From Acidobacteriota bacterium (GTDB lineage Bacteria; Acidobacteriota; Terriglobia; Bryobacterales; Bryobacteraceae), in contig JAKOTR010000053.1 of NCBI GenBank assembly GCA_029776225.1, positions 496,001 through 560,000 on the forward strand: a stretch of 64,000 bases of DNA, read 5' to 3'. Of the stretch, positions 1 to 64,000 are shown in pieces. Numbering within the stretch: the first letter of the stretch is position 1; every line of letters begins with the position of its first letter. The notes under the pieces were generated by a model, which searched no databases, was not told where the DNA came from, and saw nothing but the letters and a program-made list of their open reading frames with translations. The translations under genes were made by a program, and so were the position numbers.

Positions 1-128
1 TTGTCGGTTTCGATCTCGGCGATCAGTTCGCCGGCCTCTACGGTATCGCCGGCCCGCTTCACCCAACGTCCAAGCAGGCATTGCTCGACCGTGTTGCCGA
101 GCTTCGGCATTTCAACTGGTGTAGCCAT
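1..128 (-). CDS. Lipoyl-domain protein, probable E2 subunit of a 2-oxoacid dehydrogenase complex (5' part only)
   Basis: The frame starts at ATG 128 and runs off the left edge after 42 residues. It begins MATPVEMPKLGNTVEQ, and the visible part ends ETDK. This is the start of a biotinyl/lipoyl domain, and the lysine of the ETDK turn is the usual lipoylation site. Such domains open the dihydrolipoamide acyltransferase (E2) of pyruvate, branched-chain or acetoin dehydrogenase complexes, which carry acyl groups between E1 and E3. The peripheral-subunit-binding and catalytic domains lie outside the window, so the substrate cannot be decided. It lies 99 bp downstream of the transaldolase gene on the same strand. 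A stand-alone lipoyl carrier is a less likely alternative. Confidence 0.75.
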   Translation of the reverse strand, partial: MATPVEMPKLGNTVEQCLLGRWVKRAGDTVEAGELIAEIETD

Positions 129-227
129 CTCGCTCCGTTGAAGACACGTCCGGTTTTCGGGAACAGCGCGTTGCCCTGCTCTTGTAGCCGGCCTCGAAGA
201 TTTGCGCAGTCCGGCCGGCCATCCCCC

Positions 228-1259
228 TTACATGCTCTCCAGCTGTTTCCAGCCGACCTCGCAGAATTGAGAAAGCGTCCGCTGGGTGGCTCCGTAGCTA
301 ATGAACTCCTCGGGTTTCATTCCGTCAGGCTCGTAGGCGCGCACGAACTCGCGCATGCGGCTCAGCTTCTGGATAACCTCGGCTGGCACCTCGCGGTCGA
401 TCCTCTCCTCGCGCGGGAGGTCCCGGGAGACGAATGGTCCCTGCATCGTGGGGTGGATCGACATGACCAGGTCCGCGCCCGCGAGCTCAGTAAGGTGATA
501 CTCACCCCGAAGCGCTGCGATCAACAGAACGGCCTCGTACCCGCGCTCCTGATAGATCTTGTAAGCGCGCTTGGTGACCGCCAGACCGGCTTGACGGATG
601 TCCGACTCCTCGATGCCCGGGTAGCTATCGCGCGCCACCTCCCGCAGATAGTCGTCCAGGCGCCCGATCATGATCACCGCGAAGCACTTGCCCGGCTCGA
701 TGCCTTTCTCCTTCGCCCGGGCGATCCCTTTGCGATGGCGCTCGGCGACCGCCACGACTTGCGGCACCGTGAAACTCACCGTGGCGGTGGTGGTGATGCC
801 CTCGGCGACGCAGTCCTCCAGCACGTCAAGACCGGCGGCGGTGACCGGAAGCTTCACCGCAATGTTCGGCGCCCAGGAGTGGAACCGCCTCGCCATCGGC
901 AGCATGCAGTCCCGCTCTCCAGCGCGTGCCGGGTTCACCTGCGCGCAGACGTACCCCATCTTGCCGCCGCTCCGCTCATACTCGGGAAGCAGCTTTTTCG
1001 CCGCGGCGGTCACGACTCCGCGCATCAGCGCTTCTGCCTTCTGCTCCGGCGGGAGCTTCTGCCCGAGCACTTCCGCGATATGATCGCCCCACGCGGCTTT
1101 GTTCTTTGCCAGAGTCGTATTCGTCAGAAATGGATTGGTGGTTACTCCGACCGCGCCGCGCTCGAGCCCAAGGTCGAGTTCAGCCGGGTCCGCCGAGTCG
1201 TGCCACCATTTCGTCTTGGTGTTGGTGATCACCCAGTTGAGATAAGTGCCGTTCTGCAT
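228..1259 (-). CDS. tal: Transaldolase
   Basis: This 343-residue protein fits the transaldolase family, which moves a dihydroxyacetone unit between sugar phosphates in the cytosolic non-oxidative pentose phosphate pathway. Seen directly: an early GVTTNPFLTN segment matching the TTNP barrel motif, and NIAVKLPVTAAGLDVL, whose lysine (K136) is the expected Schiff-base residue. Later come TTATVSFTVPQ and a C-terminal barrel with MSIHPTMQ. Length is typical of the longer bacterial forms. The ATG at 1259 starts a conserved-looking N-terminus. It lies 140 bp downstream of the anion transporter gene and upstream of the lipoyl E2 gene, all on the minus strand, so a shared central-carbon transcript is possible but not shown. 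Confidence 0.85.
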   Translation of the reverse strand: MQNGTYLNWVITNTKTKWWHDSADPAELDLGLERGAVGVTTNPFLTNTTLAKNKAAWGDHIAEVLGQKLPPEQKAEALMRGVVTAAAKKLLPEYERSGGKMGYVCAQVNPARAGERDCMLPMARRFHSWAPNIAVKLPVTAAGLDVLEDCVAEGITTTATVSFTVPQVVAVAERHRKGIARAKEKGIEPGKCFAVIMIGRLDDYLREVARDSYPGIEESDIRQAGLAVTKRAYKIYQERGYEAVLLIAALRGEYHLTELAGADLVMSIHPTMQGPFVSRDLPREERIDREVPAEVIQKLSRMREFVRAYEPDGMKPEEFISYGATQRTLSQFCEVGWKQLESM

Positions 1260-1399
1260 GACTCTCCTTCCGGTCTGGCCAAGACTATATAGTACTGCAT
1301 GCTAGTCTGTTCACGCCGCGTTTCGTACGGGTTGTCCCGTATTCTGGACAACCGTTGCCCCTTGCGGCGGGTTTTCGCCTGTATCCCATGTAATTTTCA

Positions 1400-2806
1400 T
1401 CACCACAGCCCGATCACCTTCCACCAGAGGAAACCAACGGAGCTCCAAATCGCCAGGTTCAACACCGAGACGGCGGCGCCCACTTTCCACCAGCGGCCGA
1501 GCGTGACGTACTCCTGAGCGAAGAACATTGGCGCGGGCGTGGTGCCGTAGTTTGTCAGCCCCGCAGCAAGATTGGCGAAGCAGGCGAACGCGAACACCAC
1601 CAGCCCCACCGGCGCGCCCATGGCAATCAGCACTCCCACAAACGGCGTGAACATCGAGAGTACGTGCGCCGTAATACTTGCGAAGCCGTAGTGCGCATAG
1701 AAATAGACGAGCAGCGCGATCGCCAGTAGCAAAGGCCAGCCTAGATGGCCGAACTGCGCCGCCACCGCTCCGGCGAACTCCCGGGTGATGCCGGCGTCGT
1801 TCAGCGCCTTGCCGAGCATCAGCAGGCCGCCGTACCAGACGAACACATCCCAGGCGTTCCTCTCGTTCTTGACGTCTTCCCAGGTCAGCACGGAGGAAAC
1901 GAGCAGCGCCGCCGCGCCGAGCAACGCCGTGATCGTGATGTCGATCCCGTGCAGCGGAGTCGTCGCCCAACCGGCGCAGACCGAGAAAAACACCGCAAGC
2001 ACGATTTTCTCCGGCGTCTTCATCGGTCCCATCGCCTCGAGCTCCTTGGCGGCGAAGGCCGCCGCCTCCGGAGTGCGGCGGATCTCCGGCGGGTTCAGGC
2101 GATAGACAACCAGCGGCGCCAGCAGCAGCGAACAAAGGCCCGGGACGCTGCCCGCGAGGAACCAGCTCGTCCAGGTGATCGGGAAGTTGAAAGAGTGAGC
2201 GGCGATCTGCGCGGCGAGTGGGTTGCTCGCCTGCCCGGTGAGAAAGATGGCCGAGGTGATACAGACGTTCTGGTAGATCGCGGCCATCAGGAACGAACCC
2301 AGAAGGCCGGCGGTCGCGCCGGGCTTGGAGCCGTACACCTCGCACAGCGAGCGCAGGATGGGCAGGGTCACGCCGCCGGAGCGCGCGGCGTTGGAGGGTA
2401 TGACGGTCGACAGCGACACATCCGAAAACGTCAGCGCGTAGCAGATGCCGAGCGAAGTGCCGCCCACCATGCGCACGAAAAGCAGCGCGATGCGGCGCGC
2501 CAGCCCCGTCTTGATCAGCGCCCGCGCGATGAAGAACGCCGCCAGCACCAGCCAGGCCGTCGGGTCGCCGTAGCCGCCCAGCGCCTGCGCCGGAGTCAGC
2601 CCGCCGAAGACCGACGCCAGCGTCACCGCAACCAGCACCACCGCCCCGCCGGGCAACGGCTGCGCGACCAAGCCGGCCACGGCGCCCACGAAGATTCCCA
2701 GCAGCCGCCAGCCCTCCGGTTTGATCGCCTCGGGACGCGGCGCGACGAAGATGATGCCGGCGGCCAGAAGAATCGGAATGGCGGCGCTCCAGGCGCGGCG
2801 GGACAT
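1400..2806 (-). CDS. DASS-family (SLC13-like) dicarboxylate/anion transporter
   Basis: This 468-residue polytopic membrane protein has about 11-13 hydrophobic segments. It matches the divalent anion:Na+ symporter family (CitT, YbhI, plastid 2-oxoglutarate/malate translocator-like). Family-type signals are the two hairpin regions with SNA and NYGT turns: VIPSNAARSGG near residues 136-146 and LTNYGTTPAPMFFA near residues 415-428. In this family these bind the carboxylate and Na+. The likely role is uptake or exchange of C4/C5 dicarboxylates or tricarboxylates across the inner membrane. No partner subunit is needed. The substrate cannot be read from the sequence. It is followed on the same strand by transaldolase. 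Confidence 0.82.
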   Translation of the reverse strand: MSRRAWSAAIPILLAAGIIFVAPRPEAIKPEGWRLLGIFVGAVAGLVAQPLPGGAVVLVAVTLASVFGGLTPAQALGGYGDPTAWLVLAAFFIARALIKTGLARRIALLFVRMVGGTSLGICYALTFSDVSLSTVIPSNAARSGGVTLPILRSLCEVYGSKPGATAGLLGSFLMAAIYQNVCITSAIFLTGQASNPLAAQIAAHSFNFPITWTSWFLAGSVPGLCSLLLAPLVVYRLNPPEIRRTPEAAAFAAKELEAMGPMKTPEKIVLAVFFSVCAGWATTPLHGIDITITALLGAAALLVSSVLTWEDVKNERNAWDVFVWYGGLLMLGKALNDAGITREFAGAVAAQFGHLGWPLLLAIALLVYFYAHYGFASITAHVLSMFTPFVGVLIAMGAPVGLVVFAFACFANLAAGLTNYGTTPAPMFFAQEYVTLGRWWKVGAAVSVLNLAIWSSVGFLWWKVIGLW

Positions 2807-2875
2807 TGCTGGAATTTTAGCAGGAGGCCGGAGCGTGGAGCGTGGAAAGGCAGTCCGCCTTCCACAATTTACGTC

Positions 2876-3700
2876 CTAGATTTCGGGCTGCTCCACCACG
2901 CAGACGAAATGGCCCAGGACCTGGTACTCGCCGTCCTCTTCGAGTTCGAGCACCGGGTAGTCGGGGTTCAGCGGCTTCAAGCGGATCCGGGTGTGGCGCC
3001 AGCCCTCCTCGGTCACACGCTTTTCGCTCTCGTAGACTTTGACGGTAAACTCCCCGCCGGTCTCCGACACCCCGCGCCGCCACACCAGCACGCGCTTGCC
3101 CTGCCGCGATCCCGCCGGGTTGTACCGGAAGATAACCAAACTGCCGTCGGGGATTTCCGGCTCCATCGAGTGCCCGGTAACGTGAACGGCGAACATATCC
3201 CGCGTCACCCGCAAGCCAGGCGGCGCGGCCACCCAGTCCGTGGCCTCCGATTCCATATCCCGCCCGAAACCTCCGGCCGCCGCCCGCAGCGAGTAGAGCG
3301 GCACGTGGGTGACGAAAGGAATGACGGGGGCGCGTTCGCGCTCCACTCCCAGCACGTGATCCTCGTACAGGCGCTGGAGCGTGTAAGAAAAATCCCTTAC
3401 GGCGGCCACCTTGCGGTCGGTGATCCGCAAGACGTTCGAAAGGCTGTCTTCCAGCCACTCCAGCACCCGCCGCCCGCCCATCTCGCGCGCCCGCGCCGCA
3501 AGGTCTTGTTTAATGGGCTCAAGCACTTCGGCGTCCTCTGGACTGGCCAGCTCCTTTATGTCGTCGCGGAATTTCAGATACAGGTTATCGGTGGCGGGGT
3601 CGTACAGAAGAACGCCGAAACCGACGGCGGGCCGGCCGGGGAGGGCCAACTGGAGGACGGAATACTCCGCCGTCCGCGCGTCCTGGGACAGTGCTTTCAT
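2876..3700 (-). CDS. DUF3037-like N-terminal domain fused to an S24 (LexA-type) peptidase domain
   Basis: The protein has 274 residues. Residues about 125-274 form a LexA/UmuD-type S24 domain: the nucleophile serine sits in GHSMEPEIPDGSLV (about residue 177) and the catalytic lysine in FTVKVYESEK (about residue 220), the usual 40-odd residues apart. The first ~100 residues are not a helix-turn-helix. They read YSVLQLALPGRPAVGFGVLLYD followed by LYLKFRDD, resembling the DUF3037 family (uncharacterised; my assignment by eye). No Ala-Gly self-cleavage site like that of LexA is obvious. It could be a signal-responsive autoprotease or a phage-derived repressor remnant. It stands alone, 69 bp from the transporter start. 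The S24 assignment is firm; the N-terminal one is tentative. Confidence 0.72.
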   Translation of the reverse strand: MKALSQDARTAEYSVLQLALPGRPAVGFGVLLYDPATDNLYLKFRDDIKELASPEDAEVLEPIKQDLAARAREMGGRRVLEWLEDSLSNVLRITDRKVAAVRDFSYTLQRLYEDHVLGVERERAPVIPFVTHVPLYSLRAAAGGFGRDMESEATDWVAAPPGLRVTRDMFAVHVTGHSMEPEIPDGSLVIFRYNPAGSRQGKRVLVWRRGVSETGGEFTVKVYESEKRVTEEGWRHTRIRLKPLNPDYPVLELEEDGEYQVLGHFVCVVEQPEI

Positions 3701-3863
3701 TGAGCCTTATAGCTATTAAGCTATCAGCCTACTAAACCATCGGCCCTTCTGTCTGAAGTCTTTAGAAGACTCTTTCGCTTTCGCGCGAACAGCGCTCTCA
3801 GGCGGCGGTGGCGACCAGTTAGGCCCTCCTGCCCGACGAATCGCGCCCTGCTCGAGCGCGAAG

Positions 3864-4913
3864 TCACGGAGCGTACGGGTAATAGCCCCGGCGGTAGCGC
3901 AGTTTGACGCCCGGCAGGTTGACTTCCACCCGGATGGTGCGGAACTGCTTGGGAGAGTCCGTATTATCCGGGATATACCGCAAAATGTACTGCGTGGTGA
4001 CTTCGCCGGCGATGTTCGCAATCGCGTTGAACATGGAGGTCGCCAGGGCGGAGGCATAGCCGCCCGTGCCGACCCGCAGCGCGTAGTTCCCCTCGTCGGA
4101 TGGCGTCGACAGGTATCCCGAGACGTGCGAATAGACATTCTCCAGCGGGTACTCCACCCGGCCCCCGGTTTCCTGGGCCAGCCGCGTCAGCGTGGATTCG
4201 CCTTCGCTGGTGAATCCGAACGCCGAGGTGCTCACGCAGTGGATCGTCACCAGGTTGCGCTGCGCGATCTCGATGACCTCCTCCAGCGTGTACCTGCTCG
4301 CATTATCGTGGCCGTCGCCGATGATCACCAGCACGCGCCGCGGTTCGATCGGCTCGCCCTGCACGAGATTGTGCCGCGTGAGGGCGAGATGGATTCCGTC
4401 GAACAGGGCCGCCCCACCGCCCGGCTTCAGCTTGCGGATATATTCGGCAATTTTGTCGGCATCCGTGGTGGTGTTCACCGCCAGCTCGGCTTCATTCCCG
4501 TACGTCACCAGAAAGCCGCTGAACTTCCCGGTCCGGTCGTCGTCCTGGAGCAGGTTCCAGACGAGCTGCATTGCGGCTTCCTGGAAGCTCTTCCAGTGCA
4601 GGCGGGTCGCGTTGCTGATGTCGAGGATGAAGCCCACCACCACGGGCTGGTTCCGCTCGCGGTTAAAATAAACGATCTTCTGCTCCCGGCCGTCCTCGTA
4701 GATCTTGAAGTCCTTGGCCTCCAGATCGGAAACGAACTTCCCCGTCTCGTCGGTCACGGTGACCGGAACGACGACTTCGTTCACCTGGACCTGGAAAGGC
4801 GTTGCCTCGGGCCTCTGTTCGGCCGGTTTGGCCTGCGTGGGAGCCTGCGCCTGCTGGGCCAACCCAACGGACGCGGCCAGCAAGATGACGGGGAAAATCC
4901 TGCTCCGCATCAT
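3864..4913 (-). CDS. Secreted VWFA-related acidobacterial protein
   Basis: The product has about 349 residues. A signal peptide (MMRSRIFPVILLAASVGLAQ) leads into a short Ala/Pro/Gln linker. Next is the FQVQVNEVVVPVTVTDETG strand region and a von Willebrand A fold from about residue 90. This arrangement matches the VWFA-related domain family (TIGR03436) expanded in Acidobacteria. The metal site is atypical: VVVGFILDISNAT has D-x-S but N-A where the usual D-x-S-x-S has the second serine. Function is unknown; extracellular or periplasmic protein binding is the usual guess. The frame is open up to a TTG at 4919, but ATG 4913 or 4910 gives the better signal peptide. A TATAAT sits 5 bp upstream, so the mRNA may be nearly leaderless. 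Confidence 0.82.
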   Translation of the reverse strand: MMRSRIFPVILLAASVGLAQQAQAPTQAKPAEQRPEATPFQVQVNEVVVPVTVTDETGKFVSDLEAKDFKIYEDGREQKIVYFNRERNQPVVVGFILDISNATRLHWKSFQEAAMQLVWNLLQDDDRTGKFSGFLVTYGNEAELAVNTTTDADKIAEYIRKLKPGGGAALFDGIHLALTRHNLVQGEPIEPRRVLVIIGDGHDNASRYTLEEVIEIAQRNLVTIHCVSTSAFGFTSEGESTLTRLAQETGGRVEYPLENVYSHVSGYLSTPSDEGNYALRVGTGGYASALATSMFNAIANIAGEVTTQYILRYIPDNTDSPKQFRTIRVEVNLPGVKLRYRRGYYPYAP

Positions 4914-4918
4914 AGCCA

Positions 4919-4924
4919 ATTATA
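4919..4924 (-). promoter_or_regulatory. Candidate -10 box of the VWFA-related gene
   Basis: On the minus strand a perfect TATAAT ends five bases before the ATG at 4913. A start site 6-7 bp further on would fall on the ATG itself, giving a leaderless or nearly leaderless mRNA; no Shine-Dalgarno sequence is visible. The -35 region at 17-18 bp is weak (ACCACG), which keeps this tentative. Confidence 0.35.
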
Positions 4925-4972
4925 GATCGTGGGAAGCTGGCCGTGGTTTCCCGGAAATCGCCCCTCGTGGAA

Positions 4973-5012
4973 GGGGAACGGGGACCGCCCCTCTCTGCGG
5001 TCCACGTTCCCC
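4973..5012 (-). terminator. Long hairpin downstream of kdgK, terminator-like
   Basis: Positions 4973-4988 pair with 4997-5012 as a 16-bp stem with one mismatch, around an 8-base loop (CCCTCTCT). The stem is very GC-rich. It lies 27 bp past the KDG kinase stop and before the VWFA gene on the same strand, where a transcript end would fit. There is no U-tract, so it could be Rho-assisted, an mRNA-stabilising hairpin or a REP-like element. Confidence 0.45.
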
Positions 5013-5038
5013 GATTCTGTCAGACTACTGCTTTCACC

Positions 5039-6070
5039 TTATCTCTGCACCCGTCCCGAACCGCCGCCTTTCATCAGCGCCTTCACCTCGTCGACGCTGA
5101 AGCGGTTGAAGTCGCCGGGGATGGAGTGCTTCAAGCAGGACGCCGCCACCGCGAACTCCAGGGCTTCCTCGGTGCTCTCCATGTTGAGGAGTCCGTGGAT
5201 GAGTCCGCCGGCAAAGGCATCGCCGCCGCCCACGCGGTCCACAATGTGCGTGATGTCGTAACGGCGGCTGGTGTAGAAGTTCTTCCGGTCGTTCAGGCAC
5301 GCCGCCCACCCGTTGTGGGACGCGCTCTTGGATTCCCTCAGCGTGATGGCGATCTTCTGCATGTTGGGATACTCCGAGAGCACCTTTTCGGTGAGCTTCT
5401 GATACACCGAGGTGTCCAGCTTGCCCGAGTGGACGTCCACGTCGGCCTGAATTCCCAGCGCCATCTGGCAGTCCTCTTCGTTGGCGATTCCGACGTCCAC
5501 GTACTTCACCAGCTCGCGCATCACCTCGGGAGCTTTCTTTCCCCACTTCCAGAGGTTTTTCCGGTAATTGAGGTCGCAGGAAACCGTGAGGCCCATCGAG
5601 CGCGCCTTGCACACCGCTTCCATGGCCAGTTCCGCCGCGCCCTGGCTGATGGCGGGCGTGATCCCGGTGACATGGAACCAGCCGGCGTCCTCAAACGAGC
5701 TTTCCCAGTTGATGTCGCCCGGCTTGGAGAGGGCGATGGCGCTGAACTCGCGGTCGTAGACCACCTTCGAAGGCCGCTGGTTGGCGCCCGTTTCGACGAA
5801 GTAGACTCCCATGCGGCCTTTGCCGCGCACGATCTTCGACGTGTCGACGCCGAAGCCGCGAAGCTGGTAAATCACCGCGTCGCCGATCGGGTTGGAGGGC
5901 AGGACGGTGACGTAGCGGGCTGGCGTCCCAAAGTTGGCGAGCGAAACCGCCACGTTGGCCTCGCCGCCGCCGAAGGTGGCGACGAACTGAGGCGATTGCA
6001 GAAAGCGCTCGAAGCCCGGAGGCGCCAGGCGCAACATGATTTCTCCGAAAGTTACAACGGTTTTAGGCAT
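5039..6070 (-). CDS. kdgK: PfkB-family sugar kinase, probable 2-keto-3-deoxygluconate kinase
   Basis: This 343-residue ribokinase/PfkB kinase starts [19 protein letters not shown], a start seen in KDG kinases. The substrate-lid region [16 protein letters not shown] is near residues 33-48. The ATP/catalytic motif [16 protein letters not shown] places the catalytic base at D284. KDG kinase phosphorylates 2-keto-3-deoxygluconate to KDPG, the entry of uronate, pectin and alginate breakdown into the Entner-Doudoroff route; the enzyme is cytosolic. It lies 12 bp behind a secreted RidA-like gene, so the two are probably cotranscribed. Fructokinase or another PfkB specificity cannot be excluded. No KDPG aldolase gene is adjacent. 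Confidence 0.8.
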
Positions 6071-6082
6071 GATAATGGGCTC

Positions 6083-7201
6083 CTAAAGAGTATCTGGTAA
6101 TACAGCAATCACATCCAGGGCAAACGACGCATCCAGCGAAGGCAGTCCCTGGAAAGCTACCATGGTGCCGGCCGGCGGCCGTTCGCGGCCGCAGAACTCC
6201 GGACGGATCTTCCGGACCAGCTCGGCAATCGAAGACGAGAGCGGGTAAATTCTCGTTACGGCGACGTGGTCGTAAGACGCGCCCTTCTGCGCCAGCGACC
6301 TCCCGAGGCGCTGGAACGCCAGCCGCGCGTCGTCATCGTCAAAGCCAAAGGCGAGCTGCGTTCCGGTGAGCGCCAGCCTCCGCCCCCCGACCAAAGCGAT
6401 CTGGGATGTATCCGAAGGACCCGCAAGCTCCGGCGGATTCACAAAAACCAGCGGTTGCGCCGGCCGCCGCCGCAGGCGCGCCACCGCCTCGCACTCCACC
6501 AGGCTCTGGAGCGGCTCGCGCGTCCGCTGGACGAAATTCAGCGCCGCTTTGGGGAACTCCGCGTGGGCGCGCTGCCGGATCGCGGTCAGCTCGTCGAGCG
6601 AACTCAGATAACAGGTAACGCACAGCACGTCCGCTGGTTCCAGCCCCGCCGCCTGCAACGCGGCGCGCATCCGCTCCACCGATTGATCGAATAGCGGCGC
6701 CAGCGGCTGGAGCGGCTTCTCGACCGAGGCGCCCTGGCCGGAGATGAAGGCAAGCCCGTGAGGGTTTACCGGGTTCCTGCTCATCGCCATGGACTCCAGC
6801 ACGACTTGCGCGCCGTCAAGCGGCAGCGCCCCGACCTGCACCACGCTCAGCGCCGGCAGCGGCAGTTTCTTGTCACTAAAAACCTCGCTCACGATGGCCT
6901 GCACGCGCCGCATGTCGCCGGTCCCGGCCACAAATGCGCGCAACCGGACGACAGTCGCCTTCTGCCTCAGCAGCCATTTGAGCGCGTCGCGCACCTGCTG
7001 GGACAACAGCCCCTTCGCGCTCAGGGGCGTCACGTGGAAGACGAGCCGGTCCGTCTCCGCCGTCACTACGGCCGGTGGATCGGGCGGCAGCTCCAGCGTC
7101 TGCGTCTCCTGTTCCTTTACCTTTTGCTTATCCGCCCATGCCGCCGGCACGGCCAGCGCGACGGAAAGCGTCAATGAGAGCAGCAGGCGGCGCATCGACA
7201 T
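6083..7201 (-). CDS. Secreted protein with two RidA/YjgF-like domains
   Basis: The product has about 372 residues. The chosen start (7201, MSMRRLLLSLTLSVALAVPAAWA) gives a clean signal peptide; an upstream start at 7264 would put a hydrophilic 21-residue extension in front. Two RidA-like repeats follow. In the first, GLAFISGQGA, the amphipathic AALQAAGLEPADVLCVTCYLSSL stretch and FPKAALNFVQ match the YjgF core. The second is more divergent. RidA proteins are normally cytosolic imine/enamine deaminases and trimeric; the conserved arginine normally found near the C-terminal core is not clearly placed here. A secreted tandem form is unusual, so the function is unknown. It is followed 12 bp later by kdgK. 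Confidence 0.7.
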   Translation of the reverse strand: MSMRRLLLSLTLSVALAVPAAWADKQKVKEQETQTLELPPDPPAVVTAETDRLVFHVTPLSAKGLLSQQVRDALKWLLRQKATVVRLRAFVAGTGDMRRVQAIVSEVFSDKKLPLPALSVVQVGALPLDGAQVVLESMAMSRNPVNPHGLAFISGQGASVEKPLQPLAPLFDQSVERMRAALQAAGLEPADVLCVTCYLSSLDELTAIRQRAHAEFPKAALNFVQRTREPLQSLVECEAVARLRRRPAQPLVFVNPPELAGPSDTSQIALVGGRRLALTGTQLAFGFDDDDARLAFQRLGRSLAQKGASYDHVAVTRIYPLSSSIAELVRKIRPEFCGRERPPAGTMVAFQGLPSLDASFALDVIAVLPDTL

Positions 7202-7306
7202 CCCGCGTTTTTTATTCAGAAGAATTGTATCAGGACCGGGGGGTCGCGATCGGTTCATACTCAAGAACGGGCCGGAATCACGGCAGCAGGCAACAGGAGG
7301 GTGGTC

Positions 7307-7986
7307 ATGACACGAACGGGACTCGCTCTCCGGGCCGCGGCGGCGCTAGGACTTCTAGCCTCGGCTCCACCACTTGCAGCCGGGTCCTTGCAGGCGCTGG
7401 CAGATCGATCGGATGCGGTTGTCGTCGGGACGGTAACGGCGGGCGCGTGGTCGGCGACTGGAGCGGCTTTCCATCTCCAGATCGAGCGCGTACTCAAAGG
7501 GACGGTCCGGCAGGGTTCTGTGTTGAGTGTCGCCTGGACTTCCAGAAGGGTACGGATCAGTTCGCCGGTCACGATTTCCGGGGAACGCGGTCTTTTCTTC
7601 CTAGCCGCGCCCGGCCCGTCCTCCTGGAGCCTGGTGCCCGTCGAAGAAGGTTATGTTCCGTTTGCAGGCACGTACTACCCGCTTCCCAAGTCCCCTGCCC
7701 CTTCCGGGGCAAGGACATTGCAAGCAGAGGCCGCCGCGCCGGTTGCCGACAGCATAGCGGCAGAACTTGCCGCGGCTGTCGATCAGTGCGGCAAGGATGG
7801 AACCTTCGAGTTGGCCTCGGGGGGTTGCTGCGCCTGGACGAAACGACCTTCCTGGCGCAGACCAGGGATTTTCTTGCCACAAGCGCCTGTGAGGCGGCGC
7901 GCGGGTTGGCTTTAGCGATGAGGCTCAAGAGAGCCGAACCCGGGGCGTTGACCGAGATCGCCGCTCACGTGGACACCCTCCCCTGA
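7307..7986 (+). pseudogene. Secreted hypothetical protein, frameshifted in a G run
   Basis: ATG 7307 has a good AGGAGGG site at 7296-7302, and a signal peptide (MTRTGLALRAAAALGLLASAPPLAAG) starts the product. The first frame is coherent to about residue 172 (FELASGG). At the G6 run 7819-7824 the coding signal jumps frame: the continuation GLLRLDETTFLAQTRDFLA ends at TGA 7986. One extra G would restore a 226-residue protein. In the first frame the sequence after the run is Arg/Pro/Trp-rich junk. Family not recognised; the middle VLKGTVRQGS segment suggests a small beta-rich domain. It could be a real pseudogene or an assembly error in a homopolymer. Confidence 0.6.
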
Positions 7987-8197
7987 TTACTCCAGACGGG
8001 GCGCAAACGATGGTATACCTGAATGCCCGGGCCGGCGCCCGTCACAGCAACGAAGATACCAGGCGCTTTTCCGCTTCCCGCAATATGCCGGGACCGGAGC
8101 TGGCTGAGTAACGCGGTGGAGCAGCGTCAAGAAGGACTTCGCCAGATAGCAGGTGCGATTGGGGGTTCCGCGAACCGTACTACAGCAGACTGCATCT

Positions 8198-8219
8198 GTA
8201 ACTCAATAGTAACTCAATA
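8198..8219 (+). promoter_or_regulatory. Tandem 11-bp direct repeat upstream of the receptor promoter
   Basis: GTAACTCAATA occurs twice back to back (8198-8208 and 8209-8219). The 11-bp period puts both copies on one face of the helix. The block ends 34 bp before the -35 box at 8254, a usual place for an activator such as an OmpR-type regulator. The regulator is not identified. Confidence 0.45.
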
Positions 8220-8253
8220 CTTAATAGGCTGTAAGACAAAAATAATTAGAGTC

Positions 8254-8282
8254 TTGATTCTCCTGAATACCCGGTATATAAT
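8254..8282 (+). promoter_or_regulatory. Sigma-70-type promoter for the TonB-dependent receptor gene
   Basis: TTGATT (8254-8259), a 17-bp spacer and a perfect TATAAT (8277-8282) form a textbook housekeeping promoter in an AT-rich island. Transcription would start near 8289 and give a leader of about 210 nt. The intact receptor at 38138 has the same -35 hexamer and the same spacer length. Confidence 0.7.
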
Positions 8283-8387
8283 CGGGCCGTCCCGGCTCCA
8301 GGGTCGGCCGAGGATCTTTCCAGGTGGTCCTGTGCGAAAAACTCAGAGGCCGGGACCGAACTCAGAGCACACATAGAATTGACCGTT

Positions 8388-8481
8388 TACTCCGCGAGCA
8401 AACGGAGTATCGGTGACCGCTTCGTTGCGTCGGCATAGCTGAAGCAGAAGAGGCGGAGCAAAGCGTTTTTCCAGGCTTCAG
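8388..8481 (+). promoter_or_regulatory. Structured leader RNA of the receptor gene, two hairpins
   Basis: TACTCCG at 8388-8394 pairs with CGGAGTA at 8403-8409 around an 8-base loop. CTGAAGC at 8439-8445 pairs with GCTTCAG at 8475-8481. The second stem ends 10 bases before the AGGAGGG ribosome-binding site at 8492-8498. It matches no known riboswitch class I can name. The rest of the 515-bp gap 7987-8501 shows only the promoter and the direct repeat. Confidence 0.35.
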
Positions 8482-8501
8482 AGGGTGCAAAAGGAGGGAA
8501 A

Positions 8502-11500
8502 GTGAGCAAACTCCATGTATCCGGCTGGGGTGCACTGCTTGTCCTGCCGTTCGTCTTCTGGTTTCCCTTGTCAGCCCAGACCCCCACAGGCGTTATCCAG
8601 GGGGACGTGACGGATACCACAGGCGCGGTCATCCCCAATGCCCGTGTGATCATTACCAACGTCAACACCGGCGAAAAGGACGAGGTGCAGACTGGCAGCA
8701 CCGGGCGGTTCGTCCGCCCGTTCGTCCGGCCAGGAACCTATACCGTCCAGGTGGAGGTGGAGGGCTTCCGGCCGGTGCGGCAGGACGAGGTGAAAGTGGA
8801 CGTCGGCCAGACGCGTGAACTGAGCTTCACGCTCAAGGTCGGCGCTCTCGCCCAGGAGGTGCAGGTGACCGCGGCGCCGCCGCCGCTGGATACCAGCACT
8901 TCTTCCATCGGGCAGGTGATCGAGAACAAGCGCATTATGGACTTGCCGCTGAACGGCCGTTCGGCGTTCGCCCTGGCGCAAATCACCCCCGGGGTGAATC
9001 CCACAGGGGGCGGTTCCACTCCGCACATGGGAGGCGCCAGAAACGCGCTCAGCGAGTTGCAGATCGACGGCGTTACCGATATTGCCCCCAATAACAACAT
9101 CGGCGTCAACGACCGCGTCTATGAACCGCAGGTAGACGCGGTGGAGGAATTCAGTGTTCAGATCAACTCCCTGGCCGCCGAGTACGGCCGGTTCGCCGGC
9201 GGCGTCATCAACGTAGTAACGAAATCGGGCACCAACACGCTCCATGGGACCGCCTACGACTACCTCCGCAACCAGAAACTGGACGCAAATAACTTCTTTG
9301 CCAATCGGGCTGGGAGAAAACCGGGGGCGTTCAAGCGCAACCAGTGGGGCGGCACGGTGGGTGGTCCGATCTACATTCCGGGCTTGTATGACGGCCGCGA
9401 CAGATCCTTCTTCTTCGTCGGGCTGGAGACTACGAATGCGAGGAGCGGGAGCGTGTTCACCGGCACGATGCCGCTCGAAGCGTGGCGTAGAGGCGACTTC
9501 TCCGACCTGAGGAACTCCGCGGGCCAGCCGATCACGATTTACGATCCGCTCACCGTGCGGGAGGATCCCGCGAATCCCGGCAAGTTCATCCGCGACCCGT
9601 TCGCCGGCAACATTATTCCGGCAAACCGGCAGGACAAGGTGGCGGTAAACGCTATGGAATACTTCCCGCGCCCCAACACTACACCCACCAACGAGTACAC
9701 GGGCGCGAACAACTTCACCAACTCCGGAACGTCGCGCAACGACAGTCATCGTCTGGACACACGGATTGACCAGAACTGGCGGAACTGGTGGCGGATGTTC
9801 GCCCGCGTCTCCACCTCCTGGGGGGGAAAGCATCCCGTTTAACGGCTTCGGGAATATCGCCACCTCCAGCGGCGACGGACCCAGCAAGTCGAAGTCGGTG
9901 AGCGTCTCTCTCGATCACACGTTCACCGTCAGACCCACCCTGATCGCCAACCTCAGATACGGCTTGGGACGAACCAGCAACAACAGGGTGCCGTTCTCGG
10001 ACGGCTTCGACCATGTGGCGCTCGGACTGCCGTCCTATTACGCGGAAACCGCGGCCAGGGAGGGCGCAGAGTTCCCCCGCTTCGAGTTCTCGGGAAGCGT
10101 GGCCAGTCTGGGACAGTTCGGCTGGACCCGCCTTTACGCGGGCGCGCTGACGCACTCCCTAGCCGGCAGCCTGACCAAAATTCTCTCGAACCATACCATC
10201 AAGAGCGGCGGCGAGTACCGGAAGCTTTTCCTCAATTACAACCAGCAGGGCTACCCGTCCGGCCAGTACACCTTTTCCAGCGGCTGGACGCAGCAGGAGA
10301 TCACCACAACGAGCACTACCGCGGGGTTCCCGCTCGCCTCATTCCTGCTCGGCCTGCCCAGCGGCGGCTATATGACGCACGACGGAACCTCCGCCAGCGC
10401 GAGCAGCTATTTCGCGGGATATATTTAGGACGACTGGAAGGTAACTCGCCGGCTCACCCTCAACATCGGGCTGCGATATGACCTGGAGCTCCCGCGCACG
10501 GAACGGTTCAACCGGTTCTCGTTCTTCGACATGGATGCTCCCTCTCCCATTGCGGGCCTGGTGCCGGCCTCTGCCTGCCCCGCCTGCGGAAACTTGAAGG
10601 GGGCGATGAAGTTCGTGACTCCGGACAACCGCCGGCAAACCCCGACGGACCGGAACAACTTCGGACCGCGCTTCGGCTTCGCTTTCCAGGCCACCGATAA
10701 GATGGTCCTCCGCGGCGGCTACGGAATGGCGTATCCACCGTCGCCGATGCAAGCCTGCGGCACCACGGGTTCCTGCGGCATGGAAGGGTTCCGCGGGCAG
10801 ACGAACTTCACCAGCACCTTCGACAGCATGCGCTCGGTCTACGCATACCTGAGCGACCCGTTTCCGGCCGGCTTCAACTTTCCCCCAGGCAGCGCGCTCG
10901 GCGCGGCCACCAAGCTGGGCGAAGGCATCGGAGAATCCCTCTTCGATGCCTACAAGAACTCGCTGGTCCACCAGTGGAACTTCAACATTCAGTATGAGCT
11001 GCCCGGTAATCTGGTGGCCGAGATCGGTTACCTGGGCAACCGCGGGCTCGGGCTGGTCGACGGCGACGGGACTTATTCCTACAACCAGTTGCCCGCCTCC
11101 GCCATGCAGCTCGGAACGGCCCTACTGACTCTTGTCGACAACCCCTTCTACGGGATCATCACGAATCCGACCTCCAGCCTGAGCCGCCCGACGATCGAGT
11201 ACCGCCAACTGCTGCGGCCGTTCCCGCACTACACCGGCGTGGGCTCGTACCGAAAGCCGAGGGCGGACTCCATCTATCACGGCATGACGATCCGCGTCGA
11301 CAAGCGCTTCTCCAACGGCTTCAGCTTCCTGATGGCCTACACGGCGGGCAAGCTGATCGACAACGCCTCGTCCGCTGTCAGCTATCTGGGACCGATCGCA
11401 AGTTCGGTAGAGCTGGGGATCAGCGCCGCAAAGCTGGACGCCTATAACGGCCGCCTGGAGCGCTCCATCTCCTCCATGGATGTCGCCCAGCGCGCCGTTA

Positions 11501-12039
11501 TCAGCTACGTCTACGAATTGCCGTTCGGCAGGGGCAAGCGGTTTTTCGCAGATGCTCCAGGGGCCGTCAATCTGTTAATCAGCGGCTGGCAGGTGAACGG
11601 CATCACGACGTTCCAGAGCGGCCAGCCGATGATCGTGGCGGCGCAGAGCAACAACACCTACATTTACAGCGGCCAGCGGTTGAATAATAATGGCCGGAGC
11701 GCGAGGATCACCGGCGGCACCAAGGATTCGCGGATGGCGCAGTGGTTTGACACAAGCGTCTTTTCGCAACCGCCGGCCTTCACGTTCGGAAACGTGAGCC
11801 GCACGCTGCCGGACGTTCGCGTTCCGGGCCTGCGCAACACGGACCTGTCGATCTTCAAGAACACCTATTTCGGCGAGGACAAGTTCAACTTGCAATACCG
11901 CGTCGAAATGTTCAATGCCTTCAACACCACCCAGTTCGGCCGGCCGGGGCCGGGGTTCGGCTATGGGAACTTCGGCGTGATCAGCAGCACGGCTGTCGGC
12001 GCGCGCCAGATTCAGATGGCGCTGAAGCTTATATTCTAG
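8502..12039 (+). pseudogene. TonB-dependent receptor, Oar-like, broken by a frameshift and an amber codon
   Basis: GTG 8502 follows AGGAGGG. The signal peptide ends near FPLSAQT, followed by a carboxypeptidase-regulatory (CnaB-type) domain (VIQGDVTDTTGAVIPNARV), a plug (PLNGRSAFALAQITPGVNP; SLAAEYGRFAGGVINVVTKSG) and a long beta-barrel ending QMALKLIF with an aromatic terminus. Two lesions interrupt it. At the G7 run 9820-9826 the frame must shift by one base (WG to ESIPFNGFG). At 10426-10428 a TAG stands where related receptors read YxQDDWKVT, so CAG to TAG is likely. With both repaired the product is about 1178 residues, close to the 1181 of the intact paralogue at 38138. The domain order is that of acidobacterial outer-membrane uptake receptors that lack a SusD partner. 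Confidence 0.85.
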
Positions 12040-12049
12040 AAGTCTGCCC

Positions 12050-12075
12050 GGAGCCCGGCTTTGCCGCCGGGTTCC
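12050..12075 (+). terminator. Hairpin after the receptor pseudogene
   Basis: A 10-bp stem (12050-12059 with 12066-12075, one G-T pair) closes a 6-base loop 11 bp after the TAG stop. The following bases contain CTTTG but no real U-tract, so it is a weak terminator candidate. The rest of 12076-12260 shows nothing I recognise. Confidence 0.4.
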
Positions 12076-12260
12076 GGAGCCTTTGAGACATACAACGGCG
12101 TCAGGTGCGTGGGAATCATCCTGCGCGCCGATCGCGCCGTTCACATAAGGCGAAAGTCGAAGCCCGCGCCGGATGTGTCTCGCTGGCCAGCGGGGATGGG
12201 AGCCGTGGTCGAGGCCGTCAACACGTTGTCAAAGAAACAGAACAAGGTAGAGATCGAAAA

Positions 12261-14156
12261 ATGCGGCATGCAAGTATAGCGCTGTTTCTTGCGGTGTTCT
12301 GTGTGTGCGCTGCGCCCGTCGAAAAGGCAGCCTACGATAGCAACGGAAGAATCATTGCACTGTTATGTGACGCTGAAGACGTTCAGGTATCTACAAATGT
12401 GGTCGCCGTAATCCCCAGTGGCAGGCGCATTCCGCTGCAGAGGCGCGTCAATCGCATGGGCGCGCGGCGCCAGGGCGACAACCTGGCGTGGAGCCAGGAG
12501 TTCACCCTGCCGGCGGGCGGGGGAGGGCGGCTGGAAACGAAGGCCGAAGAGCACGACCTGGGCGTGAGATACACCACGTCCATTACGTCGACGGCTCCGA
12601 TGGAGATCACGGCCATCGAGTTTGTCGCAGACCTCCCGCGAGACGTGTTCCTGAAGGGGCGCGTGACTCCGGAAGGGGCGACGCCCGTGATGCTCGCCGT
12701 AAGCAAGCCCGCCGATCCCGCTTTGTATCGGGGGCAGACCTCCGCTCTCAGAGTAGAGGACCCGCTCGGACACGTGACGCTGGAAATCGGCTTTGACCGG
12801 CCGGTCGCGGTATCGGTGGTGGACCGCTGGGACGACCAGGGAAGATCCTTCCAGGTGCGCGCCGCCGTTCAGTTGGGCGACATGGCCGCCCGCGCCACCG
12901 CGGCCCTCACAGCCGACCTACGGCTCACGAACAAGGCGCCCGCTCCGCCGGCCGCGAGGCTCAAACTGGACGCTTCCGAGCCCTGGTACAAATTCGACGG
13001 CTTTGGCGGCAATTACTGCTGGAACAATATGTCGCCGGTGTCCGCCTACACGCTGAAGAATCTTAAGGTCGCCTGGGGACGCACCGAGATGAAGCTCCGG
13101 CAGTGGGACAAGCAGCGCGACAACCCCGGCCCGGAGATCCGCGCCGACATGGAGCGAATGCGCGAGTTCCACAGGCTGGGGATTCCCTACGTGATCAGCA
13201 TCTGGTGGCTTCCCGAGCGGCTATATACCGATCCCTACGAGAAGACAAGCAGCGCGCATTTCCGCCTTATCGATCCCGTGAAATGGGATGAACTGCTGGA
13301 ACTGGTGGGCAGCTACCTGTTGTACGCGAAGAGGGAATACGGTGTGGAACCGGACCTGTTTTCGTTCAACGAGGCGAACATCGGCGTCTACGTCGGCTTC
13401 ACGCCAGAGGCGCATAACGAGGCGATCAAACGGATCGGCGCCTACTTCGAAAAGCTCGGATTGAAAACGAAGATGCTGCTCGCGGACGCCACGGGACCGC
13501 GCGACACGCACAAGTTCGCGCTGGCGGCCGCCTCGGATCCGGAAGCGCTGAAATACGTGGGCGCGGTGGGATTCCACACTTGGGGCACCGGCACTCCGCA
13601 GCACTACAAGGAGTGGGGCGATCTTGCGGAGTGGTTGAACCTGCCGCTGCTGGTGACCGAATTGGGCGTCGACGCGGCGGCTTACTACACGCGATCCTGG
13701 GATAGCTATCACTACGGCCTGCGCGAGGCGCACCTGACTCAGGAGCTGCTGATGTACGCGCGCCCGCAGGGCACTCAGTACTGGCAGTTCACCAACGACT
13801 ACGCGCTGGCGAAGGCCGGGCCGGATGGCGAAGTGCGGCCGACCCCCCGGTTCTGGCTGACGAAGCACTTCACGAACCTGACGCCGCAGAAGAGCGAGGC
13901 CCTGCGAACCGTCTCGGATCAGAAGAGCGTTCTGTTTACGGCGTTCCGCAAGGGCAATGCTTACACGCTGCACATCCTGAACATGGGTGCGGCCCGCGAG
14001 GCGATCCTGGAGGGCCTGCCGGACGGCGCCTGGCAGCCATACGAAACCACGGAGACAGCACACTATCAACAGAAGGCGCGGCTGAGTTCCACGGGTGGGA
14101 CGTTGACGCTGAAGCTGCCGGCGCGGTCGCTGGTGACGCTGACGATGGGCCAGTAA
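12261..14156 (+). CDS. Secreted glycoside hydrolase, GH30-like (clan GH-A)
   Basis: The product has 631 residues. Start ATG 12261 opens a signal peptide (MRHASIALFLAVFCVCAAPV); the open frame extends further upstream but with hydrophilic sequence. An N-terminal beta-sandwich-like region (to about residue 235) precedes a (beta/alpha)8 barrel that starts FDGFGGNYCWN near residue 245, a GH30-type opening. The proposed acid/base is E371 in FNEANIG and the nucleophile E467 in TELGVD, about 96 residues apart as expected for clan GH-A. A C-terminal beta domain follows from about residue 555. It is probably exported to attack a plant or microbial polysaccharide; the substrate is not predictable. It lies just behind the broken receptor, which may once have imported its products. 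Confidence 0.72.
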   Translation: MRHASIALFLAVFCVCAAPVEKAAYDSNGRIIALLCDAEDVQVSTNVVAVIPSGRRIPLQRRVNRMGARRQGDNLAWSQEFTLPAGGGGRLETKAEEHDLGVRYTTSITSTAPMEITAIEFVADLPRDVFLKGRVTPEGATPVMLAVSKPADPALYRGQTSALRVEDPLGHVTLEIGFDRPVAVSVVDRWDDQGRSFQVRAAVQLGDMAARATAALTADLRLTNKAPAPPAARLKLDASEPWYKFDGFGGNYCWNNMSPVSAYTLKNLKVAWGRTEMKLRQWDKQRDNPGPEIRADMERMREFHRLGIPYVISIWWLPERLYTDPYEKTSSAHFRLIDPVKWDELLELVGSYLLYAKREYGVEPDLFSFNEANIGVYVGFTPEAHNEAIKRIGAYFEKLGLKTKMLLADATGPRDTHKFALAAASDPEALKYVGAVGFHTWGTGTPQHYKEWGDLAEWLNLPLLVTELGVDAAAYYTRSWDSYHYGLREAHLTQELLMYARPQGTQYWQFTNDYALAKAGPDGEVRPTPRFWLTKHFTNLTPQKSEALRTVSDQKSVLFTAFRKGNAYTLHILNMGAAREAILEGLPDGAWQPYETTETAHYQQKARLSSTGGTLTLKLPARSLVTLTMGQ

Positions 14157-14269
14157 CTCCATCGTGGAGCGAAGGCCGGCACTCGCCGTGATCATCGTCA
14201 GAGGCGGATAGTCTCTTTCCGCGAACCGGGACTTGGGGACGGCACATAGCGCTCCCGCGGGCTTCCCCT

Positions 14270-14292
14270 CAGGCAGCCAATTGGCTTGCCTG
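14270..14292 (+). promoter_or_regulatory. Dyad upstream of the MocR/PdxR-type regulator, candidate operator
   Basis: A near-perfect 23-bp dyad: CAGGCA and TGCCTG flank the 10-bp palindrome GCCAATTGGC, with a single extra T. It ends 34 bp before the ATG of the regulator. A second CCAAT-type palindrome-like element (CCAATATGG) is at 14300-14308. Autoregulation by the encoded PdxR-like protein is the natural reading, but it is inference. Confidence 0.45.
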
Positions 14293-14326
14293 CACCAGGC
14301 CAATATGGTACGGTAGTCTCGTTCCC

Positions 14327-15799
14327 ATGTTTCCCCGGCTGGACTTGGATCGCGCGTCCGATGTGCCTATCTACAGGCAAGTCCACGACCGCATTCGCGA
14401 GCTGATCCTCACCGGAGCGCTGCGCCGGGGAGACCGGCTGCCCGCCACTCGCGAATTGGCTGGCCTGCTTGGACTGAACCGGACCACCATCTCCGCCGCC
14501 TACGACCTGCTCGAATCCGAGGGCCTGATTCAAAAGCACGTCGGGCGCGGCAGTTTCGTGCTGGGCGAAGCGCGAAGTTCGGGACCGGGCCTGAACTGGG
14601 ACGAGCTGCTGCCCGAGGCGGACGTACCCGCGGCGCCCGCTCCCGGCTCGCCAGACGTCATCAGTTTCGCCACCTCGCGGCCTTCCGAAGAGCTGTTTCC
14701 GCTGGATGCTTTCCGGCTGAGTTGCGAGGAGGCGCTGGCCGGGCCGAACGCGGCTTCCATCCTGCAACTCGGCTCTCCGGGCGGCTATCTACCCCTACGG
14801 GATTACCTGCTGGAGCAGGCGCGCCGCACGGGCATTGCGCGCCCGGGCGACGACGTCATCGTCACGAACGGCTGCCAGCAGGCGCTGGATTTGATTGAAC
14901 GCGTGCTCGTGCGCCCCGGCGACACCGTGCTGGTAGAGGATCCGGTCTACCCGGGCCTGAAAAACCTGTTTCTGCACGCCGGCGCGCAGTTGGCCGGGAT
15001 CCCCGTCCGCCGCGACGGCGTGGATTTGGAAGTGCTCCAGCGGCTGATCGCGCGCGGCCGGCCGCGGCTGCTCATCGTGACGCCGAATTTTCAGAATCCG
15101 ACCGGAGCGACGCTGCCGGTGGCCTCACGGCTGGCGATCTTGCGCATGGCGCACCATGCCGGGCTCATCATCGTCGAAAACGACATTTACGGCGGACTCC
15201 GGTACGAAGGGGAGGACGTGCCGCCGATCAAGCAACTCGACGAGTCGGGCGATACGGTTCTGCTGCGCAGTTTCTCCAAGTTGACCTTCCCCGGGCTGCG
15301 TGTCGGATGGGTGGTGGGGCCCAAGGCGCTGTTGGCGCGGCTGACCGAGGCCAAGCAGCTCGCCGACCTCCACACGGACCAGCTTGCGCAGGCCGTGCTC
15401 CTGCGTTTTGCCGAATCCGGCCGCCTGGAAGCGCATGCGGCGCGCGTGCGAGCGGCCGGGGCCGAAAGACTGCGGGCGGTGCTGGAGGCATGCGAGCGCT
15501 ACCTGCCCCCGGGCAGCTCCTTCACGCGTCCGGAAGGCGGGATGAGCCTGTGGGTGAGGCTGCCCGAGCCGCTCGATGCGGGCGAACTGCTCGGCCGGGC
15601 GCAGGCCGCGGGCGTCTCTTATATGCCGGGAAGATACTTCACGGTGGCCCGCCACGAGCCGGGAGCGCTGCGTTTGAGCTTCGCCGGCCTTCCGCCGGAA
15701 AAAATCGAGGCGGGCCTGGCGATTTTGGGAAATTTGTTTTCGAGCGAGCTTGCGAGGGCGAGGACGGAGCGTTTCGAGCCCGCGCAGGCCATAGTGTGA
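14327..15799 (+). CDS. pdxR: MocR/PdxR-family regulator (GntR HTH fused to aminotransferase fold)
   Basis: The product has 490 residues. Residues 1-80 are a GntR winged helix: VPIYRQVHDRIRELILTGAL, then RGDRLPATRELAGLLGLNR and a GLIQKHVGRGSFV wing. From about residue 120 a fold-type I aminotransferase domain follows, with TNGCQQALDLI, EDPVYPG, TPNFQNPTGATLP and SFSKLTFPGLRVGWVVG, which carries the PLP lysine. MocR proteins bind PLP through this domain, and PdxR members control vitamin B6 synthesis. The gene ends 62 bp before pdxS on the same strand, which supports the PdxR role. In many genomes pdxR is divergent from pdxST; here it is codirectional and may be cotranscribed. A dyad at 14270-14292 may be its operator. 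Confidence 0.85.
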   Translation: MFPRLDLDRASDVPIYRQVHDRIRELILTGALRRGDRLPATRELAGLLGLNRTTISAAYDLLESEGLIQKHVGRGSFVLGEARSSGPGLNWDELLPEADVPAAPAPGSPDVISFATSRPSEELFPLDAFRLSCEEALAGPNAASILQLGSPGGYLPLRDYLLEQARRTGIARPGDDVIVTNGCQQALDLIERVLVRPGDTVLVEDPVYPGLKNLFLHAGAQLAGIPVRRDGVDLEVLQRLIARGRPRLLIVTPNFQNPTGATLPVASRLAILRMAHHAGLIIVENDIYGGLRYEGEDVPPIKQLDESGDTVLLRSFSKLTFPGLRVGWVVGPKALLARLTEAKQLADLHTDQLAQAVLLRFAESGRLEAHAARVRAAGAERLRAVLEACERYLPPGSSFTRPEGGMSLWVRLPEPLDAGELLGRAQAAGVSYMPGRYFTVARHEPGALRLSFAGLPPEKIEAGLAILGNLFSSELARARTERFEPAQAIV

Positions 15800-15861
15800 G
15801 GGGATAACGGGCAGAACACACACGAACCCTTGTCTCCACGTTGAAATCAGGAGGAAACGTA

Positions 15862-16746
15862 ATGTTGTTGGATGACAAATTCCGCGTAAAGGTTGGTCTC
15901 GCGGAAATGCTCAAGGGGGGCGTCATCATGGACGTCACTAATGCCGAGCAGGCCGTCATCGCCGAGAAGGCGGGCGCAGTGGCGGTGATGGCGCTCGAGC
16001 GCGTTCCGGCGGATATCCGCAAGGAAGGCGGCGTTGCCCGCATGTCGCCCGTGAAGAAAATCCGGGAGATCATGGAGGCCGTCAGCATTCCGGTGATGGC
16101 GAAGTGCCGCATCGGGCACTTCATGGAGGCCCGAATACTGGAAGCGCTGAAGGTCGATTACATCGACGAGAGCGAAGTGCTCACCCCCGCGGACGAGGAG
16201 CACCATGTCGACAAGCGCGCGTTCAGCGTCCCGTTTGTCTGCGGAGCGCGCAATCTGGGCGAAGCGCTGCGGCGGATCGCCGAGGGCGCTGCCATGATCC
16301 GCACCAAGGGCGAGGCGGGCTCGGGCAATATCGTCGAGGCCGTGCGGCATATGCGCACCATCCAGAAAGAAATGAAGCAGCTCACGGTGCTGGGCAAGGA
16401 AGAACTCGTGGCCGAAGCGAAGAAGCTGCAAGCTCCGCTCGAACTGGTGGAATACGTAGCCGAACACGGCAAACTGCCGGTGCCTAACTTTTCGGCCGGC
16501 GGCATCGCGACCCCGGCTGACGCGGCGCTGGTCATGCAGCTTGGCGCCGAAGCGGTGTTCGTGGGTTCGGGAATTTTCAAATCCGAGGATCCCGAAGCGC
16601 GCGCCCGCGCGATCGTCAAGGCGGCCGCCTATTACAACGACCCGGAAAAACTGCTGGAAGCGAGCGAAGAGCTGGGCACCGCAATGTTTGGCATCGACGT
16701 CGCCAAGATGCCCGATTCCGAGCGGATGGCCGTGCGAGGCTGGTAA
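15862..16746 (+). CDS. pdxS: Pyridoxal 5'-phosphate synthase, synthase subunit PdxS
   Basis: The product has 294 residues. ATG 15862 is set by an AGGAGGA site at 15849-15855; an upstream TTG at 15841 would lie before that site. PdxS condenses ribose 5-phosphate, glyceraldehyde 3-phosphate and ammonia to PLP in a dodecameric complex with PdxT. The two catalytic lysines are in place: K81 in [14 protein letters not shown] and K149 in [11 protein letters not shown]. The phosphate-binding [14 protein letters not shown] and [11 protein letters not shown] segments are present. Length is normal for the family. It is followed after 3 bp by pdxT, so the two form a tight operon. Confidence 0.97.
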
Positions 16747-16749
16747 CGG

Positions 16750-17337
16750 ATGAGCAAGCGAATCGGAATCCTCGCCCTTCAGGGCGATTTCGAAGCACAC
16801 CGCAAGGCGCTGGAGCGGGCCGGCGCCGAAGCAGTCGAGGTGCGCACGGCCGCCAGGCTGGAAGAAATCGACGGGCTCGTGATTCCCGGCGGCGAGAGCA
16901 CCACGATGCTGATCATTCTCAAGGATGAGAACATGCTCGAGCCGCTGCGCCGGTTCGGGGAACGCCGCCCGATATTCGGCACCTGCGCCGGCGCCATCCT
17001 GCTGGCTTCCGAAGTGTTGAATCCATCGCAGGAATCGCTGCGGTTGATGGATCTCGCAATTGAACGCAACGCCTACGGCCGGCAGGTGGACAGCCGCGTG
17101 GTGAAGCTGGAGGAGACTCCCGAGTTCGCGTGCGAGTGCGGAGGCGGCGACGTGGAGGCTGTCTTCATCCGCGCTCCCATCATTCGCCGCGTGGGGCCCG
17201 ACACCACCGTTTACCTGCGCTACAACGGCGACCCCGTGCTGGTGCGCCAGGGCCGGCACCTTGCCGCCACTTTCCATCCCGAACTCACATCGGATCCTCG
17301 CATACACCGCCTGTTCCTCGATACGATCAAGGTATGA
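16750..17337 (+). CDS. pdxT: Pyridoxal 5'-phosphate synthase, glutaminase subunit PdxT
   Basis: The product has 195 residues, a class I (triad) glutamine amidotransferase that feeds ammonia to PdxS. Visible landmarks: IGILALQGDFEAH at the N-terminus, IPGGESTTM, the nucleophile C79 in FGTCAGA, and the H176/E178 pair in TFHPELTSD. It begins 3 bp after pdxS. Its TGA overlaps the ATG of the next gene (ATGA), indicating translational coupling. Length and motifs are typical; nothing is missing. Confidence 0.96.
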   Translation: MSKRIGILALQGDFEAHRKALERAGAEAVEVRTAARLEEIDGLVIPGGESTTMLIILKDENMLEPLRRFGERRPIFGTCAGAILLASEVLNPSQESLRLMDLAIERNAYGRQVDSRVVKLEETPEFACECGGGDVEAVFIRAPIIRRVGPDTTVYLRYNGDPVLVRQGRHLAATFHPELTSDPRIHRLFLDTIKV

Positions 17338-17747
17338 ACGAGCGGAAGCGCGTGCTCTTCGTCTGCATCGGCAACTCATGCCGCAGCCAGATGGCCGAAG
17401 CCTTCGCGCGCCGCTACGGTTCGGACGTGATCGAAGCCGAAAGCGCCGGTGTTGCCCCCTGCAACATTGTCGCGCCGGTGACTAAGGAGGTCATGCTCGA
17501 AAAGGGCATCGGCCTCGACGGCTGCCGCCCCAAGGGCCTCGCCCAAACCGGCGGGCGTTTCGACCTCATCGTGAACATGAGCGGCCTCCCGCTCCCGGAC
17601 CTGGGCGCGCCGGTGCGGGACTGGGAGGTCGAGGACCCGATCTGGGTGAGCCGCGAACGCCACCGCGAAATCCGCGATGAAATCGAAATGCGCGTACAGA
17701 GATTGATTTCGGAGTTCCGGCGCCGGGTTGGCAGCGCCGGATTGTAG
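17334..17747 (+). CDS. Low-molecular-weight protein tyrosine phosphatase / arsenate reductase-like
   Basis: The product has 137 residues. The P-loop reads VCIGNSCRSQMAEAF: C11 and R17 form the CX5R signature, and S18 follows it. DWEVEDPIWVS near residue 110 carries the general-acid aspartate expected in this fold. LMW phosphatases dephosphorylate tyrosine; thioredoxin-linked arsenate reductases share the fold, and without resolving cysteines clearly placed here the substrate is open. Translation is coupled to pdxT through an ATGA overlap, so it belongs to the pdxST operon, an association whose meaning is unknown. Confidence 0.8.
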   Translation: MNERKRVLFVCIGNSCRSQMAEAFARRYGSDVIEAESAGVAPCNIVAPVTKEVMLEKGIGLDGCRPKGLAQTGGRFDLIVNMSGLPLPDLGAPVRDWEVEDPIWVSRERHREIRDEIEMRVQRLISEFRRRVGSAGL

Positions 17748-17812
17748 GCGCACGCCGCTTTAATTCCTGGCATACACTGAAAGTAAGCTGAATCTCACCG
17801 GGGGCTCGCACC

Positions 17813-19111
17813 ATGGGGGAAAAGTGCGCCATTGTGGGGTTGGGATACGTGGGGTGCGTCACTGCCGCCTGCCTCGCGCGTCTTGGGCATCGCGTCATCG
17901 GGGTGGACAACGACGGCTATAAGGTCGAAACCGTGCTGGCCGGCCGCGCCCCGTTCTTCGAGCCGGGCCTGGAGGAGCTGGTCAAATCTGGAATCGCCTC
18001 GGGCGGGTTGACCGCCACCACGGACCTCCCTGCCGCCATCAAACAGTCCGACATCGCTCTCATCTGCGTGGGCACGCCGTCGGAGCGCAACGGGAGTCCC
18101 AGTCTCGAGCAACTGCGGCGCGTCTGCTCCGAAATCGCCGATTGCCTGCGGGGCCGCGCGCGGCGGCTGATCGTGTCCGTCCGCAGCACGGTGCTTCCAG
18201 GAACGTGCGAGGCCGTGGTTGGAACGGCGCTCGCAGCCGGCGGCCAAGTTGCCATCGTTTCGAACCCGGAGTTTCTCCGGGAGGGCGGCGCGGTGCGCGA
18301 TTTCATGGAGCCTTCACTCGTGGTGGTGGGCGGCGAGGACCCGGGCGCGGTGGAGCGGGTGGCCGGTCTCTACGCCCCGCTTGGCGTCGAGCCCGTCCGC
18401 GTCTCCCTGCGCTCGGCCGAGCTGATCAAGTACGCCTGCAACTCCTTCCACGCGCTCAAAGTCGCTTTCGCCAACGAAATCGGCGCGCTCGGGGCGGTGA
18501 TGGGCATCGACGCGGCCGAAGTCATGGACACGCTCTGCCGCGACGTCCGGCTGAACATCTCTCCGGCGTACCTCAAGCCGGGCTTTGCCTTCGGCGGCTC
18601 GTGCCTGCCGAAAGACCTGCGGGCGCTCGTACACCGAGCCAGCCGCCTGGACCTGCAACTCCCGCTGCTGGAATCCATCCTGCTCAGCAACCGGCAGCAC
18701 CTGGAGCGCGCCGTTCAGGCCGTATGCGATCTTCCAGTGGACCGCATCGGCGTCTTCGGCCTTACTTTCAAGGAGAACACCGACGACCTGCGCGAAAGCC
18801 CCGTCGTGGCGCTGCTTGAACGCCTCATCGGCAAGGGCCGCAACGTGCGCGTGTTCGATCCGCAGATCCAGCTCGACCGCATCTACGGCAGCAACCAGCG
18901 TTTCCTCCTGGCTGCCATACCGCACATCAGCCGGCTGCTTGACGCCGCTTTCGAAGACACCCTCAAGTGGGCGCAGCACCTGGTCGTCGCGCAAAAGCCA
19001 TCCGAGCCGTTCGCGGACGCCATCCGGCGCAGCGGCATCCCGGTGCTCGACCTGGCCGGCGCGTTCCCCGACCTGGCCCGGGCGGAGCGGCTGACCCGCG
19101 GCGCGGCCTGA
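17813..19111 (+). CDS. UDP-glucose/GDP-mannose 6-dehydrogenase family protein, AlgD-like
   Basis: The product has 432 residues. The N-terminal Rossmann motif is VGLGYVGCVTAACLARLG. The substrate domain carries AELIKYACNSFHALKVAFANE and the catalytic C264 in FGGSCLPKD. GLTFKENTDDLRESP lies in the C-terminal NAD domain. These enzymes oxidise NDP-sugars twice to uronic acids for exopolysaccharide. The FGGSCLPKDLRALVH spacing is closer to GDP-mannose dehydrogenase (AlgD) than to UDP-glucose dehydrogenase, but I would not fix the sugar. It stands 65 bp after the phosphatase and ends in a strong hairpin. No glycosyltransferases are next to it. Confidence 0.85.
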   Translation: MGEKCAIVGLGYVGCVTAACLARLGHRVIGVDNDGYKVETVLAGRAPFFEPGLEELVKSGIASGGLTATTDLPAAIKQSDIALICVGTPSERNGSPSLEQLRRVCSEIADCLRGRARRLIVSVRSTVLPGTCEAVVGTALAAGGQVAIVSNPEFLREGGAVRDFMEPSLVVVGGEDPGAVERVAGLYAPLGVEPVRVSLRSAELIKYACNSFHALKVAFANEIGALGAVMGIDAAEVMDTLCRDVRLNISPAYLKPGFAFGGSCLPKDLRALVHRASRLDLQLPLLESILLSNRQHLERAVQAVCDLPVDRIGVFGLTFKENTDDLRESPVVALLERLIGKGRNVRVFDPQIQLDRIYGSNQRFLLAAIPHISRLLDAAFEDTLKWAQHLVVAQKPSEPFADAIRRSGIPVLDLAGAFPDLARAERLTRGAA

Positions 19112-19137
19112 TTCCGGCGCCATTGATGCCAGACAAT

Positions 19138-19178
19138 GCGGCAGCCTCATCCGGGTTGTTCCGGTCTGAGGCTGCCGC
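19138..19178 (+). terminator. 12-bp perfect hairpin after the sugar dehydrogenase
   Basis: GCGGCAGCCTCA (19138-19149) pairs perfectly with TGAGGCTGCCGC (19167-19178) around a 17-base loop. It lies between two convergent genes, 26 bp past the dehydrogenase stop and 20 bp before the CHRD protein stop, so it may serve both. Neither side has a long U-tract. Confidence 0.6.
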
Positions 19179-19197
19179 CGCTTCAAAGCCGGTCGGT

Positions 19198-19740
19198 CTA
19201 GTGGTTAGGGCCGGCCGTCCGGATCTGGCCGCGAATCTCCCCGCCGGGGAAGTCACCGGGGCCGGTGTTCGGTGGATCGATGCCGTCGTTCGTGTGCACG
19301 TTTACGTAAGCTCCGCCCGTGCGCATGGCTTCGATCAACACAGACAAGCTCATACCGGCGAGCGGACCGGTAAGGTCGGCGGATGTAATCGTTCCCTGGG
19401 CCAAAATTCCGTCGACGCGGCCGCCAGCCGGAGGGAGCGGGCCTGCCAGGAACGCCACAATCGGACCGTTTACACCCACCGGCCCAAGGTGAATGTGAGA
19501 CGCCACCACGTTGTTGATGTTGGCGACGATCAGTTTGTATTCGAGCGAGGAGCCGTCGGGACTCAGGTGGAAGATCGCTTGCCCGGTAGCGTTGGTGTCT
19601 CGCTCAGGCACCTCCTCGCCGCCACTCAGGTGCGCCACGAAGTTCTTTGCTTGCGGCGGTGCTCCCACAACCGAAAGCGATGCTGCCGCCAGTAATGCCA
19701 CAGCGGGCAGAAGAAGTTTTCCCCTCATGAGTGTTCGCAT
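19198..19740 (-). CDS. Secreted CHRD-domain protein
   Basis: The product has about 180 residues. The signal peptide (MRGKLLLPAVALLAAASLSVVGA) leads directly into a single CHRD domain: FVAHLSGGEEVPERDTNATGQAIF, SHIHLGPVGVNGPIVAFL, and GGAYVNVHTND followed by GEIRGQI. CHRD is a beta-rich extracellular module named after chordin. In bacteria its role is unproven. Translation could start at the ATG at 19740 or 19728; the second gives the tighter signal peptide. No neighbour explains its function; the next gene upstream on this strand is the large Solibacter-type secreted protein. Confidence 0.85.
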   Translation of the reverse strand: MRTLMRGKLLLPAVALLAAASLSVVGAPPQAKNFVAHLSGGEEVPERDTNATGQAIFHLSPDGSSLEYKLIVANINNVVASHIHLGPVGVNGPIVAFLAGPLPPAGGRVDGILAQGTITSADLTGPLAGMSLSVLIEAMRTGGAYVNVHTNDGIDPPNTGPGDFPGGEIRGQIRTAGPNH

Positions 19741-19811
19741 ACGGCTATCGATGTTGCGGGGGCCGCTCGCGATGCAAACCGCGGCTGTTAACTGTGGGCC
19801 GGCGAAATGTT

Positions 19812-22800
19812 CTAATTCGGCGCTATGCTGATCGCCAGGCGCGGGCTTTCGACGTCTTTCACCCGGAGCCAGACCGTGTTTTCGTCTCCCGGTCTCACGG
19901 GCGTCGATCCGTCCAGCGTGAAGTTCACCTGAAAAAGCCCGCTGAAGCCCGGCGCGAGCCCGGCAAAGCTCACGGGCTGGCGCACTCCGTTCACGTAAAC
20001 CTCCACCGGGAAGTCCGCAGTTGCGAGCGGATCTACGGGCGCGGGCTGCCCGTCCTCCACCCGCGGCGTGGTCGTGCCCAAAGCCGTGGCCCAGAGGGTC
20101 GCGTTCTCCGCCAGCCGCAGCGGGCGCATGCCGAGATCGGGGCGGTCCGGTCCGGCCAGCGTGCCGTCGGAGTTCTGCACCGCCGCCCGGAAAACTTGCC
20201 CGTCAAGCGTAAACGATGCCATTGCGGGCGCCACTTCGCCGATCACCGATCCCGGAATGCGCGCGGGCTCGGACCGTTGATCGGACCGCGTCACCACCAT
20301 CTCGACATCCTGCCCGGGCGCGAGCGTTGAAGGCAGCAGCGCGTTGATCTGCCCGGGGCCAGCGTAAAACAGCGGCGCCGGCTGCCCGTTGAACATCAGC
20401 GACGCGCCGCACAAAAAGGTGGGCAGCGGGAACCCCGAGGCGCCCGCGTCGCATTCTGCGAAATTTTTACCGAAGACGGATACCATTCCCCCAGGTGCAA
20501 CCTTTGGTTCGAAGCTAAAGGCGTTCACCAGCGGTGCCTGCGAGGCGATCTCCGGCTTGCCGATCCCGTCGCCGAAAACTCCGGAGACCACATGCGCTTC
20601 CATCGGCCCCTGGCCGATTTCATTTCCCGCTCCATCGCGAAACTTCGTTTTCGTGAACAGCAGTTCGAGCGGCTTGGCGGGGACTGTAACCGTGCAGCCG
20701 CCGGAACAGTTCCGGCTCTCGACCCGGCCGCCCTCCGCCGCCGGTCCGTAGAGAACCTCCACGGCCGAGGCCCCGTTGGGCGGAGAAACCTGGACCTCCT
20801 TCATCATGGGCGCGCTGCCGGCCCAGGGGTCCGAATCGAAATCGGGCGGCGGCGGCACTTTGAGCATGTAGACGTCCTTGCGCCCGTTATTGGCCCAGGA
20901 GGCGAACAGGATCCAGCTAGCATCGGGCAGTGCGAAGGCCGTGTCAAAGTAACCCGGAGTGCGCGGCGAGTGCCAGGCGTAGAGCGCGTTGCTGAGCGCG
21001 CGGTTCCTCATCCCCGAAGGGTCGATAAAGAACTGCGTGATCGTCTGGCCGTAGGGGGACATGTCCGCCACGCACACGGCCGCTTCGTCGCCGGCCGCCC
21101 GCTGGTTGCACGCGCTCGCGGGGGAAACCGGCGGCGGGCAGTTCACGTAGACGTCCGAATCGGAAGCGCCGGGGGCGCACTGCTTTCCGTAGCAGTACGA
21201 GTACACGTCGCCGTCGCCGATGGGGCCGGGAGAAATGTCCTTAAGCTGGCGGCCTCCGCAATGGGCGAACGTCGGCAGGGTGCCACGGTGCAGATTCGCC
21301 GTCCTCGCCTTGTAGACCCGCGAGAAGCCCGGCACGGGTGAAATCGAAGGCGTAAGGCTGGCGGCGCCGACGAACGGGATCATGTCCACGTACCAGTTGT
21401 CGCGGCCCGGCCCGGCGTTGTAAGTCTCATAGCTCTCGTGCTGCATGTAAGCCAGGCCGAGCCCGTCGCCCATGTTCGACGCCTGCGTTCCGGCCCACGG
21501 CGGATTCCCCACGATCTTGAAATTCCGCGCCCGGTTGAACGACTCCGGCAGGCCCGGCGTGATCACCGAATATCCGTCGGACGCTTCCATGATCCGGTAC
21601 TTGCCGCGCTGCACGATGTGGCCGCCGGTCAGCGTTTTCTCCACAATCCAATGCCTGGAGGTCGCGTCCCGGGCCATGGGGTCGGCGAGAAAATTCCAGT
21701 ACACATAAGCGCCCTGGCGCGGGGCGCTGAGCTGCCGCGCGTTGCAGAAGGCCCACATTTTGGCCCCGGCTTCGCGGGCGGCTGGTTCGGCCGCGGTCAC
21801 GGTCCTTTCCACGACCCATTCGGTCGCGCTGCGCTTTTCCAAAATACGCAGGAAATCGAATCCCGAGCCGCCCTGAATCTCGAAGACGTCGCCCGCGGCC
21901 GTATCCATCAGGTACGGAACAGGCTCGCCGCTCACCTGCACGGTGAAGGTCCCGGTGCGCGCCGGCAGAGGCGTCCTCAGCGTGACTTCGTAAGGACCAG
22001 TGGCAACCGTGCCCCCGCTCAGCAGCGTGTTGGCGTCCCATCCGATCCAGTTTGTGTGCCCGACGAACTCCACCGCGTGCGTGCCGCACCACCGCGTATT
22101 CGGGGCGGAAAACGGCGCGGCGGAAGCGATGATGCGGCCGGTGCCACCGGAGCCGACCGGCTGGCCGTTGCCGATGTCGAAGACAGCCAGCCGCGCGATG
22201 GAGTCCTGGCCCTGGCGCCACGCGCGGTAGATGGCGTAATTGTCCACGATGTAAGCGAGCGTTGGCCGGTACGCTGCCGGATCGAAAGTGGGGTCGAATC
22301 TCTGAATGAGGTCGGGAATTGTGTTGCCGGCGGGCGTCAGGTTGACCCAGGTGAACGGCGCCGTTGCGCCGGCGCCCTGCGCGGTGTCGTTGCCGGTGTA
22401 GACGCCCCTCAACAGAACGGCTTTTCCGTCCAGCTCCCCCTGGCAGTAATAAACGTTCGGGTCTTTGGCGTCGAACATGGCGAAGCCCGAGCCGCAGAGC
22501 TGCCTGTTGCCACCCCAGTTTTCCGCGACGATCCTGCCCAGCCACCGGACCTCGCCCGAGTCTGGCTGGATCCAGAACAGGTGATTCGTCCCGAACGTGC
22601 TTTGGAACGCGCAATGGAAGCCGCCGTTCGACTTCACTGCGCTGCAAACCTGCACGAAGCCGCCCTCCGGCATCTGCAGCATCTCGCTATAGGCGATATC
22701 GGTCTCGACGTACTGGATGGAGAGGTTCGCGGCACCGCCGCTCGCGGCGCGGATCATCACGCCGAAGTTCTTGTTCCGCACCAGGTCCGGCGCGCGGAGT

Positions 22801-23726
22801 CCTTCGATTCCCCAGGTGTCCACAGGCGGGCCGCCGCCGACAGTCTGAACGCCTTCTATGCTCTCCAGCGTGAGCCGGCGGATCTCCCCCGCGCAGTTCG
22901 CGCCGTCGAGCGTGAGGCAAACCTCGATGGCGCGCGCCTCGGGGTCGCCGCCCGCGGCCGAGCCTTTGATTCTCACCGTAATGGAATCCACCGCGGCTGC
23001 ATTGGCATAGAATTCCCCGAGCGCGCCCTGCGCCGAGTCCGTCAGAATCAGCCAGTCCCGCCCCGAACCCGTGTAGGTGGCCGCGGCGCCGTCATCGGCC
23101 AGCGCCGAGGACGCGCTATTCCAGTTCTGCCCGCGCGCGGCGGCGAACGGCTTGCGCAGGCTGTCGAGCGGGACGGGAGCGTCGCCGGGAACCGAGATCC
23201 TCCGGATCAGGGTTCCGTAGTTGGGGTCGATGACGGTCTGCTCGCGGTTGTTGCCCGTGAGCGTGGGCCAGCGGAAATTGCCTGTCTCGGGGTCCTGCGG
23301 GATGGGCCAGGGCCAGGTTACGCCCACGGGAATGTTGGCCGTCCGGAACGAGCCTGATGCGGTGTCGGAGCCGCAGCGGATCCGGTAATAGTGCAGGGTG
23401 TTGGTCTGAAGCGCGCGGGAATACCATTTGCCGTCCGCCGCCCGCTCTACCGCGCGCTTGCCGATGACGAACACGCGCCGCCTGCCTTCGAAGATGTTTC
23501 CCGGGCGGGAGTCGAGATCGGAGCCGGGATACAATGCGGGATTCACGTCGTTCACCAGCGGGTGGAAGCCGGCGTTTTCGGAGACTTCGACCGTGCAAGC
23601 GGAATCGTCCGGGGCTTCGTAAGTCAGTAGGCTCTGTACATTAGTGGAGCCCGTCACGCCCGCCGCGGATATCGCGGCGAGCGCCACGGATGGACACACC
23701 AGGAAAATGCACAGGAAGACTTTCAT
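19812..23726 (-). CDS. Very large secreted protein with Solibacter-type C-terminal domain
   Basis: The product has 1304 residues. ATG 23726 is chosen because GAGGGG sits six bases upstream and the signal peptide (MKVFLCIFLVCPSVALAA) starts there. The last ~230 residues, from NAFSFEPKVAPGGMVSVFG through YAGPGQINALLPSTLAPG to SGLFQVNFTLDG, match the TIGR03437-type domain found at the end of many Solibacter secreted proteins. The middle is unrecognised: it is rich in Trp, Asp and Gly, has fibronectin-like openings and several Cys pairs (residues ~820-880), and may be a beta-propeller. Expected location is the cell surface or outside. No catalytic motif was found. The family marker is firm; the function is unknown. 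Confidence 0.82.
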   Translation of the reverse strand: MKVFLCIFLVCPSVALAAISAAGVTGSTNVQSLLTYEAPDDSACTVEVSENAGFHPLVNDVNPALYPGSDLDSRPGNIFEGRRRVFVIGKRAVERAADGKWYSRALQTNTLHYYRIRCGSDTASGSFRTANIPVGVTWPWPIPQDPETGNFRWPTLTGNNREQTVIDPNYGTLIRRISVPGDAPVPLDSLRKPFAAARGQNWNSASSALADDGAAATYTGSGRDWLILTDSAQGALGEFYANAAAVDSITVRIKGSAAGGDPEARAIEVCLTLDGANCAGEIRRLTLESIEGVQTVGGGPPVDTWGIEGLRAPDLVRNKNFGVMIRAASGGAANLSIQYVETDIAYSEMLQMPEGGFVQVCSAVKSNGGFHCAFQSTFGTNHLFWIQPDSGEVRWLGRIVAENWGGNRQLCGSGFAMFDAKDPNVYYCQGELDGKAVLLRGVYTGNDTAQGAGATAPFTWVNLTPAGNTIPDLIQRFDPTFDPAAYRPTLAYIVDNYAIYRAWRQGQDSIARLAVFDIGNGQPVGSGGTGRIIASAAPFSAPNTRWCGTHAVEFVGHTNWIGWDANTLLSGGTVATGPYEVTLRTPLPARTGTFTVQVSGEPVPYLMDTAAGDVFEIQGGSGFDFLRILEKRSATEWVVERTVTAAEPAAREAGAKMWAFCNARQLSAPRQGAYVYWNFLADPMARDATSRHWIVEKTLTGGHIVQRGKYRIMEASDGYSVITPGLPESFNRARNFKIVGNPPWAGTQASNMGDGLGLAYMQHESYETYNAGPGRDNWYVDMIPFVGAASLTPSISPVPGFSRVYKARTANLHRGTLPTFAHCGGRQLKDISPGPIGDGDVYSYCYGKQCAPGASDSDVYVNCPPPVSPASACNQRAAGDEAAVCVADMSPYGQTITQFFIDPSGMRNRALSNALYAWHSPRTPGYFDTAFALPDASWILFASWANNGRKDVYMLKVPPPPDFDSDPWAGSAPMMKEVQVSPPNGASAVEVLYGPAAEGGRVESRNCSGGCTVTVPAKPLELLFTKTKFRDGAGNEIGQGPMEAHVVSGVFGDGIGKPEIASQAPLVNAFSFEPKVAPGGMVSVFGKNFAECDAGASGFPLPTFLCGASLMFNGQPAPLFYAGPGQINALLPSTLAPGQDVEMVVTRSDQRSEPARIPGSVIGEVAPAMASFTLDGQVFRAAVQNSDGTLAGPDRPDLGMRPLRLAENATLWATALGTTTPRVEDGQPAPVDPLATADFPVEVYVNGVRQPVSFAGLAPGFSGLFQVNFTLDGSTPVRPGDENTVWLRVKDVESPRLAISIAPN

Positions 23727-23874
23727 CCCCAACCCCTCGACTCTGAGACTTACGTTTTTTCCAGTATACCCCGATGCCCCCGGCCCCGCCCTGCTGGAGG
23801 CGCCCCGGCAGCGCCGGGCACAGCGAATGTAGTATTCTCGATAGAGATTATCCCAACTCCACTTGGAGCCTTTC

Positions 23875-25032
23875 TTGCAGAATCAGAACTGTAAGCGATT
23901 CAAGACACTTGCTATTCACGCCGGTCAGCCGCCCGACAAGGCCTACGGCGCGGTGATGACCCCCATTTACCAGACCTCCACGTTCGCTTTCCGCGGCGTC
24001 AACCAGCCCGGACCGTTCGACTATTCGCGCAGCGGCAACCCGACTCGCCAGGCGCTCGAAAGTTGCCTGGCCGCGCTCGAATCCGGCTCTTTCGGATTTG
24101 CCTTTGGAACTGGCATGGCCGCGGAGACGACCCTGCTCACCATGTTCGAACCCGGCAGCCACATGGTCGTCCACAACGACCTGTACGGCGGAACCTATCG
24201 CATCCTGGCCACGCTGGGCGAGAAGCGGCTGGCGGTGGATTACGTGGACCTGCGCGACCTCGACGCCGTGCGCCGCGCCCTGCGCCCAACCACACGGGCC
24301 ATCTGGATCGAATCGCCGACGAACCCCTGCATGAACCTCGTGGACCTGGAAGCGGTCGCAGCGCTGGCGCGAGAGCACGGCGTACTCACCATCTGCGACA
24401 ACACGTTTCTCTCGCCCTACTTCCAGCGCCCGCTCGAACTGGGCGTGGATATCGTGCTGCACTCCACCACGAAGTACATCAACGGGCACTCGGACGTCGT
24501 GGGCGGCGCGATCGTGGTGCGCGATCCGGCGATCGCCGAGCGTATCGCTTTCCTGCAAAACGCGCTGGGGACCTGCGAGGCTCCGTTCGATTGTTTTCTG
24601 GTGCTGCGAGGAATCAAGACGCTCGCGCTTCGCATGGAAGAGCACAACCGCAACGCGCTCGAAATCGCGCGCTGGCTTGAGCAGCATCCCAAGATCGCCC
24701 GGGTGCACCACCCAGGGCTGCCAAGCCATCCGCAACATGCCCTCGCGCTGAAGCAGATGACGGGTTACGGCGGCACTTTCTCGTTCCGCATACGCGGCGG
24801 GCAGGACGAAGCATTCCGCCTGTTAGGCGCCGTGCGGCTCTTCACGCTGGCGGAATCGCTGGGCGGAGTCGAGTCGCTGATCGAGCACCCTTACACCATG
24901 ACGCACGTCTCCGTGCCCGAGGATGTTCGCAGAGAAATGGGCATCACGCCGGATTTGATCCGCATTTCCGTCGGCATCGAAGATGTCGCGGATCTGATCG
25001 AGGACCTCGACGCAGCGCTCGCGGCCGTGTAG
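23875..25032 (+). CDS. Trans-sulfuration PLP enzyme (cystathionine gamma-synthase/lyase family)
   Basis: The product has 385 residues. TTG 23875 is preferred over the in-frame TTG at 23863 because GGAG lies six bases before it. The Cys/Met-metabolism PLP fold is complete: YSRSGNPTRQALE, FGTGMAAETTLL, HNDLYGGTYR, IESPTNPCM, and the PLP lysine K200 in LHSTTKYINGHSD. SLGGVESLIEHPYTMTH and IRISVGIED are near the C-terminus. It could be cystathionine gamma-synthase, gamma-lyase, beta-lyase or O-acetylhomoserine sulfhydrylase; the sequence alone does not decide. The enzyme is cytosolic and tetrameric in the family. It is followed 45 bp later by an unrelated secreted protein. Confidence 0.88.
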   Translation: MQNQNCKRFKTLAIHAGQPPDKAYGAVMTPIYQTSTFAFRGVNQPGPFDYSRSGNPTRQALESCLAALESGSFGFAFGTGMAAETTLLTMFEPGSHMVVHNDLYGGTYRILATLGEKRLAVDYVDLRDLDAVRRALRPTTRAIWIESPTNPCMNLVDLEAVAALAREHGVLTICDNTFLSPYFQRPLELGVDIVLHSTTKYINGHSDVVGGAIVVRDPAIAERIAFLQNALGTCEAPFDCFLVLRGIKTLALRMEEHNRNALEIARWLEQHPKIARVHHPGLPSHPQHALALKQMTGYGGTFSFRIRGGQDEAFRLLGAVRLFTLAESLGGVESLIEHPYTMTHVSVPEDVRREMGITPDLIRISVGIEDVADLIEDLDAALAAV

Positions 25033-25077
25033 AGTGAACCCGGCAGGACACGTGTGCTATCGTGATTCCTGCACGAG

Positions 25078-26058
25078 ATGGCACGCGTGATTCAATCAAT
25101 TCTTCTTATTTGTGTTTTATTGGGAGCGGCTGCGCCCGCCGCGGCCGGGCCGCCGGAGGCCGAAATCAGCAGCCGCTTCATCAAAGCGAAGCTCTATCTG
25201 CCGGACCCGGAAAACGGCTACTACCGCGCGACCCGGTTTGACTGGTCCGGCATCATCAGCAGTTTGCAATACGCCGGCCACGAGTACTTCGGCGTCTGGT
25301 TTTCTCGCTACGACCCCAAGATCAACGACGCTGTCACCGGCCCGGCTGAAGAGTTCCTTTCCGCCGACGGCGGCCTGGGGTATGACGCCGCGAAACCCGG
25401 CGGCACGTTCATCCGCATCGGCGTGGGAGTTGTTCGCAAGCCGGAAGAACCCGCCTATCGTCGCTTCTACACCTACGAGATTGTCGACCACGGGCAGTGG
25501 AACGTGCGCCAGGGGAAAGACCGCGTCGAATTCACTCACACTCTGGCGAGCGAGTCCGGATACGCCTACGTCTACCGCAAGACGGTCCGGCTCGAAAAGA
25601 ACAGGCCCGTGATGGTCATCGAGCACTCGCTCAGAAACACCGGCCGGCTGCCGATCGAAACCATGCAGTACAACCACAACTTCTTCATGATCGACAAGCT
25701 GCCCTCCGGTCCCGATGTGAGCGTTGTCTTTCCGTTCGAGCCCAAGGCCCTGGCCGACCTCCGCGGGCGGGCGGAAGTGCGAGGCCGCGAACTTGTTTTC
25801 CTGCGCCCCCTGGAAAGCCGGCAGAGCGTTTTTACCGAACTGGCGGGCTTCGGCGCCAGCGCCCGGGACTACGACATCCGCATCGAGAACCGCAAGGCCA
25901 AGGCCGGCGTACGCATCACCGGCGACCGCCCGCTAGCCAAGCTGGACTTCTGGTCGATACCCACTACCGTGTGCCCCGAGCCCTACATCTCCTTGCGGAT
26001 AGAACCGGGCCGGAAATCGGATTGGAAAATCTCTTACGAGTTCTATACCCTTCCGTGA
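25078..26058 (+). CDS. Secreted protein of galactose-mutarotase-like fold
   Basis: The product has 326 residues. The signal peptide (MARVIQSILLICVLLGAAAPAAA) is followed by a beta-sandwich that reads like an aldose 1-epimerase relative. Seen: FDWSGIISSLQYAGHEYFG, HTLASESGYAYVYRKTVRLE, IEHSLRNTGRLPIETMQYNHNFFM and LDFWSIPTTVCPEPYISL. The family of uncharacterised mutarotase-like proteins with the YNHNFF motif is common in Bacteroidota and Acidobacteriota. A true aldose-epimerase Glu/His pair could not be placed with certainty; the His of YNHNF and the Glu of CPEPYI are candidates. It probably acts in the periplasm on a sugar. A second epimerase-like gene is at 56423-57499. Confidence 0.62.
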   Translation: MARVIQSILLICVLLGAAAPAAAGPPEAEISSRFIKAKLYLPDPENGYYRATRFDWSGIISSLQYAGHEYFGVWFSRYDPKINDAVTGPAEEFLSADGGLGYDAAKPGGTFIRIGVGVVRKPEEPAYRRFYTYEIVDHGQWNVRQGKDRVEFTHTLASESGYAYVYRKTVRLEKNRPVMVIEHSLRNTGRLPIETMQYNHNFFMIDKLPSGPDVSVVFPFEPKALADLRGRAEVRGRELVFLRPLESRQSVFTELAGFGASARDYDIRIENRKAKAGVRITGDRPLAKLDFWSIPTTVCPEPYISLRIEPGRKSDWKISYEFYTLP

Positions 26059-26150
26059 CACGCCCAGCCTGAGCGCCCTGTAAGATTTTTTGCGAAACCC
26101 AAGTACCCGATTCTGAATCCAATTTAACGGGAGTCAAGTAAGGGGAAAGT

Positions 26151-26387
26151 ATGAAGAGTTTAGGATCTCGATTAGGGCGGCTGTGGTGTCAGGTGATGCA
26201 TCCGGCTCCCATGTGGCCCGTAAAGGGTTACTATCAGTGCCCGGCCTGCTTCCGGTCGTACCCGGTGCCATGGGAGCACGTCGTCTGCTCCAACGGCAAG
26301 CAAGCCGCCATGGCAGTTTCAGGCGATAGCCGGGCGGACGCTGTGGGGCCCCGGTCCGCCGTTGCCGCTCTCGTCTCTACCCGATAG
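26151..26387 (+). CDS. Small hypothetical protein with CPACFRSYPVPW motif
   Basis: The product has 78 residues. An AAGGGGAAAG ribosome-binding site stands just before ATG 26151. The N-terminal half is compact (WCQVMHPAPMWPVKGYYQCPACFRSYPVPW), with one CPxC knuckle and a later single cysteine (VVCSNGK). The C-terminal half is low-complexity Ala/Ser. It may bind a metal through Cys pairs between subunits, but this is not shown. The good start site and the motif make it likely to be real. It lies between a mutarotase-like gene and a convergent metalloprotease-like gene. Confidence 0.5.
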   Translation: MKSLGSRLGRLWCQVMHPAPMWPVKGYYQCPACFRSYPVPWEHVVCSNGKQAAMAVSGDSRADAVGPRSAVAALVSTR

Positions 26388-26419
26388 ACACCGCGCCGGC
26401 CCGCCGTTCCGGGGGGCGG

Positions 26420-26935
26420 CTAGACCCGCAAAGCTTTATTTCCCAACGTTTCCAGGAACCAGCGCCGCCGCCCCTTCTGGAACCGGGGCGCAAGGGTGAA
26501 CTCCTCGTGGCGCCTCACCCACGCGGCTGAATCGCAGAAACTCTCGCAGGCGTATTCCCGCCAACGCAACGTCCGCCGCGTCCAGTCGTTCCGCGTCAAC
26601 CGCAGCTTGCGGTCTTCAGCCGACCAGCCCAGCTCCCCCTTCGCGTGGTTTGCGATTTCCGCCGCCAGAAGCTCCTGCCAGGACCGCCGCGCCGCGTTGC
26701 CCGCCCGCAGCCAGGCGAAGTGAAACAACTCGTGGATGCAGATGCGGCCCAACTCGGCAGGTTGCTTCAACAGTTCCGAGTCGAGCACGATCTCCCGGCG
26801 GCGAAGGAAGGAACCCGCGTGGACCTCTTCCCCCCGCGTGCCCCCGGAGAACAGCCGTCCGTTGGAAGCCCGCAGGTCCGGCGCGAAACGCACCCGAATT
26901 TTCCGCCCCTCCAGCCCGCGCGCCAGACGGAGCAC
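26420..26935 (-). CDS. Putative zinc metalloprotease-like protein (HELFH motif)
   Basis: The product has about 171 residues. The central motif ICIHELFHFAW is an HExxH metal site; REYACESFCDSAAW, 50-odd residues later, offers a Glu as third ligand. The remainder is Arg/Trp-rich. The frame stays open to an ATG at 27061, but that stretch overlaps the end of the PpiC gene in another frame and reads as junk. GTG 26935 is the first plausible start after that gene's stop. No signal peptide is seen, so it is probably cytosolic. It resembles SprT-like or other small minimal metallopeptidases only in the motif. It starts 17 bp behind the PpiC gene and is possibly cotranscribed. Confidence 0.5.
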   Translation of the reverse strand: MLRLARGLEGRKIRVRFAPDLRASNGRLFSGGTRGEEVHAGSFLRRREIVLDSELLKQPAELGRICIHELFHFAWLRAGNAARRSWQELLAAEIANHAKGELGWSAEDRKLRLTRNDWTRRTLRWREYACESFCDSAAWVRRHEEFTLAPRFQKGRRRWFLETLGNKALRV

Positions 26936-26952
26936 GTTCTTGAGAATCCGGG

Positions 26953-28005
26953 CTACTTGTTCGCGGGCGTCTGTGCAGGTGACGAGGGCTGCTGCACCTC
27001 CATCGTCACCTCGATGGCTTCTTCTTTGATTTCGACGCTCTTCTGCACCGAGTTGAGCCATTCCTGGAACCGTAAGTGCCTAAGTTCGTTAGCCACGTTG
27101 TTGCGCACCTGCTCGAAAGGCGGCGCGCCCGATTCCTCGATCCGGAACAGGTAAAATCCGCTCGGCTGGCGCACCGGGCCGACCACTTCGCCAACCTTCG
27201 CCCCAAAAACGGCCGTCTTCACCGCCTCGGGAATCTGGTCGGATTTCCTGATCGTGCCGAAGTCCCCGTCCTTGGCCGCCGAGACCGGGTCGCCCGAGTG
27301 CTCCTTCGCCAGCTTCACGAAATCGGCCCCTTCCCGAATCTGCTTCAGCAAGCTTTCGGCCTTGGCCTTCGCCTCGTCTTCGGTCAGAACCTTGTTGCCC
27401 TGCTCATCGGCCTTCGACACGGGCTCGGAGCTGAACGGAATGTAGATGGCCTTCACCCTGGCTTGCGCGTACCGGTCTTTGTTGGCCTCGTAGTGTTTCC
27501 TCTGGTCCTCCTCGGGTACCTCGATTTCGGTCATTCTTCTGTTGATCTCCGCTTGCAGCAGCAACTGCATCCGCATGTTTTTCAGCGATTCCTTCCACGG
27601 CGATTGCTGGTCCAGCTTCGCTTTCTCCGCCTCCGCCGAAAGGCGCTTCATCACGCCGTACTGCTCCAGAAACAGCCGGCGGTTCTGCAGCGCCTGCTGC
27701 TGGGTTGCCGGCGACATCGTGCGCAGAATCGCCTGAAGGTCGCCCGCCGTCACCTGCTCGCCGTCTACCGTGGCAACAACCCTGTCGGGCGGCATCGTCA
27801 GGAGATTCGCCACGGAAGCGATCGGGACCGACTGCTTCATCGTTGCTTGTGGCGCCGGCGCTTGCGGAACGGCGCCCTGCTGCGGTTTGCCCTGCTCGAG
27901 CGCGGCCTTGGCCGCAGCCTCCATGGCGGCCGTCTGTTCGGGCGTAGGCGCCTGCGCCCACACACCTGTGGCCAGCAGAAAAGATAGCGGAATCAACAGT
28001 TTCAT
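26953..28005 (-). CDS. Periplasmic PpiC-type peptidyl-prolyl isomerase (SurA/PrsA-like)
   Basis: The product has 350 residues. ATG 28005 follows AAGGATCC and opens a signal peptide (MKLLIPLSFLLATGVWAQ). A Pro/Gln/Ala linker leads to a SurA-like N-terminal helical region from about residue 70 (VVATVDGEQVTAGDLQAIL). A single parvulin domain follows from about residue 190: FVKLAKEHSGDPVSAAKDGDFG and AVFGAKVGEVVGPVRQPSGFYLFRI. Such proteins chaperone outer-membrane proteins in the periplasm. The end (VQQPSSPAQTPANK) is unstructured. A metalloprotease-like gene follows on the same strand. Confidence 0.85.
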   Translation of the reverse strand: MKLLIPLSFLLATGVWAQAPTPEQTAAMEAAAKAALEQGKPQQGAVPQAPAPQATMKQSVPIASVANLLTMPPDRVVATVDGEQVTAGDLQAILRTMSPATQQQALQNRRLFLEQYGVMKRLSAEAEKAKLDQQSPWKESLKNMRMQLLLQAEINRRMTEIEVPEEDQRKHYEANKDRYAQARVKAIYIPFSSEPVSKADEQGNKVLTEDEAKAKAESLLKQIREGADFVKLAKEHSGDPVSAAKDGDFGTIRKSDQIPEAVKTAVFGAKVGEVVGPVRQPSGFYLFRIEESGAPPFEQVRNNVANELRHLRFQEWLNSVQKSVEIKEEAIEVTMEVQQPSSPAQTPANK

Positions 28006-28053
28006 ATAGGGATCCTTCGTCGGGGGCAAGCTGCAATTTTATCACGCAGGCTA

Positions 28054-28845
28054 TCAGCCTTTCCGGGCCAATAAAGCCGCCCGCGTCCGCAAGTAGTACT
28101 CCCCGCCCGCCGCCTTCGCCGCCTTTTTCAAATTCCAGAGCAGGGCTTCTTTCCAGCGCGCACCGGCCCGCCCGGCGGCAAAGTCCCCCGCCATGGCAGG
28201 CGGCATCCCGCGCCGGATGGAATACCGTCCCAGAACCAGGCAGTTCCCCGCCTCTTGCGTGCGCATCGTCGGCTCGGAGGTAAACAGGAAACGGATGCCC
28301 GCCTCGATCGCCGCGCGCTCCACCGTCTTAGAGTGATAGCCGCCCGGAACCGAAGCCATCCTCACCGGTTCTCCGAGGATCCCGCTCAGCACCCGCACGC
28401 TCTCGGTCCATTCCCGCACGAGCGGCTCCCACCCGCACTGCGAAATGCGCGCCGGGTGGGAACACGAGTGACTCCCGATGGCGTGGCCCCGCCTGTGCAG
28501 CTCCCTGATCTGGCTGGCGCTCAAAAAGCCCGGCGCCCCGATGTAATCCGTTGTGATGAAGAAGTGGCCCCGCCAGCCGTAGCGCTCGAGCGCCCCGGCC
28601 GCCACCGTCGCCGCGCTCTCTCCTCCGTCGTCGAACGTCAGAAACACGGGGGAGGCGCCGTCGAGGCACTCCTCGTCGTCCACGCGCCGCACGGCGCGCT
28701 CGCCTACCGCCCGCCGTATTTCCGCAAGATGAAGCTCGAATTCGCCCGCGCTCAGCTTGTACCGTTCCGCCCCGTTTCCCGTGAAGCCGCTGCGGCGTCC
28801 CTCCTCCAGGACGTCGTGATACATGATGGCCACACACTTCCGCAT
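28054..28845 (-). CDS. Polysaccharide deacetylase (CE4-like)
   Basis: The product has 263 residues. The NodB-homology signatures are VFLTFDDGGESA (the two Asp, catalytic base and metal) and HAIGSHSCSHPARIS (the two metal-binding His). The PGGYHSKTV region lies further on. Such enzymes remove acetyl groups from chitin-like or exopolysaccharide chains. No signal peptide or membrane anchor is visible: it starts MRKCVAIMYHDVLEEG, so it is cytosolic or uses the start of an exopolysaccharide assembly pathway. It lies 43 bp behind an acetyltransferase-like gene on the same strand, the pair suggesting capsule or exopolysaccharide modification. Confidence 0.8.
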   Translation of the reverse strand: MRKCVAIMYHDVLEEGRRSGFTGNGAERYKLSAGEFELHLAEIRRAVGERAVRRVDDEECLDGASPVFLTFDDGGESAATVAAGALERYGWRGHFFITTDYIGAPGFLSASQIRELHRRGHAIGSHSCSHPARISQCGWEPLVREWTESVRVLSGILGEPVRMASVPGGYHSKTVERAAIEAGIRFLFTSEPTMRTQEAGNCLVLGRYSIRRGMPPAMAGDFAAGRAGARWKEALLWNLKKAAKAAGGEYYLRTRAALLARKG

Positions 28846-28888
28846 CCCCGCCCCCCTGTGCCGGCCCGCCGCCCGGACCGTGTTCCGT

Positions 28889-29980
28889 TCAGAGATGAAT
28901 CGGGCCGTCCCCGTCGCCCCGGTTCAAGTGCATCTCACTGAACGTCGCCTCGAAAGGCTCCAGCAATTCCGCCAGCTTGCTTGCAGCCGCAAAAACGAAG
29001 TTCGACGGCCCCCGAAGGAACCCACACGCCCCCAGAGCGTTTCCCCATGCGCGATGCGCCTGGTTGGAAACAAGCAATTCGCATCCGCGCTCGCGCAGGA
29101 ATTGTTCCGCCGCCGCCGCGACCGCCTCCGCATCCTCCGGCAGCGCCATGCAATCGGCGATCGTCCCAACCCGCAGGTTTCCGAAATGCCGGTGGTCGCG
29201 CATCTCGGTGTCGAGCGCGATCGCCCACCCGATGGTCCTGCCCCCGCGGCTCACCTTCAGCCCCAGAAACCGTCCGTGTGAAGCCGGGTAAAGCTGGTTG
29301 AGAGCGCGGCTGTCACGCACCCCGACAAGCGCGTACCGGCTGTGTGCCCGTTCCCAGATTTCGTCCGCCCAGCCGCCGAAACCGCGGAACTGCTCCACCT
29401 CGCAGTCCGTTTTTCTGCGACGCATCGCAGCCAGGCGCTGCGCGGCGCGGATCGCCAGCCAGCCGGTTCCCGTCACGCGCGCCGCCTCCGCGGCAAGCTG
29501 GCGGCCCCGGTTCTCCCTCAGCAGACGGATCTCCCGCAGAAACCGCCCTACGTCCAGCACTTTGAAGTAAAACGGGACCGGCAGCAGCCGCCAGCGCATC
29601 GCCCTCAGCATGCGGGGCAGAGCGAATTCGCTACCGCCCATCCCGAGCGCGAAAAGCAGTGGTTCCTCGGCCAGCGCCGCGCGCAGCATTTGCGGTCCCA
29701 CGCCGGCGTACGCCCGGTTCCACGTGCCTTCGGAAACCGGCTGCCGGTAGTGCGCCAGACGGATGATTCTTCCGCGCACCGAAAACTCCTGCCGGCGCAG
29801 GATGTAGCCGCCTCGCACCTCGCAGCCCTCAAGCGCCAGAAAGTAGTTCTCGGATTCCCCCTGCGCGGGATATTCGGGAAGAAAAAACTCGCTGGAGCCC
29901 GTGGCCGCCGCCATCCGGAGATTGAATTCCTTCACGGCCGGCGCGTACTCGTGGGAGTGGGGCCTGACAGTCGTGGACAT
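28889..29980 (-). CDS. Acetyltransferase-like (GNAT/FemAB-like) protein
   Basis: The product has 363 residues, soluble, without signal peptide. The N-terminus (EYAPAVKEFNLRMAAATGSSEFFLPEYP) and the core FFLALEGCEVRGGYILRR-type strand resemble GNAT folds. A second half contains FLGLKVSRGGRTIGWAIALD and a C-terminal CELLVSNQAHRAWGNALGACGFLRG. Two tandem GNAT-like halves are therefore likely. Genes of this type are often found beside polysaccharide deacetylases in exopolysaccharide loci, as here (43 bp gap). The exact acyl donor and acceptor are unknown. Family assignment is by general appearance only. Confidence 0.45.
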   Translation of the reverse strand: MSTTVRPHSHEYAPAVKEFNLRMAAATGSSEFFLPEYPAQGESENYFLALEGCEVRGGYILRRQEFSVRGRIIRLAHYRQPVSEGTWNRAYAGVGPQMLRAALAEEPLLFALGMGGSEFALPRMLRAMRWRLLPVPFYFKVLDVGRFLREIRLLRENRGRQLAAEAARVTGTGWLAIRAAQRLAAMRRRKTDCEVEQFRGFGGWADEIWERAHSRYALVGVRDSRALNQLYPASHGRFLGLKVSRGGRTIGWAIALDTEMRDHRHFGNLRVGTIADCMALPEDAEAVAAAAEQFLRERGCELLVSNQAHRAWGNALGACGFLRGPSNFVFAAASKLAELLEPFEATFSEMHLNRGDGDGPIHL

Positions 29981-30098
29981 TCCCTCTGCTCAGACCGGTT
30001 CTTAACCTAATATTACAATTTGTTAATCCTACGAGTCTGGCGGCGATTCACGGCCACCCCTGAAGGAGACGAAAAGAGCGTGTTAGCATCAAAAAACG

Positions 30099-30551
30099 AT
30101 GCGAACTGTCCCCAGTTGGGATGCCTATTACCTGGAGATTTGCCGCGTTGTCGCCTGCCGCAGCAAGGACCCGAATACTCAGGTCGGCTGCGTCATCGTA
30201 GGGCCGCATCACGAGATCCGGTCCACGGGCTATAACTCGTTTCCGCGGGGGATTCGCGACAACGTCCCCGAGCGCTTCGAGCGCCCCACCAAATATCTCT
30301 GGATCGAGCACGCCGAACGCAACGCCATCTGCAACGCCGCCCGCGCCGGCACGTCCACGGAGGGTTGCACGCTCTATGTGGAGATCATGCCGTGCATGGA
30401 TTGCGCGCGAGCCATCGTGCAGGCGGGCATCACCGAGGTGGTCATTTCGGCGGCGCGCATGAGCGCCTACTCCAGCGAATACTACAACGAGCACTTCGGG
30501 ATCGTTGAGGTCCTCTTCCAGGAAGCGGGAGTCCGCGTCCGCCGCGTCTAG
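30099..30551 (+). CDS. dCMP deaminase family protein
   Basis: The product has 150 residues. The zinc site of cytidine/deoxycytidylate deaminases is complete: H71 and E73 in WIEHAERNA, C99 and C102 in MPCMDC. The N-terminus MRTVPSWDAYYLEICRVVACRSKDPNTQVG is typical of dCMP deaminases and ComEB. The enzyme makes dUMP from dCMP for thymidylate synthesis in the cytosol. No ribosome-binding site is obvious before ATG 30099 (AAAAAACG), so translation may be weak. It is an isolated gene between a divergent acetyltransferase-like gene and a sugar isomerase-like gene. Confidence 0.85.
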   Translation: MRTVPSWDAYYLEICRVVACRSKDPNTQVGCVIVGPHHEIRSTGYNSFPRGIRDNVPERFERPTKYLWIEHAERNAICNAARAGTSTEGCTLYVEIMPCMDCARAIVQAGITEVVISAARMSAYSSEYYNEHFGIVEVLFQEAGVRVRRV

Positions 30552-30621
30552 CTTTCCGGCGTCCCGCGCTGCCCGAACTGCGCACTTTTGCGCCTCAGGA
30601 CACCTCCGGTTGAAGTAGCAT

Positions 30622-31800
30622 ATGGGCATGCTTTACACGAGACGGGACTTAGGAAGAATTGCACTAGCAACGGGATTCATTTCGGGATCCACCGCGAGAC
30701 TGATGGGCGCTGCCAAGCCCAATTCACTCATCAAGGGAGTTCAAATCGGCGTTATCACGTACAGCTACCGCAGCATGCCGGATCAAAGCGCGGAAGCGAC
30801 GCTGAAGTACTGCATCGATTCCGGCATCAGCGCAATCGAGTTGATGGGCGACCCGGTGAACGACTGGGCGCGGAAGAAAGGGAAGTGGGATTCGAGTCCG
30901 GCTGCCGCTGCGGCTGCGGCGGCGGCTGAGTCGATGAGAGCGGCCGGGCGTGGAGGCCCGGGCGCACGTCCTCAGGGCACGCCAAGCCGCCGTCCGCCGT
31001 CTTACGCGCCGGTTGCGGGCATGAAGACCGGCTGGGGCAACGACCAGCCTGCCGGGCAGTGGAACGGACAAGCTTGCCCCGAGCGGCGGCCCCCCGCGCC
31101 GCCCAAACCTGCGGCAGGCAGACCGCCGCGCCGCGAGCCAACGCCGGAGCAGAAAGCCGCGAGGGAGGCCGAGCGCAAGTGGCGTCTGGGCCTGTCCATG
31201 GACATCTTCAAGGAGTTGCGCAAGCTGTACAACGACGCCGGCGTGAGCATCTACGCCGTCAAGGACGTCCGGCAGGAGACGGATGAGGACCTTGAGTACA
31301 CGTTCACGGTGGCCCGGACCCTCGGCGCCAGCCACGTCACCCTCGAGTTGCCTTCCGGCCCGAACGCCGCGGCAACGCTGAAGCGCCTGGGCGACGCCGC
31401 GCTGAAGTACAAGATGTTCGTCGCCTACCACACCCACGAACAGGGGAGCATGACCGCCTTCGACGAGGCGTTCTCGCTTTCCAAAGGCAACATGGCGAAC
31501 ATCGACTTCGGGCACTTCATCGCGAATCCGAATGCGGGCGGCACGCCGATGGACTTTCTCAAGAAGTTCCACTCCAGGATTTCGAGCTGCCACATTAAGG
31601 ACCGCACGACTGTCGAGCACTGTGCGCTAAACCTGCCGTGGGGGTACGGCGAAACGCCGATCAAAGAAATCCTCGAGTTGATCTCGAAAAACCGGTGGCA
31701 GATCCCGGCCACGATTGAGCTGGAGTACGCAATCCCGCCGGATTCGGATGCGGTGAAGGAAGTCGCCAGATGCCTGGAGTACTGCCGCAAGGTCTTGTAA
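30622..31800 (+). CDS. Sugar phosphate isomerase/epimerase-like TIM barrel with a Pro/Ala-rich insert
   Basis: The product has 392 residues. It starts MGMLYTRRDLGRIALATGFISG, a Tat-like twin-arginine leader. The TIM-barrel parts match xylose-isomerase-like epimerases: IQIGVITYSYRSM-type start, CIDSGISAIELMG, FVAYHTHEQG, MANIDFGHFIAN, FHSRISSCHIKDRT and ATIELEYAIP with the final metal Glu. The barrel is interrupted at about residues 90-180 by a long Ala-run followed by a Gly/Pro/Arg-rich segment with no sign of a fold. Such Tat-exported sugar isomerase-like proteins are frequent in Acidobacteria and Planctomycetes, usually of unknown substrate. It overlaps the following GH51 gene by 31 bp. Confidence 0.75.
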   Translation: MGMLYTRRDLGRIALATGFISGSTARLMGAAKPNSLIKGVQIGVITYSYRSMPDQSAEATLKYCIDSGISAIELMGDPVNDWARKKGKWDSSPAAAAAAAAAESMRAAGRGGPGARPQGTPSRRPPSYAPVAGMKTGWGNDQPAGQWNGQACPERRPPAPPKPAAGRPPRREPTPEQKAAREAERKWRLGLSMDIFKELRKLYNDAGVSIYAVKDVRQETDEDLEYTFTVARTLGASHVTLELPSGPNAAATLKRLGDAALKYKMFVAYHTHEQGSMTAFDEAFSLSKGNMANIDFGHFIANPNAGGTPMDFLKKFHSRISSCHIKDRTTVEHCALNLPWGYGETPIKEILELISKNRWQIPATIELEYAIPPDSDAVKEVARCLEYCRKVL

Positions 31801-33824
31801 AACGCGCCTTCGCGTTACTGTGCCTGCTGGCAATTCCCGGCCGGCCGCAGACCATATTTACGCGGACGGCCGGGGCCGCGGTCGAGATAGAAATCAACGC
31901 CGCGAAGACGGCCGGCTACACGATTCCGCGAACCATCTGGGGCACGTTTCTGGAACCGATCGGCCGCTCGATTTACGGGGGCTTGTGGGCGCAGTTGCTG
32001 GAGAATCCGAGCTTCGAAGCTGGCCTGTGGAGCGTGGCCCAGATCCGGCGCATGGTAGACCAGCAGCCGGACCTTGCCCGCGCCTCCGGACTCGGCCTTC
32101 CACTGCCCTGGGAACCGCTCTACTACGACCAGGAGCAACGATACGAGCCGCGCTGGGGCGACGCGGCGAACTCCTCGCGCTCGCTGATGGTGATGGCGCT
32201 TCCCGGAAAACAGACCGGGGTGCGGCAAGAGGTCTACCTTCCCGCGCACAGGATCCGTAAGTACCGGGGCAGCCTGTACGCGAAACACCTGAGCGGGCCG
32301 GCGGCCATCGAGGTGTCCGTGCGCAAGCGGAACCGGCAGGAAAACGTGCTCGCGCGCGCCCGCCTGGAGCTTTCGGGCAGTGGCTGGAAGCGGTACGACT
32401 TCGCGCTCGAGGTGGAGCCGGGCGCGCTGGCGCGGCTTGAACCGGCAGATTTCGCCGTCGCGGTGGAAGACGAAGCCCGCGTGCTGCTCGACCAGGTGAC
32501 TCTCTTCCCCGCGGACGCAATCGACGGCCTGGATCCGGAGATGATCGCGCTCGCACGCGAGCTGAAAACGCCGCTGGTGCGCTTCGGCGGCAATTTCACT
32601 TCGGGTTATCACTGGCGCGACGGCATCGGGCCCCAGGACAAGCGCGTCAGCATGCTGAACCAGGCCTGGGGAATTCCCGAGTACAACTCCTTCGGCACGG
32701 ACGAATTCCTGCGCTTCTGCAAGCTGATCGGCGCCGAGCCGCAGATCGCCGTGAACCTCGGCAGCGGCACGCCGGAGGAGGCGGCCGGATGGGTGAAGTA
32801 CGTCAACGAGCGCTGGAACGGCCGCTCGGGCGGCTTGCTCTGGGAACTGGGCAACGAACTGTGGGGTACTTTTCAGATCGGCTACCCGACGCTGGAGCGC
32901 GTGGCCGATCGCACACGGACTTTCAGCGAGGCGATCCGCCGCATTGATCCCCGCGCGCGGCTGATCGCCACCGGGCAGGATCCCGACCATTTCCGCGAAT
33001 GGAACGCCGTACAGCTCGCGAACGCACCCGAGGCGTTTGAATACCTGGCGACGCATTTCGTGGTCGGCGCGAACGTGCGGCGGCCGAATGCGACGGCGGA
33101 GTTCATCGCGCGGTCTTCGTTCGCGCTTCCGGTGGGACTCGAACGGCTGCTGCGCGAGATGAAGGCGCAGATTGACGCCCATGAGCGGGCGCGCGGCCGG
33201 GTCCGGATCGCGTTTACCGAATGGCTGTTCCACGGCAGCGACGACCGCGTGCCGCGGTTCAGCAACATGGGAGGAGCGATCTGCGCGGCGGGGTTCCTGA
33301 ACACCCTGATGCGCGTGGCGGACTTCACCCCGATCGCCAACATGACGGGCCTCATCGAGTTCGGCGGCATCTGGAAGAAGCGCGGCCAGGTCTTCGCGGT
33401 CCCGGCCTATTGGGCTTTCCGAATGTACTCGAACGCGGACGTGACCCGGCCCGTGGAGACGCGCGTGGCCGCGGACGCTTACGACATCGAGCAGGGCAAC
33501 AGCCGCATCCCGGAGATCCGCGATGTGCCCTTCCTGGACGTAGTGGCGGCTCTCAACGACTCGGGCACGCGGCTCACCCTTTTCTGCGTAAACCGCGACA
33601 CGCAGCGCGACCTGCCGGCGGCGATCTCGTTTTCCGGATTCAAACCAGCCCGGCGCGCGCGCGTTCAGACGCTGGCCGCGGTCAGCATCTATCAACCGAA
33701 CGATGAAATCCGCCCGGAGGCGGTGCGCCCGGTGGAGAGCGCGCTGGAGGTATCTGCGCCGCGGTTCGAGTATCTGTTCCCGCGCGCGAGCGTGACAGTG
33801 ATCGAGTTCAACGCGGGAACCTGA
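31770..33824 (+). CDS. Secreted alpha-L-arabinofuranosidase-like protein, GH51
   Basis: The product has 684 residues. ATG 31770 lies inside the previous gene (31-bp overlap, AAGGA 10 bases upstream) and opens a signal peptide (VKRAFALLCLLAIPGRPQ). A carbohydrate-binding-like beta domain (residues ~75-260, with FEAGLWSV and a SGSGWKRYDFALEVEPGALA-type strand) precedes a clan GH-A barrel. The acid/base is E363 in WELGNELWG and the nucleophile E484 in AFTEWLF, with RFGGNFTSGYHWRDGIGP near the start of the barrel. GH51 enzymes release arabinose from arabinan and arabinoxylan. Location is periplasmic or extracellular. Coupling with the sugar isomerase-like gene suggests joint use on a pentose-rich polymer. 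Confidence 0.82.
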   Translation: MPGVLPQGLVKRAFALLCLLAIPGRPQTIFTRTAGAAVEIEINAAKTAGYTIPRTIWGTFLEPIGRSIYGGLWAQLLENPSFEAGLWSVAQIRRMVDQQPDLARASGLGLPLPWEPLYYDQEQRYEPRWGDAANSSRSLMVMALPGKQTGVRQEVYLPAHRIRKYRGSLYAKHLSGPAAIEVSVRKRNRQENVLARARLELSGSGWKRYDFALEVEPGALARLEPADFAVAVEDEARVLLDQVTLFPADAIDGLDPEMIALARELKTPLVRFGGNFTSGYHWRDGIGPQDKRVSMLNQAWGIPEYNSFGTDEFLRFCKLIGAEPQIAVNLGSGTPEEAAGWVKYVNERWNGRSGGLLWELGNELWGTFQIGYPTLERVADRTRTFSEAIRRIDPRARLIATGQDPDHFREWNAVQLANAPEAFEYLATHFVVGANVRRPNATAEFIARSSFALPVGLERLLREMKAQIDAHERARGRVRIAFTEWLFHGSDDRVPRFSNMGGAICAAGFLNTLMRVADFTPIANMTGLIEFGGIWKKRGQVFAVPAYWAFRMYSNADVTRPVETRVAADAYDIEQGNSRIPEIRDVPFLDVVAALNDSGTRLTLFCVNRDTQRDLPAAISFSGFKPARRARVQTLAAVSIYQPNDEIRPEAVRPVESALEVSAPRFEYLFPRASVTVIEFNAGT

Positions 33825-33883
33825 ATTGTATCCGCCCTCCTTCTGCGGAAAACTGATTACAAGGGTTCCCACAAGAGGGGTTC

Positions 33884-34483
33884 ATGGCAAGGTACACTGG
33901 GCCGAAATTTCGAATTTCCCGGAGAGAGGGCGTAAACCTGACCGGCACGACATCGCCGCGGCTGGAGAAGGTGCTGGGAATCCTGCCGGGCCAGCAGCGC
34001 CAGCGCAGGCGGCAGGCCGGGGATTACAAGCTGCGGCTGCGGGCCAAGCAGCGGGTGAAGGCGCAGTACGGCGTCCTTGAGCGCCAGTTCCTGAGATACA
34101 TCAGGGAAGCGCAGCGGCTGCCCGGCCCCACGGGTTTCAACCTGCTCCAACTGCTCGAGCGGCGGCTGGACAACGTCGTCTACCGCGCCGGTTTCGCACG
34201 CACGCGGCCGATGGCCCGCCAGCTCGTCACCCACGGCCACCTCACGGTGAATGGCCGGCGCGTGAACATCCCCTCTTATCTCGTGAAGACCGGCGACGCG
34301 GTTGCGCTTCGCCAGTCCGCCATCAAGATCCCCGTTGTCGAGGAGGAGATGGCTACGCGCGGCGTGACGGCTTCCTGGCTGGAACGGGACGGAGCCAGCG
34401 TCCGGATCACCGGGACACCACGGCGCGAGGATATCGACGCGGACATCCGGGAAGACCTGATCGTCGAGTTTTACGCCCGGTAA
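33884..34483 (+). CDS. rpsD: 30S ribosomal protein S4, cysteine-free form
   Basis: The product has 199 residues. It starts [19 protein letters not shown] after GAGGGG. The S4 RNA-binding domain follows: [28 protein letters not shown] and [17 protein letters not shown]. No Cys is present, so it is the zinc-independent C-minus form. S4 binds the 5' domain of 16S rRNA early in assembly and can regulate its own operon. Here it is a single gene between GH51 and mrp, away from S11, RpoA and L17, where rpsD usually sits. It may be the only copy or a second, relocated one. The gene looks intact and complete. Confidence 0.95.
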
Positions 34484-34487
34484 ACGA

Positions 34488-35321
34488 CTAATCCGTCACT
34501 TCGATTTTGGGCGCCTTGGGCGCGCCCACCTGCTCGAGACGGGCGATCATATTTTCCGCGAGCTTGTAGAAGGGCGCCGCGTGCGGATCGTCCGGCTTGC
34601 GCAGCGCAACCGGCTCGCCCGAGTCCCCGCCCGCGCGAACTTTAGGATCGAGCGGCACTTCGCCCAGGAAGTTCACGCCCATCTGTGCGGCCGTGCGCTG
34701 CCCTCCCCCGTAGCTGAATACATCCACGCGCTCGTTGCAATGCGGACAAACCAAGTAGCTCATGTTCTCGACGATGCCGAGAATTTCCACCCGCACCTGC
34801 CGGAACATGTGCACCGCCTTGCGGCCGTCCTCGAGCGAAACGTCAGAAGGCGTGGTCACGACGATGGCGCCGGTGATCAGCGTGGTCTGAATCAGGCTGA
34901 GCTGCACGTCGCCGGTTCCGGGCGGCAGATCGATCAGGAGGTAATCCAGCTCGCCCCAGTCCACGCGGCGCAGAAACTGCTGCATCACGTTGTGCAGCAT
35001 CGGGCCGCGCCAGATCAGCGGCTTGTCGCCGGGACTGATGAATCCCATGGACATCAGGCGCAGGCCGTGGCGCTCGATGGGCAGGATGCGTTCGCCGAGG
35101 GCCTGGGGCGTCTCCTCGACGCCAAGCATCAGCGGCACGTTGGGTCCGTACACATCGGCATCGAGCAGCCCTACCCGATGCCCCAGCTTGGCGAGCGCCA
35201 GCGCCAGGTTCACGGAAATGGTCGTCTTGCCGACGCCCCCCTTTCCGGAACCGATCGCGATAAGGTTCCTGACACCGGGAATCGGGAGTCTGGGCATCTC
35301 GCCCTCGTGTGTATGAGCCAT
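34488..35321 (-). CDS. mrp: Mrp/NBP35-family Fe-S cluster carrier ATPase
   Basis: The product has 277 residues. The deviant P-loop GSGKGGVGKTT (residues 24-34) belongs to the ParA/MinD-type Mrp family; LLDADVYGPN and LIDLPPGTGDVQLS give the Walker A' and B regions. CPHC near residue 194 is the Fe-S-binding pair. Mrp proteins transfer Fe-S clusters to apo-enzymes in the cytosol. The N-terminal MIP18 (DUF59) domain of many bacterial Mrp proteins is absent; a short His/Glu tail (MAHTHEGEMPRLPIPGV) takes its place. It is convergent with rpsD, 4 bp apart. Confidence 0.9.
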   Translation of the reverse strand: MAHTHEGEMPRLPIPGVRNLIAIGSGKGGVGKTTISVNLALALAKLGHRVGLLDADVYGPNVPLMLGVEETPQALGERILPIERHGLRLMSMGFISPGDKPLIWRGPMLHNVMQQFLRRVDWGELDYLLIDLPPGTGDVQLSLIQTTLITGAIVVTTPSDVSLEDGRKAVHMFRQVRVEILGIVENMSYLVCPHCNERVDVFSYGGGQRTAAQMGVNFLGEVPLDPKVRAGGDSGEPVALRKPDDPHAAPFYKLAENMIARLEQVGAPKAPKIEVTD

Positions 35322-35356
35322 TATCTGCTATGGTAGCGTAACCGTCAGTGTGTCTT

Positions 35357-36028
35357 ATGAGGAAGCGTGCCGCGCAACTCGTCTTCTTCCTTGTCCTGCT
35401 GGCGTGTGCGTACTTCGTGCCGGCGGGCGGCGCCGGGTTCGCGATGGCGTGGGCGCTGCTGGGGCTTTATGTCTTCGGGATGGCTGTTACCACCGCGCTC
35501 TTGCTCGCGCGCAACCCCGGCCTGATCGCGGAGCGGGCCGCCATGCACGCAGGCGCGAAGCGGTGGGATAAGCCATTCGCGGCCATTCTGGGGTTACTCG
35601 GGCCGGCGGCCACATGGCTCGTGGCGGGGCTGGACGCCCGTTTCGGATGGACGCCGCACTTCCCGCGCGAGGCGCAACTGGCCACCCTCGTTATCGCGGC
35701 GCTGGGCTACGCGCTCACAAGCTGGGCCATGGTTTCGAATCCGTTCTTTTCCGGCTTCGTGAGAATACAAAAGGAGCGCGGGCATAGGGTGGCGTCGGGC
35801 GGCCCTTACCGGATTGTGAGGCATCCGGGGTACGTCGGGATTCTCACGCTGGCGCTGGCGACGCCGTTCGTGCTCGGCTCGGTGTGGGCGCTGATTCCGG
35901 CGGGATTGACGGCGGTGGCCGGAGTGATTCGCACGGCGCTCGAAGACCGCACGCTTCGCCGCGAGCTCGACGGCTACGAAGCCTATGCGAGAGCGGTGCG
36001 CTACCGGCTGGTACCCGGAATCTGGTGA
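35357..36028 (+). CDS. Isoprenylcysteine carboxyl methyltransferase (ICMT/PEMT)-family membrane protein
   Basis: The product has 223 residues with about five transmembrane segments. The SAM-binding signature of ICMT/PEMT methyltransferases is clear near the C-terminus: SGGPYRIVRHPGYVGIL, then EDRTLRRELDGYEAYARAVRYRLVPGIW. The bacterial members methylate lipids or small hydrophobic acceptors in the inner membrane; true prenyl-cysteine substrates are not expected. ATG 35357 is preferred; an upstream GTG adds three residues. The last 28 bp overlap the convergent TesA-like gene. Confidence 0.82.
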   Translation: MRKRAAQLVFFLVLLACAYFVPAGGAGFAMAWALLGLYVFGMAVTTALLLARNPGLIAERAAMHAGAKRWDKPFAAILGLLGPAATWLVAGLDARFGWTPHFPREAQLATLVIAALGYALTSWAMVSNPFFSGFVRIQKERGHRVASGGPYRIVRHPGYVGILTLALATPFVLGSVWALIPAGLTAVAGVIRTALEDRTLRRELDGYEAYARAVRYRLVPGIW

Positions 36029-36693
36029 GTGAGCAGCGGCTCGATGGTCTTCATCACCAGAGCCGCCACTTTGCGGTTGCCTTCGGCGTTGGGGTGAATC
36101 CCGTCGCTCTGCATGTACTTGGGGTTGCCTCCGACTCCCTCAAGTAAGAATGGAATCAGCGGGACACCGTGCTTCTTGGCCAGGTCCTTATAGATCTGCT
36201 CGAACTGGCGGATGTAATCCGGCCCGTAGTTCGGCGGCAGGGTCATGCCGGCCAGCACGACTTGCGTGCCCGAGCGCTTGAGCGTCGTGATCAGCTCGTC
36301 GAGGTTGGAGCGCGTCGTGGCGACGGGCAGGCCGCGCAGCCCGTCGTTCCCGCCGAACTCCACAATCACCATCACCGGCTTGAGATCCAAGACCGCGCCG
36401 ACGCGTTCCAGCGCGCCACTGGTCGTATCGCCGCCGACGCCGGCATTCACCACGCGATACCGCAGGCCGCGGCGGTCGAGTTCGCGCTGGAGCAGAAGCG
36501 GATAGTTCGCCTCGGCCGCGGGACCGTGGCCGGCGGTGAGGCTGTCGCCGAACGCCACGATCACCGGGCGGTCGTCGGCCGGCTGAGGGACGGGAGCGAC
36601 GTTTTCGACCTGCTGGGGCTCCCCGGCGTCTTTCGAGCATCCCCAGAGAGCGGCGCACGCGGCCACCAAGGGAAACAGAAGAGCGCGCGTCAC
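36001..36693 (-). CDS. SGNH/GDSL esterase lipoprotein (TesA-like arylesterase)
   Basis: The product has 230 residues. A lipoprotein signal ends in the lipobox ALWGC (lipidated C19), so it is anchored to a periplasmic membrane face. SGNH blocks: I = VAFGDSLTAGHG (nucleophile Ser), II = NAGVGGDTTSGALER, III = EFGGNDGLRG, V = DGIHPNAEG (Asp/His). TesA-like proteins hydrolyse thioesters, aryl esters or lysophospholipids. The gene is convergent with the methyltransferase (28-bp overlap of coding ends) and divergent from the thioesterase at 36720. Confidence 0.88.
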   Translation of the reverse strand: MTRALLFPLVAACAALWGCSKDAGEPQQVENVAPVPQPADDRPVIVAFGDSLTAGHGPAAEANYPLLLQRELDRRGLRYRVVNAGVGGDTTSGALERVGAVLDLKPVMVIVEFGGNDGLRGLPVATTRSNLDELITTLKRSGTQVVLAGMTLPPNYGPDYIRQFEQIYKDLAKKHGVPLIPFLLEGVGGNPKYMQSDGIHPNAEGNRKVAALVMKTIEPLLTHQIPGTSR

Positions 36694-36719
36694 GACCCCA
36701 GTTTACAATGGGTGAACGC

Positions 36720-37124
36720 ATGCATTTCAGTGAAACTACTTTGCGCGTCCGCTATGCCGAAACCGATCAGATGGGAGTGGTTTACTACTCCAACTACCTC
36801 GTCTGGATGGAAGTGGGACGCGTGGATTACTGCAAATCGGTGGGCTTCAGCTACCGCGATATGGAGGAACAGGACGGCGTGATCCTGGCGGTAGCGGAGG
36901 CGCATTGCCGCTACCTGCACCCCGCCCGGTTTGACGACGAGGTGATCGTGAAGACCTGGGTCGAGAAGGCGAGCTCACGGATGGTGCATTTCGGATACGA
37001 GATGCGCCGGGCCTGCGACGGCCGCGTGCTCGCCACCGGCGCAACGAAACACCTGTTCTGCACCCGCGACCTGAAACCCGCGCGCATGCCACAGAAGTAT
37101 CTCGCGCACTTCGGCCTGGCGTAG
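36720..37124 (+). CDS. Acyl-CoA thioesterase, YbgC/FadM-type hot-dog fold
   Basis: The product has 134 residues. The hot-dog signature reads VRYAETDQMGVVYYSNYLVWMEVGR, with the catalytic Asp of the DxxG motif, as in YbgC-type 4-hydroxybenzoyl-CoA thioesterases. A SRMVHFGYEMRRACDGRVLATG strand follows. It hydrolyses short- or medium-chain acyl-CoA in the cytosol. ATG 36720 is chosen; an in-frame ATG at 36708 is possible, but a TACAAT -10-like box overlaps it, which would place transcription start after that codon. The gene is divergent from the TesA-like lipoprotein. Confidence 0.88.
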   Translation: MHFSETTLRVRYAETDQMGVVYYSNYLVWMEVGRVDYCKSVGFSYRDMEEQDGVILAVAEAHCRYLHPARFDDEVIVKTWVEKASSRMVHFGYEMRRACDGRVLATGATKHLFCTRDLKPARMPQKYLAHFGLA

Positions 37125-37130
37125 CGGCCC

Positions 37131-37673
37131 CTAGCGGTAGGATTTGTCGTCGATCCGGCTGAGGTCCACTCCGTCCTCAAACACGCCGAGCGTGACCACG
37201 GCAAAGGTGAACACGGTGGTGCCGGGTTCCAGGTGGCCGCCGAAGGCCTTGTCCGGGTCGGCAAGCGTGATATGGGCGTGGATGCGGCCGTCGATGATAT
37301 ACCCGTTCATGCTTACTATGTCCGCCGGCGCGGTAGGGTCCTTGACCAAGACGTTCTTCGACGGGAAGGTGCGATTGCTGACCGTGTGCACGTGATAGTT
37401 GCGCACCGAACCCGCGCCCGCCAGAATGACGGCGTTGCGGATCTGGTGGCGCTTCACCATGCTTTCGAGGCCGGCAAGCAGGTCGGTCTGATACTTGAAA
37501 CGTAACACCAGAATGCGTTCGAACCGCCCGCTAATGGCGTAAACCTCCGGAATTTCGCTGCTATTCGGCCTGGAATCTCCGGGCGCTGGCTTGGTAATTT
37601 CGGTCCGGGTCTGCTGTGCGGGCGCGAGCGCGGCCAACACAAAAAGGGCGAATACGGCGATGCTGGTTCTCAT
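37131..37673 (-). CDS. Secreted PPC (DUF296)-domain protein
   Basis: The product has about 180 residues. After a signal peptide (MRTSIAVFALFVLAALAPAQ), a single PPC/DUF296 domain spans about residues 50-175. Seen: RFERILVLRFKYQTDLLAGLESMVKRH, AVILAGAGSVRNYHVHTVS, GYIIDGRIHAHITLADPDKAFGGHLEPG and VFTFAVVTLGVFEDG. In this family the His of HAHITL binds metal in crystal structures, and the domain forms trimers. Functions are unknown outside plant AT-hook proteins. Secretion is unusual but is also seen in other Acidobacteria. Start 37673 is preferred to 37685. It is convergent with the thioesterase, 6 bp apart. Confidence 0.82.
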   Translation of the reverse strand: MRTSIAVFALFVLAALAPAQQTRTEITKPAPGDSRPNSSEIPEVYAISGRFERILVLRFKYQTDLLAGLESMVKRHQIRNAVILAGAGSVRNYHVHTVSNRTFPSKNVLVKDPTAPADIVSMNGYIIDGRIHAHITLADPDKAFGGHLEPGTTVFTFAVVTLGVFEDGVDLSRIDDKSYR

Positions 37674-37744
37674 AGGTTTCCTCATCCTACCGCTTTCCCC
37701 GGCCGCCGGTGAACCGGCCGCCCGACGGGTTCAGCCGGCTGGGG

Positions 37745-37833
37745 ATTAGCCCGGAGCCTCTTACTGCCAACCGCACAGTACACCACGTCGAGTTGGTGGT
37801 CTATATACACCACCTAAGCTTGGTGCTTTAGAA
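37745..37833 (+). repeat. Block 1 of a duplicated ~88-bp upstream element with two dyads
   Basis: The 3' 54 bp (37780-37833) equals 37936-37989 except for one base. It holds two 18-bp dyads of form CACCA-N8-TGGTG at 37781-37798 and 37808-37825, separated by GTCTATATA, so their centres are 27 bp apart. The 5' part (TTAGCCCG ... TGCCAACC) is similar in the second block with small gaps. Confidence 0.7.
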
Positions 37834-37904
37834 CGCGATAAACCGGCGCCAGGGCGGCGGGTGCATGTTACAGAAATAACCAGCCTTTTTGTAGACCACG
37901 AAGT

Positions 37905-37989
37905 TAGCCCGCAGCGCCTTATTGCCAACCAGAAGACACCACGTCGAGTTGGTGGTCTATATACACCACCTAAGATTGGTGCTTTAGAA
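37905..37989 (+). repeat. Block 2 of the duplicated element, nearest the receptor gene
   Basis: The dyads are CACCA-N8-TGGTG at 37937-37954 and 37964-37981. The second has AT for CT within the 8-base gap, next to the right half; both half-sites are intact. It lies 28 bp before the -35 box of the receptor promoter. Between the blocks (37834-37904) there is no clear motif. The whole 452-bp gap from the start of the PPC gene to the receptor contains no supported gene. Confidence 0.7.
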
Positions 37990-38017
37990 GGCCAAACCTA
38001 TTTAAGTCGAAATACTC

Positions 38018-38046
38018 TTGATTTCACCTTTAACTCGGGATAGCAT
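38018..38046 (+). promoter_or_regulatory. Promoter of the intact TonB-dependent receptor
   Basis: TTGATT (38018-38023), a 17-bp spacer, TAGCAT (38041-38046). The -35 and spacing equal those of the broken receptor's promoter, though the -10 is weaker. Start near 38053 gives a leader of about 85 nt. Confidence 0.55.
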
Positions 38047-38069
38047 TAACCAGATCGTGAGGTGAGTGC

Positions 38070-38089
38070 CGGGAGGATTTCTCCTCCCG
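38070..38089 (+). promoter_or_regulatory. Perfect 8-bp hairpin in the receptor leader
   Basis: CGGGAGGA (38070-38077) pairs with TCCTCCCG (38082-38089) across a TTTC loop. The left arm looks like a Shine-Dalgarno sequence but is about 60 nt from the ATG; the real site is AAAGGAG at 38126-38132. It could stabilise the mRNA or hide a decoy ribosome site. Confidence 0.45.
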
Positions 38090-38137
38090 AAGGCGGGGTA
38101 ATCTCGCCGTCGTTACTAAATTCGAAAGGAGCAGTGA

Positions 38138-41100
38138 ATGCATTCAATCGTTCACAGAGTGCTTACTTGCGTGATGCTCTGTTTCCTTGTTGCACTGCCC
38201 GCTTTGGGCCAACTCGACACCGGGACGATCACCGGCCGTGTGGTGGATCCAACCGGCGCCGTAGTTGTCGGTGCGCAAGTTACGGTGACGCACACCGGAA
38301 CTAACTTCGAAAACGTAACTCAAACGAACAGCGAGGGACTCTACCGCGTGCAGGCGTTGCGGCCGGGTCCGTATCGCGTGACAGTTCAGGCAGCGGGTTT
38401 CAAGACGCAAGTCCGCGAGGGCTTTGAACTGAGAGTCAACGACACACTCGCAGTCGATTTGGTGCTCGAAGTGGGCTCCACAAGCGAGTCGATTCTGGTG
38501 ACCGACACCTTGCCTCTGTTGCAGACGGAAACCTCGACCGCGGGCCAGGTGTTGGAAGGGCAGGTATTCTACTCTCTGCCTATCTTCCAGCGTCAGCTAA
38601 GAACCGTGCTCTATTTCCTGCCCGGCATGACGCAGGGAAACACGGCCTGGCCGGGCCAACTGAATGCCTTTCATATAAACGGACTGGCGGGCACGCAGAT
38701 TGGATTTTTCGAGGACGGCGTGCTGGCGACGAACATGTATGACGGCAACGCCGTGAACACCGTGATGGCCGGCGTCGAGGAGGCAAACGTGCTGACCTCC
38801 GCGCTGCCCGCCGAGTACGGGCACACGCCTGGAGGAGCCATTACGATCGTCAAAAAAACGGGAACCAATGAACTGCACTTCCTCGCCCAGGAGATGATAC
38901 TTACCCGCCGGATGTTTCCGCGGGGCTTTTTCGAACTGGAGACGCTGACGACGCCGCGGCCCGGCTATCCGAACGGTCTCCCGTATCTCTATCAGACTCC
39001 CGACGGCATCATTTCCGGCCCGGTCTGGATCCCCAAGCTCTATAACGGCAAGAACAAGACCTTCTTTACGTTCTCGTTCCAGATCCCGTTCTCTAACGAA
39101 AGCAAGTACGGGCAATATTCCGTACCGACTCCCGAGATGTTGGAGGGCGATGTTTCCTTGAACGGCAGAGGCCAGCCGATCTTTGATCCGATGACGACGC
39201 GGCAAGACGCAGACGGCAACTGGCTGCGCGATCCGATTCCGAACAATATCGTCCCCAAGTCCCGCTGGAGCAACGTTGCCAAAGCCATCATCGCGCACGA
39301 TCCATGGACGCCGCCAAACAAGGAAGGCGACGTGTCGCCATCGACTGTGGCGAACAATATCCAAGGGAACCAGGCGCTGAAGTTGTGGTGGCCCAGTTAT
39401 TCGTTCCGCGTCGACCATCAGTTCACTCCCAACGTCAAGGCATACATCACCATGACGTGGAACAATTTCTACGTGAAGAACGCCAACGCCGCTATCGATT
39501 ACGCCCCCTATGATTGGAACAAGGTGTTCACCCCCCAGATTCAGTACACCCCGTCCATAGGTCTTTCCTGGGTGATCAGTCCCACACTGATCAGCGAGAC
39601 GCGGATCGGGATGTACCGGCAAACGAGGAACACGCAGTCTCCGTATCAGCAGGCCATAACGGACACGCTGGTGAACGAGGCTAAGGTCCCCGGCATTCCT
39701 TCGGACTGGTACGTGGAAAGGCTGAATGTCGGCGTGGGCAGCAACCTTGGAGGCGATCCGGCGAGCGTTGCCACGCGCGGAAACCGGAGCATCAAGCAGG
39801 ATATTACGAAGATCTCGGGAAGGCATGCGTTCAAGTTCGGCTATGACTACCTGTTTATGGAAGAATTGAGCCGGAATATCGGCGTTCCGCGGCTTAGGAT
39901 TAACTGGGCCGGTACGCATGGCCTCAACCCCAACGGGACCAGCATACCGGGCACCGGCATCAACTGGGCGGCGTTCCTGCTCGGCGGCGTGAGCGATGTG
40001 AGGGTTACTGTCCAGGGGCCGACCTGGCTGCCCAGGACGCACATCCACAGTTTCTATTTCCAGGATGACTGGAAAATCCACCCAACGCTTACGCTCAACC
40101 TCGGAATCCGGTACAGCACCGAAAGCCCGTTGACCACCAAGAACAACGCAATCAGCGTTTGGGATCCGTACGCGAAGGACGACGTGGCGGGCAGCTACCC
40201 CTATTGCCCCCCGACGGGCTGCATGGGCATGTGGACGCACCCGAAAGGCGCCTGGTATAACCGGGACCACGACAACTACCAGCCGCGAGTCGGCCTGGCG
40301 TGGCATCCCTGGGAGAAATTGGTGGTTCGAACCGGTTTCGGGCTGACCACGCAAGACATGGGTCTGACCTGGTACACCAGCCGGGACGAGTACGATCTTC
40401 AATTCACGCAGGCCGCTCCCCTTGGTGATTTGAGGCCGATCTTCCACATTGACCAGGGTCTGCCACCCATCACCTGGCCGGCTCTCCGTCCCGATGGCAC
40501 GGTCCCGTTCTACGGAACGAACCTGAATTCCCGCAGTGCCGTCATCGTGCCGAAGAACATAGAAAACCCATACACGATGAACTGGAATTTCGGCATCCAG
40601 TATCAGCTCGCCAGGAACTACATGGTTGACGTCACCTATTCGGGCAGCTCCGGTGTGGGTCTCATTGGGAACAGCCAGTGGAACTCCCGTCCCTGGGGCA
40701 TCATTCCCAATCCCAACGGTGACGGCTTCATGGATCTGAACGATCCCGCCAATGCCGAGTACCGTCGGGTGTGGGTCGGCAGAAGCGATCTGCAGGCCCA
40801 GGCTCGCCCGTGGCCGAACTGGGGCTCGGTGAACTACCGTTCCAACTTCGGTCACTCGGTCTATCACGGCGGCACCGTCAAGCTCGAAAAGCGTTACTCA
40901 CACGGCATCAGCGTGATAACGTTCTACACTTTCTCGAAGTCCATCGACGGCAACGCAGGCAACCCCTATCTCGACTGGAGGCTCCTGCGGGGACGCAGCG
41001 ATCACGACTCCACACACCGGTACGTCGGCACCTTGCACTGGGAGCTCCCGTTCGGCAAGGGCCGCGCCTTCCTGAACCGCGGCGGAATCGTGAACCTGCT

Positions 41101-41683
41101 GGCCGGCGGCTACAACCTGACCTGGAACTACCAGATCTGGAGTTCCAACCCTCAGGGCCTGAACATCAGCAACTATCCCACCCAGGCGGACCAGTATCCC
41201 GATTGGATGCCCCGCTATGGAAACAACGTGATTCTGCTCCGGCGCCCGCAACTCAGGGACAACTGGAAGGACATCGGCGGCGACCGCTACACCCAGTCCA
41301 ATCAGAACCCAATCCTCGATTGCGGCGATTTCATCCCGGGCTGGGGCAACTCGTGCATGACGTATGCCGGGTCTTTCGAGCGCGGCAACCTCGGCAGAAA
41401 CGTCTACACCAAGCAACGCCTGATTGCCGCCAACATATCGCTCAGCAAGGACATTCCGCTTAAGGAAAAGCTGACGCTGCAACTCCGGTTCGACTACCAG
41501 AACCCCTTCAAGTGGTTCAACTGGACCGGCCTGACGACCAACCTCGACATGAGGAACTACAAGGAAATAGCACCAGGCAGGTACGCTTCCACGTTGTTCG
41601 GCAAAGTCGGAACGGGCGAGCAGGACATTTCGTTGAACGGCGGACACCCGCTCATGTGGGCGTTCGTCGCTCTGAAATGGTAA
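38138..41683 (+). CDS. TonB-dependent receptor, Oar-like, intact
   Basis: The product has 1181 residues. The signal peptide (MHSIVHRVLTCVMLCFLVALPALGQ) precedes a carboxypeptidase-regulatory domain (residues ~28-112: TITGRVVDPTGAVVVGAQVTV, LYRVQALRPGPYRVTV). The plug lies at about 115-240 (SLPIFQRQLRTVLYFLPGM, LPAEYGHTPGGAITIVKKTG), followed by a long barrel ending AFVALKW with a terminal aromatic residue. The FYFQDDWKIHPTLTLNLGIRY motif is intact. It is an outer-membrane channel driven by TonB, probably for oligosaccharides or siderophores; no SusD-like partner is near. AAAGGAG precedes ATG 38138. The gene has its own promoter, the duplicated dyad blocks upstream, and a strong terminator. 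Ligand unknown. Confidence 0.92.
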   Translation: MHSIVHRVLTCVMLCFLVALPALGQLDTGTITGRVVDPTGAVVVGAQVTVTHTGTNFENVTQTNSEGLYRVQALRPGPYRVTVQAAGFKTQVREGFELRVNDTLAVDLVLEVGSTSESILVTDTLPLLQTETSTAGQVLEGQVFYSLPIFQRQLRTVLYFLPGMTQGNTAWPGQLNAFHINGLAGTQIGFFEDGVLATNMYDGNAVNTVMAGVEEANVLTSALPAEYGHTPGGAITIVKKTGTNELHFLAQEMILTRRMFPRGFFELETLTTPRPGYPNGLPYLYQTPDGIISGPVWIPKLYNGKNKTFFTFSFQIPFSNESKYGQYSVPTPEMLEGDVSLNGRGQPIFDPMTTRQDADGNWLRDPIPNNIVPKSRWSNVAKAIIAHDPWTPPNKEGDVSPSTVANNIQGNQALKLWWPSYSFRVDHQFTPNVKAYITMTWNNFYVKNANAAIDYAPYDWNKVFTPQIQYTPSIGLSWVISPTLISETRIGMYRQTRNTQSPYQQAITDTLVNEAKVPGIPSDWYVERLNVGVGSNLGGDPASVATRGNRSIKQDITKISGRHAFKFGYDYLFMEELSRNIGVPRLRINWAGTHGLNPNGTSIPGTGINWAAFLLGGVSDVRVTVQGPTWLPRTHIHSFYFQDDWKIHPTLTLNLGIRYSTESPLTTKNNAISVWDPYAKDDVAGSYPYCPPTGCMGMWTHPKGAWYNRDHDNYQPRVGLAWHPWEKLVVRTGFGLTTQDMGLTWYTSRDEYDLQFTQAAPLGDLRPIFHIDQGLPPITWPALRPDGTVPFYGTNLNSRSAVIVPKNIENPYTMNWNFGIQYQLARNYMVDVTYSGSSGVGLIGNSQWNSRPWGIIPNPNGDGFMDLNDPANAEYRRVWVGRSDLQAQARPWPNWGSVNYRSNFGHSVYHGGTVKLEKRYSHGISVITFYTFSKSIDGNAGNPYLDWRLLRGRSDHDSTHRYVGTLHWELPFGKGRAFLNRGGIVNLLAGGYNLTWNYQIWSSNPQGLNISNYPTQADQYPDWMPRYGNNVILLRRPQLRDNWKDIGGDRYTQSNQNPILDCGDFIPGWGNSCMTYAGSFERGNLGRNVYTKQRLIAANISLSKDIPLKEKLTLQLRFDYQNPFKWFNWTGLTTNLDMRNYKEIAPGRYASTLFGKVGTGEQDISLNGGHPLMWAFVALKW

Positions 41684-41700
41684 ACGCCCAGGTGACCTGA

Positions 41701-42306
41701 TTACCCCCGTACGGGCGGCGCTTGCGTAATTGCAGGCGCCGCCCGTTTTTTATTCTTAAGGCCGTACCGCCCGCGGCCACGGACCGGAACTACCGGGATC
41801 CCGAGCATCCGCCAGCTCACGGCGCCCCGGTTGCCTCCGTGCCTCGGATCACCGTAATAGCCCTGCATGGTGTGCTTGATCATCATGCCGAAAAACTGGG
41901 CGGCGAGTTCCGGGTCCCAGATTTCGGGTGGGGTTTCATTCCGCTCCATCGCCAGGAGCACTTCGTCCTGCTGCTCGGGAGCAAGCTGGGAGAACCTTTT
42001 CTGAAAACGCCAAACGCTGAGTTCGTTGACTGCGATCAAGCCGTGGCGGTAGATCTTGCAGAGGCGCCGGAACGGGCCGCATAACTGCAAGTCTACGTAG
42101 TTCACGACTCCCGCCGCCGCTGCCCCGGGATACTCGTCGGTGGGAATGATGCGCGCGCAGATCGCGATCACCGTCTCCGCCTCGTCCGGTCTGAAGAACC
42201 GCCAGGCGTCACGGCTTCGCCCGCACGATGCAGCGGTCCCACAGACCACCGCCGATGCCGCAATTCCGAGAAACTTGCGCCTCAGTGGATCCCCGGGCCC
42301 GTGCAT
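41701..42306 (-). CDS. Orphan gluconate 2-dehydrogenase subunit 3-like protein
   Basis: The product has 201 residues. ATG 42306 is used because AGGA lies nine bases upstream; an ATG at 42333 would extend into the tandem repeat. The N-terminus DPLRRKFLGIAASAVVCGTAASC is a Tat-type (RR) leader with a possible lipobox Cys. The subunit-3 signature of flavoprotein gluconate/sorbitol dehydrogenases follows: AICARIIPTDEYPGAAAAGVVNYVDLQL and FRRLCKIYRHGL. The subunit is a secreted chaperone or scaffold for a large GMC-type FAD subunit, but no such gene is in the window. The last 15 codons overlap the receptor terminator. Confidence 0.8.
   Translation of the reverse strand: MHGPGDPLRRKFLGIAASAVVCGTAASCGRSRDAWRFFRPDEAETVIAICARIIPTDEYPGAAAAGVVNYVDLQLCGPFRRLCKIYRHGLIAVNELSVWRFQKRFSQLAPEQQDEVLLAMERNETPPEIWDPELAAQFFGMMIKHTMQGYYGDPRHGGNRGAVSWRMLGIPVVPVRGRGRYGLKNKKRAAPAITQAPPVRG
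41711..41751 (+). terminator. Intrinsic terminator of the receptor gene
   Basis: ACGGGCGGCGC (41711-41721) pairs perfectly with GCGCCGCCCGT (41736-41746) around a 14-base loop, followed by a T-run (41746-41751). Textbook Rho-independent signal 28 bp past the receptor stop. It also lies inside the 3' coding end of the convergent gene at 41701-42306. Confidence 0.93.
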
Positions 42307-42323
42307 CCCAGATATCCTACCCC

Positions 42324-42489
42324 GAATGCGCAAGCGTGGGGTTTTCCATACACGATGGCGTGGCGGCCAGCCGCCTGTGGCCGGATGTGCTCAAGGGGAA
42401 TGCGCAAACGTGGGATTTTTCAATACACGACGGCGCTGCGGTCATTCGCCTGCGGATGGACGCACTCAAGGAAAATGCGCAAACGTGGA
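42324..42489. repeat. Tandem repeat with 74-bp period, 2.2 copies
   Basis: Copies start at 42324, 42398 and (partial) 42472. Shared core: AATGCGCAA-R-CGTGG, then TTTTTC-like and ATACACGA segments, with CTCAAGG closing each unit; the centre diverges. The period is not a multiple of three and the unit carries stops, so it is not coding. It lies between the lipid A acyltransferase stop and the gluconate dehydrogenase subunit start on the minus strand and fills almost the whole gap 42307-42492. Confidence 0.8.
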
Positions 42490-42492
42490 AAC

Positions 42493-43392
42493 TCAATAAA
42501 CCGGCGCGGCGCCGGGCGGGCGGGTTTTCCAGCGCCGGTGAATCCAGAGCCACTGGTCCGGGTACTCGCGAATCACCGCTTCGAGTTGCGCGTGCAGGCG
42601 GCGCGTGTCCTCTTCCACGCAGCCGGTCATCTCCACCGGAGGGTAGAAGCGCAGCACGTAACGCCGCTCGTTTTCCGACCACAGCGCGAAGCCCGGAATC
42701 ACTGTGGCCCCGCTCCGCGCGGCGAGGCGGGCAAAGCCGGTTCCCGCGCAGGCGGGCACGCCGAAGAAATCGACAAACACTCCTTCCGCGGGACTCGCGT
42801 TCTGATCGATCAGGATCCCCACCGCCTCGTTGGCGGCCAGCGCCTTGAGAATGGAGCGCGCAAAGTTCTTTTTCTCGATCACCCGGTTGCCGGAGAGCGT
42901 GCGGCGGGCGGCGATCAGGCGGTCGATGAGCGGATTATCGAGAGGCCGCACGACCACGTGCATGGGGGCGGTCATCAGCGCGTGCGCGAAGGCGCTCAAT
43001 TCCCAATTGCCGAGGTGCGCCGTGGCGAACAGCACTCCGCGGCCCCGCTTGAGCGCGCATTCGAAGTGCTCGAAGCCTTCGTAGCGGATCCACTGGCCAA
43101 TATTGGCGCGGTTGATTTTCGGGAAACGGGCGAGCGCGAAGATGACCCGCGCGATGGAACGGAAAACGCCGTCCACGATGCGGCGGTGTTCGGCTTCGCT
43201 TTTTTCGGGCATGGCGAGCGCCAGGTTCCGCATCGCCACACGGCGCAGCCGCGGCACGGCGCGATCGAGCGCCGCAGCACACAGCCGGGAGACGGCTTCC
43301 GCCAGCGGCCGCGGCGCGTGCTCCATCGTCTTGAGGGCGCCGGCGGCAAGCGCGTATTCCACGATGTTACGAACCGCCGAGCGCTGCTTCAC
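42493..43392 (-). CDS. Lipid A biosynthesis acyltransferase, LpxL/HtrB-like
   Basis: The product has 299 residues. The LPLAT core is present: HLGNWE (H-x4-E catalytic motif, about residues 125-130), PLDNPLIDRLI, GILIDQNASPAEGVFVDFFGVPA and YPDQWLWIHRRWKTRP. There is a hydrophobic stretch but no strong N-terminal membrane segment. LpxL-type enzymes add a secondary lauroyl or myristoyl chain to Kdo2-lipid A on the inner face of the inner membrane, so the cell makes LPS. The stop is 4 bp from the 74-bp repeat. Upstream, 49 bp away, is mnmA on the same strand. Confidence 0.88.
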   Translation of the reverse strand: MKQRSAVRNIVEYALAAGALKTMEHAPRPLAEAVSRLCAAALDRAVPRLRRVAMRNLALAMPEKSEAEHRRIVDGVFRSIARVIFALARFPKINRANIGQWIRYEGFEHFECALKRGRGVLFATAHLGNWELSAFAHALMTAPMHVVVRPLDNPLIDRLIAARRTLSGNRVIEKKNFARSILKALAANEAVGILIDQNASPAEGVFVDFFGVPACAGTGFARLAARSGATVIPGFALWSENERRYVLRFYPPVEMTGCVEEDTRRLHAQLEAVIREYPDQWLWIHRRWKTRPPGAAPVY

Positions 43393-43441
43393 CGGATATG
43401 CTTTCCCTTTCGGACAGGCCGGAAGCCTGCTTCACATTCCA

Positions 43442-44554
43442 TCAGCATATCCAGCCGCCGCCCAAAACCAAATCGCCATCGTAAAAGACCGCGGCCTGGC
43501 CCGGCGTCACGGCGCGCTGCGGCTCGTCAAACCGCACTTCCACAGTCCCGGGGCTGGAAGCCGGATATACCGTCGCGGGCGCCGGGATGTGCTTGTTGCG
43601 GATCCGGACGTGGGCGCGAACAGGCTCTTCGAGCCGCTCGAACGGGAACCAGTTGACGCTGGAAACCTGAAACGATCCCCGGAGCAATTCGTCGTTGCGG
43701 CCTACGATCACGCGCTGCGTGGCCGGGTCGGTGGCGATGACGTACAGCGGTTCTCCGGCCGCGATGTTGAGCCCGCGGCGCTGGCCGACGGTGTAATGAT
43801 GCACGCCGGCGTGCTCCCCCAGCGTGCGGCCATTCGTGTCCACGATCTCGCCGCGCACGGGCGGGCGCGGTTCGCCCCGCTCGCGGAAATACGCGTCGAT
43901 GAAAGCCGCGTAGTCGCCGTTCGGCACAAAGCAGATCTCCTGGCTGTCGCCCTTCGCGGCCACGGGTAGGCCCATTTCCGCGGCCATCTGGCGGACCTGC
44001 GGCTTGGTGTATTCGCCCAGGGGAAACAGCGCTCGCTCGAGCTGCTGCTGCGTGAGTCCCCAGAGGAAATACGTTTGATCGCGGGCGCTGTCAACGCCGC
44101 GGAGAAGCAGCAGCCGGCCGGTCTTTTCATCGCGCCGGATGCGGGCATAGTGGCCGGTAGCCACCTGCTCGGCTCCCGCCGCCTCGGCCATCTCGAGGAA
44201 CTGGTCGAACTTGATGTGGTTATTGCAGAGAGTGCAGGGGATGGGCGTCCGGCCCGCCAGATACTCCTCGATGAACGGGCGCACCACGTCACGCTCGAAG
44301 CGCTCTTCGAAATTCACGACGTAGTAGGGAATGGCCAGGTGCTCGGCGACGCGGCGCGCATCATAGACGTCGTCGAGCGAGCAGCAGCGGCCCGCGGGCC
44401 CGCCCTCCGGGTAGAGCTCGGGCAAGCGGCGCTGGTTCCAGAGCTGCATGGTCATGCCCACGATGGGCACACCCGCCTTCTTCAGCAGGGCGGCGGCAGT
44501 CGAGCTGTCCACCCCGCCGCTCATGGCGACGGCTATGGTCTTATTTCCCGGCAT
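43442..44554 (-). CDS. mnmA: tRNA-specific 2-thiouridylase MnmA
   Basis: The product has 370 residues. ATG 44554 begins MPGNKTIAVAMSGGVDSST, the PP-loop ATP pyrophosphatase motif; an upstream start would add sequence that belongs to the desulfurase frame. The persulfide cysteines are in TPIPCTLCNNHIKFDQ and SQEICFVPNG, and ARDQTYFLWGLTQ is present. MnmA adds sulfur to U34 of tRNA-Lys, Glu and Gln. The start overlaps the end of the upstream cysteine desulfurase gene by 14 bp, so the sulfur donor and acceptor enzymes are coupled. Length is normal. Confidence 0.95.
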   Translation of the reverse strand: MPGNKTIAVAMSGGVDSSTAAALLKKAGVPIVGMTMQLWNQRRLPELYPEGGPAGRCCSLDDVYDARRVAEHLAIPYYVVNFEERFERDVVRPFIEEYLAGRTPIPCTLCNNHIKFDQFLEMAEAAGAEQVATGHYARIRRDEKTGRLLLLRGVDSARDQTYFLWGLTQQQLERALFPLGEYTKPQVRQMAAEMGLPVAAKGDSQEICFVPNGDYAAFIDAYFRERGEPRPPVRGEIVDTNGRTLGEHAGVHHYTVGQRRGLNIAAGEPLYVIATDPATQRVIVGRNDELLRGSFQVSSVNWFPFERLEEPVRAHVRIRNKHIPAPATVYPASSPGTVEVRFDEPQRAVTPGQAAVFYDGDLVLGGGWIC

Positions 44555-45710
44555 GACGGTATGTGGGAGAAATGCTGCGCAGGTGCTGAACGGCGCCGGC
44601 GACCGCCTCAATCAGCGCATCCACCTGCGCGGCATCGTTCCAGCGGCCGAGCGAGAAGCGGATACACGAGCGCGCGCGCTCGCGCGGCAGGCCGATAGCG
44701 GTCAGCACGTGAGACGGCTCCACCGCTCCGCTCGAACAGGCCGCCCCGCTCGATACGGCAAAGCCGCGCAAATCCAGCGCGATGACCAGCGCCTCGCCGT
44801 CGATCCCATCGAAATACATGTTGGACGTGTTGGGCGTACGCGGCGCGTTGCGGCAGTTCACGCCGGCATCCGGAACGCGCTCGAGGATGCCGTTTTCGAG
44901 GCGGTCCCGCAGCCCGCGCAGCCGCGCGGTCTCGGCCTCGAGATTCTCCGTGATCCACTTCGCGGCCGCGCCCAGCGCAACCGCGCCCGGAACGTTTTCC
45001 GTTCCCGGCCTCCGGTCGCGTTCGTGGTGCCCGCCGAACTGGATCGCGCCCAGCCGCGTCCCCTTGCGCACGTACAGCGCGCCCTGACCCTTAGGCGCAT
45101 AAATCTTGTGCCCGGTGAGCGCGTAGAGATCCACGCCGAGCGCGTTCACATCCACCGGCATTTTCCCGACCGCCTGCACGCCGTCGGAATGGAAGTACAC
45201 GCCCGCCTCGCGCGCGATAGCGGCAATCTCGGCCACCGGCTGGATCGTCCCGATTTCGTTGTTGGCGTGCATCACGGAAATCAGCACGGTAGCCGGACGG
45301 AGCGCGCGCCGGATGTCGTCGGGACAAACCACGCCGTCGGAACCGACTTTCACGCGCGTAACCTCCACGCCTTCGCGTTCCAGTTGCGCGCAGGCGCCGA
45401 GCACCGCCGGATGCTCGATTTCGGTGGTGATCACGTGCTTGCGCTTGCGCGTGGCGTAGCGCACCGTGCCGAAGATGGCGAGGTTATCGGCTTCGGTTCC
45501 GCCGCTGACAAACACGATCTCCTGCGGGTCCGCGTGGATCAGTCCGGCCACCTGGCGGCGCGCGGCCTCCAGCCGCTGCTTGGCCGTCTGGCCGTAATAA
45601 TGGATACTGGAAGCGTTCCCGTGGACTTCGCGCAGCACCGGCGCCAAAGCGTCCAGCACCTCCGGAGACACGGGTGTCGAGGCGTTGTTATCGAAGTAGA
45701 AGCGATCCAC
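44541..45710 (-). CDS. Cysteine desulfurase, IscS/NifS family
   Basis: The product has 389 residues. GTG 45710 gives (M)DRFYFDNNASTPVSPEVLDA with GGAAG six bases upstream; the frame extends further but without coding character. PLP lysine K202 is in LTGHKIYAPKGQGALYV; persulfide C325 is in SGAACSSGAVEPS; HVITTEIEHPAVL and QFGGHHERDRRPGTENVPG are present. The enzyme takes sulfur from cysteine. It overlaps mnmA by 14 bp, so the likely partner is MnmA (tRNA 2-thiolation), as in other bacteria where a dedicated desulfurase precedes mnmA. It is divergent from the SAM hydrolase gene, 37 bp apart. Confidence 0.93.
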   Translation of the reverse strand: MDRFYFDNNASTPVSPEVLDALAPVLREVHGNASSIHYYGQTAKQRLEAARRQVAGLIHADPQEIVFVSGGTEADNLAIFGTVRYATRKRKHVITTEIEHPAVLGACAQLEREGVEVTRVKVGSDGVVCPDDIRRALRPATVLISVMHANNEIGTIQPVAEIAAIAREAGVYFHSDGVQAVGKMPVDVNALGVDLYALTGHKIYAPKGQGALYVRKGTRLGAIQFGGHHERDRRPGTENVPGAVALGAAAKWITENLEAETARLRGLRDRLENGILERVPDAGVNCRNAPRTPNTSNMYFDGIDGEALVIALDLRGFAVSSGAACSSGAVEPSHVLTAIGLPRERARSCIRFSLGRWNDAAQVDALIEAVAGAVQHLRSISPTYRHAGK

Positions 45711-45747
45711 AGGGTTTCTTCCGACATTGTAACAGGATGCCTGGTTT

Positions 45748-46536
45748 ATGCCGCGCCCGATCGTCACCTTGATTACCGATTTCGGCCTCTCCGACCACTT
45801 TGTAGGCGTCATGAAAGGAGTGATTCTGGGCATTGCTCCCAACGCCGAGATTGTCGACATTACACACCAGATCACTCCGTACGAGATCCCGGAAGCCGGG
45901 TTCGTGCTGGCCGAAACCTACCGCTGGTTTCCGAAAAAAACCGTGCACGTGGTGGTAGTCGATCCCGGAGTGGGCACGCTGCGCCGGCCGGTGCTGGCCG
46001 AAGCCGCCGGGCAGTATTTCATCGCTCCGGACAACGGCGTGCTCTCGCTGGTGTACGCGCGCGAGAAGCACAAAGTCCGCGCCATTACCGCGGAAAAATT
46101 GTTTCTCAAGCCCGTGAGCGACACCTTCCACGGGCGTGACATTTTCGCGCCCTGCGCCGCGCATCTCGCCAAAGGACTTTCCCCCGCAAGGCTCGGCAAG
46201 CTCATCACCGACTACTGCCGCCTTGAGTTCTATAGGCCGGTGCGTACGGGCAAACGCATCTGGAGCGGAAGGATTCTGAAGGTCGACCGTTTCGGAAACC
46301 TGATCACCAATTTCCACATTTCCGAATTTCCGGTGGTCCGCACGCGGCCATTCTCGCTCGTGGCCGGGCAGCAGGAAGTCACCAGGCTTGCCCGGACGTT
46401 CGCCGACGTAACGCCGGGCGAGGTTTTTGCCATCGTTGGCAGCTCGGGTTATCTGGAGATCGTGGCGAATCAGGGCTCCGCGGCGCGCATGACCGGCTCG
46501 TCGGCGGGCGCGCCGGCGGAGCTGACCATTTACTGA
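45748..46536 (+). CDS. SAM hydroxide adenosyltransferase (SAM hydrolase, DUF62 family)
   Basis: The product has 262 residues. The family is identified by VTLITDFGLSDHFVGVMKGV, VVVDPGVGTLRRP, FIAPDNGVLSLV and a second-domain DRFGNLITN. Members of this trimeric family hydrolyse S-adenosylmethionine to adenosine and methionine; the fluorinase/chlorinase branch of actinomycetes uses halide instead. The housekeeping hydrolase is the likelier function here because neither a halogenase cluster nor secondary-metabolism genes are nearby. The chlorinase-type halide-binding residues cannot be judged by eye. It is convergent with clpB, 4 bp apart. Confidence 0.9.
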   Translation: MPRPIVTLITDFGLSDHFVGVMKGVILGIAPNAEIVDITHQITPYEIPEAGFVLAETYRWFPKKTVHVVVVDPGVGTLRRPVLAEAAGQYFIAPDNGVLSLVYAREKHKVRAITAEKLFLKPVSDTFHGRDIFAPCAAHLAKGLSPARLGKLITDYCRLEFYRPVRTGKRIWSGRILKVDRFGNLITNFHISEFPVVRTRPFSLVAGQQEVTRLARTFADVTPGEVFAIVGSSGYLEIVANQGSAARMTGSSAGAPAELTIY

Positions 46537-46540
46537 GCCG

Positions 46541-49174
46541 CTACGCCCCAATCGGCTGCGCGATGGCGCCCGGGACGAACCGCAGCGCTCCGCGCTGATC
46601 GTCGTAATCCACTTCGACGGTCTGGTAGTCGCGCAGTTCTCCTTTCAGCACCATCCGCGCGAGCGGCGTCTCCACTTCCCGCTGAATGGCCCGCTTCAGC
46701 GGCCGTGCGCCGTAGTTGGGATCGTAGCCGGTGTTCACCAGGAACCTGCGGGCGGCGTCGGTGAGCTCGAGCTGAATGTGGCGATCGGCAAGCCGCGCGC
46801 GCAGCCGGTCCAACTGGATCTCCACGATCCGCTTCAGGTGCTCTTCCGAGAGCGCGTGGAACACGATGATTTCGTCCACGCGGTTAAGGAACTCGGGCCG
46901 GAAGTGCCGCCGCAATTCTTCGAGCACCGCCTGCTTCATCCGGTCGTACTCGTAGCCTTCGAACGCGCCGCGGTATTCGAGAATGCGGTGGCTGCCGATG
47001 TTGGACGTCATAATGACGATCGTGTTCTTGAAGTCCACCGTGCGCCCCTGGCCGTCGGTGAGCCGTCCGTCGTCCAGGATTTGCAGCATGAGGTTGAACA
47101 CGTCATGGTGCGCCTTTTCGATCTCGTCGAAGAGAATCACCGAGTACGGGCGCCGCCGCACGGCTTCGGTAAGCTGCCCGCCTTCTTCGAATCCGACGTA
47201 GCCCGGAGGCGCGCCGATCAACCGCGCCACGGTGTGCTTCTCCTGGTACTCCGACATGTCGATGCGGATCATGGCGCGCTCGTCGTCGAACAGGAACTCG
47301 GCCAGAGCGCGCGCCAGTTCGGTCTTCCCGACCCCGGTCGGGCCGAGGAAGATGAAGCTGCCGATGGGCCGGTTGGGGTCCTTCAAGCCGCTTCGGGCGC
47401 GCATCACCGCTTCGGCGACGGCCTGAACGGCTTCGTCCTGCCCGACTACGCGCTTGTGCAGCTCGTCTTCCAGATGCAACAGCTTGCTGACTTCGCCTTC
47501 CAAAAGCTTGGATACGGGCACGCCGGTCCAGCGGCTGACGACTTGGGCGATGTCCTCCTCGTCCACCTCTTCCTTGATGAGGCGTGAAGCGCCGTCCTGT
47601 TTGTCAAGGGCTTCGTTCTCGGCCTGCAACTGCCGTTCGAGCTGGGGGAGCTTGCCGTACTTGAGCTCGGCGGCGCGGTTGAGATCGTACTGGCGCTCGG
47701 CCTGCTCGATTTCCAGGCGGGTCTGCTCGATCTGCTCGCGAAGACTGCGCAGCCTCTGCACGGCCTGTTTTTCAGTCTGCCAGCGGGCCTCCAGAGCGTC
47801 GGCTTCGGTCCGCAGGTCCGCCAGTTCTTTCTCGATCTTGCCGAGGCGCTCCTTGGAAGCGGCGTCCGTCTCCTTCTTCAGCGCTTCGCGCTCGATCTCA
47901 AGCTGCATGATGCGGCGCAGCCGCTCGTCGAGTTCGGCGGGCCGGGAGTCCATTTCCGTGCGGAGGCGCGCGGCGGCTTCATCCACCAAATCGATCGCTT
48001 TGTCCGGCAGGAAGCGGTCGCTGATATAGCGGTTCGACAGCACGGCCGCGGAGACCAGGGCGGAATCCTTGATCCGCACGCCGTGGTGATTTTCGTAGCG
48101 CTCGCGAAGCCCGCGCAGGATCGAGATGGTGTCCTCGACCGAGGGCTGATCCACCAGGATCGGCTGGAAGCGGCGTTCGAGCGCGGCGTCCTTTTCGATG
48201 TGCTTGCGGTACTCGTCGAGCGTCGTGGCCCCGATGCAGTGCAGTTCGCCGCGGGCGAGCATCGGTTTCAGCAGGTTCGCCGCGTCCATTGAGCCTTCGG
48301 CCCGGCCTGCACCCACGACATTGTGCAGCTCGTCGATGAACAGGACCACCTGGCCTTCGGACGCCTGCACTTCCTTGAGAACGGCTTTCAACCGCTCCTC
48401 GAATTCGCCACGATACTTGGCTCCCGCCACCAGCGCGCCCATATCGAGCGCGACCACGCGCTTGTCCTTCAGCCCCTCCGGCACGTCGCCGCGCAGAATG
48501 CGCTGCGCAAGCCCCTCGACTATGGCGGTCTTGCCGACGCCGGGTTCGCCAATCAGCACCGGGTTGTTCTTGGTGCGGCGCGAAAGCACCTGGATGACCC
48601 GGCGGATCTCCTCGTCGCGCCCGATCACCGGGTCGAGCTTGCCCTGCGCGGCGGCCTTGGTCAAGTCGCGGCCGTAGCGCTCCAAGGCCTGATAGGTGGT
48701 CTCCGGAGTCGGTGAGGTGACCCGCTGATTGCCGCGGACCTCCTGCATGGCGCGCATAAGCCGCTCGCGGGTGACGTTGAACTCCTTGAAAATACGGCCG
48801 GTTGCCCCGCCGTCGTCGGTCATGGCCAGAAGCAGGTGCTCCACCGAGACGTACTCGTCCTTCAGGCGGCGCGCCTCGTCTTCGGCCTGGGTGAGCAGGC
48901 GGTTGAGCCGGCCGGTGATGTAGACCTGGTCGATGCCGCCGGTGGGTCCGGAAACCTTGGGCAACCGCTCGATCTCCTGCATGACCCTGCGGCGCAGGCC
49001 TTCAAGGTTGATGCCTGCCTTGTTGAGGATGGCTGGGGCGAGGCCGTCCTGCTGATCGAGAAGGGCCGCGAGGAGGTGTTCGACGTCGATCTGCTGATTG
49101 CCATAGCGCACGGCGATGGACTGGGCCGCGCGGACGGCGTCCTGAGCCTTTTCAGTGAAGCGGTTGAAATCCAT
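46541..49174 (-). CDS. clpB: ATP-dependent chaperone ClpB
   Basis: The product has 877 residues, full length. Order: Clp N domain ([18 protein letters not shown]), NBD1 with Walker [15 protein letters not shown] near residue 205, a long coiled-coil middle domain (about 410-525, Glu/Arg-rich), and NBD2 with [14 protein letters not shown] near residue 610, then sensor and C-terminal domain. [19 protein letters not shown] and [11 protein letters not shown] are intact. ClpB works with DnaK to dissolve protein aggregates in the cytosol. Expected heat-shock regulation: no CIRCE, HAIR or sigma-32 box is convincing; a 12-bp palindrome sits 36 bp upstream. Confidence 0.97.
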
Positions 49175-49209
49175 AGCTTAGCGCTCCAAATATTAGTCTT
49201 CCACTATCA

Positions 49210-49221
49210 ACTAAGCTTAGT
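49210..49221. promoter_or_regulatory. Perfect 12-bp palindrome upstream of clpB
   Basis: ACTAAGCTTAGT, centred 41 bp upstream of the clpB ATG, within an AT-rich stretch. A second short dyad, GTCGG-A-CCGAC, is at 49241-49251. Candidate heat-shock repressor sites by position only. Confidence 0.35.
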
Positions 49222-49250
49222 GTACCACACTATACGGTGAGTCGGACCGA

Positions 49251-49270
49251 CCTCCCCCCCCCTCCCGCCC
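49251..49270 (-). other. G-quadruplex-prone tract between murJ and clpB
   Basis: On the minus strand the bases read GGG-C-GGG-A-G9-A-GG. Four or more G3 runs with single-base loops make a very stable G-quadruplex candidate, and a C9 run on the plus strand. It lies 10 bp past the murJ stop and upstream of the clpB promoter region. Confidence 0.6.
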
Positions 49271-49279
49271 TTTCAGAAG

Positions 49280-50857
49280 CTACCGCAGCCGGTTCACCAA
49301 CGACCGCACCTCGTCGATCCGCAAGGCCAGGGCCATAGCGATATACACAATCCCATAGGCCGGCAGGATGGCCACCGCGGCGACGATCGGGTGCGGGGTC
49401 CCCATGGCGAGTTTGACCGCCCACCCCGCGGCCGCGGCGCAAAGCGAAGCCGCAAAAAGCCGCACGGTGTAGCCCGGCGCCAGGCCGGTCACGCCGATCC
49501 GCCTGTTCATCGTCCGGCGCAGCAGCGTGAACTCGACCCAGGCGGCGATCCCGCCCGAGGCCATCAGCCCGGCCACGCCCCATCGGGGCTCAATCCCCAG
49601 CACAGGCGGCAGCGGAACCGCGAAGCAGTATCCGAGCGCGCCGGTCAGCGCCACCCGGATAGCGGCATAACGCAAGGGGGTGTGGGGATCGATCATCGCG
49701 TAGTAGCTGGATGAATAAAGGCGCCCGAGCGTGCTGGCGAGCAGGCCGATCGTCGAACCGGCCAGGATGCCCCAGACATAGACGGCGTCGGCGCGGGTGA
49801 ACCGGCCGGTTTGAAAGATGGCCGCGGCGATCACGTCCCCGAGCGCCAGGAACGCAATGGCCGTTGGCACGATGAAGAACGCGATCTGCCGCAATCCGGC
49901 GTCGAGCCGGCGGCGCAAATAGGCCGCCGCCTCCGCCTCTTTCGCCACCGCGCCCGACATCACGGGCAGCTCAGCCGCCGAAACCGACATCCCGAACAGG
50001 CTGACCGGCAGGGTGTAAAGCAGCTGCGCGTTCGCCAGCGCGGCCAGCGCGCCCGTAGGCAGCAAGCTGGCGATCATCGTATCGACATAGGCGCTGATCT
50101 GCACAACCCCGCGGCTGAAAAACACCGGCACGAAGCTGCGCAGCACCGTGCGGACGTGTTCCGAAGCCAGGCGCAGCGAGGGACGCAGCCCCCGGGCGAG
50201 CCGCAAAACCCAGGGAAGCTGCACGCAAACTTGCAGCGCGCTCCCGGCGACCGAACCCCAGGCCAGCGCAACCGCCAGGGGGAACTGCCCGACGCGCCCG
50301 CCCCAGCCCAGCAGCGTGCCGATCATCGCAAAATTCCAGATTACCGGCGCGGCATAGGAGATGAAGAACCGGCGGTGGCTGTTCAGAATCCCGAGGCACC
50401 AGGCGGAAAACACGAGCAGGCCCGCGCCGGGGAACAGGATGCGGACAAGCCGTATGGCTAGTTCGCGCTTCTCTCCGCTGAAGCCGGGCGCGAGCACATG
50501 GATGAGCAGCGGCGCCGCCAGAACGCCGGCCAGCACGAGCAGCGAGATCACCAGCGCCAGAATGGACGCCACGGCGCCCGCCACGCGGCCGGATTCCTCG
50601 TCGTCGCCGCGCGCCAGCAGCCCGGCATAGACGGGGATGAAAGACGCCGAGAGCACCCCCTCGCCGAATAAGTTTTGAAGGAGATTAGGGATGCGGAAGG
50701 CGGCGTTGAAGGCGTCGGCCGCGTCGGAGATCTGGCCGAAGTAATGCGCGAAGACCCGCTGGCGGATCAGCCCCGCGATGCGGCTGAGCAGGATGCCGGC
50801 GGCGACGAGAAAGGCATACCGGCCCGCGCCGCGCTCTTTGCCGCTTCGAATCCTCAA
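49280..50857 (-). CDS. murJ: Lipid II flippase MurJ (MviN)
   Basis: The product has 525 residues with about 14 transmembrane segments. MOP-superfamily/MurJ signatures: ILLSRIAGLIRQRVFAHYFG, ADAFNAAFRIPNLLQNLFGEGVLSASFIPVY (with the conserved Arg and Glu of the cavity) and AYVDTMIASLLPTGALAALANAQLLYTLPVSLFG. MurJ flips lipid II across the inner membrane for peptidoglycan. The gene ends just before a G-rich tract and clpB, and begins 33 bp downstream of the exchanger gene. Complete. Confidence 0.95.
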   Translation of the reverse strand: MRIRSGKERGAGRYAFLVAAGILLSRIAGLIRQRVFAHYFGQISDAADAFNAAFRIPNLLQNLFGEGVLSASFIPVYAGLLARGDDEESGRVAGAVASILALVISLLVLAGVLAAPLLIHVLAPGFSGEKRELAIRLVRILFPGAGLLVFSAWCLGILNSHRRFFISYAAPVIWNFAMIGTLLGWGGRVGQFPLAVALAWGSVAGSALQVCVQLPWVLRLARGLRPSLRLASEHVRTVLRSFVPVFFSRGVVQISAYVDTMIASLLPTGALAALANAQLLYTLPVSLFGMSVSAAELPVMSGAVAKEAEAAAYLRRRLDAGLRQIAFFIVPTAIAFLALGDVIAAAIFQTGRFTRADAVYVWGILAGSTIGLLASTLGRLYSSSYYAMIDPHTPLRYAAIRVALTGALGYCFAVPLPPVLGIEPRWGVAGLMASGGIAAWVEFTLLRRTMNRRIGVTGLAPGYTVRLFAASLCAAAAGWAVKLAMGTPHPIVAAVAILPAYGIVYIAMALALRIDEVRSLVNRLR

Positions 50858-50890
50858 CTCCCGAGGATAGCGCGCCGCCGCACCTGGAAA

Positions 50891-52537
50891 TCAAACCGGG
50901 GGCCACGTGGCCAGCAACTGGGCGAGCACGATTTTGACGATGGTAGCGAGGGGATAGACGCCGGCGTAGGCGATGTTCGGCGCGTCGGAGCGCGTGTGGT
51001 CGGCGGCGAAAGAGAGGCTTGCCGTTTGGGTGTGCACGCCCGAGACCAACCCCATCAGCGCGTCGTAGGGCAGTTTCAGCAAGCGCCGCCCGACCAGGAG
51101 GGACACAATTGCGACGATGAACGTGATGGCGGCGCCAGCCGCCAGGAGCTGCGGGCCGTCCGTGCGCAGCGTCTGGACGAAATCGTATCCGGCGCGCGTT
51201 CCGACCCCGGCAAGAAACAGAACCAGGCCGATCTGGCGCAGAGTAAGATTGGCGCTGGTGGGAATCACCCAGGTGATTCCCCCGGTCCGCTCCAGCCGTC
51301 CGAGCGCCAGCGCCACAAGCAGCGGCCCGCCGGCGAAGCCCAGGCGGACGGTGTTTCCGCCCGGCAGCGGAATCGGCGCCATGCCGGCAAACACGCCGAG
51401 CACCATGCCGAGCGCGACGGAGCCGAAGTCGGTTTCGGCCATTCCGCGGATGGAGTTGCCGAAAAACGCCGAGACGGCGGGGATGCGCTCGCGCGGGCTG
51501 AGCACGCGGACCTGGTCGCCGAATTCCAGGCGCGTGTCGGGGGTGGGCACAATGTCCACATCGCCGCGGCGCAACCGGGTGATGATCGCGTGCAGGCGGT
51601 TGGGGAGGTCAAGGTCCCGGATGCGCTTGCCGACCACCTCCTTCGCCGAAACGTAGAGCCGGCGGTGGTCGAACCGCGACCGGTCGAACTCGATGTGCGT
51701 GGGGGACTCCTCGCCGAAGATCAGCTCGGCTCTTTCGAGCGCCTCCTCGTCGCCCACGACGGCGACGATGTCGCCGAATTCCAGCCGGGTGTCCGAGGTC
51801 GCAATATCCACCTCCCCTTCGTGCTGGATGCGGGTCACCACGAACCCGCAATCGCGGTGCAGGCGCAGCACAGCCCCAAGCGTGCGGCCGGCAACACCCG
51901 GATTGCGGACGAAAAAATTGCGCACGAGAATTTCCGGGGATTCCTCGGCGGGCTGGCTGCCGTTGCGCCAGAAGCGGCCGAACAACTGGAAGCACAGGAT
52001 GACGCCGATGGTGCCGATCGGGTAGGCGATGCTGTAGGACACCACCGGCTGGTCCGCTTCCAGGCGCGCCTGCTCGCGGGGAACACCCCGCGCCACGGCC
52101 GCCTCGCGAACGGCATCGCGAGCGGCGGCAAGCGCGGGTGTACTGGTAAGCGAGCCGCAGAAGAGGCCGGCGGCACGGGGAGCCGGGATGGAAAGCAGGT
52201 AAGAAAAGCCGAGCGTTAACAACGCTCCGAAAACGAGCAAGCCGCCGGCGAGCATATTGGCGCGCAACCCGCCGCGCTGGAAGGCTTGCGCCAGCGCGGG
52301 GCCGGATTGGATCCCGATAGTGTAAACAAAAATGATCAGCCCCAGCGTGGGGATCACCTCGGGCAGCGAGACCGCCGGGTCAAGCGCGCCGATCGCCAGC
52401 CCCATGAAAAGCACGCCCGCCACTCCGAACCGGAATCCGAAAAGGCCGATCTCGCCTACGACGTAGCCGAGCCCGATGGCCAGGAAGAGCGTCAGGATGG
52501 GGTACTGAGCGAGAAAAGCTACGAGCGACTCCTTCAT
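50891..52537 (-). CDS. Aspartate:alanine exchanger (AAE)-family transporter with two TrkA-C domains
   Basis: The product has 548 residues. Two blocks of about five transmembrane helices flank two cytosolic TrkA-C (RCK-C) domains (residues about 200-285 and 300-370, each ending LEFGD: SDTRLEFGDIVAVVGDEE and PDTRLEFGDQVRVL). This architecture is that of the YidE/YbjL/AspT family. AspT exchanges aspartate for alanine; for most members the substrate is unknown, and the RCK-C domains suggest ligand gating. It lies directly upstream of murJ on the same strand. The stop is 33 bp from murJ. Confidence 0.85.
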   Translation of the reverse strand: MKESLVAFLAQYPILTLFLAIGLGYVVGEIGLFGFRFGVAGVLFMGLAIGALDPAVSLPEVIPTLGLIIFVYTIGIQSGPALAQAFQRGGLRANMLAGGLLVFGALLTLGFSYLLSIPAPRAAGLFCGSLTSTPALAAARDAVREAAVARGVPREQARLEADQPVVSYSIAYPIGTIGVILCFQLFGRFWRNGSQPAEESPEILVRNFFVRNPGVAGRTLGAVLRLHRDCGFVVTRIQHEGEVDIATSDTRLEFGDIVAVVGDEEALERAELIFGEESPTHIEFDRSRFDHRRLYVSAKEVVGKRIRDLDLPNRLHAIITRLRRGDVDIVPTPDTRLEFGDQVRVLSPRERIPAVSAFFGNSIRGMAETDFGSVALGMVLGVFAGMAPIPLPGGNTVRLGFAGGPLLVALALGRLERTGGITWVIPTSANLTLRQIGLVLFLAGVGTRAGYDFVQTLRTDGPQLLAAGAAITFIVAIVSLLVGRRLLKLPYDALMGLVSGVHTQTASLSFAADHTRSDAPNIAYAGVYPLATIVKIVLAQLLATWPPV

Positions 52538-52580
52538 GCAGCTTGCCGCGGACCGCCGGTCCGCACCGGCGGCCCTGCCG

Positions 52581-53174
52581 CTAAAAAGCCAACCCGAATC
52601 CGGCGCTGATCTCGACCTGGTGCAGCATGCCGGTGCCGCGGATCGGCAGCCCGAAATCCGGCTTTCCGGTCACGTAGTCGCGGTAGTCAAATCGCGCGAT
52701 CCAGGATTCCGACACCCGGATCTTCAGCCCGGCGCCGTAGTTGTAGCCGAACTTGGTGACGCCGTTGCCATAAAAGACCGATGCGCCCGGCGGATAGAAC
52801 GTGCTGAAATGCACTCCTCCGGTGCCGAACGGTCTGATCTTGGAGCCTTCGGGCAGGAGATATACGAGGAAGTTGTACATGCCCTGGTGAACCGGCATTC
52901 CATACTCTATGTCGCCGATCTTCAGATTCCCGTGGTTGTACGCATACCCTACCTCGTGGCCGAAATGGCCCGGGTTGTTGAAGGTGAGGCGCACGCCCAG
53001 GCGGAAATCGGTGGTGGTGAGAACGTCGGCTGTACGCCCGAACTCGTCCGAGAAACTGCCCAAGGAGTTTTTATTCATTCTGGAAGCGCCGCCGCTGATG
53101 GCGATCTCTCCCACTTGCGCCAGCGCCGTTGCGGCCGACGCCGCGGCCATCAGCGCTACGATGATAAGTCTCAT
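52581..53174 (-). CDS. Outer-membrane beta-barrel protein
   Basis: The product has 197 residues. The signal peptide (MRLIIVALMAAASAATALAQ) is followed by alternating hydrophobic strands (FRLGVRLTFNNPGHFGHEVGYAYNHG, GPF-type turns, WIARFDYRDYV) and a C-terminal FGLAF, the aromatic end used for outer-membrane insertion. About eight strands fit the OmpA/OmpW-like outer membrane protein class. Function unknown. It lies 11 bp behind lutC and may be the last gene of the lactate operon. Confidence 0.75.
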   Translation of the reverse strand: MRLIIVALMAAASAATALAQVGEIAISGGASRMNKNSLGSFSDEFGRTADVLTTTDFRLGVRLTFNNPGHFGHEVGYAYNHGNLKIGDIEYGMPVHQGMYNFLVYLLPEGSKIRPFGTGGVHFSTFYPPGASVFYGNGVTKFGYNYGAGLKIRVSESWIARFDYRDYVTGKPDFGLPIRGTGMLHQVEISAGFGLAF

Positions 53175-53185
53175 CTTCTTCTCCT

Positions 53186-53821
53186 CTAAACGACGATAAC
53201 GTGAATTTCACCGGGGCCGTGCACGCCGCGCACCAGGATTTGTTCGATATCGGCAGTGCGGCTCGGACCGGTGATGAACAACATGGAACTGCTGCGATCC
53301 GCCGGCAACGGGACTTCCGTTAGCAGTTCATCCAAACCGGTAAGAATCCTCCCGCGTGGAACAACCGCCACATGGACGGGAGGCAGCAGGGAAACCATCC
53401 GCGCCTCCTCCGGCGACGAGAAAAGCACCAGCGTTCCGGTGTCGGCAAGCGCGTAGTCGGCGCTTGTGATTCCGAACGCGGCGGAGGCGCAGGCTGCGCG
53501 CAGATCGCTCTCGCAGGCGAACCCGCTCCGCACCGTGGGCAGGTCCGTGATCCCGCATTCGCGCAACAACGGCGCGTTGGAAGCCACCGCCGGCTGCTCG
53601 CCGATGAGCTGGGCGACGTAGCAGCGGGCCTCCTCGAGCGATGACGCGAGCAACGTCTTGCCCGCCAGATTCTCGAGATTTTTGAAGAACCTCTCGATGC
53701 GGGCCTCGACACTCATTTCGGGAATCCGGAGCCGCGGCGGCGGCAGGGGGGCGGGAGGCTGGCCCACGCTGCGTCCGAGCGCCGCCCTGATGCGGCTAAG
53801 CAGATCGTCTTTCTTTTGCAT
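53186..53821 (-). CDS. lutC: Lactate utilisation protein LutC (LUD domain)
   Basis: The product has 211 residues. ATG 53821 overlaps the TGA of lutB (TGATG), indicating coupled translation. LUD features: ECGITDLPTVRSGFACESDL, the conserved GITSADYALADTGTLV followed by EEARMVSLLPPVHVAVVPRGRILTGLDELL, and a FITGPSRTADIEQILVRGVHGPGEIHVIVV end. LutC completes the LutABC L-lactate oxidation complex on the cytosolic side of the membrane; it has no Fe-S cysteines. Length and motifs are standard. Confidence 0.92.
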   Translation of the reverse strand: MQKKDDLLSRIRAALGRSVGQPPAPLPPPRLRIPEMSVEARIERFFKNLENLAGKTLLASSLEEARCYVAQLIGEQPAVASNAPLLRECGITDLPTVRSGFACESDLRAACASAAFGITSADYALADTGTLVLFSSPEEARMVSLLPPVHVAVVPRGRILTGLDELLTEVPLPADRSSSMLFITGPSRTADIEQILVRGVHGPGEIHVIVV

Positions 53822-55254
53822 CAGTCTTGCGCCGCCTTTCTTCGAGCGCGCCACATCTGGCGGAAGCTGCGGGCCGGCATCGGCGCCAGATCGCGCTGGC
53901 TGAACCAGGCCTTAACGGGTCCGTAATTCATCAGTCCGGGCGCGCGCCGCAGCCACGCCTCGCCGTTGCCGAACACTGCCGACCCCATGGCCCCGAGCAT
54001 TTCGTACAGCTTCGGCCGGCACATCACCCAGGCCCAAACGCGAAAACCCAACCGCTCCAGCCGGCTTTGCGGATCCCGCATCTTCGCCTTCACCACTTCC
54101 GAGCGCAGCTTGAGCAGCAGCCGGGGGATGCGGATTTTGACCGGGCAGACTTCCTCGCAGGCGCCGCACAGGCTGGAGGCAAACGGCAGCCACGGGTCGT
54201 GCGTCACGCCCAGGTACTGCGGAGTGATGATCTTGCCGATCGGCCCCGAGTACACCCACGGATAGTTGTGCCCGCCCACCTTGCGGTACACCGGGCAGTG
54301 GTTCAGGCACGCGCCGCAGCGTATGCAGTAAAGCGACTCGCGCTTGTAGCGGTCCGCCAGGAGCCGCGTGCGCCCGTTGTCCAGCAGCACAACGTAGAAT
54401 TCGTCGGGACCGTCGATTTCGTTTTCGCGCCTCGGCCCGCTGAGGAAGGACGTGTAAACCGTGAGCGGCTGGCCGGTGGCGCTGCGCCCCAGCAGCTTGA
54501 GGAACACGGCAAGGTCCTGCGCGCGCGGAATCACCTTTTCGATTCCGGCGATCGCAACGTGAATGCGCGGAAGCGTGGTGGCCATCCGGGCGTTTCCTTC
54601 ATTGGTGACCAATACGATCGCGCCGGAGTCCGCCACCAGAAAATTCGCCCCGGAAATGCCGATGCCGGCGGAGAGGAACTTTTCGCGCAGCACGGAGCGG
54701 GCGATCTTGGTCTGCCTTTCAATCTCGGTTTCGCGCTCCACACCCAGCCGCTCGGTGAACAGGTCGGCGACCTCGTAGCGGGTCTTGTGCAGCGCCGGAG
54801 CGACGATGTGATACGGCCGCTCATGCGCTAATTGGACGATGTACTCACCCAGATCCGTTTCAACCGGTTCGAGCCCGTGGCGGCCGAGCCGGTCGTTCAG
54901 CTCGATTTCCTCGCTGGTCATCGACTTCGCTTTTACGATCAGGCGGACGTTTTTCTCTTTTGCCAGCTTTGCCAGGAAATCGACCACCGCCGCGCCGTCG
55001 CGCGCCCAAATTACCTTGCCGCCCCTCGCGGCTACATTGGATGCGAACTGCTCAAGGTAATAGTCCAGGTTCTCGATCGTGTGTTTCTTGATGAGGTTGG
55101 CCTGGGTGCGCAGTTCTTGAAAATCCGGCAGGACCTCGGGGCTGACCACCGCCCTGCGGTGCGACATCAGCCGCCCCGTGGCGGTGTAGATGGCCGTCTG
55201 GAGGTGCTGATTTTCCAGCGTATTTCGGATTTGATTTTCGGGTGCGCCGGTCAT
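53821..55254 (-). CDS. lutB: Lactate utilisation iron-sulfur protein LutB
   Basis: The product has 477 residues. ATG 55254 is set by AGGTGAGG; a GTG three codons earlier, right after the lutA stop, is less likely. An N-terminal LUD-like domain (to ~290, with NFLVADSGAIVLVTNEGNARM) is followed by two [4Fe-4S] ferredoxin motifs: CIRCGACLNHCPVYR and CGACEEVCPVKI. Electrons pass from lactate through these clusters. The order lutA-lutB-lutC is that of the B. subtilis lutABC operon. A Trp/Arg-rich C-terminal tail follows. Confidence 0.95.
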   Translation of the reverse strand: MTGAPENQIRNTLENQHLQTAIYTATGRLMSHRRAVVSPEVLPDFQELRTQANLIKKHTIENLDYYLEQFASNVAARGGKVIWARDGAAVVDFLAKLAKEKNVRLIVKAKSMTSEEIELNDRLGRHGLEPVETDLGEYIVQLAHERPYHIVAPALHKTRYEVADLFTERLGVERETEIERQTKIARSVLREKFLSAGIGISGANFLVADSGAIVLVTNEGNARMATTLPRIHVAIAGIEKVIPRAQDLAVFLKLLGRSATGQPLTVYTSFLSGPRRENEIDGPDEFYVVLLDNGRTRLLADRYKRESLYCIRCGACLNHCPVYRKVGGHNYPWVYSGPIGKIITPQYLGVTHDPWLPFASSLCGACEEVCPVKIRIPRLLLKLRSEVVKAKMRDPQSRLERLGFRVWAWVMCRPKLYEMLGAMGSAVFGNGEAWLRRAPGLMNYGPVKAWFSQRDLAPMPARSFRQMWRARRKAAQD

Positions 55255-55263
55255 AAGCCTCAC

Positions 55264-55986
55264 CTATCGGTGTGCGAGCACTTCGGCCAGATGCATGGTG
55301 CCGATTGTCGATCCGGCCCGCGAGAGCGCGCCCCGGATCTGAAGCAGGCAGCTCACGTCGATTCCGACCACCAGTTCCGCTCCGGTTCGCAGGATCGAAT
55401 CGATTTTCGTTCTGGCCATGCCGCCCGAAATCTCGGGAAATTTCACGGAAAACGTGCCGCCGAAACCGCAGCACTCCTCGGCGGCGTCCATCTCACGGAG
55501 AGTCAGCCCGCGCACGCGGGAGAGCAGCCGCCTCGGACCTTCCTTGATGCCGAGTCCCCTCAAGCCGTGGCAACTGTCGTGGAAGGTGACCACGCGTTCG
55601 AGCCTCGCGCCGACGTCCTCCACCTTGGCCACTTCGAGCAGGAATTTCGAAAATTCCCAGATTCTCGGCTCGATGGCATTCGTCGCCTCCAGCCATTCCG
55701 GTTCTTTCGCGAACAGTTCCCGGTACTGGTGCGCGATCATCGAGGTGCAGGAGCCGGAAGGCACCACTATATATTCGGCGTCACGGAAGACTTTAAGGAA
55801 ATGCCGGGCGACCTTGCGGGCCTCCTCCCGGTATCCGGTATTGAAGGCGGGTTGGCCGCAGCAAGTCTGCTCTTCGGGGAAATCCACGTCGTATCCGATG
55901 CGCTCCAACACTTCGACCATCGCCATTCCCACCTTGGGGAACATCTGATCGACGATACAGGTCACAAACACCGATACTCGCGGCAT
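55264..55986 (-). CDS. lutA: Lactate utilisation protein LutA (Fe-S oxidoreductase, CCG domains)
   Basis: The product has 240 residues. Two cysteine-rich CCG domains are seen: EEQTCCGQPAFNTGYREEA and AEECCGFGGTFSVKFPEIS. They bind non-cubane Fe-S clusters, as in heterodisulfide reductase and GlcF. LutA is the first subunit of the lactate dehydrogenase complex LutABC. The start is ATG 55986 (MPRVSVFVTCIVDQMFP). A permease for lactate is not next to it. The gene leads a three- or four-gene transcript ending with a beta-barrel protein. Confidence 0.93.
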   Translation of the reverse strand: MPRVSVFVTCIVDQMFPKVGMAMVEVLERIGYDVDFPEEQTCCGQPAFNTGYREEARKVARHFLKVFRDAEYIVVPSGSCTSMIAHQYRELFAKEPEWLEATNAIEPRIWEFSKFLLEVAKVEDVGARLERVVTFHDSCHGLRGLGIKEGPRRLLSRVRGLTLREMDAAEECCGFGGTFSVKFPEISGGMARTKIDSILRTGAELVVGIDVSCLLQIRGALSRAGSTIGTMHLAEVLAHR

Positions 55987-56057
55987 GAATCCGAAATTGT
56001 ATCAGTTCCCCCGCAGCGTATGCCGGGCCCAATTGCGCCAATAACCGCCGAAGTACA

Positions 56058-56468
56058 ATGAAACCAATGACGGGGAAATTGCTGGGCATTGCGGTCGTCT
56101 TTTCTTTTTGCCTCGCTCAGACGCCAGCGGAAACCTTGCGCGGGAGCTTGCGGCAAACACAGGGCAAACCGCCTGTCATCGAAACCGGAGGGCGCGTAAT
56201 TTCACTCGCCGGCGAGCCGGAGACGATGGCGGTGCTCGGCGATCACCGGCTCGCGGGGGCGGACTTGGAGCTGCACGGCGAGTTCAAAAATCCCGCCCTG
56301 TTCGCCGTCGGTCCGTTTTACACCTCGAAATCCGTGCTGGTGCACAAAAACGGCAAAAAGTATACGATCAGCTATTGGTGCCCGGTATGCTCAATTCGCA
56401 CGTATACTCCCGGAAAGTGCATGTGCTGCCAGCAGGAAACCCAGTTGGATCTCGAAGAGCTCAAGTAG
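56058..56468 (+). CDS. Secreted small zinc-ribbon protein
   Basis: The product has 136 residues. The signal peptide (MTGKLLGIAVVFSFCLAQ) is followed by a short beta-rich domain (VISLAGEPETMAVLGDHRLAGADLEL, FAVGPFYTSKSVLVHKNGKKYTI). At the end is a four-cysteine CPVCSIRTYTPGKCMCCQQ motif typical of zinc ribbons. Zinc binding in an exported protein would be unusual, as would disulfides at CxxC spacing. Function unknown. The following mutarotase gene overlaps its end by 46 bp, so the two are coupled. Confidence 0.65.
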   Translation: MKPMTGKLLGIAVVFSFCLAQTPAETLRGSLRQTQGKPPVIETGGRVISLAGEPETMAVLGDHRLAGADLELHGEFKNPALFAVGPFYTSKSVLVHKNGKKYTISYWCPVCSIRTYTPGKCMCCQQETQLDLEELK

Positions 56469-57499
56469 CCAGGCTCGGATCGCTCCTGCTTGTTGCGGCT
56501 GTAATGTCCTTTGCGCAACCCTACTCGGCGCGGAAGGCGGTTGTCGATTCGGTCGAAGTCGTGAAACTGGCCGATTCGGCGCGCAACATCGAGGTCACCA
56601 TAGTTCCCTCGGTCGGCAACATGGCCTACGAGATGAACGTGAACGGCAAGAACGTTTTCTGGATGCCGTCGCAATCGCTGTCCGCGTTCAAGGCGAAACC
56701 ACCCCTGGCGGGCAACCCATTCCTGGGCCCCTGGGCGAACCGGATCGAAGGCGACGCCTTCTGGGCCAACGGCAAGAAATACGTGTTCAACCTCGAACTG
56801 GGCAATATACGCCGCGACCAGAATCGCAACCCGATTCACGGGTTCCTCACCTACTCCCCGCATTGGGAGGTGACCGCGCTCGAATCCAACGAACGATACG
56901 CCGCCGTCACCAGCCGGCTCGAGTTCTGGCGCTACCCCGACTATATGGCGCAGTTCCCCTTCGCCCATACGCTGGAGATGACTTACCGTCTTCAGGATGG
57001 TGCGCTGGAGGTGGCCACGCGAATCGAGAACTTCTCGAACGAGCCGATGCCCGTCGCCATCGGGTACCATCCTTATTTTCAAATTCTGGATGCGCCGCGC
57101 GACGAGTGGAAAGTGCACATCCCGGCGAGGGACCACCTGACGCTTTCGAAAGCGTTGATTCCCACCGGAGAACGCACGCCGGTCAGCTACGCCGATCAGC
57201 AGCCGCTGGCGGGAATCCAGTTCGACGATGTGTTCACGAACCTCGTGCGGGACGCAAACGGACGCGCCGAATTCTGGGTGCAGGGGGCGCGCCAGAAGAT
57301 CTCGGTTATCTACGGCCCGAAGTACACGGTCGCGGTGATCTACGCGCCGCCTCAACGCAACTTCATTTGCTTCGAGCCGATGGCGGCGATCACGAACGCG
57401 TTCAACCTGGCGCACTCCGGAGTCTACAAGGAGTTGCAGTCCATCCCGCCGCGCGGCGTCTGGCAGGAAAGCTACTGGATCAAGCCTTCGGGCTTCTAG
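56423..57499 (+). CDS. Secreted aldose 1-epimerase (mutarotase)-like protein
   Basis: The product has about 358 residues. The best start is GTG 56423 inside the previous gene, which gives an Arg-containing n-region and a hydrophobic LGSLLLVAAVMSFAQ signal; the internal ATG at 56504 would lose the signal peptide. Aldose epimerase features: IVPSVGNMAYEMNVNGKN, GNPFLGPWANRIEGDAFW (substrate Arg) and IHGFLTYSPHWEVT (first catalytic His region). Then come VAIGYHPYFQI (second catalytic His) and FICFEPMAAITNAFNL (catalytic Glu). It probably interconverts sugar anomers in the periplasm. It shares its stop with the convergent rdgB through a palindromic CTAG. Confidence 0.85.
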   Translation: MLPAGNPVGSRRAQVARLGSLLLVAAVMSFAQPYSARKAVVDSVEVVKLADSARNIEVTIVPSVGNMAYEMNVNGKNVFWMPSQSLSAFKAKPPLAGNPFLGPWANRIEGDAFWANGKKYVFNLELGNIRRDQNRNPIHGFLTYSPHWEVTALESNERYAAVTSRLEFWRYPDYMAQFPFAHTLEMTYRLQDGALEVATRIENFSNEPMPVAIGYHPYFQILDAPRDEWKVHIPARDHLTLSKALIPTGERTPVSYADQQPLAGIQFDDVFTNLVRDANGRAEFWVQGARQKISVIYGPKYTVAVIYAPPQRNFICFEPMAAITNAFNLAHSGVYKELQSIPPRGVWQESYWIKPSGF

Positions 57500-58095
57500 C
57501 CGCGGCGATCCGACAGGAACTTCAGCAAGCGGCCGAGCGCCTGGCCGCGGTGGCTCACTAACAGCTTGCGCTCGCCGCTCACCTCGCCGAAAGAGCAGCC
57601 GAAGGGCGGATAGTAGAACAGCGGGTCGTAGCCGAATCCGTTCGGGCCGCGCGGCTCCTCGAGGATTTCGCCTTCCACCACTCCATCAAAAGTGGCGAGC
57701 AGGCGCCCTTTCTCGGCCAGCGCGATGACGCAAACGAACCGCGCCGTGCGCTGCGCCACCCCGCGCATTTTTTCGAGCACCAGGCGGTTGTTGGCCTCGT
57801 CGGTTGCCCCTTTGCCCGCGAAGCGGGCCGACCGCACGCCGGGCGCGCCACCGAGGGCGTCCACTTCCAGCCCCGAATCGTCGGCGAACAGCGGCCCGGG
57901 AGCGTGTGCGCTGTAATAGATCGCTTTCTGGATGGCGTTCTCCTTGAAGGTTTCGCCGGTTTCCTCTACCGGCGGAATGGAAGCCATCCCCGGCAGCGGC
58001 TCGATCGCGATCTCGTAGCCGAGGCGCTCGGCGGCCAGGCGGAATTCTCTCAGCTTGCCGGGATTGGTGGTGGCGCAATAGACAGTCACAGTCAC
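57496..58095 (-). CDS. rdgB: XTP/dITP diphosphatase RdgB (HAM1)
   Basis: The product has 199 residues. N-terminal [13 protein letters not shown] matches the Ham1 nucleotide-binding start; [25 protein letters not shown] carries the catalytic Asp pair; [14 protein letters not shown] binds the base. It removes dITP, XTP and ITP from the nucleotide pool in the cytosol. The start overlaps the stop of rph by 4 bp, a common pairing of these genes. The stop is shared with the convergent mutarotase in CTAG. Complete. Confidence 0.96.
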
Positions 58096-58808
58096 GATTC
58101 CAACACGCTGCGTTGAATTTCGATCAGGCCGCGGATCCCTTGACGGGCCAGGGAAAGCAGTTGCGCGAGGTGCTCGTCACCAAACGGCGTTTGCTCGGCG
58201 GTCGCCTGTACTTCCACGAACTGCCCGCCGCCGGTCATGACGACGTTCATGTCGACCTCGGCGCGCGAGTCCTCCTCGTACGCAAGATCGAGCAACGGCT
58301 GCCCGTTGACGATACCTACGCTCACCGCGCCCACGTAGTCCTTCACCGGCGTGTTGCGCAGCGTCCCGAAGGCGACCAGTTGGCGGATGGCCGCCGACAT
58401 GGCCACGAAGGCGCCGGTGATGGCAGCCGTGCGCGTGCCGCCGTCGGCCTGAAGCACATCACAGTCGAGAATGATGGTGCGTTCGCCGAGCGCGGCAAGA
58501 TCCACCACTGATCTCAGCGAACGGCCTATCAGACGCTGGATTTCCTGCGTGCGTCCGGAGGGATGCCCGCGCGTGATTTCGCGCGGCGTCCTGCTCACCG
58601 TGGCGCGCGGCAGCATGGAGTATTCAGCCGTGATCCAGCCTCTGCCGCTGCCGCGCAGGAATTGCGGCACGGTCTCCTCCACGGTGGCCGCACAGAGCAC
58701 GCGCGTATTGCCGACCTCGATCAGCGCCGAGCCCTCGGCCGTAAGCAAATATCCTGTTTGAATCCGGACCGGGCGCATCTGGTCCGCTGCTCGCCCGTCA
58801 ACTCGCAT
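58092..58808 (-). CDS. rph: Ribonuclease PH
   Basis: The product has 238 residues. Visible RNase PH signatures: [71 protein letters not shown] and [22 protein letters not shown]. The enzyme trims tRNA 3' ends by phosphorolysis as a hexamer. It is followed with overlap by rdgB; a 46-codon gene ends 5 bp before its ATG. Complete and typical. Confidence 0.97.
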
Positions 58809-58813
58809 GATTA

Positions 58814-58954
58814 TCAGCTCGGTTTCAATATGGAATAAAAGAGCAGCATCAACAACACCATTCCGGATATGAGGAAGATGATGCAGGGAATGGCTCCCCG
58901 CGAGCTTTGCGTGCTGCTCTTCTTCCTGGACCCGGCTGGTCTGTATTTCGCCAT
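58814..58954 (-). CDS. Small single-span membrane protein preceding rph
   Basis: A 46-codon frame: an AAGG-ATATG start at 58954 and TGA at 58814-58816. The N-terminus is basic ([20 protein letters not shown]), followed by one strong transmembrane segment, then KPS at the C-terminus. The positive-inside rule places the N-terminus in the cytosol. Its stop is 5 bp before the rph start, so it probably leads the rph-rdgB operon. Many small proteins of this layout occur in Acidobacteria, but I recognise no named family. The ribosome-binding site and the clean membrane pattern support it as real. Confidence 0.65.
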
Positions 58955-59045
58955 ATCCTTAACAACTATCTCCGAGGAGAGGCCCCTTCCGCAAACGGGC
59001 CGTGAGCTGTAACTGCCGCGATGGCAAGCTCAAAGCGCGGCCATC

Positions 59046-60911
59046 TCACAGCCGCACCGTCCGGAGCGCCACCGCGGCGGCGCGGAAAAACCCGCCGAGC
59101 GATTCGAGCGCCGGCTCTTCCAGATTCTTCAGCGTAATGGCGACCGCCGGCCGGTTCCGTTCGGCGAGCGCAATACGCGCCGCAAGGAACTGCGCGACGT
59201 GATGGTCGGCCGAGTACCGCGCCGCGGGCAGATGCTCCTGCGCCTCGGAGATCACCAGAGTGCAAAGGCATTTTCCGTGGCTGCCCGCCGGCGGGCCTTC
59301 GCAGACATCCGCCGGCATCTTCAAACGCGCGCCAAAGAGGTCTTCGGCGGCCCGCTGAAGGATTCTGCGAACCTTGGCGCCGCGCCGCGAATAGCGGGAA
59401 TCGCCGAAGAAGGCGAACTCGCCGTATTGCAGGCCGCCCCTTTGCGCAAGGTCTTTGATTATAGCCGCATAGATCTGCGGCGCGCTGAGGCAGCCGTCCC
59501 GGCCAACCGGGCAGAGGCGGCCGTAGTGCAGCGCGAGCCAGTCGGAAAAAACGGCCCGGCACGGCGACCGCATCAGCGATTCCCAGGCGGAGGTTTTCTG
59601 AATGCCGCCCCGCTCTCCGGCCTCGGCGTAAATGCGGCCGGCCAGACTGCGGTATGGCTCTGTCTTCCGGCAGGAGAGAGCCGTTTCGCGAAGGTAAGAG
59701 AGCGCGAAGACAGTCCAGTGTACGAATTGCATGAAGGCGGAAAGCTGCGCGCCTCGCGGGAACGTCACTGAGGCGACGGGATAGCCAGAGCGCCGCAGCA
59801 GCGCGGTCTTGCGCGTGTGCACGCCTCCCGCGCCTTTCAGTTGCACCGCCAGGAACGCCCGGTCCTGCTGCGCGTCCTTGGGCGAGCGGTAGTTGGCGAG
59901 CCTGCACCGGTCGTCGATGACAACCTTGAGGCCGGCGTCTTCACACCCGCCCAGACGGTCCTCGATTTCCCGCTTGGTCCAGCGTCCGGCGCCGCTCCAC
60001 GGCCCGGGAAGCAGAAGGGTAAGCTTGTCGCGGCCCGCCTCGCTTTGGGCGTGGATGAAAGAGGCCAACCGCCACGCCGTGTGAATTTGCGCGTCGGTCA
60101 ACACGGCCCCGGCAATCCAGGATTTGAGGTCGATTTTGCCCAAGGCCAGCGGCAGCAGACTGCCCAGTGTCAGCGGCCCGCCGTGGCGGCACGACGCCGC
60201 GTCGGCGCCGGCGGCAGCCGGAGAGCGCACCTTGTAGCCGCGTTCACGACCGAAATTCTCCAGTTGCGATTCGGGCAGCGCGATCAAGAGAAAATTCGCG
60301 CTGCTGTCGATGCCGTGCCTCTCGTACAGCGCCGCCATTCTCTCGAGATTGATCATGGCCTCGGGGCTGATTGTCTCGAGCGCGATGCCCACCACTGCCA
60401 TGCTCCGCAACACGGAGGGCAATGCAAGGCCATGGCGCTTTTCGATGTCCTCCAGAATGGCGCCCAGCTTTGCCGGATCGGTGGAATCGAGCACGTAATG
60501 CCGCGGCCCGCGCCTGAGCAACCCCGCCGCTTGATACAAATGCTTGTCCTCGACTGCGCGTCCCGATCCGGCCCACACGACAAAACGCAGCGGGACCTTG
60601 TGGGCCGCGCGGATTACTTGATGCAGCCGCTCCGCTTCCCCGGCTGTTTCCGCAAGCAAGCGAGCGTGCTGCGAGGTGCGCCAGCCCAGGCTGAGAGGAC
60701 CGTAACTGTTGTGAACAATGCAACCCGCGCCGTCGAGTTCCATTCCGAGCGAGACAAGCTGGGAATCGCAGTCTGCAGGCCGTGCCGCGCCATCGCCCAT
60801 CAGCGCAAGATCGAGCGAGCGTAAACGCTCGAGCACGCGTTCGTTCCGCAAACGCTCGAAGCAGGTTTCCGACAAGCCGGAGGGAACATCGTTGTACAGC
60901 GAAAGAAGCAC
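59046..60911 (-). CDS. Phosphoglucose-isomerase-like protein, probably catalytically degenerate
   Basis: The product has 621 residues. Its order follows the Pgi part of Tal-Pgi fusions: a first SIS-like domain with FVVWAGSG (about residue 110) and HYVLDSTDP (140-146), an ALETISPEAM segment where SGTTxET is expected, then FLLIALPESQLENFGRERGY in place of the ITDPGS-type strand. LTLGSLLPLALGKIDLKSW and DKLTLLLPG follow, and near the end an RWEIA-like WTVFALSYL. Key Pgi residues are missing: no SGT loop, no EQLxAESTGK helix (KREIEDRLGG instead), no NPFDQPNV. It may be an inactive regulatory relative or have a new reaction. It stands alone between a small gene and a MoxR gene. Confidence 0.6.
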   Translation of the reverse strand: MLLSLYNDVPSGLSETCFERLRNERVLERLRSLDLALMGDGAARPADCDSQLVSLGMELDGAGCIVHNSYGPLSLGWRTSQHARLLAETAGEAERLHQVIRAAHKVPLRFVVWAGSGRAVEDKHLYQAAGLLRRGPRHYVLDSTDPAKLGAILEDIEKRHGLALPSVLRSMAVVGIALETISPEAMINLERMAALYERHGIDSSANFLLIALPESQLENFGRERGYKVRSPAAAGADAASCRHGGPLTLGSLLPLALGKIDLKSWIAGAVLTDAQIHTAWRLASFIHAQSEAGRDKLTLLLPGPWSGAGRWTKREIEDRLGGCEDAGLKVVIDDRCRLANYRSPKDAQQDRAFLAVQLKGAGGVHTRKTALLRRSGYPVASVTFPRGAQLSAFMQFVHWTVFALSYLRETALSCRKTEPYRSLAGRIYAEAGERGGIQKTSAWESLMRSPCRAVFSDWLALHYGRLCPVGRDGCLSAPQIYAAIIKDLAQRGGLQYGEFAFFGDSRYSRRGAKVRRILQRAAEDLFGARLKMPADVCEGPPAGSHGKCLCTLVISEAQEHLPAARYSADHHVAQFLAARIALAERNRPAVAITLKNLEEPALESLGGFFRAAAVALRTVRL

Positions 60912-61057
60912 TTACTCGTTGTAGCACAGCAGAAACGAAAAAGGCCGCGCGGAGATGGGTTGCTGTTCTTCTATCCGCTCCATTCTGCAATGATTTATAA
61001 GGCAATTCTCACTTGGTGCTCCGAATTCCTTGAATCCGGCGGCCTCCGCGGAACGTC

Positions 61058-61066
61058 TGCTAGAAT
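61058..61066 (+). promoter_or_regulatory. Extended -10 promoter of the MoxR gene
   Basis: TGC-TAGAAT is an extended -10 element; transcription would start near 61073, 20 bp before ATG 61093. The nearest TTGAAT (61030) is 25 bp away, too far for a -35. This argues for the start at 61093 and against a TTG start at 61030. Confidence 0.45.
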
Positions 61067-61092
61067 TGAAGGCAGACCTGGGATGCAATACG

Positions 61093-62592
<1,500 letters not shown>

Positions 62593-62607
62593 AGCTTTGG
62601 AGGTTTT

Positions 62608-63846
62608 GTGCGCTGGATTAAGTACTCCCGCTATACCGGGCAGGACTTCGGCCTCGAAGCGGAAGACCTGCTGCAAGCGCTCGCGGACTTTTTCCTCGAA
62701 AGCGGTTTTCAGTCCCGCTATACGCAATTTCGGGAAATGAACGAGCACACGCTGGAGGATCTGAAGAAAGCGCTCCAGCGCGCGCTCGAAGAGGGACAGC
62801 TTTTCGACAGCGAACGGGCCGAGCAGATGGCCCAGCAGCTCCAGAAGATGTCCCCCGAGCAGCTCGACCAGTTGCTCGACCGGCTGGTGGACAAACTCGC
62901 CGAGGAGGGCTATCTCAACCTCGAAGAGGAGGCCCAGCCGGCCCACGGCTCGCAGCCCGGCATCGGCTCCGACGAGCGCAGAATCAAGGTGGAGATCACC
63001 GACAAATCGATTGATTTCCTCGGTTTCAAGACGCTCAAAGACCTGCTGGCCTCGCTCGGCAAATCCAGCTTCGGCGCCCACGACACGCGCGATCTTGCCA
63101 CCGGCGTCGAAGCCAGCGGCGCATCGAAGCCGTACGAGTTCGGCGATACCCTGAATCTCGATATCAGCGAGACGCTGTTCTCAGCCGTGCGCCGCAACGG
63201 CCTGAAGGTCCCCATCGACCTCGACTATCCCGATCTCCACGTGCACCAGTCCGAATATCAGAGCTCCTGCGCCACCGTGCTGATGCTCGATTGCAGCCAC
63301 AGCATGATCCTGTACGGCGAAGACCGCTTTACGCCCGCCAAGAAGGTGGCGCTCGCTCTCGCCCATCTCATCCGCACACAGTATCCGGGCGACAGCTTGC
63401 GCTGCGTTCTGTTCCACGATTCGGCCGAGGAACTCCGCTTAGCGGACCTCGCCCGCGTTCAGGTGGGCCCGTACTACACCAATACCCGCGACGGGCTTCT
63501 GCTCGCGCAGCGGCTGCTGGCGCAGGAAAAGAAGGACATGAAGCAGATCATCATGATCACCGACGGCAAACCGTCCGCGCTCACGCTCGAGGACGGGCGC
63601 ATGTACCGCAACGCCTTCGGCCTGGATCCTCTGGTGATCAGCCGCACGCTGGAGGAAGTCAGCCGCTGCAAGCGCCAGGGAATCCTGATCAACACCTTCA
63701 TGCTGGCAAGCGACTACGGCCTTGTCAACTTTGTCCAGAAAGTGACCGAGCTCTGCCGCGGGAAGGCTTATTTCACGACCCCCTATACGCTTGGCCAGTA
63801 CTTGCTGATGGATTACATGAACCGCAAGACGCGGACCATCCACTAA
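62608..63846 (+). CDS. VWA-domain protein, partner of the MoxR ATPase
   Basis: The product has 412 residues. GTG 62608 has a GGAGG site five bases before. The N-terminal half is helical, Glu/Gln/Leu-rich (coiled-coil likely, about 45-110). From about residue 225 a von Willebrand A domain: [14 protein letters not shown] is the metal-ion-dependent adhesion site (D-x-S-x-S), with [13 protein letters not shown] later. No signal peptide, so it is cytosolic. The MoxR-VWA pair is a common chaperone module for inserting metals or assembling large enzymes; the target enzyme is not in this window. Clean stop at 63846. Confidence 0.85.
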
Positions 63847-63853
63847 GGGGCGT

Positions 63854-64000
63854 CTAGAACAGAATCAGCACCAGCCAGTAGACTACCGGCACGGCGAATA
63901 GAGTGCTGTCCACGCGGTCCAGCCAGCCGCCGTGCCCCGGAAGCATCGTCCCACTGTCCTTCACGCCGGCGCCGCGCTTGAGGGCGGATTCCGCCAGATC
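63854..64000 (-). CDS. cdsA: Phosphatidate cytidylyltransferase CdsA, C-terminal part
   Basis: The last 48 codons are visible; the gene runs past the right edge. They read [20 protein letters not shown], then [22 protein letters not shown], the CdsA signature (S-x-KRxxxxKDx5-6PGHGGxxDRxD) and the final hydrophobic segment. CdsA makes CDP-diacylglycerol from phosphatidic acid and CTP in the inner membrane, the entry to phospholipid synthesis. It is convergent with the VWA gene, 7 bp apart. Identification from the signature alone is firm. Confidence 0.93.

Follow-up and report, generated by a model that had tools for sequence, protein, structure and literature searches.

Palindromic boxes before receptor genes are an already known kind of element. 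In Xanthomonas and Caulobacter, TonB-dependent receptor genes for iron and plant sugars carry such boxes upstream, including a 19-bp Fur box and a 20-bp xylose-regulon box, according to the excerpted account (PMC1790865). Binding sites of the GntR family have also been compared. As excerpted, that comparison describes palindromes in which GT...AC boxes (TKGT/ACMA in FadR sites) flank an A/T-rich centre; additional half-sites often accompany the main site, 7–12 nt from its centre, and the GT-AC gap is 2–3 nt in most FadR sites and 4 nt in most HutC sites (PMC4494728). YtrA sites are described in the same excerpt as a long palindrome whose GT/AC are distant from its middle, usually present as a single site before an ABC-transporter operon (PMC4494728). 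The literature on the regulation of Oar-like receptors in Acidobacteria, as searched, named no operator for such a receptor, and a search on TrmB operators in bacteria returned no match. A further search, on CACCAC/GTGGTG operators, reportedly had the CrbS/R system among its matches. LysR-type regulators bind as tetramers to a recognition site and an activation site, two adjacent dyads upstream of the promoter, with a T-N11-A in the dyad. In MerR-type promoters, good -35 and -10 boxes are separated by a 19-bp spacer that has a dyad at its centre.

The locus described here lies in a 64-kb stretch of DNA, which is called the window below. A 57-bp unit occurs in it twice on the + strand; pairwise comparison gave 55 of 57 identical bases, the starts are 156 bp apart, and each unit holds a pair of exact CACCA-N8-TGGTG dyads, spaced 27 bp from centre to centre. 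The initial annotation had described the duplication, the four dyads and both spacings, and its coordinates and description proved correct. On balance, the block is probably a duplicated, lineage-specific regulatory module, putatively bound by a regulator, for the Oar-like receptor gene at 38138–41683. Its parts are as follows:

37747..37844, + strand: copy 1 in full extent, with a diverged left flank before the 57-bp core and a few right-flank bases after it (edges approximate)
37904..38001, + strand: copy 2 in full extent (edges approximate)
37780..37836, + strand: core unit 1, 57 bp, with dyads at 37781–37798 and 37808–37825 (pattern match)
37936..37992, + strand: core unit 2, 57 bp, with dyads at 37937–37954 and 37964–37981 (pattern match)
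37795..37814, no strand: inner 20-bp palindrome GGTGGTCTATATACACCACC of unit 1, 9/10 pairs (symmetry scan)
37951..37970, no strand: inner 20-bp palindrome of unit 2 (symmetry scan)

The duplication extends leftward beyond the core, to about 37747 and 37904, with 89% identity over about 90 bp, and the similarity ends a few bases to the right of the core; the spacer between the two full copies is 59 bp. In the symmetry scan, the best centre of each unit (37804.5 and 37960.5) belonged to the inner palindrome, which sits between the two dyads of the unit. The first dyad of the initial annotation reached 7/10 pairs at 20-bp width, and the second fell outside the five best centres listed. Of the roughly 128,000 centres that the window offers, eight reach 9/10 pairs, and two of these are the inner palindromes of the units. 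The whole unit can be read either as half-sites of alternating direction or as two 27-bp direct repeats.

Such an arrangement is rare in shuffled sequence. At up to one mismatch, CACCA-N8-TGGTG has seven matches in the window against 1.32 expected, a number reached in 0 of 100 shuffles; five of the seven are exact, and the fifth exact one (1204–1221) lies inside a called gene. Same-arm double dyads were defined by 5-bp arms, a spacer of 3–12 and starts no more than 60 bp apart, and were counted against dinucleotide shuffles of the window. Three are present in the window, two of them being these units, against a mean of 0.4 in 20 shuffles, one of which, however, had four. The 452-bp intergenic region holds two and a single unit holds one, and no double dyad appeared in any of 2000 and 5000 shuffles, respectively. 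The dyad arms were first spotted in the same data, and these figures describe rarity rather than the outcome of a blind test. A chance arrangement was set aside on these dyad and double-dyad counts, with the one whole-window shuffle in 20 as a caveat.

The two copies have not diverged evenly. Two of the 57 core positions differ between them, while the left flank, over 33 columns, has 7 differences and a 2-base gap (Fisher p = 0.012 for 2/57 vs. 7/34, counted by hand). The lower divergence of the core points to selection on it, but gene conversion or a composite origin might leave the same pattern. This pattern also bears on a simpler account, namely a recent local duplication, about 95 bp long and without function, in which a symmetric stretch was present by luck. 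Duplications are common, and neither the other genomes searched nor the DNA upstream of a 70%-identical receptor gave a convincing match, as this account would have it. Nevertheless, the symmetry is present in both copies and is thus probably older than the duplication, same-arm double dyads are rare among unit shuffles (with the whole-window caveat given above), and divergence is lower in the core than in the left flank; we regard a functionless duplication as unlikely, though worth keeping in view.

The occurrence of the double dyad was followed in the window's own genome (5.18 Mb, a 97.7% complete assembly), in a family set of 237 genomes including this one, and in wider collections. The genome-wide search for CACCA-N8-TGGTG pairs at 27-bp spacing, which the initial annotation had proposed, returned a single locus at up to two mismatches, and one further site at three mismatches against three control sites. 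The other 236 family genomes gave no double dyad at zero or one mismatch. At two mismatches, nine of them had matches, but the reversed control matched 10 genomes; the nine were therefore not counted in favour of a clade-wide operator. The inner palindrome pattern was absent from 60 relatives, a 111-bp DNA query against 36 relatives found nothing convincing (best E = 0.09), and no double dyad was present in the plasmids and phages searched. Among viral contigs there were seven pattern matches, each inside a stretch with an open frame.

Since the own-genome, family, plasmid, phage and viral searches gave no sign of spread, a dispersed mobile repeat is disfavoured, within the limits of the assembly. 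Many copies at unrelated sites, which had been named beforehand as the mark of such a repeat, were looked for in the own genome and the family and were not seen; there are two copies at one locus of the 97.7%-complete assembly. A remnant of a mobile or REP-like repeat would account for a palindromic unit in two intergenic copies. It is nonetheless very improbable, given that a third double dyad is missing from the genome at up to two mismatches (the site at three is matched by three in the control), that the 36 relatives lack a convincing DNA match, and that the viral matches all fall in open-frame stretches.

In a search of 84,980 species genomes with a 7–11-bp gap allowed between dyads, four stretches were recovered, a number near what chance could give (about one by hand estimate). 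The first, from a Bacteroidia MAG, is a tandem repeat, and the second is a repetitive stretch open in several frames. The third, in Thiohalocapsa marina (L088:969–1240), is an intergenic GTAGGGTGGACAAGCG...CGCCGTCCACC repeat, present three times; by eye, the two genes on either side resemble general-secretion genes. The fourth, from Solidesulfovibrio alcoholivorans, is the promoter region of a TrmB-like gene. There, two CACCA-N8-TGGTG dyads 28 bp apart (L087:6590–6635) stand immediately before the regulator gene, the second overlapping a Shine-Dalgarno-like AGGAGG; from their position, they are possibly a self-control site of that gene. In the window's own genome, two TrmB matches passed the cut-off, a strong one (the gene at G000:C80:17643) and a weak one, and the 24 loci examined held no exact CACCA-N8-TGGTG or ACCA-N8-TGGT. 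A TrmB-family operator was accordingly rejected, as the strong TrmB gene has no such dyad upstream.

The block lies within 452 bp of non-coding DNA between two divergent genes, and the units are about 145–358 bp upstream of the receptor gene. The features around it are as follows:

38138..41683, + strand: Oar-like TonB-dependent receptor, 1181 aa, with CarboxypepD_reg and OMP_b-brl_4 domains (Pfam); presumed target
37131..37685, − strand: divergent PCC-domain protein, 184 aa (Pfam); alternative or additional target
38018..38046, + strand: weak candidate for a sigma-70-like core promoter, TTGATT-N17-TAGCAT, with 8/12 matches (predicted; below promoter-scan threshold)

The candidate promoter lies 120 bp before the receptor start codon, and a promoter scan of the region returned none at threshold. 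The initial annotation had placed the block just upstream of the receptor promoter; its position upstream of the receptor gene stands, while the promoter is unconfirmed, being represented by this weak 8/12 candidate. Sigma-54 promoters follow the -24/-12 consensus TGGCACG-N4-TTGCW, to which the best match downstream of the units reached 8/12. An NtrC-like enhancer acting with a sigma-54 promoter was rejected, as the -24/-12 promoter is absent.

Folding was considered with regard to a transcribed leader that would form alternative hairpins, as an attenuator or in the manner of a riboswitch. The inner and outer arms are able to pair in alternative ways; the initial annotation had noted the pairing of the inner arms with each other. 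However, RNA folds of two 96-nt stretches are near shuffle level (z = 0.42 and -1.52), which leaves the attenuator-like hairpins unsupported, and the only Rfam match in 37000–38800 (E = 0.42) is below the gathering score and outside the units. In addition, the terminator search found a single terminator-like site, on the minus strand and within shuffle expectation (mean 0.8), and, if the promoter at 38018–38046 is right, the units are upstream of the start and would not be transcribed from it. A leader of this kind is thus scarcely credible. As single-stranded DNA, the 47-nt blocks gave z = -2.05 and -1.69 (8 and 12 of 200 shuffles as good), the inner 20-mer z = -2.12 and the first dyad z = -0.73; these folds are mildly better than those of shuffles, which is expected of any palindrome. 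A separate hairpin, CGGGAGGA-TTTC-TCCTCCCG, was observed at 38070–38089, in what is presumed to be the receptor gene's leader, where Rfam has no match; the 148-nt stretch holding it has a fold z of -1.45 as a whole.

Compared with the described systems, the unit shares features with several of them. GntR-family operators come closest in their letters: like them, the unit has TGGT...ACCA around TATATA and extra half-sites, but the GT-AC gap in GGTGGTCTATATACACCACC is 8 nt rather than 2–4 nt, which does not fit a FadR or HutC site, and the extra half-sites are about 21 nt from the centre rather than 7–12 nt (PMC4494728). The palindrome is long (20 bp), as in the YtrA sites of that excerpt, but there are multiple sites and the presumed target is a receptor gene (PMC4494728). 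The Fur and xylose boxes recur across their regulons, whereas the present unit is found at one locus only, and its sequence differs from that of the Fur box (PMC1790865). The two neighbouring dyads upstream of a candidate promoter resemble LysR-type sites, but the T-N11-A is missing, the left arm of CACCA-N8-TGGTG having no T, and no LysR domain was found in the window proteins scanned.

For candidate regulators, 48 genes were roughly called in the window and 33 of these were scanned with Pfam, none of which is a regulator that can be tied to the dyads. No GntR gene is near the dyads among the genes scanned; a MocR-type GntR-aminotransferase gene (14327–15799) lies about 22 kb away, downstream of a broken receptor region, and an S24-peptidase-type, repressor-like gene (2876–3700) about 34 kb away. 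The broken region (window 8502–12039; G000:C21:504538–507607) is a receptor gene of the same family split in two, with a stop codon inside the second match. Its N-terminal piece spans 8502–9842 (barrel profile 1–177) and its C-terminal piece 10531–12039 (profile 414–838); it is either a broken gene or an assembly error.

Homologous receptors provide a further comparison. Across the family set, the nearest homologue is in another genus (G073; 70% identical), followed by paralogues of the own genome at about 50%. Upstream of the G073 receptor gene, TTGACA-17-TAGTAT stands about 145 bp from the start codon, and the 500 bp of upstream DNA have no dyads at up to two mismatches. Alignment of the window with the G073 upstream DNA was no better than with single-base shuffles, which did as well in 125 of 200 cases for the whole intergenic region and in 357 of 1000 for the promoter piece. 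At this level, a reading of the two core promoters as one inherited element is unsupported.

The own genome has 54 match rows for Oar-like receptors, corresponding to dozens of receptors; from this abundance we take the host to be a member of the Acidobacteriota. For comparison, 57 receptor upstream regions were assembled, 30 from these rows and 27 from other genomes, one of them being that of the window; the start codons were chosen by a simple rule that is surely wrong in places. Exact CACCA-N8-TGGTG was found in 0 of the other 56 regions, and a form with one mismatch in two, both from the own genome. One of the two belongs to the paralogue at G000:C46:107377, where the related dyad ACCAC-N9-GTGGT is flanked by TTTACA and TATATT. 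About 4.2 kb from this dyad, beyond a divergent receptor gene, is a gene for a 102-aa HTH_3 protein (L175:5220–5528); the end of the same contig carries a phage terminase (GpA_nuclease) gene (L175:17107–17943).

A single-dyad pattern was drawn from the paralogue's own match, which makes its match at zero mismatches circular; in 120 other genomes the pattern matched 10 times and its reversed control 15 times. Six of these 10 were examined in context by eye, and two are promoter-region-like, one lies at an argC-like promoter and three are coding. The two promoter-region-like matches come from two other family genomes (L078 in G020 and L079 in G065). Both are CACCAC-N6-GTGGTG palindromes; one seems by eye to stand in the promoter region of a CoA-transferase-like gene and the other in that of a divergent gene pair, and these palindromes are possibly an operator of their own. 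The third (L076; G001:C1:6245), in the same genus, has an extended -10-like TTGTGGTATATT followed by TATTCATTCAGGTGAATAATTA, as seen by eye; we take the promoter to be argC-like and TATTCATTCAGGTGAATAATTA to be arginine-box-like.

With the pattern ACACCAC-N6-KTGGTG at up to one mismatch, the own genome has the four window sites and eight others, and the reversed control had 11 matches, at positions that were not given. Three of the eight are upstream of receptor genes, at distances of up to about 200 bp, and they are dissimilar: one is in a CACAACAC/GTGTTGTG palindrome, one is in the promoter spacer of a divergent gene, and one is the known paralogue. These counts, picked after the data had been seen and mixed in kind, are only a hint of a regulon shared among receptor genes. 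At L187 (G000:C14:347912), before another receptor gene, the perfect palindrome CACAACAC-N7-GTGTTGTG directly follows a TATAAT box.

The position of the paralogue's dyad raises another reading, in which both units are promoters in their own right, either MerR-type or blocked in the spacer, the operator dyad occupying the 17–19 bp that separate a -35-like ...ACA from a TATATA/TATATT-like -10, and the duplication has created two tandem promoters. The paralogue's TTTACA-17-TATATT has the dyad in its spacer, the Solidesulfovibrio match reads TTGACA, dyad, TAGTTC directly before the TrmB-like gene, and one receptor-adjacent dyad lies, by eye, between TTGACA and CAGTAT of a divergent gene. The unit can likewise be read as ACA, CCACGTCGAGTTGGTGGTC and TATATA in succession, with a 19-bp spacer in which the dyad is nearly centred. 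The -35 boxes, however, are poor by eye (AGTACA and AAGACA), and the scan returned no promoter in the region. The paralogue's TTGTGGTATATT, moreover, resembles an ordinary extended -10, the consensus of which is similar, and is shared with the argC-like promoter of the same genus. Tandem promoters are therefore improbable, but they are among the alternatives to be taken seriously.

Thus, the reading that best fits the locus is a regulator-binding site, because the block is intergenic, lies upstream of the receptor gene, is strongly symmetric, is confined to one place in the genome, and has its dyad block better kept than its left flank. To this extent the initial annotation is supported, and its cooperative operator as a whole remains an inference. 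A dimeric regulator of the helix-turn-helix type would occupy the symmetric half-sites of each unit, either as two dimers on the dyads, 27 bp (2.6 turns) apart, or as one dimer on the inner 20-bp palindrome together with the outer half-sites. The 156 bp between units correspond to 14.9 helical turns, which would place both on roughly one face of the DNA, where they could help each other in holding the regulator. Relative to a start predicted near 38053, the sites would be at about -80/-107 and -236/-263. If the weak TTGATT-17-TAGCAT promoter is real, these upstream positions favour its activation over blocking, and the divergent PCC-domain gene may be controlled instead of, or together with, the receptor gene.

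A more specific form of this regulator-binding module, which we consider doubtful, is a four-site looping switch. Here, an undescribed regulator would bind the two dyad pairs, 156 bp apart and nearly on one face of the DNA, form a loop, and recruit polymerase to the weakened promoter, and the switch would have arisen by local duplication after the split from relatives without the sites. If true, it would be a young and traceable gain of regulation. Irrespective of looping, the module, if real, would serve as a DNA bait for finding the regulator of Oar-like receptors, and it would offer one locus at which the gain of an operator may be dated against a relative without it.
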